A stretch of 38,016 nt of DNA, taken from NCBI GenBank assembly GCA_030429765.1, contig JAUIER010000016.1:1-38016 (forward strand), read 5' to 3'. Made by a program: the position numbers and the translations under genes. This stretch comes from a bacterium (GTDB taxonomy: Bacteria; Omnitrophota; Gorgyraeia; Zapsychrales; Zapsychraceae). The notes beneath the pieces were generated by a model. That model saw nothing but the letters and a program-made list of their open reading frames with translations, was not told the origin of the DNA and made no database searches. Below, in pieces: positions 1-38,016 of this stretch (positions are counted from its first letter, which is position 1; the number at the start of each line of letters is the position of its first letter).

Positions 1-1
1 C

Positions 2-454
2 GGCATCATCATTTTCTTTTACCTGTTTTTCTTCTGGTCGTGGCTGGCCAGCGGCATCGGAAATTTATTGGTGCTCAAAGACAAGGTGGCGCGTTATGCC
101 CTGAACCGCAATGAGCGGCTGGATGCGATTTTTGTCGGGGCTAATTTTCTGGCGGGGCTCATTGTCGGTGTGATCGGCTTTGTGGCAGGTTTCACGCCGA
201 TGAAGGCCATCGGCGTGGCCATGATCCTGTCGACGATTCCGTTTGCGGTGACATTTAAGAACGATCATCCCAAAGGCCGGCGTCTGTACGGGGGTGTAGG
301 CGGTTTTATTTTGGTCTCTGGTGTCGTTCTGGGTATTTGTTTTGGTCTCCTGGGAGAGTCGGTTCCGGCGCCGGTCAAGATTGCCTCGGGGATCAGTTTA
401 CTGCTGTTTATTTTGACGACCTGGCTGGGCGCGTTTGGGTTTTGGCGTGAATAA
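2..454 (+). CDS. C-terminal part of a multipass membrane protein, 5' truncated
   Basis: The frame is open from the left edge through the GTG at 68, so I treat this as the last 150 residues of a longer gene and not as a 128-aa protein. The visible part starts with an aromatic-rich segment (GIIIFFYLFFFWSWLASGIG). About four further hydrophobic segments follow, separated by short charged loops such as KNDHPKGRR, and the protein ends at FWRE. It is therefore an integral inner-membrane protein. I do not recognise the family and no catalytic motif is visible. The next gene starts 98 bases downstream with its own ribosome binding site. Confidence 0.6.
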   Translation, partial: GIIIFFYLFFFWSWLASGIGNLLVLKDKVARYALNRNERLDAIFVGANFLAGLIVGVIGFVAGFTPMKAIGVAMILSTIPFAVTFKNDHPKGRRLYGGVGGFILVSGVVLGICFGLLGESVPAPVKIASGISLLLFILTTWLGAFGFWRE

Positions 455-552
455 GATACATGGCTGCTCAACATATCAGACGCCCTTTGCAGTGAAATTT
501 GTATTGTGATAAAGTAAAGACAGAGATTCAAACCGGGACGAAAGGAGCTATC

Positions 553-978
553 ATGGACAAAGAGACTCTCATTAAAAATCTCAACGAAGATTTAGCGAAT
601 GAGTACACGGCCATCATCCAATATATAACGTACGCGGCGATGGCCACTGGTCCGTACCGGCCGCAGTTATCGCAGTTTTTTCTGGCCGAAGTGACAGATG
701 AACAAATGCACGCTCAATTTCTGGCCAACAAGATTGTGGCTCTCGGCGGAACACCGACCACAAAGGTCAACCCGCTTCCAAAGGTGACCAATAATTGGGA
801 GATGCTGGAGGCGGTGCTGGCCGCCGAAAAAGGGGCGGTGGTCAATTACACCAAGCGCGCCAAGGAAGCCGATGAGCTGGGCGATAAAGGATTGGCCGTT
901 CAGTTGGAGGATATGGTCCGCGATGAAAGCGGTCATGCCGAAGAGACCGAGCGGATATTAAGAGACTGGCCTGTTTAG
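553..978 (+). CDS. Ferritin-like / bacterioferritin-type protein
   Basis: This is a 141-residue four-helix ferritin-like protein, probably for iron oxidation and storage or redox protection in the cytoplasm. The ligand pattern of the di-iron family is visible: E17 in helix 1, E50 and H53 (EVTDEQMH) in helix 2, E92 in helix 3, and E125 with H128 (RDESGH) in helix 4. The frame runs upstream to 499, but the start at 553 has an ideal AAAGGAG site seven bases away, and the upstream residues look non-coding. At 141 aa it is slightly shorter than classical bacterioferritin, and I do not assign a heme ligand. It appears monocistronic: a strong terminator follows directly. Subfamily (Bfr, Dps-like or other) is not decided by the sequence. 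Confidence 0.88.
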   Translation: MDKETLIKNLNEDLANEYTAIIQYITYAAMATGPYRPQLSQFFLAEVTDEQMHAQFLANKIVALGGTPTTKVNPLPKVTNNWEMLEAVLAAEKGAVVNYTKRAKEADELGDKGLAVQLEDMVRDESGHAEETERILRDWPV

Positions 979-992
979 GCCGAAAACAAAAT

Positions 993-1029
993 AGCGTCGG
1001 GATCCTATGGTCCCGACGCTGTTTTTGTT
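993..1029 (+). terminator. Rho-independent terminator of the ferritin-like gene
   Basis: A perfect 10-bp stem AGCGTCGGGA / TCCCGACGCT (993-1002 and 1011-1020) has an 8-base loop and is followed by GTTTTTGTTG. It lies 14 bases after the stop codon. Confidence 0.92.
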
Positions 1030-1044
1030 GATGCGAAAAGAAAA

Positions 1045-1058
1045 GTCACGCGCGTGAC
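1045..1058. promoter_or_regulatory. Perfect 14-bp palindrome upstream of the NfeD-domain gene
   Basis: GTCACGCGCGTGAC is identical to its reverse complement and lies 29 bases before the ATG at 1088, after the ferritin terminator. It has no T-tract, so it is not a terminator. It could be a dimeric-regulator operator for the next gene, but the binding protein is unknown and chance is possible. Confidence 0.35.
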
Positions 1059-1087
1059 CAATTGATCACATCACCTCAATCCGTCTT

Positions 1088-1720
1088 ATGAATCAAAAAC
1101 CACTGTACTTTTACCAACAGCAACATCTGGATATCATCTATTTTGCCATTCTCACTGTCGTCTCGTACAGCGTGACGGTGGTGCCGACCTCACACAAGCT
1201 GCTCCTGGGTGGCATCGGTCTGATCGGGGGGATCGTTGCCGCGCAATGGTCGTGGCAGAAAATTATCAAAACGCTGGATGGTGAGCGTCGGTTCAAGTAT
1301 TACTTTCTGGAGAATCTGCTCTTCTCCAGCCGTTTTCATCTGCAGTGCGTAGGCGTGGCGCATGTGGCCGGGCTGATGGTGCTCGGATATTTATGGCTGC
1401 GCTTTACCGGCGTGTCGTATTTGATGTGCGCCGTATCTGGCTTGTGTTTGAGCCGGCAATTGTTTCTTTGGTTTGTGTCTCGTCAGTATGAACGGGCCAG
1501 CGGGGCGATCGCTCCGCATGAGGAATATGCCCCGCCGGGGCCGAATGAGATCGTCGGACGCCGCGCTGAGGTGCATACCGATTGCGATCCGGTCGGCAAG
1601 GTACAGATGGGGGCCGAGATCTGGAACGCACAGTCCGACAAAGGGGATCCGCTGACCCGCGGCGCCCGGGTTCGCGTTGTGCGGCAAGACGGGTTGATGT
1701 TGTATGTTGCGGCCGGTTAA
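1088..1720 (+). CDS. Membrane protein with C-terminal NfeD-like OB domain
   Basis: This is a 210-residue protein. The N-terminal ~130 residues contain about four hydrophobic segments (near 14-32, 38-55, 86-106 and 108-128). The C-terminal ~65 residues have the pattern of the NfeD beta-barrel: G-R-AEV, then P-G-V-G-IWNAQSDKG, G-VRVV, and DGLMLYV at the end. NfeD proteins partner with stomatin/SPFH proteins or membrane proteases, but no such partner gene is adjacent here. The start has no clear Shine-Dalgarno sequence, so a different initiation signal or an unusual leader is possible. The next gene follows after 66 bases in the same direction. Confidence 0.72.
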   Translation: MNQKPLYFYQQQHLDIIYFAILTVVSYSVTVVPTSHKLLLGGIGLIGGIVAAQWSWQKIIKTLDGERRFKYYFLENLLFSSRFHLQCVGVAHVAGLMVLGYLWLRFTGVSYLMCAVSGLCLSRQLFLWFVSRQYERASGAIAPHEEYAPPGPNEIVGRRAEVHTDCDPVGKVQMGAEIWNAQSDKGDPLTRGARVRVVRQDGLMLYVAAG

Positions 1721-1786
1721 TAACGCTGTCCGTCTTCCCGGAACAAAGAGGCGGTTATTGGTTGAACTTATTATGAAGGTCGATCT

Positions 1787-2677
1787 ATGATCATGCGGTA
1801 CAGATATCCACATCTCATCATTTTTATCACCATGACAGTTGTATGTTTCATGTCCACACCGGTGATACAAGCGAATCCCATCGAGGAAATCCCTTCCACC
1901 GGTTCCGCGGCATTGACGATCAAGGCCTGGAACGCCTTTAACGATCAGGACTACGAATCTGCGATTGAGCAGGCGGACGAATGTATCCGTCGTCATTCAG
2001 CCAAGGCAGTACGTATGCAATCAGAGCTGACCGATTATCCACGGGGTTCACACGAGGAAATCCACCGCTATTACGCGCTGAATGATGTAGCCACGGCGCA
2101 TTACATTAAGGCTGAATCATTGTACGCCCTGAGCCGTATTGACGAGGCGGTGGCGATTTATCAGACGATTCTGGACACCTACTCATTTGGTCAGTGTTGG
2201 GATCAGCGCGGTTGGTTCTGGAAACCCGCGGTCGCGGCGCGGGAGAAGTTGTCGATGATCGAGTCCGGTGATTTTTTTGACTACGGCGATTATCGGTCGA
2301 TGACCTTGATGGTGAAGGCCTGGAATGCTCTCGACGAAGAAGATTTTGACGGCGCCCGGCGCACGACGGACAAATGTATTCAACTGTATGAGACTGATGC
2401 CCAACGGATGCAGGCCGAACTGCATAAGAAGCCCAAAGGATCCAATGAATATATTAACTCATTCTGGGCGCTCAACGACGTAGCCACGGCGTATTTTATC
2501 CGGGGCGAGATTTTCCGGTTGCGGCATCAGATGTCTGAGGCTGTTGAGGCCTATCAGGTTGTCATCGATCAGTATCCCTACGCCCAGTGCTGGGATCCGC
2601 GGGGGTGGTTCTGGACGGTGGCCGATGGCGCGCGCGGACGCATTCAGCTGATTGAGGATGGGGTTTTTGATGAGTGA
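1787..2677 (+). CDS. Exported TPR-like protein made of two 131-residue repeats
   Basis: This 296-residue protein has an N-terminal signal segment (hydrophobic residues 10-25, probable cleavage near 29) and is likely periplasmic. The mature part is two tandem copies of one unit: KAWNA at 46 and 177, ALND at 97 and 228, QCWD at 136 and 267, always offset by exactly 131 residues. Each unit has the small/large residue alternation of tetratricopeptide helices and ends with a conserved Q-C-W-D-x-R-G-W-F-W motif. From memory, similar proteins are labelled TPR or 'beta-glucanase precursor', without a known activity. The start at 1787 has an AAGG seven bases upstream; an in-frame ATG at 1793 is an alternative. 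The 3' end overlaps the lipid-kinase gene by eight bases, implying translational coupling. Confidence 0.75.
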   Translation: MIMRYRYPHLIIFITMTVVCFMSTPVIQANPIEEIPSTGSAALTIKAWNAFNDQDYESAIEQADECIRRHSAKAVRMQSELTDYPRGSHEEIHRYYALNDVATAHYIKAESLYALSRIDEAVAIYQTILDTYSFGQCWDQRGWFWKPAVAAREKLSMIESGDFFDYGDYRSMTLMVKAWNALDEEDFDGARRTTDKCIQLYETDAQRMQAELHKKPKGSNEYINSFWALNDVATAYFIRGEIFRLRHQMSEAVEAYQVVIDQYPYAQCWDPRGWFWTVADGARGRIQLIEDGVFDE

Positions 2678-3557
2678 GGGCATCAAGCACCTGCGGGCGG
2701 TGATCAATCCCATGGCCGGTCGTCGGGAACCGATTGTCCAAACGCTGTTCGCGCAGTTCAAGGATGCGCCGTTTCAGTGGGATATTAAGATTTCGCGGGA
2801 CGCGGCGGATATCCCGGACATCATTCAGCAGGCACAAAACGACGGAGTGGATGTGATTGCTGTTTACGGCGGAGACGGAACGATTTTACGCGTGGTACGC
2901 TCGATCCTCGAGACGGATATTCGCCTGGCGATTCTGCCGGGCGGCAGCGGGAATATTCTCGCCAAGACATTAGGTATTCCCCTGAATCTCAAGAAGGCCT
3001 GCCAGTTTTTATGCGGCGAACATCCGCAAACGCAGTCCGTCGATGTGGGCGAGTTCAATGGTGAATATTTTTTAACACGCATCTGCATGGGTTTTGAGGC
3101 CGAGGTGGTGGAGGCCACCGACCGCGTCTGGCAGAACCGGATCGGCATGCTGGCGTACGGTCTGGCAACACTTAAGGCCTTGCGTAAAGTCCGCGTCTCC
3201 GAATATGTGATCACGATCGACGGGCTGGAGTATCGGATCAAAGGATTGGCCTGTTTTGTCGCCAACAGCAGCAATGTCGGGCTGCCGTCAGTGAACCTGT
3301 TGTCGCAGTCCAGTGTCACGGACTCGAAACTGGATGTGATAGTGGTCCCGAGGATCACCCGCTTTTTTTATTTCAAGGCCTGGTTCCGGCATGTGTTTCA
3401 ATCCGATAAGAACGGATTGCTCAAACACTGGTTTGCCGAATCGGTCAAGGTTCAGGCAACACCGGAACAGACCATGCATTGTGACGGCGAGGTGTGTAAA
3501 TCCACGTCGATTGATGCCCGGGTGATTCCGCAGAAATTACATGTACTCGTACCTTAG
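2670..3557 (+). CDS. Diacylglycerol kinase-family (DAGK catalytic domain) lipid kinase
   Basis: This 295-residue cytosolic or membrane-associated kinase belongs to the diacylglycerol/sphingosine-kinase fold (YegS/DgkB-like), which phosphorylates lipids with ATP. The nucleotide site is clear: NPMAG at 13-17, YGGDGT at 66-71 and LPGGSGN at 89-95. The C-terminal beta-sandwich ends with HCDGEV, matching the family. I chose the ATG at 2670, which overlaps the upstream stop region as ATGAGTGA, over the in-frame TTG at 2652 and ATG at 2658, because overlap with coupled translation is common and residue 1 then fits the family's N-terminus. Overlap with the exported TPR-like gene suggests one transcription unit. 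The lipid substrate cannot be told from sequence. Confidence 0.88.
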   Translation: MSEGIKHLRAVINPMAGRREPIVQTLFAQFKDAPFQWDIKISRDAADIPDIIQQAQNDGVDVIAVYGGDGTILRVVRSILETDIRLAILPGGSGNILAKTLGIPLNLKKACQFLCGEHPQTQSVDVGEFNGEYFLTRICMGFEAEVVEATDRVWQNRIGMLAYGLATLKALRKVRVSEYVITIDGLEYRIKGLACFVANSSNVGLPSVNLLSQSSVTDSKLDVIVVPRITRFFYFKAWFRHVFQSDKNGLLKHWFAESVKVQATPEQTMHCDGEVCKSTSIDARVIPQKLHVLVP

Positions 3558-3622
3558 AACCCGCTGTGCGAACCCCCTGAGGGGAGATGCCGCGGGACCC
3601 TTAACTGTGAAAAGGAGTTGTT

Positions 3623-5269
3623 ATGCATCTATTGAAAATTGTCCTCACCGTACTCATCTCTGTGACGATCGCAACGGCGGCATCGGCGATTGAGCCGGCC
3701 GATTCGGTGATCAAAAATGCCTTGGCCGATATTGAACGTTTCGAGCAGCAGGCGAGTGGATTGACGCCCCAACGCGCGTCGAACGCCCGGCGTATTCTCA
3801 AGCTTTTAAATCTGTCGCAGGAACGCCTGAACGGTTCATCCAATCAGTCTGATCCGTCCTGGCAGGCCGTGAATCAGCGCTACGATAGTCTCAAGGGGCA
3901 GCTTGAGTCGTTGCTGGATCCGGCGGCTTCGGCATCAGCGTCACCAGTCCCGACACAATCGGCAGCCCCGACACGTTCGGTGTCCAGCGCATCGTCTAAC
4001 AGCTCAGGTGTTCCTGATCTGGTTTCAGGACAACGTGTGCGTGTCAAAAAGATGGTCACGGACATGACAAACATCCTTAACGATTTGGTCACGACCGGTC
4101 CGTCGACGTTTCAAAGTCCGGATGAAGTCACGGCCCGTCAGAAACGGCTCAAGCAATTTGAAGAGGCCTTGACCCGGTATCCGCAGGTCAATGATCCCGA
4201 CGTACAGGCGGCTCAAAAGGCCTTTAACGAGCTGAAGACGGCGTATTCAAATGAGTTTCAACGCTCGCGTCAACAGTTGCAGCAATTAGGTGATGTGCAG
4301 ACACGATTACAGACGATCGAGCAGAACGCGCAGACGTATCGCGCACCGGATGTGTTGACACCGCCGTTCACGGCCGAGCAGGCCAAGGCCTGGGTGCAGG
4401 CGGCCAGCGCTGCCCGAACCGTGGCTGAGCATAATCTCAAGGAACTGGCGCAGATCGCGCCGCTGGCGTATCTTCCTCAGACCCGGGGAACGCCGCAAAC
4501 CGGAGCGGCCTATGACGCGGATGATGTCAAACGGCTGCAGAATAACGCGGCCGCAAAGCTCAAGGCGGTTGAAGCCGGGTATCAGACGATGGCCGACGAT
4601 TTCAATCGCCGGTTTGAATCGATCCGTCAAGAACTCTCAACGCGATGGCAAGAAGATCCCAACACCGACAAACGCTGGACCTTTATCGGGGAAGGTCGAA
4701 AAGAGGAGGCGTTCAAGGTTTTCGAACAGCACCTGGCGGTGGCGCAATCATCCCGCGCAATTGAATCAGCACTGGGACGGAGCACCAAGTCGGCCGACGA
4801 TGTGATCACTCTCGTTGAAACCGCTAAGGCCGATTTCCTGAAAAAGAGTGAGATCGCGCTGAATACGTCACGCATGCCGGAACCCGCGTCCAAAGACAAG
4901 AAGATGCTGGCGATAGCCAAAGAGGTCGTGGAGAATCCCAAATACGAGTTCGGACAACACGGCAAGATCGTGTTGACGACCGATTCTATTGTGGATCGTG
5001 AACGCAAAGACAGCGAGATCGAAATCGACGACGCGGAGATTACGTTGGGGGGTGATCTGAAAATGTCCGGAACGGAAACCACCTGGACATATAAATGGAA
5101 GGAATTCAAATTTGCCGTACCGCTGAAGGAACCCGACAGTGATACCTGGTATATCTGGTGGATCACGGCCAAGAATTTTTCATCCGGGGGCAACAACACG
5201 CCGATAAATAAATGGGTCTCCGGCAAGGCCACCAAAGGTAATCCGATCTTGAAAAAGAATCTGCCATAA
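3623..5269 (+). CDS. Exported coiled-coil-rich protein of unknown function
   Basis: This is a 548-residue protein with a clean signal peptide (hydrophobic residues 5-20, ASA-IEP cleavage near 23) and an excellent AAAAGGAG site before the ATG at 3623. After the signal comes a Ser/Ala/Pro-rich low-complexity stretch (about residues 92-130). Long Gln/Glu/Arg-rich helical segments with heptad character follow (about 130-420). The C-terminal ~100 residues look globular and beta-rich, with several Trp (TWTYKWKEF, DTWYIWWITAKNF). I do not recognise a family. Predicted location is the periplasm. It sits alone between a lipid kinase and a DUF547 gene, each with its own ribosome binding site, and its relation to them is unclear. 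Confidence 0.7.
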   Translation: MHLLKIVLTVLISVTIATAASAIEPADSVIKNALADIERFEQQASGLTPQRASNARRILKLLNLSQERLNGSSNQSDPSWQAVNQRYDSLKGQLESLLDPAASASASPVPTQSAAPTRSVSSASSNSSGVPDLVSGQRVRVKKMVTDMTNILNDLVTTGPSTFQSPDEVTARQKRLKQFEEALTRYPQVNDPDVQAAQKAFNELKTAYSNEFQRSRQQLQQLGDVQTRLQTIEQNAQTYRAPDVLTPPFTAEQAKAWVQAASAARTVAEHNLKELAQIAPLAYLPQTRGTPQTGAAYDADDVKRLQNNAAAKLKAVEAGYQTMADDFNRRFESIRQELSTRWQEDPNTDKRWTFIGEGRKEEAFKVFEQHLAVAQSSRAIESALGRSTKSADDVITLVETAKADFLKKSEIALNTSRMPEPASKDKKMLAIAKEVVENPKYEFGQHGKIVLTTDSIVDRERKDSEIEIDDAEITLGGDLKMSGTETTWTYKWKEFKFAVPLKEPDSDTWYIWWITAKNFSSGGNNTPINKWVSGKATKGNPILKKNLP

Positions 5270-5392
5270 TTTTGTTATAAGTTGCCGATCTCAAAAAAAG
5301 TCAAAGAAAATAAATAAATCCGTCGCCTTTGTGGTTATAAAAGGATGATCGGACATTATGTCCGGACTACTCATCACAATAAAGGAGATTAT

Positions 5393-6172
5393 ATGCCCAT
5401 CAAAGTCGTCTCAAGGGTCATTGCTGTACTTGTTATACTTTGCGGCGGATTAATTACGACTGGCCAACAGGCCTCGGCCTCGTCGATTGACTACACCCAA
5501 TGGGAACAGGTGCTCAATACATTTGTGTCCGATGATGGATTTGTCAATTACGAGAGCCTAAAACAGCAGCGTGGGGGTCTGGATAGTTTCATCAACACGC
5601 AAATCAAAGCGGCGGATATTTCACAACTCGGCAATGACGAGCAAATGGCGTTTTGGATCAATGCCTACAACGCGTTGACGCTGCAGCTGATCATCGATCA
5701 TTATCCGTTGCGCTTCGGCGGGATTCGAACCATTAATTGGGGGCGTCCGTGGGATATCAAGATGACGGCGGCAGGCCAGTCACTGACCCTTGGTGAAATT
5801 GAGCATGAGATCCTGCGTAAATGGGATCCGATTGACGCGCGTATTCATTTTGCGATCAATTGCGCGTCGATCAGTTGTCCCAAGCTGCAGAAGACTCACT
5901 TTGATCCGGCCCGGCTGGACGAACAGCTTGATCAAGCCGCGGTGGAGTTTGTCAATGATCCCGAACGAAACCGCTTGGATCGGGCCAAGAACGTTTTCTA
6001 TCACTCCGCGATTTTTGACTGGTTCGAAGAAGATTTTCTGGCGACGCATCCCGATATCCTATCCTACATTATTCCGTACATGAACAAAAGTGACCGGGCT
6101 TATGTCCAGCCCAACCTGGATCAAATTAAGGTCAAGAAACTCAAATATGATTGGGGTTTGAACAATCAGTGA
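5393..6172 (+). CDS. Exported DUF547-domain protein
   Basis: This is a 259-residue protein. The start at 5393 has AAAGGAG seven bases upstream; the longer in-frame start at 5345 would spoil the signal peptide, which here runs MPIKVVSRV... to about residue 29 (QASAS). The mature part matches DUF547: FWINAYNALTLQLI, then the wide loop with GRPWDIK, and the hallmark HFAINCASISCPKL with two cysteines spaced four apart, followed by the Phe/Asp-rich C-terminus (IFDWFEEDF). DUF547 has no established biochemical function; some authors relate the fold to papain-like or NlpC-like enzymes. DUF547 genes are often found next to FAD-dependent pyridine-nucleotide oxidoreductases, as here, 78 bases upstream of one. 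Confidence 0.88.
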   Translation: MPIKVVSRVIAVLVILCGGLITTGQQASASSIDYTQWEQVLNTFVSDDGFVNYESLKQQRGGLDSFINTQIKAADISQLGNDEQMAFWINAYNALTLQLIIDHYPLRFGGIRTINWGRPWDIKMTAAGQSLTLGEIEHEILRKWDPIDARIHFAINCASISCPKLQKTHFDPARLDEQLDQAAVEFVNDPERNRLDRAKNVFYHSAIFDWFEEDFLATHPDILSYIIPYMNKSDRAYVQPNLDQIKVKKLKYDWGLNNQ

Positions 6173-6250
6173 TGGTCAATCCAATGAAGTCAATCATTAG
6201 CAATCAACCCGTGAACTAGAGCGGGACAGAAGAGGCAGGAAGGAGAATCT

Positions 6251-7693
6251 ATGGCCAAATATGATTATGATCTAATCGTGATCGGTGGAGGCGCGGGAGG
6301 GCTAACCTCGTCGACGTTTGCCGGTCAGAGTGCGGCCAAGACGCTGCTCATTGAAAAAGAGGCGAAACTCGGCGGTGATTGTCTGCATTACGGTTGCGTA
6401 CCGTCCAAGTCCCTGATCAAATCCGCCTATGTGGCCAATGTTATCCGCCATTCACAGAAGTATGGTCTGCCCGCCGCGCAAATGGAAGCCGTGGATTACG
6501 CGAAGGTCAGCGAACGCATTCACCGGATTATCGGGACCATTCAACCGCATGACGAACCCGACTACATCAAAGATAAATACAACGTGGATACTCAGTTCGG
6601 GGAGCCTAAGTTTTTGGATGAACACACCATCGATCTTAACGGGCAAAAAATATCCTCACGTTACTTTGTGATCGCCACGGGTTCCTCACCATTCATCCCG
6701 CCGATTGACGGCATCAATGAAGTGCCTTACATCACCAATCTAGAGATATTTTCCCTTAAAAAACTGCCGGAGGCTCTGCTTGTGCTCGGCGGCGGTCCGA
6801 TCGGGTTGGAAATGGCGCAGTCATTTCACCGGTTAGGATCCAAGGTGACAGTTCTAGAACGTAGCCAACATTTTTTACCCAAAGAGGACGATGACGTCGC
6901 GGACTTTGTGAAGCAGCAGCTGGAAGCAGAAGGGATCACCTTTGTGATGAACTTTGAGACGCAGAAGATTGAAAAGCGCGGGGAGAAGGTCGCGATTACC
7001 TACACATGCAATGAATCCGGTCAGGTCGTGACAACCGAGGGGGATCAGCTGCTGGTGGCGACGGGGCGAAGGGCCAATGTCGACGGCATGGATTTGGCGA
7101 AGGCTGGTGTGGACTTTGACCGGCACATCAAGGTGAATGCCCGGATGCAGACGTCGCAAAAACATATTTATGCCGTCGGTGATGTGGCCGGCGGTTATCA
7201 ATTTACGCACGTGGCCAGCTACGAGGCGGTGGTCGCGATCTATAATTGCATTCTCAAGATCCCCAAAAAGGCCGACTACAGCAACACCCCGTGGGTGACT
7301 TACATCGATCCCGAAGTGGCCTCGATCGGATACAACGAACGCCGGGCTCAGGCCGACGGTGTGGAGTACGTTAAGCATGTCGAAGAGCTCACGCACAATG
7401 ATCGGGCCCTTGCTGAGGGAGAGAATCGCGGGCTGATCAAAATCCTGCTCAATAAAAAAGGACGGGTGATCGGGGTTCAGATTGTCGGTTATCACGCGGG
7501 TGACCTGATCGCGGAGTGGATTCCGATCCTCAACGGCAATATCAAACTCTCGACCATCACCGACGCGATCCATCCGTATCCCACCATGTCGGAAATCAAT
7601 AAAAATGCCAGTGTCAATTACATGGTTTCGACGATTCCCGCCTGGACCAGGAAGTTGACCAAGATTTTGTTCGGCTATCAGGGCAAAGTCTAG
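6251..7693 (+). CDS. FAD-dependent pyridine nucleotide-disulphide oxidoreductase (MerA/Lpd-like)
   Basis: This 480-residue flavoprotein reduces a disulphide-type substrate with NAD(P)H. Features in order: FAD-binding GGGAGG at 12-17; redox pair C44 and C49 in GGDCLHYGCVPSK; NAD(P)-binding GGGPIGLE in the middle; second FAD motif VGDVAGG; and a C-terminal dimer-interface HPYPTMSE that supplies the catalytic His/Glu. It lacks the N-terminal heavy-metal domain and the C-terminal vicinal cysteines of true mercuric reductase. It also has no pyruvate-dehydrogenase partners nearby, so neither MerA nor E3 function should be transferred. An AAGGAG site eight bases before the ATG fixes the start. Association with DUF547 suggests an envelope redox role, which is inference. 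Confidence 0.88.
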   Translation: MAKYDYDLIVIGGGAGGLTSSTFAGQSAAKTLLIEKEAKLGGDCLHYGCVPSKSLIKSAYVANVIRHSQKYGLPAAQMEAVDYAKVSERIHRIIGTIQPHDEPDYIKDKYNVDTQFGEPKFLDEHTIDLNGQKISSRYFVIATGSSPFIPPIDGINEVPYITNLEIFSLKKLPEALLVLGGGPIGLEMAQSFHRLGSKVTVLERSQHFLPKEDDDVADFVKQQLEAEGITFVMNFETQKIEKRGEKVAITYTCNESGQVVTTEGDQLLVATGRRANVDGMDLAKAGVDFDRHIKVNARMQTSQKHIYAVGDVAGGYQFTHVASYEAVVAIYNCILKIPKKADYSNTPWVTYIDPEVASIGYNERRAQADGVEYVKHVEELTHNDRALAEGENRGLIKILLNKKGRVIGVQIVGYHAGDLIAEWIPILNGNIKLSTITDAIHPYPTMSEINKNASVNYMVSTIPAWTRKLTKILFGYQGKV

Positions 7694-7703
7694 GTACCTA
7701 GAC
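7688..7703. repeat. Perfect 16-bp palindrome at the end of the flavoprotein gene
   Basis: GTCTAGGTACCTAGAC is its own reverse complement and contains the TAG stop codon (7691-7693). There is no T-tract. It could form a small cruciform or RNA hairpin, or be an operator; it may also be chance. Confidence 0.4.
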
Positions 7704-7780
7704 CAGAACAGGTATAGCGTAACGCTTCAAATTGGTGTATACTGCCTGTCGGCATGCGCATCGGTGTGCTCGCCTCCCGG

Positions 7781-7800
7781 AATAGTCATCTCAATAGTCA
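7781..7800 (+). repeat. Two direct AATAGTCA repeats in the leader of the ThDP-enzyme gene
   Basis: AATAGTCA occurs at 7781-7788 and 7793-7800 with a 12-base period, and a third partial copy (AATGTG) follows at 7805. They lie 24-43 bases before the start at 7824. The function is unknown. Confidence 0.3.
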
Positions 7801-7823
7801 ATTCAATGTGTTAAGGAGTGTGT

Positions 7824-9470
7824 ATGAAGGCATCAGACCTGTTCGTTAAGGCTTTAGAAAAAGAAGGTGTAAAATATATTTTTGGAATCCCGGGCGAGGA
7901 GAATCTGGATTTTTTGGACTCTATCCGTGCATCTAGCATCAAATTGGTGATCACCCGCCACGAACAGGCCGCGGGGTTTATGGCCGCGACGTACGGCCGG
8001 TTGACCGGTGAAGTGGGCGTGTGTCTGTCCACCTTGGGGCCGGGCGCGACCAATCTCGTGACCGCGGCGGCTTATGCCCAGCTAGGCGCGATGCCGATGC
8101 TGATGATCACCGGACAAAAGCCCATTAAGACCAGCAAGCAGGGCCAGTTTCAAATCGTCGACATTGTTGACATGATGCGGCCGCTCACCAAATACACCAA
8201 ACAGATTGTCGATGGGAACAACATTCCGTCGCGCGTCCGCGAGGCCTTTCGTCTAGCCAAGGAAGAACGGCCCGGCGCTGTGCATCTGGAACTGCCGGAG
8301 GATGTGGCCGCTGAGAATACGGAAGAAGCCCTGTTCACCGAGAGTTTCGTCCGTCGACCGATTGCCGAGGAGCTGGCGGTGAAACGCGCGGTCAAATTAC
8401 TGGAGAAAGCGCACACCCCCTTGTTGCTGATTGGAGCCGGCGCCAACCGTAAACTCACGTCCAAGAGTCTCAAACGATTTGTGGATAAATTTGAAATTCC
8501 CTTTGTCACCACCCAGATGGGTAAGGGGGTGATTGATGAACGGCATCCGCTGTATCTGGGTAACGCCTCGTTGTCGGACAAGGATTTTGTACATTGCGCA
8601 TTGGACCGTGCGGATCTGATCATTAATGTCGGACACGACGTCGTCGAGAAGCCGCCGTTCTTTATGCATCATGGCGGGATCAAGGTAATTCATATTAACT
8701 TCTTGAGTGCCTCAGTTGATCCGGTTTATTTTCCGCAGGTCGAGGTGGTTGGTGATATCGCTAATAGTATCGATCAGATTATGGGAGGATTGACCCGACA
8801 AGCGCATTGGAGCTTTGACCAGGTTATGGAGATCAAGGCGGAACTCGACAAGCACCTGCTGGTGGGGATTGACGATGATCGGTTCCCGGTTATCCCGCAA
8901 CGGCTGGTCACCGAAGTTCGAAAGGCCATGCCGTCGGATGGGGTCATCGCGCTTGATAATGGTATTTACAAGATTTGGTTTGCCCGCAATTATCCGGCCC
9001 ACGAAGCGAATACGGTATTGCTCGACAATGCCCTGGCATCAATGGGTGCCGGTTTGCCGTCCGCCATGTGCGCCCGTCTGGTGGATCCCAAACGCAAGGT
9101 CATGGCGATCTGCGGCGACGGCGGATTCATGATGAATTCGCAGGAGCTGGAGACGGCGGTCCGGATGAAGCTAAACATGAGCATTTTGATACTGCGCGAT
9201 GACGCGTATGGAATGATCAAGTGGAAACAAAAGGGCATGGGTTTTGAGGAATTCGGACTGGACTACGGTAACCCGGATTTTGTGATGTATGCCGAAAGCT
9301 ACGGGGCGATTGGCCATCGGGTCAAGTCGATTAATGAGCTGGCCCCCACGATCGAGAAAAGTCTGAGTCAGGAAGGCGTTCATTTGATTGATGTCCCTGT
9401 CGATTACTCAGAGAATGATCGGGTATTGAACAAAGAACTCAACGAACGTACATGTTCGTTTCGAGAATAG
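7824..9470 (+). CDS. Acetolactate-synthase-type thiamine-diphosphate enzyme
   Basis: This 548-residue ThDP-dependent enzyme has the three-domain layout of acetolactate synthase large subunits. The N-terminal PYR domain begins with FGIPGEENLDFLD and holds the catalytic glutamate E47 (TRHEQAAGFMA). A central domain follows. The C-terminal PP domain carries the metal/ThDP motif GDGG starting at G431-D432, with RDDAYGMI about 30 residues on. Typical chemistry is condensation of two pyruvates or decarboxylation of a 2-oxoacid. No regulatory small subunit is adjacent, so it is more like the catabolic AlsS type than anabolic IlvB. AAGGA six bases before the ATG at 7824 makes it preferable to the GTG at 7818. 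An aldehyde dehydrogenase gene starts 11 bases downstream, so its product may be an aldehyde; that is inference. Confidence 0.88.
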   Translation: MKASDLFVKALEKEGVKYIFGIPGEENLDFLDSIRASSIKLVITRHEQAAGFMAATYGRLTGEVGVCLSTLGPGATNLVTAAAYAQLGAMPMLMITGQKPIKTSKQGQFQIVDIVDMMRPLTKYTKQIVDGNNIPSRVREAFRLAKEERPGAVHLELPEDVAAENTEEALFTESFVRRPIAEELAVKRAVKLLEKAHTPLLLIGAGANRKLTSKSLKRFVDKFEIPFVTTQMGKGVIDERHPLYLGNASLSDKDFVHCALDRADLIINVGHDVVEKPPFFMHHGGIKVIHINFLSASVDPVYFPQVEVVGDIANSIDQIMGGLTRQAHWSFDQVMEIKAELDKHLLVGIDDDRFPVIPQRLVTEVRKAMPSDGVIALDNGIYKIWFARNYPAHEANTVLLDNALASMGAGLPSAMCARLVDPKRKVMAICGDGGFMMNSQELETAVRMKLNMSILILRDDAYGMIKWKQKGMGFEEFGLDYGNPDFVMYAESYGAIGHRVKSINELAPTIEKSLSQEGVHLIDVPVDYSENDRVLNKELNERTCSFRE

Positions 9471-9481
9471 AGGAGGCAATC

Positions 9482-10873
9482 ATGGCGGAAAAATTACAGG
9501 TTAAATCTCCTTACGACGGTCATCTAATCCGTGAATTGGATTTAATGACATGGACGGACATCGACCAAAAGCTCGACGTGGCCAAAAAGTTGGCGGCGGA
9601 CCGGCGTCAGTGTCTGCCGATCGCCCAACGGATCGAAATCCTTGAACGGACAGCCGAGCTTGTGACCGAACGTGCTGATGAGTATGCCCGACAGGCCGCG
9701 GAAGAAGGCGGTAAGCCGTTGATGGATTCTCAGGCCGAGCTTAAACGCGCGGTCAATGGGATTCGCGAGGCCGCCCAATCGATCGGTCAATTAACGGGCG
9801 AAGAGATTCCGATGAATATGAACGCAGCGTCAAGCGGACGCATGGCGTACACGTTACGCGAACCGATCGGGGTGGTCGTGGCGATCAGCGCGTTCAATCA
9901 TCCTTTTAATCTGATTGTGCATCAGGTCATTCCAGCGGTCGCCACGGGATGTCCGGTGATTGTGAAACCGGCCGCCAATACGCCGTTGTCTTGTCTGAAT
10001 GTGCTGGATTGTCTGTATGAAGCGGGCCTGCCCGAGGAATGGGCGCAGTTGGTGATTTGTCGTCGGGATGAGGCTGAAAAGCTGGTGACAGACGCGCGCG
10101 TGTCGTTTCTTACCTTTATCGGTTCAGCCGAGGTCGGCTGGAGTCTGCGGTCTAAAGTTTATCCAGGCGTGCATTGCGCGATGGAACACGGAGGTGTCGC
10201 TCCGGTGATCGTTGAACCGGATGCCGACATCAAACGAATGTTGCCGTTGTTGGCCAAGGGCGGTTTGTATCATGCCGGACAGGTCTGTGTATCGGTGCAA
10301 CGCGTGTATGTCCACGAGTCGCTCGTCCAGGAGGTATCAGATGGACTGGTCAAGCTGGCCGAAGAAATGAAGGTGGGAGATCCGCTTCATGAAGATACCG
10401 AGATCGGGCCATTGATCTCGCCGTCGGAAGTCGAGCGTGTGGATCATTGGGTGCAGGATGCCGTCAAGGCCGGGGCCAAAGTATTGACCGGCGGTAAGCG
10501 GATCGGCGAGACATGTTATGAGCCGACGATATTATTAGATCCACCGGAGGACGCGGATGTGTCCACCCAGGAAATATTCGGTCCTGTTATCTGTGTCTAC
10601 GGATATAAATCGCGCGATGAGGCCATCGAGCGGGCCAATGCTTTGCCATTTTCATTTCAATCGGCAATTTTTACCAAAGACATCAACGTCGCGTTTGATA
10701 CTGTCAAACGGCTGGAGGCCGTCACGGTCTTGGTGAACGATCATACCGCGTTCCGGGTGGATTGGATGCCGTTCGGCGGTCGCAAGCAATCCGGTCTCGG
10801 GATGGGAGGGATCATTCACGCGATGCGCGATATGACCGTCGAGAAGATGTTTGTCGTCAATTTGAACGAGTAA
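9482..10873 (+). CDS. NAD(P)+-dependent aldehyde dehydrogenase
   Basis: This 463-residue aldehyde dehydrogenase superfamily enzyme oxidises an aldehyde to an acid, or to an acyl product. It shows the NAD-binding/oxyanion segment ISAFNHPFNL, general-base E235 in the variant MEHGGVAPVIV (the usual motif is ELGG), catalytic C269 in GGLYHAGQVCVS, and the conserved EIFGPV near the C-terminus. An AGAGGAGG site before the ATG at 9482 decides the start over the in-frame ATG at 9452, which lies inside the upstream gene. The tight spacing to the ThDP enzyme (11 bases) indicates one operon and probably successive steps. The closest subfamily may be phosphonoacetaldehyde/succinate-semialdehyde-like; the substrate is unknown. 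Confidence 0.9.
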   Translation: MAEKLQVKSPYDGHLIRELDLMTWTDIDQKLDVAKKLAADRRQCLPIAQRIEILERTAELVTERADEYARQAAEEGGKPLMDSQAELKRAVNGIREAAQSIGQLTGEEIPMNMNAASSGRMAYTLREPIGVVVAISAFNHPFNLIVHQVIPAVATGCPVIVKPAANTPLSCLNVLDCLYEAGLPEEWAQLVICRRDEAEKLVTDARVSFLTFIGSAEVGWSLRSKVYPGVHCAMEHGGVAPVIVEPDADIKRMLPLLAKGGLYHAGQVCVSVQRVYVHESLVQEVSDGLVKLAEEMKVGDPLHEDTEIGPLISPSEVERVDHWVQDAVKAGAKVLTGGKRIGETCYEPTILLDPPEDADVSTQEIFGPVICVYGYKSRDEAIERANALPFSFQSAIFTKDINVAFDTVKRLEAVTVLVNDHTAFRVDWMPFGGRKQSGLGMGGIIHAMRDMTVEKMFVVNLNE

Positions 10874-10900
10874 GCGATAACCTTTAACGTCAGGATCTGC

Positions 10901-11356
10901 ATGTCAAATCACACAGAGACCAGGCCGCCGTTCTGGATGGGTTTGTTAGTGATAGCTGTCGGCTTGATCCCGATGTCGGTTGGGGCCGAACCATCAAAGG
11001 GCGTCCCGGAGTGGATGATACCGGTGGCGTGCTCGGTTTTTATTTTGGGCGGTTTGTGTCTGATCGGTCAAGCCCTTGGGTTGCATTGGGTGGGGAACAT
11101 CTTCGGTCCGATGATTATGCTGATCTTTGCCGGGATGTTTATCTACATCGGATTCGGACCGGGCGAGCGTGAATGCACCAGCAGTTTTTCATTTGGATTT
11201 TTCAGGACCAGCCGGCCGGCCAACAGTTGTCGGGCCTTTGGTTATTTCGGACTACTGACATTGATACTGTTTATTGTTTGCAGTGTGGTGGCGGTTCGAT
11301 CTTTTCTCGACAAACGAAAACGGCTGGAAACAGATAACTCATCACCTATCGATTAG
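10901..11356 (+). CDS. Small multipass membrane protein, unknown
   Basis: This 151-residue protein begins with MSNHTETRPPFWMG after an AGGA site six bases upstream. It contains about four hydrophobic segments (roughly 12-28, 40-60, 68-88 and 116-136), with a Cys/Ser/Phe/Arg-rich loop between the third and fourth. I do not recognise a family. It lies 27 bases after the aldehyde dehydrogenase in the same direction, so it is probably the last gene of that operon. Its stop codon overlaps the stop of the convergent FIST gene by four bases (TTAG at 11353-11356). Confidence 0.6.
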   Translation: MSNHTETRPPFWMGLLVIAVGLIPMSVGAEPSKGVPEWMIPVACSVFILGGLCLIGQALGLHWVGNIFGPMIMLIFAGMFIYIGFGPGERECTSSFSFGFFRTSRPANSCRAFGYFGLLTLILFIVCSVVAVRSFLDKRKRLETDNSSPID

Positions 11357-12495
11357 AGTTTTTCACGCATCGTGGTAATGGTCATGGTTTGATTGTGCAA
11401 TTCACACTTGGCGTTGGGGGTAAAGGGCGAGATCTCACCGTAGGAGTAAAATCCGCACAGCGGTGTATTCAGGCCGTACACATGTCGGACACCGGCCACT
11501 TCCTCAGCGATCCTGTCCTGCAGCACCAGCTTTCGTCCCACACAACTAATTAGAATGGCCAAGTCAGGATCCGGGGAGTTCAGGCTTTTACGCGTGATAT
11601 TGGCCGCTTGCTGGGCGCCTTCAATGAGACGTTCAAAATCGGCCCGCATCAGTCTCGCAGCGTATCCCTGATTCATGTCGCCGGCAAAGATCAACGCGTT
11701 TTTTTCTTCATCGATACCGAGGATGGTTCGTACGACCCACTCATCGCCTTCTTCGGCCCGGATGCTCAGCGGATACAGTAATCCGGATCCGGGTAGATCT
11801 TTGGCCTTGTCACCCACGTACCACTTGTAGAGTTCGAGGGCCGGCCGTCCATCGAGTTCGTAGAGGATATTTCCTTCCGATTTAGTGATCACGTGATCCT
11901 CACCTAATATATCCCATCCGCCCAAGGAGCTGTAGCCGATACGTAAGTGCGATCCATAGAATCCGACAAGGGCCACGCGATTTTGCTGACCGGGTTCTTC
12001 GGCGATGACATAGGTCTCCTTGAAATCGGAACCGTCCGCGGACAGTCCTCCGGTCACGGATACATTATTGGGCAGAGACTGAGTGATTCCGTGCACCAGC
12101 TCGCTGCCATTGATTTGCAGCCCATCCGACAAAACGAAAATATGGGTGAGGTCCTTTTTCGGAAGACTTTCGGCCAGCTGATGACCGATACTGAAGCTGT
12201 CATTCATCGACTCAATCTGCGCCTTGACCAGCCGCACCTGCGTCTTTTCAAAATATATTGCGGTTACGGCCACCGAGTCGTCACGAACCTCGGTATCCAG
12301 GATTTCACCGGCGCTGGAGCATCCCACCAGATGGGCCTGGGGATAGCGGTCCTTGAGCTCCTGATAAACAGCGGGGTCTTTGATCAGGGCTGTGGCCCCG
12401 AAGCACAAGACCAATTGCGCTTGCTGAGCCAGGTCATTTGACGATAAATTGGTCCAGCCTGCCTCCGGCGTATAGCTTAATTGTTCGATTTTCAT
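11353..12495 (-). CDS. FIST-domain (FIST N + FIST C) signal-transduction protein
   Basis: This 380-residue stand-alone FIST protein has no kinase, cyclase or methyl-accepting domain attached. FIST modules are small-ligand sensor domains, proposed to bind amino acids. The N-terminal half has LVLCFGATALI, then the typical YPQAHLVGCSSAGEI with the CSSAGEI signature. The middle holds VTGGLSADG and VALVGFYGSHLRIGYSSLGGW. The C-terminal half ends with CVGRKLVLQDR...GFYSYGEISP, the FIST_C hallmark, where the family typically reads G-Y-GEI-P. The start has AGGAG six bases upstream on the minus strand. A possible promoter lies just before it. The partner is unknown; the neighbouring kinase/phosphatase operon is divergent and may be functionally linked, which is inference. 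Confidence 0.88.
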   Translation of the reverse strand: MKIEQLSYTPEAGWTNLSSNDLAQQAQLVLCFGATALIKDPAVYQELKDRYPQAHLVGCSSAGEILDTEVRDDSVAVTAIYFEKTQVRLVKAQIESMNDSFSIGHQLAESLPKKDLTHIFVLSDGLQINGSELVHGITQSLPNNVSVTGGLSADGSDFKETYVIAEEPGQQNRVALVGFYGSHLRIGYSSLGGWDILGEDHVITKSEGNILYELDGRPALELYKWYVGDKAKDLPGSGLLYPLSIRAEEGDEWVVRTILGIDEEKNALIFAGDMNQGYAARLMRADFERLIEGAQQAANITRKSLNSPDPDLAILISCVGRKLVLQDRIAEEVAGVRHVYGLNTPLCGFYSYGEISPFTPNAKCELHNQTMTITTMREKL

Positions 12496-12798
12496 CCAGT
12501 TCTCCTACACCTCAAATATACCACATAGTGGCAAATATGACAGTCCTTAATGTGTCAAAAATGACATCTCTCCGTCGAGAAGAGGTCGAAAATTATTTTT
12601 TTTGGATAACGTAATGACGCTCTATTGAGGATGAATAATGATAGTAGGAAGATACAAAAAGTCAGATATTGGTCAATTGAAGAAATGGCCAAAAAATCAA
12701 GAATCCATGCATTGGAGCGGATGATTTGGGATAGAATATGGATTGAGCGGGGCGCCCCGTCTCTTGGATCCACACAACCTAAGAAAGGATTGTTGAAA
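12496..12798. other. Intergenic region between divergent FIST and mscS-like genes
   Basis: These 303 bases are AT-rich near 12590 (T8 run). They hold the possible FIST promoter and the TGTCA/TGACA repeat. The mscS frame stays open upstream to 12625, but that stretch has no hydrophobic or domain signal and I treat it as leader. I see no convincing plus-strand promoter and no RNA gene. Confidence 0.5.
12515..12543 (-). promoter_or_regulatory. Possible sigma70 promoter of the FIST gene
   Basis: On the minus strand a -35-like CTGTCA (12538-12543) and a -10-like TATATT (12515-12520) are 17 bases apart. This would leave only a short leader before the AGGAG site. A TGTCA-AAAA-TGACA inverted repeat lies just upstream (12553-12566) and could be an operator. 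Confidence 0.35.
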
Positions 12799-13656
12799 AT
12801 GCTCAACTTGGAATTGTCACCGATATACGGATGGGTAAAACATGCAGCGATTTTTGCGGTGATCGTGATGGGGACCTTTCTGGTCGCACGTATCGTCAAG
12901 CGCTTTCTGGACCGTCACTTTGACGGTGATAATGAGGATTCCGGCCTGAATGTGACCCAGTTCACATTTCTCAAACATCTGATCACCGGGCTGATCTACT
13001 TCGGCGGTTTTGCGCTGGCGGTGTACAGTGTGCCGGGTTGGCGGAACCTTTCGTTGTCGATGTTTGCCAGTTCGGGTATCATCGCGGTAGTTGTCGGGTT
13101 TGCGTCGCAGCATGCCCTGGCCAATCTGGTATCAGGAATTTTTATCACGATCTTTCGTCCGTTTCGTGTAGGCGACAGGGTACGGATGATGGGCAAGGAT
13201 GTGGCCGGGATTGTGGAAGATATCACCTTACGTCATACCGTTCTGCGGACTTTCGAGAGTAAAAGGATCGTAATTCCCAATTCACTCATTAGTTCGGAGA
13301 TCGTCGAAAACGCGAATTTGATAGATGAAAAGATCTGCCGGTTTGTGGAGTTTGGTATCAGTTATGATTCCGATATGGATCTGGCGATGAAGATTATGCG
13401 GGAGGAGGCCCTGGCGCATCCGGACACGATCGATGTCCGGGATGATGAGCAGAAAAGCAAGGGTGATCCGGTTGTTGTTGTCAGGGTATTGGGTTTTGGT
13501 GACTCCTCGGTCAATCTGCGGGCCTGGGTCTGGGCCAAGGATCAGCCGACCGCGTTTGTATTGGCCTGCGATCTCAACGAACGGATTAAAAAACGGTTTG
13601 ACCAGTCGGGAATTGAAATTCCATTTCCGCACCGTACAATTGTTCATAAAAAATAG
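12799..13656 (+). CDS. MscS-family small-conductance mechanosensitive channel
   Basis: This is a 285-residue ion channel of the inner membrane that opens under membrane tension. After an N-terminal membrane segment and a second one (LITGLIYFGGFALAVYSV), the pore-lining TM3 is plain: the Ala/Gly-rich GIIAVVVGFASQHALANLVSG, then FRPFRVGDRV at the start of the beta domain. IVEDITLRHTVLRTFESKRIVIPN follows, and an alpha/beta C-terminal domain. I chose the ATG at 12799, with AAAGGA nine bases before it. Longer in-frame starts (TTG 12625, ATG 12631) would add about 57 residues of charged, unconserved sequence. The next gene starts 25 bases later, so this is likely the first gene of the kinase-phosphatase operon. 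Confidence 0.88.
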   Translation: MLNLELSPIYGWVKHAAIFAVIVMGTFLVARIVKRFLDRHFDGDNEDSGLNVTQFTFLKHLITGLIYFGGFALAVYSVPGWRNLSLSMFASSGIIAVVVGFASQHALANLVSGIFITIFRPFRVGDRVRMMGKDVAGIVEDITLRHTVLRTFESKRIVIPNSLISSEIVENANLIDEKICRFVEFGISYDSDMDLAMKIMREEALAHPDTIDVRDDEQKSKGDPVVVVRVLGFGDSSVNLRAWVWAKDQPTAFVLACDLNERIKKRFDQSGIEIPFPHRTIVHKK

Positions 13657-13681
13657 CGGTTTACCCAGGAGAAGAAATACG

Positions 13682-14416
13682 ATGCAGAAAATTACCGACT
13701 TTGATTTCAAACAGGGTGATCAACTGACCGCCAAATATGTTTTTTTGGAGAAGTTGGGTTCCGGTTGGGAAGGCGAGGTTTACAAGATTCGGGAATTATC
13801 GACGGGAATTGAACGCGCGGCTAAACTGTTTTTTCCGCACCGGAATCTCAAAAACCGATCGGCTTTGTTTTACGCCGAGAAGCTGCACAAACTGCGGCAG
13901 TGCCAGATGCTGATTCAGTATCACAATGAAGAATTGATATATATCGATGGCACGCCGATCACGGTGTTGATCTCCGAATATGTGGAGGGAGAATTGTTAA
14001 GCGAATTTGTCAAAGGCTTTCGCGGCAAACGACTCAGACCGTATATGGCACTGCATTTACTGCACGCGCTGGTGCGGGGGATTGAGGAGATTCATCTTCT
14101 AAAAGAATATCACGGTGACATTCACACGGACAATGTGATCGTCAATCGTTTTGGTCTGACGTTTGATCTCAAGTTTCTCGACCTGTTTCATTGGGGTGCG
14201 CCGACCAAGGCCAACCGACAATATGATATCCTGTCGATCATTCGGCTTTTCCACGAATGCCTGGGTGGTGCCGCCCATTATGCGCAGTTGCCCGCGGAAA
14301 TCAGGCAGATCTGTTGCGGGCTTAAGTCTTCACTCATCATCAAGAAGTTTCCGCATATCTCTATCCTGAAAGAGCATCTCGAGAAGATGGCCTTATCCAG
14401 TGAGGTGACCCATTAG
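13682..14416 (+). CDS. Protein kinase-fold protein (eukaryote-like Ser/Thr kinase type)
   Basis: This is a compact 244-residue kinase with no extra domain and no membrane segment. The glycine loop is G26-S-G28-W-E-G31-E-V33, the ATP lysine is K48 in AAKLF, and a candidate alpha-C glutamate is E66. The catalytic loop is HGDIHTDN (H144, D146, N151). The metal-binding aspartate is D167 in FLDLF, replacing the usual DFG. The activation segment and C-lobe are short, as in LPS-kinase or ABC1-like small kinases. All catalytic residues are present, so it is probably active. AGGAG nine bases before the ATG at 13682 sets the start. The gene lies 25 bases after mscS and its end overlaps a PP2C phosphatase frame, giving a kinase/phosphatase pair. 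Confidence 0.85.
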   Translation: MQKITDFDFKQGDQLTAKYVFLEKLGSGWEGEVYKIRELSTGIERAAKLFFPHRNLKNRSALFYAEKLHKLRQCQMLIQYHNEELIYIDGTPITVLISEYVEGELLSEFVKGFRGKRLRPYMALHLLHALVRGIEEIHLLKEYHGDIHTDNVIVNRFGLTFDLKFLDLFHWGAPTKANRQYDILSIIRLFHECLGGAAHYAQLPAEIRQICCGLKSSLIIKKFPHISILKEHLEKMALSSEVTH

Positions 14417-15116
14417 TTCATCCAGACGAATTCGATGGCGGGGATATGGGGTCACCAGTGTTGGCCGGATCCGGGAGAACAATCAGGATCGTTGTTTCAC
14501 CGACAACCGCAGCGGATTGTACATCGTCGCGGACGGGATGGGCGGTGTTGAAGGCGGCGCCGAAGCCGCTTCGATCGTCGTGCATGAACTGCCGTCGATG
14601 TTTCGACGTACCTGGCGCCGGTTTCGGACCTTTGAAAAGACAGCCTGTCAGGCTCTTCTTCAGGAGGATATTCACACCGTCAATGATCTGGTATACCGAC
14701 AGGGACAGGCCCTACAACTCTCGGGTATGGGGTCAACCCTGGTCACGCTGTATCTCAAGGATCGTCTGGGGTTTGTGGCGCATCAAGGTGACAGCCGGGC
14801 GTATCGTTGGCGGCAGGGGCAGTTGGAGCTTCTAACGCGGGATCATGTGAGTGGACCGGACTCGCATGTGCTGACGCGGGCCATGGGTTCGGCCGACTAT
14901 GAACCGGCCGATGTGGATTTACTTGCCCTTGAAAGCAACGACCGGTTTTTGTTGTGCAGCGATGGACTCACCGGAATGCTCTCAGATACAAAGATCGCCT
15001 CGATCATCCACGCGTCAGCGGATCAAAGGGTCGGACAAAATCTGGTGGACGCCGCCAATGAGGCTGGCGGTGAGGATAATGTCTCCGTCATCTGGATTCA
15101 CGGATTATCGACTTAA
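14412..15116 (+). CDS. PP2C-family protein phosphatase, probable non-canonical ATT start
   Basis: This PP2C serine/threonine phosphatase has the motifs VGRIRENNQDR (residues 17-27), VADGMGG (39-45), GSTLVTLYL, VAHQGDSRAYRW, LLCSDGLTGML and GGEDNVSVIWI. Together these supply the metal-binding aspartates of a full catalytic domain. The first ATG/GTG/TTG in frame is the TTG at 14517, which would delete the conserved N-terminal RENNQD strand. The frame is open only from 14409 (TGA at 14406). The best initiator is the ATT at 14412, overlapping the kinase stop as ATTAG, with GAGGTG four bases upstream; this gives 234 residues. Alternatives are translational frameshifting from the kinase, a sequence error near 14400, or the short TTG form. 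Pairing with the kinase implies reversible phosphorylation of a shared target. Confidence 0.8.
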   Translation: MSSSRRIRWRGYGVTSVGRIRENNQDRCFTDNRSGLYIVADGMGGVEGGAEAASIVVHELPSMFRRTWRRFRTFEKTACQALLQEDIHTVNDLVYRQGQALQLSGMGSTLVTLYLKDRLGFVAHQGDSRAYRWRQGQLELLTRDHVSGPDSHVLTRAMGSADYEPADVDLLALESNDRFLLCSDGLTGMLSDTKIASIIHASADQRVGQNLVDAANEAGGEDNVSVIWIHGLST

Positions 15117-15201
15117 TTCACCCCGCGGCTTGCCTGCCCAGTGGCCTTACGTTACAATACCTGTCAATAGCACGATAAAATCGTAATCAGGAGATAAATA
15201 T

Positions 15202-15942
15202 ATGTTTGAATGGATTGCCTCGATTGAGGCCTGGATTGCTCTGGGTACGCTGACCGCGCTGGAGATCGTTCTTGGAATTGACAATATCATTTTCATTTCC
15301 ATATTGGTGGGGCGATTGCCTGAGCAGCAGCGTGACATGGCCCGAAAGCTGGGATTGTTGTTGGCGATGGTGGCGCGTTTGATTCTGCTGTTTTGTATCA
15401 GCTGGGTCATGGGTTTGACTTCGTCATGGTTTCATCTGTTTGGGCACGAGATTTCCGGACGGGACGTGATCCTGATCGTGGGAGGTCTGTTTCTGTTAGC
15501 CAAATCCACGCATGAGATTCATGTGAGCCTTGAAGGTGAAGAGTCCCACGGAGACACCCACAAGGGCGCGACCATGGGGATGGTCCTGCTGCAAATTGCT
15601 ATCCTGGATCTGGTGTTTTCACTGGACTCCGTGATCACCGCCGTTGGATTGGCTGATCAGATTTCCATTATGGTGATCGCGATCATTTCGGCGATATCGG
15701 TGATGATGCTGGCGGCACGTTCAATCAGTGAGTTTGTCGATCGTCACCCGACGGTCAAGATTCTCGCGCTGTCTTTTCTGATTATGATCGGTGTAACCCT
15801 GATTGTCGAAGGTTTCGAAGTTCATGTGCCGAAGGGGTACATCTATTTTGCGATGGCCTTTTCAATGATGGTCGAACTACTGAATATGAAGATGCGGTCC
15901 AACCGTCAAAAACCGTTGAAGTTACGCAAACCAATCGCCTAG
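15202..15942 (+). CDS. TerC/YgdQ-family integral membrane protein
   Basis: This 246-residue protein has about seven membrane segments. It has the TerC-family signature ALEIVLGIDNIIFISILVGR near the N-terminus and the mirror repeat LDLVFSLDSVITAVGL after the middle. Both carry the conserved acidic residues in membrane helices (E and D in repeat 1, D in repeat 2), implying metal binding or transport; several TerC homologues are involved in Mn2+ export or tellurite and stress resistance. Length fits the YgdQ-like short form. AGGAG nine bases before the ATG at 15202 sets the start. It sits 85 bases after the PP2C gene and 11 before the HelD-like gene. TerC linked to kinases and phosphatases recalls Ter stress systems, but no TerD/TerB genes are here. 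Confidence 0.88.
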   Translation: MFEWIASIEAWIALGTLTALEIVLGIDNIIFISILVGRLPEQQRDMARKLGLLLAMVARLILLFCISWVMGLTSSWFHLFGHEISGRDVILIVGGLFLLAKSTHEIHVSLEGEESHGDTHKGATMGMVLLQIAILDLVFSLDSVITAVGLADQISIMVIAIISAISVMMLAARSISEFVDRHPTVKILALSFLIMIGVTLIVEGFEVHVPKGYIYFAMAFSMMVELLNMKMRSNRQKPLKLRKPIA

Positions 15943-15953
15943 AGAAAACATCG

Positions 15954-18029
15954 ATGTCGGATATCCAATCAGCGGAACAACTCGAACGTCAACATCTGGA
16001 GCATGTCAAGCAGCGGCTTCAGCATGTGCTGGAGGAGATCAATTCGAAGGTGGCGCGTTACGCCAAAGAGATCCGGGAGCAAAAGGAGTATCTTTGGGAA
16101 AACAAGACCGGGATGGACCATGTGGAAAAGATTTCGGTGCGTCAATCGGTCGATCAGTTTGTGTCGACCGCCGATGCCGTCCAGGACAAGGGCAAACGCA
16201 TTCGCAAGCTTTTGGCCTCGCCCTACTTTGGGCGGTTTGATTTTCAGGCGTCAGATGCCAAGGATGTTCGTCAGGTTTACGTCGGTGTGTACGCTTTTTT
16301 TGATGAGGTGGACCAGAAGAACTTGATCCACGACTGGCGCGCACCGATCTCCACGATGTTTTATGATTATGAGACCGGCCCAGCACAATTTGTCGCGCCG
16401 GATGGAGTGGTACACGGTTCAATTCATCTCAAACGTCAATACCGCATCCGCAAAGGTCAAATGGATTTCATGCTCGAAAGCGACTTGAATATCCATGACG
16501 ATGTCCTGCAGAAGGAATTAAGCCTCGCCTCAGACGACAAAATGAAAAACATTGTGGCCACGATTCAGCGTGACCAGAATGCCATCATCCGCAATGAAGC
16601 GTCAGATGTCCTTATCATTCAGGGGGTGGCCGGATCGGGAAAGACGTCGATCGCCCTGCACCGCATCGCGTTCTTACTGTACCGATTTAAGGATAGCATT
16701 CGTTCGAGTGATATCCTGATCATCTCTCCCAATAAAGTGTTCGCGGATTTTATTTCCAATGTCTTGCCGGAGCTCGGTGAAGAAACCATTCCCGAGATGG
16801 GGATTGAACAGCTGGCGACGGAATTGCTCCAACGTGAATTCAAATTTCAGACGTTTTATGAGCAGGTGAGCTATCTGCTGGATAAAAATGATCCAGGCTT
16901 TCGCGATCGTATTAAGTTTAAGGCGTCATTTGATTTTCTGGGACAATTGGATCGATATCTCGATTACGCGGACGAAAACTACTTCAAGTCACATGACCTG
17001 TCCATTAACGGGAAACTCGTCCCCGAATGGTTTATGGCGGAGAAGTTCGCGGCTTACAAACACATGCCGATCGTCCGCCGGCTCGCCAAGATCGCCCGTG
17101 ATATCGAGACCAATGTCGGGATTTATTATCATCATGATGTGACGCCCAAAGAGCGCAGCGAGATCAAGGCGGCTGTTCGAAAGATGTTCCGATTTAGTAC
17201 GCTACGCAGTCTGTACAAAGATTTTTATGCGTGGCTGGAGTGTCCGTCCATGTGCCGTTTTCAAAGGGACGGATCGCTTGAGTATTCGGATGTGTTTCCG
17301 CTGATCTACATGAAAATGCGTTGGGATGGGATCCAGCCGTTCGGGGATGTCAAACATCTGCTGGTCGACGAAATGCAGGATTACACACCGGTGCAGTACG
17401 CCGTGTTGTCACGCCTGTTTGATTGTAAAAAGACGATTCTCGGTGACGCCAATCAGTCGGTGAACCCGTTTAGTTCCTCGTCCGCGTCAGGGATCCGGCA
17501 GGTCTTCACGGAGGCCGATTGTGTTCAGCTCAACAAGAGTTATCGATCAACCTATGAAATTACGGATTTTGCCCAGCAAATTTCATCCAATCAGGATCTG
17601 GAAGTGATTGAACGTCACGGGGAACGGCCGCAGGTGGTACCGCATGCCGACGAGGAACAGGAAATTGAATATATTCGTCGGCTGGCGCTGGACTTTCCGA
17701 CGTCCGGGTATCATTCACTGGGGATCATTTGCCGCACCCAGGAGCAGGCCCGCGCGTTGCAGCAGCGGATTAAGAGTCTGGACTGTAAGGCTTATTTGAT
17801 CTCAGCGACCAGCGAATCATTTATCCAGGGAATTATCGTTTGTACGGCGCATATGTCGAAGGGGCTGGAATTTGATCACGTGATCGTTCCGCAAGTGACG
17901 GATAAAAATTATCATTCCGAGATCGATCGCAGCATGCTTTACGTGGCCTGCACGCGCGCGATGCATCGCCTGACGTTGACGCACACCGGACGGCCATCGC
18001 CGTTATTGCCGGAATTATCGATCAACTGA
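15954..18029 (+). CDS. helD: HelD / UvrD-like superfamily 1 helicase
   Basis: This is a 691-residue SF1 ATPase. A coiled-coil N-terminus (about residues 5-75) precedes the helicase core, as in HelD-type proteins that remodel stalled RNA polymerase in Gram-positive bacteria. Motifs in order: Q/Walker A GVAGSGKTSIALHR (K230), Walker B LLVDEMQDYTPVQY, motif III LGDANQSVNPF, motif IV LNKSYRST, motif V CTAHMSKGLEFDHVIVP, and motif VI LYVACTRAMHRL. The ~190-residue insertion between motifs I and II also fits this family. The start has only a weak ribosome site and lies 11 bases after terC. DNA repair helicase IV activity is the alternative to a transcription role. It is in the same operon as the kinase/phosphatase and TerC genes. 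Confidence 0.87.
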   Translation: MSDIQSAEQLERQHLEHVKQRLQHVLEEINSKVARYAKEIREQKEYLWENKTGMDHVEKISVRQSVDQFVSTADAVQDKGKRIRKLLASPYFGRFDFQASDAKDVRQVYVGVYAFFDEVDQKNLIHDWRAPISTMFYDYETGPAQFVAPDGVVHGSIHLKRQYRIRKGQMDFMLESDLNIHDDVLQKELSLASDDKMKNIVATIQRDQNAIIRNEASDVLIIQGVAGSGKTSIALHRIAFLLYRFKDSIRSSDILIISPNKVFADFISNVLPELGEETIPEMGIEQLATELLQREFKFQTFYEQVSYLLDKNDPGFRDRIKFKASFDFLGQLDRYLDYADENYFKSHDLSINGKLVPEWFMAEKFAAYKHMPIVRRLAKIARDIETNVGIYYHHDVTPKERSEIKAAVRKMFRFSTLRSLYKDFYAWLECPSMCRFQRDGSLEYSDVFPLIYMKMRWDGIQPFGDVKHLLVDEMQDYTPVQYAVLSRLFDCKKTILGDANQSVNPFSSSSASGIRQVFTEADCVQLNKSYRSTYEITDFAQQISSNQDLEVIERHGERPQVVPHADEEQEIEYIRRLALDFPTSGYHSLGIICRTQEQARALQQRIKSLDCKAYLISATSESFIQGIIVCTAHMSKGLEFDHVIVPQVTDKNYHSEIDRSMLYVACTRAMHRLTLTHTGRPSPLLPELSIN

Positions 18030-18043
18030 GTAAGGAGGACAGG

Positions 18044-18241
18044 ATGGAAGACCGACTGATTGAAGTGGAGAAGAAACTTGCCTTTCAGGAAAACACCATT
18101 GAGGATCTCAATCAAATGATTCTGGACCAGAACAAGCGCATCGACGCGCTGAAGGCACAGATCAAGGTGTTAGAGTACCGGATGTCGACCGAAGAATTTG
18201 TCAAACCGATTGAAGATGAAGAACCCCCACCGCATTATTGA
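18044..18241 (+). CDS. slyX: SlyX family small coiled-coil protein
   Basis: This is a 65-residue protein with the SlyX pattern: MEDRLIEVEKKLAFQENTIE, then DLNQMILDQNKRIDALKAQI and a short acidic, proline-rich tail ending EEPPPHY. The whole central part is a predicted two-stranded coiled coil. Biochemical function is not established; despite its name in E. coli it is not a lysis protein. AAGGAGG seven bases upstream marks the start, 14 bases after helD, so it closes the operon. Its stop overlaps the end of the convergent SWIM gene by seven bases (18235-18241). Confidence 0.88.
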   Translation: MEDRLIEVEKKLAFQENTIEDLNQMILDQNKRIDALKAQIKVLEYRMSTEEFVKPIEDEEPPPHY

Positions 18242-18981
18242 CCTTCCAGGATCTCCTGCAGATCAATATCAAAAAGTTCCCCCAGATTCTCATGATCCAG
18301 TCGTTTGATATTTTTGGCGTTTATGCGTTTAAGAATATCGGCGCGTTCGGATTGAATGGCCGACGAGATCAGCTGGTTGATGTCAACGCCGCGCAGCTGC
18401 AGCAGCGCATTGGCATCCGTATCAATCTGAACGCCCAGCGCGAATAAGACCGCCGCCACATGTTTGCAGAGTTTCATACTGTCGGAACAATTACATTCAA
18501 ACTGCGTTTCTTTGGGCGCAGGCAACAGGCCGACCGGACTTTTGGCAAAGATGTCCTGCATATCTTTGGGGAAGTCATGATCGAGGATTTTTTCAAACGC
18601 GTCGAGATGGTCGCGGTACTGTTTCTGCAATTTATTCCAGCGGGTCTTGGCCAAGGGTTTGAATTGGACGGACACTGTGTACGGCTCGACCCGGGAGCCG
18701 AGGACACGCGCGTTCACCTGGTGCCCGTCGATCTTCAGATCGGCCACCGCCTCGCAGCGTAGATATAGTTTGCCCTTTTCAAGCTGCATGTTCTTGGTGG
18801 TAAATTCCCGCAGATTCGCGTTCCAGGCCTTGCCCCACCAATTATTGGCCAACGTCTTGCTCTCGACGGTAAAAGGCTGAATTGCAGGCATCTTCTTCTT
18901 GAGAGTGGCAATCTTGCGCCGGAATTTATTCTTAAGACGATAGTCGAGATTGAGCCGGCTGTGCCAGTAGTTTGAGCGCAT
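18235..18981 (-). CDS. SWIM zinc-finger protein
   Basis: This is a 248-residue protein with a SWIM zinc finger near residues 155-175: FECNCSDSMKLCKHVAAVLFALG, which keeps the C-x-C-x(n)-C-x-H ligand spacing. The N-terminal part contains NNWWGKAWN-like and RV(E/G)...V motifs (WWGKAWNANL; the 'RGR...Y...V' core of bacterial SWIM proteins). SWIM domains bind DNA or protein. Bacterial SWIM proteins are classically encoded beside SNF2-type helicases. This one is 12 bases downstream of such a gene and codirectional, so the two probably form a complex. The start has a weak site (TAGGA, nine bases away). Confidence 0.88.
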   Translation of the reverse strand: MRSNYWHSRLNLDYRLKNKFRRKIATLKKKMPAIQPFTVESKTLANNWWGKAWNANLREFTTKNMQLEKGKLYLRCEAVADLKIDGHQVNARVLGSRVEPYTVSVQFKPLAKTRWNKLQKQYRDHLDAFEKILDHDFPKDMQDIFAKSPVGLLPAPKETQFECNCSDSMKLCKHVAAVLFALGVQIDTDANALLQLRGVDINQLISSAIQSERADILKRINAKNIKRLDHENLGELFDIDLQEILEGQ

Positions 18982-18993
18982 GTGATGAATGTC

Positions 18994-21651
18994 CTATAAG
19001 GTTAACTTAAACATATTGATCAGCGTTTCATCATCCATTTCGGTGATCCAGTTTTCCTGCGATTTTTCAATAATATTCTTGGCCAGGCCGGATTTTTCCT
19101 CGATCAACAGATCGATCTTTTCTTCAATGGTGCCCTGCGTGATAAATTTGTGCACCACCACCTTACGGTTTTGACCGATTCGAAAGGCCCTGTCGGTCGC
19201 CTGATTTTCGATGGCCGGATTCCACCAGCGGTCAAAATGGATCACGTGATTGGCCTCAGTCAGATTGAGTCCGACTCCGCCGGCTTTGAGCGAGAGGATG
19301 AAGTAAGGGATGTACTCTTCGCTCTGAAACCGTTCGATCAGTTTTTTACGCTGGGCGGTCGGGATGCTGCCGTGGAGAATCAGGCCTTCGCGGTTGAAGA
19401 TGGAGCGCAAAAAATCATGCAATGGTTCGATGATGGCCTTGAACTGAGTAAAGATCAGCACCTTTTCCCGTTCCTGAAAAATCACCTCGCAGATTTCGCG
19501 AAGCCGTTGAAACTTGCCGCTGTCATTTTCACTGAAATGCCGGTTGCCGGTGTATTGACTAGGATGATTACAGATCTGCTTGAACTTCATCAGCGATGCG
19601 AGAATAATCCCTTTTTTCTGAATGCCGGTGCTGGATTTGAGCGATTCCTCGGTGGTCTTGATCAGATCTTTATACAACACCACTTGTTTGCGCGACAGAT
19701 GGGCATAGGTCTTCATCTCGATCTTGTCCGGCAGGTCGGTGATGATTTTTGGGTCCGTCTTCAGACGACGCAGCAAATACGGCTGAATAACCCGTTTGAG
19801 CTGCCCGTATTTATTGGGATGATCGTCCAGGCTGCGGGTGTAGCTGGAAAATTCTTTGGAAGATCCCAACAGGCCTGGGTTTGTAAATTCAAAGAGCGAC
19901 CACAAATTAGCCAGACGGTTCTCAATCGGCGTTCCGGTCAGGATGATCCGGTTGAAGGAGGATAGTTTTTTGATGGCCTTGCTTTGCTTGGTGTTGGGAT
20001 TCTTGATGGCCTGGGCCTCGTCGAGAATAACGTAGTACCAGTCGATGTCCTGCAGCGGTTCAAGCTTTTGAATCAGATTATAGGTGGTGATCACCAGATC
20101 ATATTTATCAGTAAGCGGAACGGTATCGATCGTTGTCTGCGTGTCGGGATTGATGCCTGGATGCGCGACAAACACACGCAGTTGGGGAGCGAAGCGCTGA
20201 ATTTCATTTTGCCAGTTGGAAATCAGCGAGGCCGGCAGGATCAGCAGACTCGCCGGATTTTGGCGGTTTTGAACACGGCTTAAGAACGCGAGCAGCTGAA
20301 CCGTCTTGCCCAGTCCCATGTCATCGGCCAGACAGGCGCCGAACTGCAGGGAGTGCAGAAGGTTTAACCAGTTCAAGCCTTCTTGCTGGTATGGTCGCAA
20401 TTGTCCCTTGAATTCGGGCGGGACGTCGGCCGTTTTGATGATATCGGGGTTGCGCAGTTTGTCGAGGGTGGTGCGCAGCCACTCACCTTGTGTGAATTCC
20501 ACGGCAATGTCATCATCCTTATGATCAAGCAGATCGCTGGCGCCGATCTGCAGCCGCATCGCTTCCTTAAACGTAAGCCCCTGTTTTTCCACTTTTTTGG
20601 CCTGTTCAAACATCTTGAGCATCATCGCCAGTTTCTTTCGGTCGATCTTAAGCCATTTACCCTTGACCAGGGCCAATCCTTCCGATTCGTTGAGGATCTG
20701 CTGAATCTCCTGTTCGCTGATCATATCGTCGCCCAGCATCAGCTCGGCGTTAAAGTTCATAATGCTGTCCATGCCCAATAGCGACGGAGCTGTGTCGTGC
20801 ATACTGATGTTGATCTTCATGGATGACGCCTCGCGGTTCCACCAGTCGGGGATCCGGCAGAGAATACCGCAGTTTTCCAGCAGCGTCACTTGCTGCAGAA
20901 ATTCAAAGGCCTGTGTGGAAGTCCACGGCAACGGATGAAATAGTTCTCCCGATTCAAAAAGCCTGGCGATGAGTTCGGATTCACGCGCGGCAAAATGGAT
21001 GGTGCATAATAGATCGAGCAGTTCGCGGTCGTTATGGTCAAACATCTGGATCGCGTCGGACAGGGAAATATGCTGAAAGATTTTTTTGTCCTGTTCGCGC
21101 GGGGTATAGGTGGCCATAAAAGCGAATGGAAATTCTTCGTTGGACGGATTCTCACATAGATGAAAACGCATGCGCCCGACGAGGTGAATGTGCATGCTGT
21201 AGGTCTGGATAAAGCTTTCAACGCTGCCTTCATGGTGGCGGACCTGTTCCTGAAAATACTGATTCAGCTGGTCCCATAACCGGTTCAGGACTTTTTTATT
21301 GAAACGTTCGGATCCCACCATAAACGGTGCCTTCTGGAGCATGTCCATAAGTTCTTCATTGGTCAAGGCAATGGTTACTTGATCACGCAGGTTCTCCAGG
21401 TTAGGTGTGTGACTGAGTTTGTAGGAAAACAGATGCGCGAAGTTGCGGAAGAAATTCAGGGAGGGCGAAAGCGGTACGTCCTCATCGCAAAATCCCAGGA
21501 ACATCAAGCTGGCGATAAATCCATCTTTGGAGCGCTTGTAGATATCCTTCTGGAGCAGGTGAGTGTTCTTGTAAATTTTTCGTTTGAGGGTCGTCCATTC
21601 GAGCTGGACAGTCGTGTCCGGCAAAATCGCGGCGATCAGGTGATTATTCAT
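18994..21651 (-). CDS. SNF2/Swi2-family DEAD/H helicase-like ATPase
   Basis: This is an 885-residue SF2 double-stranded-DNA translocase. The ~420-residue N-terminal region is bacterial-SNF2-associated sequence without a SWIM motif, which is supplied by the downstream gene. Core motifs: LADDMGLGKTVQLLAF (Walker A K449), DEAQAIKN (Walker B), TGTPIENRLANLWSLFEF (motif III), FILSLKAGGVGLNLTEANHVIHFDRWWNPAIE, and ATDRAFRIGQNRKV with the arginine finger (motif VI). It is probably a chromatin/DNA-bound-protein remodeler, repair factor or transcription restart factor; the exact role is unknown. No strong ribosome site precedes the ATG at 21651. It is divergent from recQ, with 176 bases between the starts. 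Confidence 0.9.
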   Translation of the reverse strand: MNNHLIAAILPDTTVQLEWTTLKRKIYKNTHLLQKDIYKRSKDGFIASLMFLGFCDEDVPLSPSLNFFRNFAHLFSYKLSHTPNLENLRDQVTIALTNEELMDMLQKAPFMVGSERFNKKVLNRLWDQLNQYFQEQVRHHEGSVESFIQTYSMHIHLVGRMRFHLCENPSNEEFPFAFMATYTPREQDKKIFQHISLSDAIQMFDHNDRELLDLLCTIHFAARESELIARLFESGELFHPLPWTSTQAFEFLQQVTLLENCGILCRIPDWWNREASSMKINISMHDTAPSLLGMDSIMNFNAELMLGDDMISEQEIQQILNESEGLALVKGKWLKIDRKKLAMMLKMFEQAKKVEKQGLTFKEAMRLQIGASDLLDHKDDDIAVEFTQGEWLRTTLDKLRNPDIIKTADVPPEFKGQLRPYQQEGLNWLNLLHSLQFGACLADDMGLGKTVQLLAFLSRVQNRQNPASLLILPASLISNWQNEIQRFAPQLRVFVAHPGINPDTQTTIDTVPLTDKYDLVITTYNLIQKLEPLQDIDWYYVILDEAQAIKNPNTKQSKAIKKLSSFNRIILTGTPIENRLANLWSLFEFTNPGLLGSSKEFSSYTRSLDDHPNKYGQLKRVIQPYLLRRLKTDPKIITDLPDKIEMKTYAHLSRKQVVLYKDLIKTTEESLKSSTGIQKKGIILASLMKFKQICNHPSQYTGNRHFSENDSGKFQRLREICEVIFQEREKVLIFTQFKAIIEPLHDFLRSIFNREGLILHGSIPTAQRKKLIERFQSEEYIPYFILSLKAGGVGLNLTEANHVIHFDRWWNPAIENQATDRAFRIGQNRKVVVHKFITQGTIEEKIDLLIEEKSGLAKNIIEKSQENWITEMDDETLINMFKLTL

Positions 21652-21746
21652 AACCTACAGGCTATCTCGAGAACGCGAAATATGCAAGGACTAAGTCTTT
21701 AAAGACGGGATAGCCGAAATTCGACGTGAAGAAATTGATTTGTGTG

Positions 21747-21775
21747 TTGCCAAAGGCGGTTTTGTTGGGTAATAT
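21747..21775 (+). promoter_or_regulatory. Strong sigma70-like promoter of recQ
   Basis: TTGCCA (21747-21752), a 17-base spacer and TAATAT (21770-21775) are close to consensus. Transcription would begin near 21782, inside the region that the longest recQ frame would translate, which supports the start at 21828. Confidence 0.65.
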
Positions 21776-21827
21776 GAGGACTCGTTCGAAGCCATATCAA
21801 ATTTCCAACATCAAGGCGGTCCCATTT

Positions 21828-23639
21828 ATGACTCAAGCGGTTCAAGACAAGCTCGGGCTTTTAAAGTCCGTTTTCGGATATACAGAATTTCGTCCGTATC
21901 AGGAGGAGTGTATCGACGCGATCCTGAGTAAACGCGACACGATTATGATCATGCCGACCGGAGGCGGCAAGTCGCTCTGTTATCAGATTCCGGCGATGAT
22001 GTTTGATGGATTAACCATCGTGATTTCACCGCTGATCTCGCTCATGAAAGACCAGGTCAGCCAGCTCAAGGCGGTCGGTGTTGAGGCTGAAGTCCTCAAC
22101 AGTTCGCTGACCTACGAGGAATATGGGGCCAACAAGAACCGGATCCGGTCAGGACGGACCAAAATGGTATTTCTCGCCCCGGAGACTTTATTCAAACCCG
22201 ATATTATGGATTTTTTTCAGGGGTGTCAGATTGATTGCGTGGCTATTGATGAGGCGCATTGCATCTCTGAGTGGGGGCATGATTTTCGGCCGGAGTACCG
22301 GCAGATCAAGAATCTACGTCAGCATTTTTCCAGTGCCGTCTATCTGGCCGTGACGGCGACCGCGACGAAGCGGGTTCAGCGTGACATTATTGCCAACCTG
22401 GGATTACGTGATCCGCTGCAGCTTCAGGCGAGTTTCAACCGGACCAATCTATTTTATGAAGTGATCGACAAAAACCGTTCCACCGATCAGATCCTGGATT
22501 TCCTGGCCAAGAATAAAAATCAAAGCGGAATCATTTATTGTTTTTCCCGTCGACAAGTGGATGTGCTGGCCAGCGACCTCAATGAATTTGGTCACAAGGC
22601 CCTGCCGTATCATGCCGGTTTAACGACGGAGGAACGTCAGCGCAATCAGGAGCTGTTTATCCGTGACGACGTGCCGATCATAGTGGCGACGATCGCCTTT
22701 GGCATGGGGATCAATAAACCCAATGTCCGGTTTGTGATCCATCATGACCTCCCCAAAAATATCGAATCTTATTACCAGGAAACCGGACGGGCCGGACGGG
22801 ACGGGTTACCGGCGCATTGTCTGTTGCTGTACAGTCCGTCAGATATCGGCAAGATCAATTATTTTATCGAACAGAAAGACAGTTTGGACCAGCAGAACGT
22901 AGCCAAAGGTCATCTGAACGCGATTGTGGGGTTTGCCGAAAGCCCGGTGTGCCGGCGGATTCCGTTGATCACTTATTTTGGCGAGCCGTATGCCGTGGAG
23001 AATTGCGGGATGTGTGACACCTGCCGGAATCCCAAAAAAGAGACCGATGATCTCACGGACGAAGTGGTCCAGTTTCTCAAGTGTCTCAGTGAAACGGATG
23101 AGATGTTCGGCGCCCTGCACATTATAAATGTCCTGCGCGGCAGCAAGGCCGATAAGGTCCTGAGTTACGAACATGATTTGTGTGATACGTACGGCGTGGG
23201 AACCAAGTACACCGTCCGTCAGTGGCAGAACATCGTCCGGCAGATGCTCGTGCAAAAGGTCATGGACAAAGAACCCAAGTACGGTGTGCTGACATTGAAC
23301 AGCCGGTCACTGGATATCCTCGCGGGTAAGGCCAAGTTTCAGGGTTTTACTCCACCGTTGGAAAAGCCGCGTTCCCGGTCCCCGCAACGCAATGAAGGAG
23401 GGGGGCTCAGAGGAGGAGCCGCTGACACCGCACTATTTGAGGTTTTGCGCAGCAAGCGTAAAGAGCTGGCCGATCGCCGAGGAGTTCCGCCCTATGTTAT
23501 CTTTTCAGATAAGTCGCTGTTGGATATGTGCGAGCGCCGTCCCAAGAATTTGCGTGAGTTTGCGCAGGTATTCGGCGTCGGTGATCAAAAGCTCAAGAAG
23601 TACGGTGAGATCTTCATCCGACTAATCAAGTCCTCCTAA
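21828..23639 (+). CDS. recQ: ATP-dependent DNA helicase RecQ
   Basis: This 603-residue 3'-5' SF2 helicase acts in recombination and repair. Features in order: FGYTEFRPYQEEC (motif 0), Walker A MPTGGGKSLCYQIP (K48), Walker B DEAHCISEWGHDFRPEY, motif III VTATAT, motifs V and VI VATIAFGMGINKPNVRFVIHHDLP and QETGRAGRDG. The zinc site (four cysteines, CRRIP...CGMCDTC) follows, then the winged-helix RQC region, and an HRDC-type C-terminus (LRSKRKELADRRGVPPYVIF...FAQVFGVGDQKLKKYGEIFI). The frame could start at 21726, but the ATG at 21828 with AAGG upstream gives the standard RecQ N-terminus and leaves the promoter intact. It is divergent from the SNF2 gene. Length fits E. coli RecQ (about 609 aa). 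Confidence 0.93.
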   Translation: MTQAVQDKLGLLKSVFGYTEFRPYQEECIDAILSKRDTIMIMPTGGGKSLCYQIPAMMFDGLTIVISPLISLMKDQVSQLKAVGVEAEVLNSSLTYEEYGANKNRIRSGRTKMVFLAPETLFKPDIMDFFQGCQIDCVAIDEAHCISEWGHDFRPEYRQIKNLRQHFSSAVYLAVTATATKRVQRDIIANLGLRDPLQLQASFNRTNLFYEVIDKNRSTDQILDFLAKNKNQSGIIYCFSRRQVDVLASDLNEFGHKALPYHAGLTTEERQRNQELFIRDDVPIIVATIAFGMGINKPNVRFVIHHDLPKNIESYYQETGRAGRDGLPAHCLLLYSPSDIGKINYFIEQKDSLDQQNVAKGHLNAIVGFAESPVCRRIPLITYFGEPYAVENCGMCDTCRNPKKETDDLTDEVVQFLKCLSETDEMFGALHIINVLRGSKADKVLSYEHDLCDTYGVGTKYTVRQWQNIVRQMLVQKVMDKEPKYGVLTLNSRSLDILAGKAKFQGFTPPLEKPRSRSPQRNEGGGLRGGAADTALFEVLRSKRKELADRRGVPPYVIFSDKSLLDMCERRPKNLREFAQVFGVGDQKLKKYGEIFIRLIKSS

Positions 23640-23751
23640 TACCGGCAGACGCAATCGGATAATGGCCATCGCCGTTGATCAATAAATGGATCATTCCGGA
23701 TCGTAGCGGCCTTCCTATGGCCGTGGGTCCGGCATTATTTTCAAATAAAAC

Positions 23752-23767
23752 TTGACCGAACGGTCAA
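23752..23767. promoter_or_regulatory. TetR-family operator 1 (autoregulation), overlapping a -35 box
   Basis: TTGACCGAACGGTCAA is a near-perfect palindrome (seven-base arms TTGACCG / CGGTCAA around AA). The first TTGACC also serves as a -35 box, 17 bases before a TAAATT -10 (23775-23780), so the bound regulator would block polymerase. It sits 20 bases before the tetR-type gene, and an almost identical copy recurs before the next operon. Confidence 0.8.
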
Positions 23768-23786
23768 AATTTGTTAAATTAGGGCT

Positions 23787-24383
23787 ATGAAGGATTGCCA
23801 GACACGACAGCGGATTATGGACACAGCGATGGACCTGATATGGCGCAGCGGTTACGACGCGGTTGGGGTCAGCGAGATATGTCTGCGGGCCAAGGTCAAC
23901 AAGGGCAGTTTTTATCATTTCTTTAAATCCAAGGAGATCCTCGCTGTGGAAGCACTGCAGGCCAGTTGGCAGGATCTGCAGCCGCAGTTGGATCAGATCT
24001 TTTCGGCACAGAGACCACCATTGCAGCGGATCCTGGACTATTGCGATCTGGTTGTTGAGATACAGGAGCAGCGTCTTAAAAAGGCCGGTTTTGTCTGCGG
24101 ATGTCCATACACAACCGTAGGGCTGGAGAAATGCGCGCAGAGCGAAGGGATCCGCCAGACCGTTGAACGCTTGCTGGACCAGACCCGGAGATATCTTTAC
24201 AGTGCGGTACGCGATGCCGCTGAGGCCGGTGACATCCCCGTCAAGAATGTGCGGCAGACCACACAGGATATATTTTCTTATTACCTCGGGGCGTTCACAC
24301 AGGCCCGGGTTTACAATGACCTTTCGTACGTCAAGTGTCTCAAGCGGGATGTAAAACGTATGCTCGCGGCCCAAGCGGCCTGA
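23787..24383 (+). CDS. TetR/AcrR-family transcriptional regulator
   Basis: This is a 198-residue one-component repressor. The N-terminal helix-turn-helix is typical: TRQRIMDTAMDLI, GYDAVGVSEICLRAKVNKGSFYHFFKSKEIL. The C-terminal ~140 residues form the ligand/dimer domain, with an unusual C-x-C (FVCGCPYTTVG), seen in some family members. The first ATG is 7 bases after the -10 (23775-23780), so the transcript may be leaderless; no Shine-Dalgarno sequence is visible. The same 16-bp palindrome is found in front of its own gene and in front of the next gene, so it probably represses itself and the small-protein/thioredoxin/SDR operon. The inducing ligand is unknown; electrophile or aldehyde signals are conceivable given the operon. 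Confidence 0.9.
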   Translation: MKDCQTRQRIMDTAMDLIWRSGYDAVGVSEICLRAKVNKGSFYHFFKSKEILAVEALQASWQDLQPQLDQIFSAQRPPLQRILDYCDLVVEIQEQRLKKAGFVCGCPYTTVGLEKCAQSEGIRQTVERLLDQTRRYLYSAVRDAAEAGDIPVKNVRQTTQDIFSYYLGAFTQARVYNDLSYVKCLKRDVKRMLAAQAA

Positions 24384-24407
24384 TTCTAAAATTTTTTGTC
24401 CACAAAA

Positions 24408-24423
24408 TTGACCAATCGGTCAA
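24408..24423. promoter_or_regulatory. TetR-family operator 2, before the 70-aa/thioredoxin/SDR operon
   Basis: TTGACCAATCGGTCAA repeats operator 1 with 14 of 16 bases identical: six-base arms TTGACC / GGTCAA around AATC. It ends five bases before the AAAGGAGG site of the 70-aa gene (start 24440). It therefore lies in the promoter/leader of that operon, though a clear -35/-10 pair is not obvious. Confidence 0.8.
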
Positions 24424-24439
24424 ATAAAGGAGGTGGGAA

Positions 24440-24652
24440 ATGACGGCACAAACCTTTAACCCACAATCACGACAACCCATTCAACCCAAAACTGACTTAC
24501 TCAATCTGGAGACCCTCAAATTTACGGCCCTGATGTATCTTGTTGAAGCGGGGCGTAATGAGGATTACGAACAGATGCCGGAGATCATCCGATTCGCCCG
24601 GGAGTTCGGGGCATCATCAACCGAGATCAATACGATCCTCGGTCTTGAATAA
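24440..24652 (+). CDS. Small protein of unknown function in the TetR-controlled operon
   Basis: This is a 70-residue soluble protein with a strong AAAGGAGG site. The first ~24 residues are polar and Gln/Pro-rich. The rest is likely two or three helices: TLKFTALMYLVEAGRNEDYEQMPEIIRFAREFGASSTEINTIL. I do not recognise the family; the size and amphipathic helices suggest a small partner or DNA-binding-like protein. It is followed 17 bases later by thioredoxin, so it is a true gene of the operon. Confidence 0.7.
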   Translation: MTAQTFNPQSRQPIQPKTDLLNLETLKFTALMYLVEAGRNEDYEQMPEIIRFAREFGASSTEINTILGLE

Positions 24653-24669
24653 TTCACAGGAGGTACCTT

Positions 24670-25002
24670 ATGAACCCAACCGTTACACGAGTCACAAATC
24701 AGAATTTTAACGATGCCGTTCTTAACGCGGACAGGCCGGTGCTCGTCGATTTTTGGGCGCCGTGGTGCGCGCCATGCCGGATGCAGAATCCGATTCTCGA
24801 AGAATTGGCGCGGGAGCTAGATGACGTCATCCGCGTCGTTAAAATAGATGTGGATGACAACGCGGAGCTGTCCGCCCGGTACGGAATCGCCAGCGTCCCG
24901 TCCATTCTTGTCTTTCAGGCCGGACAACCGGTTTTTCAAAGCGCCGGCGTCAAGACTCAGGACCAATTGACGCAGATTCTGCGCGAACTCAAAATTGTAT
25001 AA
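24670..25002 (+). CDS. Thioredoxin-family protein with WCAPC active site
   Basis: This 110-residue cytosolic disulphide reductase has the full thioredoxin fold: PVLVDFWAPWCAPCRM with the redox pair C33 and C36, VDDNAELSARYGIASVPS (the cis-proline after SV), and a C-terminal helix. The usual WCGPC is WCAPC here, a variant also found in bacterial thioredoxins and expected to change redox potential slightly. AGGAGG upstream fixes the start. It is the second gene of the operon behind operator 2. Confidence 0.92.
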   Translation: MNPTVTRVTNQNFNDAVLNADRPVLVDFWAPWCAPCRMQNPILEELARELDDVIRVVKIDVDDNAELSARYGIASVPSILVFQAGQPVFQSAGVKTQDQLTQILRELKIV

Positions 25003-25028
25003 ATGTCAATCTCAAGAAAGGATCAACC

Positions 25029-25781
25029 ATGAATTCATTTGATGTGAGTCAATCAGTAGCCCTCGTGACGGGAGCCAATCGCGGAATCGGCCGGGCTTTT
25101 GTTGAAGAGTTACTTAATCAAAACGCTACAAAAGTATACGCCACGGCGAGAAATCTCGGCGATCTTAATGCTGTTGTTGCGCTGGATCCGCAACGGGTCG
25201 TGCCGTTGCAATTGGATGTCACGGATCAATCCCGCATCAAGCAGGCTGCCGAGACGGCGGGCGATGTCAATCTGCTGATCAACAATGCCGGCTATGCGGC
25301 TTATACCGCTTTGGTCACGGCGCCGGATCTGTCGACATTGGAGCGGGAGATGCAGGTCAATTTTTACGGCCTGCTCTATATGGTACGGGCGTTCGCGCCA
25401 CGCTTGAAAAACAACGGGGGCGGGGCGATCGTGAATGTGTCGTCGATCGGTGGGCTGATCGGTATCCCGATGGTCGGAACGTACTGCGCGACCAAGGCCG
25501 CGGTGCATTCATTGACACAAAGCATTCGCGGCGAATTGTCGGTTCAGCAGACCCGCGTGTTTGGCGTGTATCCCGGGCCGATCGATACCGACATGGCCGC
25601 CGGTATGGATCTTGAGAAAGAGTCGCCTGATGCCGTCGCGAAAGCGGTCTTTGCCGATATGAGCCGTGGTGCCGAGGATATATATCCGGATCCGGTCGCC
25701 CGGCAAACGGCCGAGGGACTAGCTCAGGACGCGAAATCCGTGGAGAGAGAGTGGGGTAAAATGCTGCCGCAGGTGGCGTGA
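25029..25781 (+). CDS. Short-chain dehydrogenase/reductase (classical SDR)
   Basis: This 250-residue NAD(P)-dependent oxidoreductase has the cofactor motif TGANRGIG (14-21), the NNAGYA motif, the catalytic serine in NVSSIGG, and Y152 with K156 in YCATK. R18 in the glycine motif suggests NADP(H) preference. AGGA before the ATG at 25029 decides the start. It is third and last in the operon behind operator 2; a strong terminator begins 14 bases after its stop. The substrate is unknown; carbonyl detoxification would match the redox neighbours but is inference. Confidence 0.9.
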   Translation: MNSFDVSQSVALVTGANRGIGRAFVEELLNQNATKVYATARNLGDLNAVVALDPQRVVPLQLDVTDQSRIKQAAETAGDVNLLINNAGYAAYTALVTAPDLSTLEREMQVNFYGLLYMVRAFAPRLKNNGGGAIVNVSSIGGLIGIPMVGTYCATKAAVHSLTQSIRGELSVQQTRVFGVYPGPIDTDMAAGMDLEKESPDAVAKAVFADMSRGAEDIYPDPVARQTAEGLAQDAKSVEREWGKMLPQVA

Positions 25782-25795
25782 TTAAATAACCACAC

Positions 25796-25835
25796 AAATG
25801 GGTGCTAATTTCTAAAATTAGCACCCATTTTTTTG
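25796..25835 (+). terminator. Very strong rho-independent terminator
   Basis: A 16-bp stem (AAATGGGTGCTAATTT at 25796-25811 and its complement at 25815-25830) has a three-base loop and is followed by more T residues. It closes the SDR operon. The A/T ends make it possibly bidirectional. Confidence 0.93.
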
Positions 25836-25879
25836 TGCGTCGGCATTGCCGAACATATAGGTATGAGTTACACTTATGT

Positions 25880-26119
25880 ATGGTTGTCATGCTGGTATTA
25901 TTAGTGTTTACGCTATTATTTGCCGTATGGGTCCTGGACATCTTTGATATGGATTACTCCAAGGGGAACCAGTTTATCATCGCGTTGTTTATCGGCGGGA
26001 TTCTGGTTTACTGGCGGTTGGGCCGATTCGTCATTATGGACGATTCGAAATTTATCGGCTTTGGCGTGCTCATCCTGGTACTGGCCTCGATGTACAAAAG
26101 CAGCATCGAGAATAACTAA
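25880..26119 (+). CDS. Small membrane protein, unknown
   Basis: This is a 79-residue (start at 25880) or 76-residue (start at 25889) protein with about three hydrophobic segments: MVVMLVLLVFTLLFAVWVLDIF, FIIALFIGGILVYW, and IGFGVLILVLASMY. The upstream part of the frame crosses the terminator and is not likely coding. No good Shine-Dalgarno site is visible, and a weak TTGCCG-17-TACACT pair (25846-25874) would place transcription right at the start. The frame and hydrophobicity argue for a real gene; the family is unknown. Confidence 0.45.
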   Translation: MVVMLVLLVFTLLFAVWVLDIFDMDYSKGNQFIIALFIGGILVYWRLGRFVIMDDSKFIGFGVLILVLASMYKSSIENN

Positions 26120-26172
26120 CAGCCATTTGAATTTGACAAGTGAGATGCGAACGAACAAACAGGAGTGGATAT

Positions 26173-26718
26173 ATGACATTCAAGCAATTATTTAATCTGA
26201 TCGGAATAGTAACTCTCGGTGTGGGATTAACCGCCTGTTCACATACAGGGACCACCGTCCATGAGGTACATGATCACGGTGACGAGATGGTCGAAGCCAT
26301 CGAGCAGGTGCACCACGAAATGGTGATGGAAACGGATTCAACGTCGGCACAGGACGCGCGGCTCATGGATTTGGTTAATCGCTGGTTTTCACTGAAAAAT
26401 GACGCGAGTAAACCGATTGAATCATTTTTTGAAATCCTGGCGGCCGATTTTGACATCGTGATGCCGGATGCGCGCATCAGCGACTTTGGTCAGTTTGTTC
26501 GTTGGTACGAAAAGTATGAACCGGCCGGACACAGCGCGGTAAGCAACTTTACACAGCAAAGCGTGGGCGGTAATCAGTATTCGCTGCAATTTGATGTTGA
26601 CCACGGCGACAAGGTCATGAAGCACAGCTGGACGGTCATCGACAATCCACGTCGGCCATACGCCAATATTGTCCGGATGGATGTGCAGGAAGTGATGCAG
26701 GAAGCCTCGGCCGAGTAA
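26173..26718 (+). CDS. Lipoprotein with NTF2/SnoaL-like domain
   Basis: This is a 181-residue protein with a type II signal peptide: hydrophobic stretch, then LTAC lipobox with the acylated cysteine near residue 21. AGGAG upstream of the ATG at 26173 sets the start (an in-frame ATG at 26140 is less likely). The mature region is His/Glu/Val-rich at first, then from about residue 60 resembles the NTF2-like cone fold: LMDLVNRWFSLKNDASKPIESFFEILAADFDIVMPDARI, with FVRWYEKY and ending in a Trp/Asp-rich strand pair. Function unknown. It ends just before a terminator. Confidence 0.68.
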   Translation: MTFKQLFNLIGIVTLGVGLTACSHTGTTVHEVHDHGDEMVEAIEQVHHEMVMETDSTSAQDARLMDLVNRWFSLKNDASKPIESFFEILAADFDIVMPDARISDFGQFVRWYEKYEPAGHSAVSNFTQQSVGGNQYSLQFDVDHGDKVMKHSWTVIDNPRRPYANIVRMDVQEVMQEASAE

Positions 26719-26740
26719 AATTGAGTATACCCGAAAATAT

Positions 26741-26779
26741 AAAAACACGTCATCGATTATTCGATGGCGTGTTTTTTTA
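26741..26779 (+). terminator. Rho-independent terminator after the lipoprotein gene
   Basis: A stem of AAAAACACGTCATCGA and TCGATGGCGTGTTTTT has one G-T wobble and a four-base loop, and ends in a T-tract at 26772-26778. It is very stable for its position 22 bases after the stop. Confidence 0.88.
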
Positions 26780-26862
26780 TGCCCACAGTATTAAAAAGAA
26801 TTGACTGTGTCCTGATATCCGAATGATCTATAATTGTAGTTGTCACTTCAAACGAAAATAAA

Positions 26863-27972
26863 ATGCCAAGACCAAATTACACATATTATCCATTTATCGA
26901 CGGGCTGCGGGCGGTCGCCATTATCGGAGTACTGATATCGCATGTCACCAATATGTTCCGTACAGACCGCTTAGACGGAATTTTTTGGGACATTCTCAAC
27001 GCGCTGGGGCCGCTGGGGCATCTTGGTGTCGATATGTTTTTTGTGATCAGCGGTTTTTTGATCACTGGTATTCTGATCCCGGACTTCAAGGCCGAGGTCG
27101 GCATCAAACGATTCTACAAACGGCGTATTCTCAAGATTATTCCGCAATACTATGCGTTTTTGATGTTTGTGATTGTCTTATCGCACGTATTTGTACATCT
27201 CGGAGGAAATATTCAGGCCATGTCCGTCAAAAAGATTCTTGGCCATGCGGTCTTCCTGCAGAATTATTTTGCGTTGGATTACAAGCTGGCGGCGCATGTC
27301 TGGTCGTTGGCGGTGGAGGAGCATTTTTATTTAGTGTATCCGTTGATCGTGGGATTGATCTTCAGATACACCAAAGACGCCAAACAGCGGCGTCGGTGGT
27401 TGCTGGGCATTCTGGGGATAATCATTTTAACGATCATTGTTTTCCGCGATGTGTTGAACGGTCAACCGTTGACGGCCATCGTTTTGAATCAGACCACGTT
27501 GTACCGTGTGGACGCGATTTTATTTGGATGCGTCCTCAAACTGTTCGAGACATGCTATAAAAAAGGACAAGATCAGTTGTGGGTGATAATGTCCCCGCTC
27601 CTGTTTGCAGTGGGAGTAGGGATTTACATCTATTTTAGTCGAGTGACTAATCCGGCTGGGGTAATCGTCACTCCGGCCAAACATTTCCTGGGATATCTGG
27701 CTCCGGCCTTGATCTTTATCGCCGTTTACCGCGGCCAGGCCTGGATCAAATGGACGTTCGAACGCCAATCCATGATCTGGATCGGAAAAAACTCCTATGG
27801 AATCTATCTGTGGCATTATCCGCTGATCTTTATCGTCGTCCCGTTCATACCGGCCTTTGGCAAGATCCCTGTGATTGTCGTTTACGTGTTACTGGCCCTG
27901 GCCCTGGGGGTCGGCAGTACGGCGACAATTGAACGATTTTTCCTCAAACTCCGCCAGCGCATAGTGCCCTAG
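26863..27972 (+). CDS. Acyltransferase-3 family membrane protein
   Basis: This 369-residue integral membrane acyltransferase has about ten transmembrane helices. It O-acylates (often O-acetylates) a polysaccharide, LPS or peptidoglycan. The family marks are present: FIDGLRAVAIIGVLISHV with the conserved catalytic-type His/Arg pair, LGVDMFFVISGFLITG, then VWSLAVEEHFYLVYPL and the C-terminal YGIYLWHYPLIF. No Shine-Dalgarno sequence precedes the ATG at 26863, although a TATAAT sits at 26829-26834. It lacks the C-terminal SGNH domain; a separate SGNH hydrolase gene is 3 kb downstream in the window, possibly a partner, which is a guess. Confidence 0.9.
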   Translation: MPRPNYTYYPFIDGLRAVAIIGVLISHVTNMFRTDRLDGIFWDILNALGPLGHLGVDMFFVISGFLITGILIPDFKAEVGIKRFYKRRILKIIPQYYAFLMFVIVLSHVFVHLGGNIQAMSVKKILGHAVFLQNYFALDYKLAAHVWSLAVEEHFYLVYPLIVGLIFRYTKDAKQRRRWLLGILGIIILTIIVFRDVLNGQPLTAIVLNQTTLYRVDAILFGCVLKLFETCYKKGQDQLWVIMSPLLFAVGVGIYIYFSRVTNPAGVIVTPAKHFLGYLAPALIFIAVYRGQAWIKWTFERQSMIWIGKNSYGIYLWHYPLIFIVVPFIPAFGKIPVIVVYVLLALALGVGSTATIERFFLKLRQRIVP

Positions 27973-28142
27973 CGTAGCAAGGCCTGCTGAATCCAGCGGA
28001 TCGCCGTCATAAACCTTTCAGAAATATAGCTTTATAGGCTTGTGATGATTCTTTTCTTCAGACCGGAACTTTCCCGGGTTTGATGTGTTTCATTGAGTAG
28101 AGCATGAAACAGCGATGTCAAACCATAAACAAGGAGAGAATG

Positions 28143-28622
28143 ATGAACAAATGGATTCCAATCATGATGGCTGGACTACTGATACTACCCGTGACGCTGG
28201 CGCAGGCCGAAGACGGGATTACCCGGGACGATATCAGGAAGTTTCGGCAGGAGCGACGTGAAGACCGGCGTGACTTCCGGGCGGAGCGTCGGGATGACCG
28301 GCGAGGGTTTAGACAAGAGCGGCGGGACGACAAGCATGAATTTCGGGCTGAACGCCGAGCAGACCGTCAGGCCTACCGCGAGGAGCGACGGTCAGATATC
28401 GAGGCGTGGAAAAACGGAGAATATGAAAGCCGCAGGGATTTTATCAAGGATCGTCGATCGGACCGTCGTGATTTTCGACAAGACCGCCGTGGCGATCGTC
28501 AGGAGGCCCGGCAAGATCGCCGTGGTGACCGCCGCGAATTCCGCCAGGACCGCAGAAGCGATCGGCGGGACTTTCGAAAAGACCGTCGACAAGATCGACG
28601 CAAGCTTTGGAAACAGCGCTAG
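28143..28622 (+). CDS. Exported Arg/Asp-rich 11-residue-repeat protein
   Basis: This is a 159-residue protein. Residues 1-22 are a clear signal peptide (hydrophobic 7-20, AQA cleavage), and the ATG at 28143 has AAGGAG seven bases upstream. From residue 35 to 155 the protein is eleven repeats of exactly 11 residues with consensus R-x-(E/D)-R-R-x-D-R-x-x-F; repeats 5 and 6 (79-100) are the most degenerate. A partial copy precedes at 24-34, and the last residues are WKQR. It should form a long, highly charged helix. Codons differ between repeats, so the protein pattern is selected and not a recent DNA expansion. Function unknown; binding of an acidic polymer or the outer membrane is inference. 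A terminator follows. Confidence 0.82.
   Translation: MNKWIPIMMAGLLILPVTLAQAEDGITRDDIRKFRQERREDRRDFRAERRDDRRGFRQERRDDKHEFRAERRADRQAYREERRSDIEAWKNGEYESRRDFIKDRRSDRRDFRQDRRGDRQEARQDRRGDRREFRQDRRSDRRDFRKDRRQDRRKLWKQR
28245..28607 (+). repeat. Eleven tandem 33-bp units encoding the 11-residue repeat
   Basis: Units begin at 28245 and follow every 33 bases. Positions with R-R and the final F or aromatic residue are the best conserved. At DNA level the copies diverge strongly because arginine is coded by CGT, CGC, CGG, CGA, AGA and AGG. Confidence 0.88.
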
Positions 28623-28639
28623 AAATAGCATGCGTCATT

Positions 28640-28676
28640 AGAGCTCAATCTCGTAAAGGGATTGGGCTCTTTTTTA
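28640..28676 (+). terminator. Terminator of the 11-residue-repeat gene
   Basis: The stem AGAGCTCAATC / GATTGGGCTCT (one G-T pair, nine-base loop) is followed by TTTTTT. The T-tract contains the stop codon of the convergent DUF488 gene. Confidence 0.82.
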
Positions 28677-29183
28677 TTGGAAGAGGTCCAGCTGGCCCTG
28701 CGTAAGCCGATGCATTGCCTGCTCGTGGTCAATGCACGCGCCGTCGCTATCGATGTGCTGAATATGCATCCCTTTGGTATGCAGACTCACACCCAACAGG
28801 CGGTTGCGGTGACAGTGCTCGGGGCGTTCCTCACAGCACATCAAGGCAATGGATTCGTTGCGCCGGGCCATGGTAATGAGTGTCTCCACGGCGTTGAGAA
28901 ATAAAGGCTGGATGCGTCGTTTGTCATAGTCGACGACGCCGTTGGTGAGGCTTTGCGGATCGGCTGGACGTCCGCCAAGTTCATTGCCCATAAACAGGTA
29001 GTCAAAACCGTTCTGGAGGATGGTTTGCTCGAGCGCGGCCTTACAATAGTCGGGTTGATATTTGGAGTACGGCGCCGAACGGACGTCGATCAGGCGTTGG
29101 ATCCGATAGCGTCTTAGCAGGTCGATAAACTCGCCAATCGAACGTTGCCCGTAGCCAATGGTGTAGATCGTGTTATTCGTCAT
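28674..29183 (-). CDS. DUF488-family protein
   Basis: This is a 169-residue protein, from the methionine at 29183, with the DUF488 signature: YTIGYGQRSIGEFIDLLRRYRI near the N-terminus, DVRSAPYSKY, ELGGRP and the conserved CCEERPEHCHRNRLL that bears the metal-like Cys/His/Arg residues. A longer start at 29222 is possible, but TIGYG normally lies near residue 5-7, and a TATGAT sits just upstream of 29222, which would put transcription inside the longer form. Neither start has a Shine-Dalgarno site. The function of DUF488 is not firmly known; some members are linked to nucleic-acid or redox processes. Confidence 0.82.
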   Translation of the reverse strand: MTNNTIYTIGYGQRSIGEFIDLLRRYRIQRLIDVRSAPYSKYQPDYCKAALEQTILQNGFDYLFMGNELGGRPADPQSLTNGVVDYDKRRIQPLFLNAVETLITMARRNESIALMCCEERPEHCHRNRLLGVSLHTKGMHIQHIDSDGACIDHEQAMHRLTQGQLDLFQ

Positions 29184-29259
29184 ACGATGGTTGATTACTC
29201 GATGGATCTCCGTGTTTGCCATATCATACGCGAAGGATCGGGGGGATGGACAGAATAAT

Positions 29260-29289
29260 TTGATTTATTTTTCCCGTGATTTGTACTAT
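29260..29289 (+). promoter_or_regulatory. Possible promoter of the ABC exporter operon
   Basis: TTGATT (29260-29265), an 18-base spacer and TACTAT (29284-29289) lie 43 bases before the ATPase start at 29333. The region also serves the divergent DUF488 gene. Confidence 0.4.
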
Positions 29290-29332
29290 GATGAACACCT
29301 TGTATTCATCAAATTAACGGCTTGCCGCACGC

Positions 29333-30253
29333 ATGAGTGAAATATTATCCATTCAAAATCTGAATAAGACCTACGAAGGGGGCTTTCAGGCCCTCAAAAA
29401 TGTCAATCTCTTTATTAATCGCGGGGAGATCTTTGCCTTGTTGGGGCCTAACGGAGCCGGAAAGACCACCTTAATCGGGGCGGTCTGCGGCATGGTCCGT
29501 CCCACCAGCGGACAAATTCTCGTCGACGGGCATGATATCGTCCAGGATTTTCGACGCACCCGTGAATTAATCGGTCTGGTCCCGCAGGAACTCAGCACGG
29601 ACTCTTTTGAAACGGTTTGGGATACCGTTAATTTCAGCCGGGGATTATTTGGTCAGCCGCCCAATACGGATTATGTTGAGGCGACTCTGAAGAATTTATC
29701 GCTCTGGGATAAACGTAAGAACACGATCCGTACCTTGTCCGGCGGGATGAAACGACGCGTGATGATCGCCAAGGCATTGTCTCATGAGCCCAAGGTGCTG
29801 TTTCTGGATGAGCCGACAGCCGGTGTCGATGTGGAATTGCGTAAGGATATGTGGGATCAGGTGCACGCACTGCAAAAAACAGGGGTAACGATTATCTTGA
29901 CCACACATTACATTGAGGAAGCCGAAGAGATGGCGGATCGGATCGGGATCATTTCCAAAGGGGAGCTGATCCTCACCGAATGCAAGTCTGCGCTGATGCG
30001 AAAACTTGGACGTAAAGAACTGGTGCTGGATCTGGCCGAACCGCTGGGAACACTGCCGGACCGGCTGACGAAGTATAAACTGGATCTCAATGCCGAACGT
30101 ACAGCGATCAAATATGAATTTGATTCGACCAGTGATGATAACGGCATATCGGAACTCGTCGGAGAGCTGGTCCGTTCAGGGTGCTCCTTCAAGGACATTC
30201 ATACCAAACAAAGCTCATTGGAAGAAATATTTATACGGTTGGTGAAGAAATAA
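29333..30253 (+). CDS. ABC-2 type transporter ATP-binding protein
   Basis: This 306-residue ATPase is of the drug/polysaccharide exporter class (DrrA/NatA-like). Walker A is GPNGAGKTT; the signature is [15 protein letters not shown]; Walker B is [12 protein letters not shown]; the H-loop is LTTHY. The C-terminal ~90-residue extension is usual for this class. It lacks a clear ribosome site. Its stop codon overlaps the start of the permease (TAATG), so the two are translated together and form a homodimeric or 2+2 exporter. The exported substrate is unknown. Confidence 0.92.
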
Positions 30254-31014
30254 TGAATTGGAGAGCCGCAAAAGCGATATATTGTTTTGAGATGGCCCGC
30301 ATGTGGCGCACACTGGCCCAGAGTATTGCCTCACCTGTGATCTCGACGGCCCTGTACTTTGTTGTGTTCGGCGCGGCGATCGGGTCGCGCATCGATCAGA
30401 TCGACGGGATCTCCTACGGATCATTCATCGTGCCAGGTTTGATCATGATGTCCGTGCTGACCGAAAGTATATCCAACGCCTCATTCGGGATTTATTTTCC
30501 GCGGTTCACCGGGACGATCTACGAAGTCCTCACCGCGCCCGTATCGTATATAGAGGTATTGCTCGGATTTGTCGGGGCCGCGGCCACCAAGTCCATGCTG
30601 CTCGGCGTATTAATTTTGTCGACGGCGTTCTTTTTTGTTCCGCTGGAAATCCGTCATCCGCTGTTGATGATCGTCTTTTTGATTCTCACGTCGGTGACGT
30701 TCAGCTTGTTTGGTTTTATCATCGGGATTTGGGCCGACGGTTGGGAGAAGCTTCAGATCATTCCGATCCTGATCGTAACGCCGCTGGCGTTTTTGGGGGG
30801 AAGTTTTTATTCGATTAATATGCTGCCGCCGGTTTGGCAGAAGGTATCGCTGATGAATCCGGTTGTCTATTTGATCAGCGGATTTCGCTGGAGTTTTTAT
30901 GAAAAGTCAGATGTAAACCTGGGTATTAGTCTGACGATGATCACGGTATTTTTAATCGCCTGCATCCTAATCGTTCGCTGGATGTTTAACAGCGGCTATC
31001 GTCTGCGCAGCTAG
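30253..31014 (+). CDS. ABC-2 type transporter permease
   Basis: This 253-residue integral membrane protein has about six transmembrane helices and the ABC-2 pattern: an N-terminal amphipathic stretch ([20 protein letters not shown]), [14 protein letters not shown], then [23 protein letters not shown] and a late [36 protein letters not shown]. The start at 30253 overlaps the ATPase stop; an in-frame start at 30181 inside the ATPase gene is less likely. An SGNH hydrolase starts 15 bases after its stop, which suggests the cargo is an acylated glycan or glycolipid, but this is only context. Confidence 0.9.
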
Positions 31015-31029
31015 GAATCTATTATCACT

Positions 31030-32136
31030 ATGATGAAAGCACGAATCAAATCAATCTTAAAGGTGCTCGGCGTTTGGCTGATTATCCTGATCGTCATTGA
31101 AATGGCGGCCGGCTTGATCGCGGGCAATGCCTACATGGATATGGATGTGATTGATGAGACGACTGAATCCCAGTCGTATGGATATTTTCAACCTGATCAG
31201 CAGCGGACTATCCTGTTTCCAGGATTGGATCCGTATCTGGTGACGGTGAATCAATTGGGCCTACGCTCGACGGGGGAGCGGCATACCGAGGAGAGTATTT
31301 CGCGTAAACTTCGAATTTTATGTGTCGGCGATTCGAACACATTCGGTCTGTTTGCTGACGATAATGCCAGTTATCCCTACATATTGCAGAAGGAAATCAA
31401 CCGCGTGAAGCCTAATGTGGCCGTGCTGAATGCCGGCTTGGGAGGAACCGCCGTTCACGACGTTTTATATTATCTTAAACGTAAAGGCTTGTCGTTGCGG
31501 CCAGACTACATCATTCTGAATTACTCCACCAATGACTTTGATGATATGCTGCGGGACACACCGGTGTATGAGGAGATCAAAAAAGAACGGTTGGTGGGAT
31601 TCAAACGTCATCTCAAGCAATCGAATTTCGGACGGGCATTTCGAAAGATCTACGTGCATTTTAAGTATGGTCGTTTTTTAAAGAAGATCGATGATCCAAA
31701 GTTATTAAATATTTTGAAGGAAGAGTCGCGCGATCTTGAAGATTTGCTGTACGTCGCGGAAAATTATGAAACGCCGACGATTGTCCGTGATCCGCTCGAC
31801 AAAGGTCTCGAGGAGATCTGGGATCTGTACTTTGGTCAGTTCGAACAGCTGCTGGATCTGGCGCGTCAGCGCGACATTCAGGTGATGGTGGTTATGCATC
31901 CGGACATTCTCAAGGTGTTTGATCGCTATCCCAAGGCCGACGCCTATGACCTGGTCAAAGAACGATTTGAATCTTACGGCATCCCGGTGATTGATGTCAT
32001 TCCCGCCTTTAAACAGCATCGCGATAGTATTCAAAAATTCTATCTCAATCCGCCACGCGACTTTCATTTAAGCGGGGCAGGTAATGAGTTCATCGCTCGC
32101 GCGATCCTGGACACCATCATTCCTGAGCGGCCATAA
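31030..32136 (+). CDS. Membrane-anchored SGNH/GDSL hydrolase
   Basis: This is a 368-residue protein. An N-terminal membrane helix (about 11-32) anchors an extracytoplasmic domain. The SGNH hydrolase fold has the nucleophile S102 in VGDSNTFG, the glycine block GLGGTAVHD, an N in NYSTNDFDD, and D344-F-H346 near the C-terminus (variant D-x-H, as in AlgX/AlgJ-type enzymes). Such enzymes deacetylate or transfer acyl groups on glycans. Only a weak AGGA lies before the ATG at 31030; an in-frame ATG follows at 31033. It is third in the ABC exporter operon. A weak GC-rich hairpin without T-tract follows it (32127-32150). Confidence 0.82.
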   Translation: MMKARIKSILKVLGVWLIILIVIEMAAGLIAGNAYMDMDVIDETTESQSYGYFQPDQQRTILFPGLDPYLVTVNQLGLRSTGERHTEESISRKLRILCVGDSNTFGLFADDNASYPYILQKEINRVKPNVAVLNAGLGGTAVHDVLYYLKRKGLSLRPDYIILNYSTNDFDDMLRDTPVYEEIKKERLVGFKRHLKQSNFGRAFRKIYVHFKYGRFLKKIDDPKLLNILKEESRDLEDLLYVAENYETPTIVRDPLDKGLEEIWDLYFGQFEQLLDLARQRDIQVMVVMHPDILKVFDRYPKADAYDLVKERFESYGIPVIDVIPAFKQHRDSIQKFYLNPPRDFHLSGAGNEFIARAILDTIIPERP

Positions 32137-32284
32137 GTGTTGTATGGGCCGTCCGATATCCTAATTAGATATGAATTTCGTTTTGTGCCAAATTTTGAGG
32201 GCTTGTATTTCGTGTCGACTCCTTAACGTGCTGAATTTCAATATATTATGATAAATTGACTTAGCCCGAGAGGGACGATTGTGA

Positions 32285-32299
32285 CAACAAAATTTGTTG
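32285..32299. promoter_or_regulatory. 15-bp inverted repeat overlapping the -35 of the giant gene
   Basis: CAACAAAATTTGTTG has perfect 7-base arms around one central base. Its right arm overlaps the TTGAAA -35 box by three bases, an ideal position for a repressor. Confidence 0.45.
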
Positions 32300-32324
32300 A
32301 AACCGCCGGCCGAAATGCTATAAT
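32297..32324 (+). promoter_or_regulatory. Extended -10 sigma70 promoter of the giant gene
   Basis: TTGAAA (32297-32302), a 16-base spacer and TGCTATAAT (TATAAT at 32319-32324) form a strong promoter. Transcription is expected near 32331, giving a leader of about 120 bases before the ATG at 32453. Confidence 0.68.
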
Positions 32325-32333
32325 ATAAGAGTA

Positions 32334-32347
32334 GTGACACGAGTCAC
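32334..32347. promoter_or_regulatory. Possible CRP/FNR-family site at the transcription start
   Basis: GTGA-CACGAG-TCAC has the CRP/FNR-family core GTGA-N6-TCAC. It is placed at about +4 to +17 relative to the predicted start, where binding would repress. The flanking bases are A and T in place of the usual T and A, so identity is uncertain. Confidence 0.35.
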
Positions 32348-32452
32348 TTACAAATTCCCCAATCCTACCTAATTGATTCATTTAGCTTTAGTTTCTAACA
32401 AACGAAATCTACGTCTGTGTGCGCACAGGCATCACTCGTTACATAGAGCTAA

Positions 32453-35400
32453 ATGATGAGTCAAACCAAAACTTTCAAACAGCTTAATATATTCCTAAAG
32501 AAATGCATTGCCGGATTTTTGTGTCTGGTGATGTGTCTCACATCGGGCGGTCCGCTGGCCTTTGCGGCCACTGATGTTCAACTTCCCACTCCCGGCGCAT
32601 TGGTCCTTACCACCCGGGATTACAATCTGCCGCAATTGGCTGGTCTGACGGTTGATCCCCATAATCCGCTCAAATTTGATTTTCTGATCAACGCTGGTGA
32701 TCTCAATCCAGATGCCGACGAGCTATCCAAACAGGCTACGGCATTGATCAAATATTTTCTGGTCGCCCTGACAACTCCGGCGGAGAATCTCTGGGTGAAC
32801 CTGTCACCCAACGAACGCGACCGTATCGTGGCCGACGGATTGTCCCGGACAGCCATGGGGCGCGATCTACTCGCGCAGGATTACTTGCTCAAACAGCTGA
32901 CCGCTTCTTTATTGTCACCGGAAGAAGAGACGGGGGCCGAATATTGGCAGCGTCTTTTCAAGAATGTCGATCCAGCCGTGGCAAGCCAAATCTCATCGGA
33001 AACGATTAACAAAATTTGGATCGTCCCCGAGTCGGCGAGCGTGTATGTCAATGACGGACACGCCGTTATCACGGATTCGCGATTAAAGGTCATGTTGGAA
33101 GCGGATTATCTGGCCATGGAGACACATGCCGGAGAGACCAAATCATCGGCGGCGGTCAATGAGGTCAATCTCCAATTGATCCGCGACATCGTGTTGCCGG
33201 TGATTGAAGACGAGGTCAACAACGGCGAGACCTTCGCGAATCTGCGTCAGGTTTATTCGGCCATCATCCTTTCCGCGTGGTTCAAACGTAATCTCCGCGC
33301 CAATATTCTTAATCAAGTTTATGCCGATCAATCCCGTACCGACGGGGTGGAGTCCAACGATCCGGCCGTGAACGAACATATTTACGATCAGTACATGAAG
33401 GCGCTGAAGAAGGGGGTCTACAACCAGGTTCGCGAGGATTTTGACGAGATCACCAAGACAACCGTACCGCGTCATTATTTCTCCGGTGGAGTTGATGTTC
33501 GGCAGATGGACGACGTCTTAAGCGTCGAACAGTCCCAACTTGGACGTCAGGACCTGGAAGATCTGGCCATGCTGGTGGATGCGGTTGATCGTCCCGAGTC
33601 CTTGTACGTGGTCAAGGCCGGACTGGAAGATACTCAGGGGCAGCTTTCGTATCGTCAGACCCAGGTCCGCCGGGCCGACTTATGGCAGGCTGAGGTCGAC
33701 CGGGCGATCCTTTCATCATTAGACGGAATTGTGCGTCATCCGAATTTGGCCTTGGATTCCCAAGAAGCTTTTCGACAATTGCTCAATGGTGTGGACAATG
33801 CAACGGATCGGGCGAAATTAATCGATGATCTGGTCGCCTATGTAATGACACATACACATCTGAAAGCCACGGCCGGTTCTTTCAGCACACCTTCGATCCT
33901 GTCCAAGGAAGTCCGGCGGGTTGTGACCGATTGGGTTAATCAGGAGTCTCAGGTTGAAGCGACCGAAACCGTGGATCGTCGCGTGACGATGCCGCCGGTG
34001 CGTCAAATCAGCGGACTTATGGTGGCAATGTCATTGATGGATGTGGGAGCGGTTATCAATGACAAGGGGGCGATTGACTATGAGGACAGTCTGGCCAAAG
34101 CGCAGGCGTTGTTGCCGGCCCTGGCCCGTGACGGTGTTCGACAATTATATCTGTACGGCGGTCTCTTTGATATGGCGGAGACATCCAAGCAGCTGCATCA
34201 GGTGCCGGATGATGGAGCTCATTATCTAAAAAGTGCGGACGGCCGGGTGATAACGCGCATCGAAGGATATCGTACGAAACGCGCGCGAGTTAGCGGAGCC
34301 GGAACAGATGAGCTTTTGTATGACCAGCACGGCAATAACTTTTCGATTTATCGGATGGATCGCTTTAATCCCAAACTCACGTCAGCTTCCACGGAAGGAT
34401 CAGACGACAGCCGGACGCGGGCGGAATTGCAGGATCTCATTGCGAATGCCAAGGCGCTCGGTATATCCGTTGTCACCGATTTTGTCCCGTGGATGGCGCC
34501 CGATGGCGTTAACGACGAGAATGTGTCGTGGACGCGAACGATTCGTCCGGCCGACCAGTGGGATGAAGCCCGTCAACAGCGATATCGCTCGGTGGCGTCT
34601 AGTCAGCGTGATAAGATTAATCGCCAGTTGCTTGATGATAATCCAGGATACTTCATTTATATCGCCGACGATGGTCTGCCGGTCCTGGTCAATCATTTCA
34701 ATAACGGACACAATATTGACCAAACCTACCTGAACGCCTTCTTACCGCAAGTTCAAGATTACTATATTTCGGCGCTAAAGAATCTTATCGACCTAGGTGT
34801 GGAGGGGGTTCGCGTTGATTTAGCGCACTATCTTCTAGCTAGTCAGTTGACCTATGTATTTGGTTCGCCGGCAACCAAAGCGGATGAACCTTGGCTGCGG
34901 ATTATGCGGGAAGTTAGCGACTATGCCAAGCAACGGCAAGCCGAATTTACGTTCATACTGGAGACTTATTCTCCACAGGATAAGACCAGGCTTCAGTCAA
35001 TTGGACGGGAGGCAGGGGCTCAGGTACAGGTCTATCATAAAGAACTGGAGGATGCCTACCATGCCGTCGTACTAAAAAACGAGTCGGCGCATCGTTTGGC
35101 CCATGTGCTGAATACAGCGGTTGAGTTTATCAAAGATAAAAACGAACCGCGCCGTATGGCTCCGGCGACGTTTGATGATCAGTCGCTGGGAAATATCGGC
35201 GGTCCGGTGCGTGGACTCATGGAAATGCTGCTGGTGCTCTCGGAATTCGGCGTCCCGACGAAGTTCGATCTACGTGAATGGATTCAGCACCGCGGTCACG
35301 TGATCTCGATGGTGGGCGGAATTGCTCCGGATGGAACCATCACACATCCTTATGTCACGGATGAAGAATTTGAAGCGAGGATGACGGACGGTGGGCTCAC

Positions 35401-38016
35401 ACGTATTGTTGATGAGCAACCATGGAATCAATTTATCAACGCGCTTCAACCATTGGTTCCTGAGGGGGCGTCGTTGATCCGGCAGAAACATGCGGATTAT
35501 CCGTGGTACACGCTCGACTATGCGGTGAGACAACAGCGAAATGATTACATTACAGTTGGTTGGGCGAATGGTTCCGATCAACTGAATCTGTATGTACTGA
35601 ATACCCGATCACGGGCCGGGACAGCCGATATTTTGTTGCCGAAAAATTTTGCTGAACGCTGGCAGCAACGGACGGTCCGCGTAGATTTTGCGGAAGGTCA
35701 GCAGGGCCGACTGATCAGTCTTAGTCGTTCGGCATCGGATCGGGACGTACAATTGACGGATGTCTTGAACGGTCAGTTGAAGAAGTCCGACCTAGCCATG
35801 AGCAGTGATGCTGATCGGATTAGCCGCTTGCTCAATGATGTTGAACTGTTACGTGACGAGCTGGCTAAATACCGACAAGAGGAACCTTCGTTGTTGAGTC
35901 GACTTCCAGGTGGTATTGCCGCTTCGATTCAAAGTCTGTTCTTCGCCCCGGCGGATGTTGAGAAATTTATTAACCAAGGGGTGAGCGTTGATGCGCATCG
36001 TAAACTGGGCGCACATCCTATTAAGACGCCGAAAGGCAGCGTCGGGACATATTTCGCCGTTTGGGCGCCGAATGCCGCTGGAGTTCAGGTGGTCGGAGAT
36101 TTCAATGAATGGGAAGGGGCCGAAGATGCCCTGAAATTTAACCCGGAAGTTGGCGTTTGGTATGGGTTTATTGCCGGGGCCGACGTCGGGGATCTGTACA
36201 AGTACCGGATTATTCGGCAGGATGGGCATGTTGTCGATAAGGCGGATCCTTATACTCGTTACAGTGAGTATGCCACAGGTGACGACCCGCTTCGAACCGC
36301 GTCCCGCGTCTGGGATTTGAGTTTTGAATGGAGTGACCGCGAGTGGATGGTGGACCGTAGACATCAACAATCACTGGAGAAGCCGATCAATATCTACGAG
36401 ATGCATATGGGGTCGTGGCGCAAAAAGGACGCGGACGGCGAATGGGTCTGGCTCAACTACAGAGAAATCGCGGATGAGCTGATCCCGTATTTATTAGAGA
36501 ATGGTTTTACACATGTTGAATTGATGCCGCCGTTTGAACATGGATATTATCCGTCATGGGGATATCAGGTGAGTAATTATTTCGCTCCAACCTCGCGATA
36601 CGGTACGCCGCAGGATTTAAAATATCTGATCAACGAGCTTCACAATCATCGCATTGCCGTGTTGATGGATTGGGTTCCCGCGCATTTTCCCAAAGACGCG
36701 CATGGGCTTTCTGAATTTGATGGCACCGAGCTTTACTCGCATCAGGATCCCCGTCAGGGCGAACACCCGGATTGGGGGACGCGAATCTTTAATTACGGTC
36801 GTCATGAAGTCCGCAGTTTTCTGCTGAGTAATGTCATGTACTGGATCCAGGAGTATCATATCGACGGAATCCGGGTGGATGCGGTCAGTTCCATGATTTA
36901 TCTGGATTACGGGCGAGAGGATGGACAATGGATCCCCAATGCCTATGGCGGACGGGAAAATCTGGAGGCCATCGCCTTTCTGCGTGATATGAATCGTTTG
37001 GTCCGTACGGCCTATCCGGGTGTGATCACGATCGCGGAGGAATCGACAGCGTGGCCGAATGTCTCTCGGCCTGTTGAAGATAATGGATTGGGCTTCACTT
37101 ACAAGTGGTCTTTGGGATGGATGCATGACATTCTCGAATATCTGTCAAAAGCGCCCGAGCATCGCAAGTATCATCAGGATCTGCTGACGATGTATCCGCA
37201 TTACGCATTTTCCGAAAATTTTATCCTGCCATTATCCCATGACGAAGTTGTCCATCTGAAAAATTCATTGCTCGGCAAGATGCCGGGGAATGACGATCAG
37301 CGTTTCGCTAATTTACGCCTGTTGTTTGCCTACATGGCGACGATGCCCGGTAAGAAACTCATGTTTATGGGGAACGAGCTGGCCGAGCCGGGGGAATGGA
37401 ATCCTGATGTCAGTCTGTCTTGGCATTTATTAGATGATCCACGGCATCAGGGAATTCAGCGTGCCGTGGCCGAGCTGAATCATTTGGTGTCGTCTGAGCC
37501 GGCGCTGCATGAACTGGATGTGCATCCACGCGGATTTGAGTGGATTGATTTTAACGATGCTGATCAGAACGTGATCAGTTATGTCCGTCGGGGGATCGAT
37601 CCGAATGAGGCCATTATGGTCGTGATCAATTTTTCAGATATGCCCCGTGAAAATTATCGGATTGGTATGCCATGGCAAGACAATTGGCAAGAGATCTTTA
37701 ATTCAAATGCCGCAAAGTATGGCGGTACAGATTCCGATGAGTTGGGTGTTGCTCCCACCGCGGAGCGGCCGATGCATGACCGGCCGGTTTCAGCGGTGTT
37801 TGATCTGCCTCCGCTCTCCGTCAAGATATATAAAGGGAAGGCTCCGGATGCCAAGGACGTTTTTGTTATGCCCAAGGAAGGTTACCGTACCAATGAAGAG
37901 CTGGGGGTTGCGGTTGAACTGGCCCGCCGGAACGTCAGCGGCGGTATGGTGCCGGAAGGCTACCGGAAAGTCAGCGAGGGGGACGAAGTAACGTTGCAGG
38001 TTATTTCGAACCGTCC
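32453..38016 (+). CDS. Giant secreted protein: unassigned N-terminal region, GH13-like module, and CBM48-GH13 branching-enzyme (GlgB-like) module; 3' truncated
   Basis: One uninterrupted frame of 1854 codons runs off the window. Residues 1-38 are a signal peptide (KK, hydrophobic CIAGFLCLVMCLTSG..., LAFA-ATD). Residues ~60-515 match no family I know by function; ~235-350 resemble a region seen, from memory, in giant Omnitrophota proteins. Residues ~515-990 are a GH13-like barrel: D676 (VVTDFVPWM), nucleophile-type D789 (GVRVDLAHY) and acid-type E837 (FILETYS). Residues ~1180-1290 are a CBM48 (YFAVWAPNAAGVQVVGDFNEW). About 1300-1795 is a branching enzyme with nucleophile D1476 (GIRVDAVSS), acid E1529 (IAEEST) and D1597 (LSHDEVV). 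About 60 residues follow before the edge. The start is the first of two ATGs; the ribosome site is weak. Action on alpha-glucan outside the cytoplasm is inferred. Confidence 0.88.
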   Translation, partial: MMSQTKTFKQLNIFLKKCIAGFLCLVMCLTSGGPLAFAATDVQLPTPGALVLTTRDYNLPQLAGLTVDPHNPLKFDFLINAGDLNPDADELSKQATALIKYFLVALTTPAENLWVNLSPNERDRIVADGLSRTAMGRDLLAQDYLLKQLTASLLSPEEETGAEYWQRLFKNVDPAVASQISSETINKIWIVPESASVYVNDGHAVITDSRLKVMLEADYLAMETHAGETKSSAAVNEVNLQLIRDIVLPVIEDEVNNGETFANLRQVYSAIILSAWFKRNLRANILNQVYADQSRTDGVESNDPAVNEHIYDQYMKALKKGVYNQVREDFDEITKTTVPRHYFSGGVDVRQMDDVLSVEQSQLGRQDLEDLAMLVDAVDRPESLYVVKAGLEDTQGQLSYRQTQVRRADLWQAEVDRAILSSLDGIVRHPNLALDSQEAFRQLLNGVDNATDRAKLIDDLVAYVMTHTHLKATAGSFSTPSILSKEVRRVVTDWVNQESQVEATETVDRRVTMPPVRQISGLMVAMSLMDVGAVINDKGAIDYEDSLAKAQALLPALARDGVRQLYLYGGLFDMAETSKQLHQVPDDGAHYLKSADGRVITRIEGYRTKRARVSGAGTDELLYDQHGNNFSIYRMDRFNPKLTSASTEGSDDSRTRAELQDLIANAKALGISVVTDFVPWMAPDGVNDENVSWTRTIRPADQWDEARQQRYRSVASSQRDKINRQLLDDNPGYFIYIADDGLPVLVNHFNNGHNIDQTYLNAFLPQVQDYYISALKNLIDLGVEGVRVDLAHYLLASQLTYVFGSPATKADEPWLRIMREVSDYAKQRQAEFTFILETYSPQDKTRLQSIGREAGAQVQVYHKELEDAYHAVVLKNESAHRLAHVLNTAVEFIKDKNEPRRMAPATFDDQSLGNIGGPVRGLMEMLLVLSEFGVPTKFDLREWIQHRGHVISMVGGIAPDGTITHPYVTDEEFEARMTDGGLTRIVDEQPWNQFINALQPLVPEGASLIRQKHADYPWYTLDYAVRQQRNDYITVGWANGSDQLNLYVLNTRSRAGTADILLPKNFAERWQQRTVRVDFAEGQQGRLISLSRSASDRDVQLTDVLNGQLKKSDLAMSSDADRISRLLNDVELLRDELAKYRQEEPSLLSRLPGGIAASIQSLFFAPADVEKFINQGVSVDAHRKLGAHPIKTPKGSVGTYFAVWAPNAAGVQVVGDFNEWEGAEDALKFNPEVGVWYGFIAGADVGDLYKYRIIRQDGHVVDKADPYTRYSEYATGDDPLRTASRVWDLSFEWSDREWMVDRRHQQSLEKPINIYEMHMGSWRKKDADGEWVWLNYREIADELIPYLLENGFTHVELMPPFEHGYYPSWGYQVSNYFAPTSRYGTPQDLKYLINELHNHRIAVLMDWVPAHFPKDAHGLSEFDGTELYSHQDPRQGEHPDWGTRIFNYGRHEVRSFLLSNVMYWIQEYHIDGIRVDAVSSMIYLDYGREDGQWIPNAYGGRENLEAIAFLRDMNRLVRTAYPGVITIAEESTAWPNVSRPVEDNGLGFTYKWSLGWMHDILEYLSKAPEHRKYHQDLLTMYPHYAFSENFILPLSHDEVVHLKNSLLGKMPGNDDQRFANLRLLFAYMATMPGKKLMFMGNELAEPGEWNPDVSLSWHLLDDPRHQGIQRAVAELNHLVSSEPALHELDVHPRGFEWIDFNDADQNVISYVRRGIDPNEAIMVVINFSDMPRENYRIGMPWQDNWQEIFNSNAAKYGGTDSDELGVAPTAERPMHDRPVSAVFDLPPLSVKIYKGKAPDAKDVFVMPKEGYRTNEELGVAVELARRNVSGGMVPEGYRKVSEGDEVTLQVISNR

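Follow-up and report, generated by a model that had tools for sequence, protein, structure and literature searches.

The window analyzed here is a stretch of 38,016 nucleotides, which corresponds to positions 1–38016 of contig C23 in a genome of 3.31 Mb assembled into 34 contigs (G000). One unbroken reading frame begins on the plus strand at position 32453 and runs over 1,854 codons to the edge of the window at position 38016. A sequence-only reading of the window had described a single open frame of at least this length, and the contig sequence beyond the window showed that the frame proceeds to a TAG stop codon at position 44554 of C23. The complete gene encodes a protein of 4,033 amino acids, less than half of which is contained in the window. 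Inspection of the contig revealed no N anywhere within the gene, and the frame is open across 12 kb. The window also contains three clustered helicase genes at positions 15954–23636, which are UvrD-like, SNF2 with DUF3670 (minus strand) and RecQ, respectively.

Searches against Pfam and NCBIfam recognized one branching enzyme (GlgB), two glycogen synthases (GlgA) and one 4-alpha-glucanotransferase (MalQ, GH77) in the protein, giving the domain order signal peptide, N-domain, weak GH13-like module, GlgB, GlgA, GlgA, P-loop stretch, MalQ and C-tail. The GlgB module is complete (residues 1172 to about 1795, positions 35966–37837, plus strand, as are all features of this gene) and consists of CBM48, Alpha-amylase and Alpha-amylase_C. 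It scored 867.1 bits against PRK05402 (residues 1172–1793; cut-off 741) and 788.5 bits against TIGR01515 (cut-off 463.95), with the CBM48 at residues 1184–1267 (positions 36002–36253). Alignment to a solved GlgB and to relatives showed that the catalytic nucleophile D1476 (codon 36878–36880), the acid/base E1529 (37037–37039) and the third carboxylate D1597 (37241–37243) are all kept. Both the complete branching enzyme with its CBM48 and the exact positions of the three catalytic residues agree with what had been read from the window alone. A further CBM48, the third match in the genome, was found at the C-terminus of a ParA-type ATPase, as an AMPK-type glycogen-binding domain (L007:5183–6424, minus strand).

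The GlgA and MalQ modules are located outside the window. The two GlgA modules (residues about 1936–2470 and about 2580–3116) together scored 640.4 bits against TIGR02095, and singly 325.2 and 321.1 bits, which is borderline to the cut-off of 328.45, with each spanning model positions 2–475 of 477. Both keep the KxGG, SRLxxQK and EPxG motifs, including K1951/K2593 and E2354/E3005. Each is preceded by a starch-binding-like module, the first at residues about 1830–1935 (positions 37940–38016, cut by the end of the window; weak match to CBM_20, E=0.06) and the second, also weak, at residues about 2480–2575. The GlgA modules are 51% identical and the starch-binding-like modules 41% identical to each other, so that the two were duplicated as a unit. 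Between the second GlgA and MalQ lies a P-loop stretch (residues about 3145–3310) with the Walker A motif GNYASGKS at residues 3158–3165 and no confident family. The MalQ module (residues 3337–3830) scored 543 bits against PF02446 and 336 bits against malQ (cut-off 205.65), and its catalytic residues D3632, E3679 and D3734 are kept. The C-tail occupies residues 3956–4015.

Upstream of GlgB, a linker without a family match (residues 347–509, positions 33491–33979) leads into residues 510–1130 (positions 33980–35842), which are at best GH13-like. This module scored 13.7 bits against PF00128 (E=0.037), below the cut-off of 22, and it gave profile matches to cyclodextrin glycosyltransferases with E=0.015. 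The putative triad D789, E837 and D908 or D909 is also kept in the one close homologue of the module. Structure prediction gave a model with pLDDT 75 for the N-domain and an unusable one for the GH13-like module, which was built from a two-sequence alignment (pLDDT 45). The fold matches of this low-confidence model were to barrels in general, including a branching enzyme (E 6.9e-4), and are not decisive. Thus, of the two GH13-type barrels originally proposed, the GlgB barrel stands, while the first is only weakly backed. A homologue with 48% identity was found in a genome of the same family (G188) as the sole passenger of a 1,214-aa protein with the N-domain, and no glycogen-enzyme module was present near this gene in the 20 kb read.

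The N-domain, which follows directly after the signal peptide, comprises about 310 residues (residues about 40–346, positions 32570–33490) and closes with SGG (residues 344–346, positions 33482–33490) in a motif, (P)R[KH]YFSGG, that is nearly invariant in the alignments and in a motif survey. It makes up part of a region of about 450 residues that had been left unassigned in the sequence-only reading and for which no known family was found; this part turned out to be the hallmark of a protein family and is the main discovery of this study. Searches with the N-domain gave no match to PDB sequences, no confident match to Pfam and no relation to defence systems in PADLOC, and its AlphaFold2 model (pLDDT 75) had no meaningful match among PDB folds (best E 5.6e-3, TM 0.14). 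Profile searches and the stretches read, from which all counts for the genome derive, identified 25 matches in G000, where the domain heads large frames that start with a signal-peptide-like segment. It was present in 70 of the 237 genomes sampled from the phylum, with most copies in the order to which the window belongs. Among the matches listed for GTDB species genomes it occurred at more than 500 places, essentially all in Omnitrophota. The 79 loci that were kept are also from Omnitrophota, except for a few labelled Planctomycetales, Bacteroidales or "bacterium". In all of the 121 frames read, the domain was single and N-terminal, with divergence right after (P)RKYFSGG.

Complete members of the family end in GGIDLNP...LQI...GFVPVIINITPxxNLPLLLG. 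A model trained on half of these tails recovered all 43 held-out tails, and of 93 complete frames with the N-domain, 87 carried the C-tail. Among the six exceptions, three (L105, L127 and L148) are frames from one genome that are broken by masked N, with the tail in the other half of the locus. Conversely, of 11 frames with only a tail, eight run off the 5' edge of the stretch, and the other three are the broken frames just named. Two genomes sampled in both searches (G107 and G206) had neither an N-domain match nor a tail. Based on the recovery of held-out tails, the pairing in complete frames and the joint absence from these two genomes, we regard the architecture, hereafter called bracketed, as a tested regularity. 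The giant protein displays all of its features: a signal peptide and an N-domain ending in YFSGG, a C-tail and a cysteine-poor mature chain. The N-domain/C-tail proteins constitute a large Omnitrophota family that apparently has not been described before. No account of the brackets was found among the open PMC papers searched, so that priority is uncertain. The protein had initially been viewed as a single odd fusion of two GH13 modules, and this view has to be replaced with that of one member of a large family, the passengers of which are mostly non-carbohydrate enzymes.

The signal peptide proposed from the window (residues 1–39, positions 32453–32569) is visible by eye as MMSQTKTFKQLNIFLKKCIAGFLCLVMCLTSGGPLAFA-ATD, with a KK n-region, a hydrophobic core and A-F-A before ATD. 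An equivalent hydrophobic segment was found in 112 of 114 relatives, with an AxA-like site in 89 of these. The only cysteines of the protein, at residues 18, 24 and 28, are all inside the signal peptide, leaving none in residues 40–4033. The bracketed proteins of the genome contain 9 cysteines in 49,899 amino acids (0.018%), compared to 1.04–1.18% in open reading frames that are not exported, and the corresponding values in other genomes are 0.077% and 1.25%. Tryptophan, likewise a rare residue, accounts for about 1.1%. The near-invariant cysteine of the GlgA motif EPCGL is present in 13 of 13 free GlgAs that were read, including that of G000 itself, and is replaced with serine in both GlgA modules of the giant protein. 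The free GlgB, GH57 and MalQ of the same genome contain 5, 8 and 5 cysteines (0.8–1.7%). These three cytoplasmic enzymes are encoded in a row on contig C1 (L006:4248–9104 and L072:810–12002), immediately followed by a bracketed protein of 3,731 aa with HTH domains and a match to a Kdo/WaaP-type kinase.

We had considered that the bracketed proteins might be uniquely cysteine-poor among exported proteins, since a first comparison group contained 0.8%. This idea was dropped because a cleaner set of other signal-peptide proteins from the same genome was also poor (about 18 cysteines in 7,526 amino acids, one outlier with 126 cysteines left out). The low content is therefore taken as a mark of export only and not of injection, and supports life outside the cytoplasm, nothing further. 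A protein of about 700 aa encoded at L007:2085–4289 (minus strand) contains about 126 cysteines, and in it a TM-like segment is followed by repeats rich in Cys and Gly. The other exported proteins of this genome have almost no cysteine.

These observations bear on whether the protein could be a glycogen megasynthase of the cytoplasm, in which the hydrophobic N-terminus either fails to direct export or tethers the protein at the cytoplasmic side, with the fusion serving only to channel substrate. ADP-glucose is made in the cytoplasm, where GlgC is present, and the passenger types of the family are normally cytoplasmic. Zero cysteines over 4,000 residues, the serine in the GlgA motif, the signal peptides of the relatives and the free cytoplasmic GlgA, GlgB and MalQ that the genome already has all argue against it, and we consider a cytoplasmic location very improbable. 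By comparison, the predicted export of the protein and its role in building or remodelling alpha-glucan, both foreseen in the sequence-only reading, are well supported by the signal peptide, the lack of cysteines after it, the intact active sites and the addition of two GlgAs and MalQ. We infer that Sec carries the protein over the inner membrane. A search of the genome with GspD for the export route yielded at least eight genes resembling secretins, all of them below the cut-off, and G000 showed no exporter that is specific to the brackets. The secretin-like genes (L210–L213 and other places) are candidates for the outer-membrane step.

The passengers between the brackets are diverse. In G000 they include glutamate dehydrogenase, a PLP enzyme with an ARMT1 phosphatase, a PPDK/PEP synthase-like enzyme, AceK with a 2-hydroxyacid dehydrogenase, malate synthase, CofD, a histidine phosphatase, HTH domains with a Kdo/WaaP-type kinase, and an acyltransferase, and several others have no family. 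The 66 passengers from other genomes include PGI, PGK, phosphoglucomutase, hexokinase, FBPase, TIM, GAPDH, enolase, PPDK, UTP-glucose-1-phosphate uridylyltransferase, acyl-CoA dehydrogenase and NAPRTase. Most are mutually unrelated, and forced alignments gave mean column identities of 7% and 16%. In several passengers of relatives, the PROSITE-type signature patterns of PGK, PGI, enolase and PPDK are intact. The AceK protein (L076:650–8032) is bracketed and carries both domains of isocitrate dehydrogenase kinase/phosphatase, a regulator of central metabolism, here with a signal peptide. The gene directly downstream of the giant gene (L004:12593–15871, C23:44593–47871) also encodes a bracketed protein, of 1,093 aa, with a signal peptide, N-domain, C-tail and no cysteine. 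It has a weak glycogen-synthase-like match to GT5 (PF08323, E=5.9e-9) and may take part in the same process as a divergent partner.

For GlgA and PGK, the two enzymes checked, the bracketed copy is additional to a normal free copy, so that the exported copies are extras. G000 keeps separate free GlgA, GlgB and GlgC. Nearly all genomes of the order encode PGK as an ordinary protein of about 400 aa, and 7 of 36 genomes additionally have it inside frames of 1,129–8,222 aa. Five of these frames (in G218, G188, G115, G128 and G110) are bracketed, as determined by comparing their contig and frame lengths with those from the N-domain and tail searches.

No orthologue of the exact fusion was found among 53 sampled relatives from the order, but related arrangements were. 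G159 and G219 each encode a protein of 1,184 aa with the N-domain, one GlgA and the tail. In a genome of the same genus (G258), MalQ followed by GlgB, the latter 52% identical to that of the giant protein, is contained in an N-free frame that extends over at least 16,007 aa and includes a single cysteine (L191–L194 and L202; G258:C67:33453–81473). The 5' end of this frame is beyond the contig and it matches neither the N-domain nor the C-tail model, so that we regard it as a related giant rather than a demonstrated member of the bracketed family. In G244, a GlgA with 50% identity belongs to a frame that is at least 12,197 aa long. In small unrooted trees, the bracketed or giant-borne GlgAs formed one clade on a long branch (support 1.000) and the two GlgBs of this kind likewise grouped together (support 0.998). 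It thus seems that an old enzyme lineage has been shuffled among large proteins, of which the giant protein is, by its domain content, the most complete glycogen-making family member among those examined.

Such relatives also bear on whether unrelated genes have been wrongly joined by assembly or binning. The genome is of the metagenome type with multiple contigs, and another apparent giant on contig C19, a frame of 24,583 aa with a C-tail, was rejected as an artefact because it spans 72,000 bases of masked N (C19:8001–80000). The giant gene itself is free of N and open over 12 kb, both of its end brackets match the rest of the family, and related fusions exist elsewhere, such as the N-free MalQ-GlgB frame of the same genus. 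The probability that the fusion is an artefact is accordingly close to negligible.

Taken together, the giant protein is probably an exported multi-enzyme member of the bracketed Omnitrophota family, with the building and trimming of branched alpha-glucan outside the cytoplasm as its function. According to this model, the Sec machinery would move the protein through the inner membrane, and the N-domain and C-tail would then direct its sorting, translocation or anchoring, perhaps with a cut close to SGG. Using nucleotide sugar, the GlgA modules would lengthen alpha-1,4 chains, into which GlgB would put alpha-1,6 branches, while redistribution of the chains would fall to MalQ together with the GH13-like module. 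The least certain step is the workplace, which may be a prey or host cell to which the bacterium is attached, or a space shared between cells, as in the exported glycogen synthesis of Chlamydia. Nucleotide sugars are normally absent from the periplasm and the medium. The likeliest workplace would therefore be one that offers the ADP- or UDP-glucose required by GlgA and the ATP, NAD(P) or PEP required by sister proteins. Delivery to or into another cell is favoured, given the Chlamydia precedent and the predator or symbiont lifestyle proposed for many Omnitrophota. A search for the ATP/ADP translocase family, a marker of host dependence, gave no match, but it was run without a positive control and is uninformative.

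The main rival is remodelling in the periplasm or at the surface, in which captured maltodextrin or glycogen would be rearranged by GlgB, MalQ and the GH13-like module without nucleotide sugar, and the GlgAs would only bind glucan. GlgB and MalQ are cofactor-independent and intact, starch-binding-like modules (weak matches) flank the GlgAs, and nucleotide sugar outside the cytoplasm would be unexpected. On the other hand, the conservation of KxGG, SRLxxQK and EPxG in both GlgAs would be odd for pure binding modules, and remodelling leaves the need of sister passengers such as kinases and dehydrogenases for cytosolic cofactors unexplained. We consider this alternative unlikely, but the one to be taken most seriously.

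It is about as unlikely, in our estimate, that the product is a polyprotein which, after export, is processed by a protease at SGG and within the linkers, thereby freeing GlgB, the two GlgAs and MalQ. The nearly invariant YFSGG at the end of the N-domain with divergence thereafter is consistent with such processing, as is the recurrence of single modules (N-domain with the GH13-like module in G188, N-domain with GlgA in G159 and G219). However, no protease and no repeated internal cleavage site were identified, and SGG may simply represent the end of the fold. Processing of this kind is compatible with, and not opposed to, an exported glucan-building protein.

Finally, the catalytic folds could bind sugars without catalysis, as pseudo-enzymes in an adhesin or coat. 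Adhesion and coat roles of giant open reading frames were discussed by Seymour et al. 2023 (PMC10066038), and GlgA motifs are altered in some bracketed or giant-borne relatives (KRAG and SRGG in G159 and G180). In contrast, every catalytic residue tested in the giant protein is kept, and the PGK, PGI, enolase and PPDK passengers of relatives keep their signature motifs, which makes this explanation improbable. A caveat for catalysis by the giant protein is that the only GlgA-GlgB fusion studied, from Waddlia, had a branching domain that was reported to be inactive (PMC7935935).

More broadly, and with less than even confidence, we suggest that Omnitrophota export a second, cysteine-poor set of central-carbon enzymes by means of a dedicated N-domain/C-tail system. 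With these enzymes they would operate metabolism, or seize control of it, beyond the cytoplasm of their own cells, and the most probable site would be prey or host cells. This set would comprise hexokinase, PGI, FBPase, TIM, GAPDH, PGK, enolase, PPDK, UDP-glucose pyrophosphorylase, phosphoglucomutase, glycogen synthase, branching enzyme and amylomaltase, along with regulators such as AceK. The brackets would then offer a handle on the functionally opaque giants of the phylum, since the exported set could be listed in any genome. They would also point to a candidate new system for secretion or delivery and allow a direct test of how presumed predators and symbionts exploit other cells.

Among the glycogen-enzyme fusions known to us, the giant protein would be the largest by far. 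Its individual modules resemble canonical GlgB (CBM48-GH13), GlgA (GT5) and MalQ (GH77) in being full-length with intact active sites, but differ in being fused, predicted to be exported and free of cysteine. In polymorphic toxin and effector systems, a constant trafficking part is combined with many different enzymatic passengers. The bracketed family shares this principle, but its passengers are central, bracketed on both sides and mostly metabolic, and toxin domains are not the rule.

The closest functional parallel is Chlamydia trachomatis, in which GlgA, GlgB, GlgX, GlgP and MalQ are type-III-secreted (Gehre et al. 2016 PMC4829429; Lu et al. 2013 PMC3722199), demonstrating that exported glycogen enzymes can work where the host supplies nucleotide sugar (PMC4829429). 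Both organisms belong to the PVC group, and in both a set that includes GlgA, GlgB and MalQ is exported to synthesize glycogen at another site, although this is a prediction for the protein described here, which would be the second case in the group of glycogen synthesis relocated from the cytoplasm. However, the chlamydial enzymes are separate proteins with type III secretion signals, whereas the Omnitrophota protein is a single chain of 4,033 aa that has the N-domain and C-tail together with a Sec-type signal peptide, and no host or inclusion is known for it. The Sec-type signal peptide suggests a route other than type III. The GlgA-GlgB fusion of Waddliaceae, termed exceptional across all domains of life (PMC7935935), also combines glycogen synthase and branching enzyme in one chain in the PVC group. 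The giant protein differs from it in the reverse order, with GlgB first, a duplicated GlgA, the added MalQ and GH13-like module, the signal peptide and the brackets. Giant open reading frames have been reported from Omnitrophota, many of which are proposed to be predators or symbionts; these frames, such as that for a protein of 39,678 aa in 'Ca. Velamenicoccus archaeovorus', are reported to have few annotated domains, obscure functions and poor conservation (Seymour et al. 2023 PMC10066038). The protein described here is likewise very large, from the same phylum and proposed to be extracellular, but unlike the reported giants it carries a common N-domain and C-tail around recognizable metabolic enzymes.
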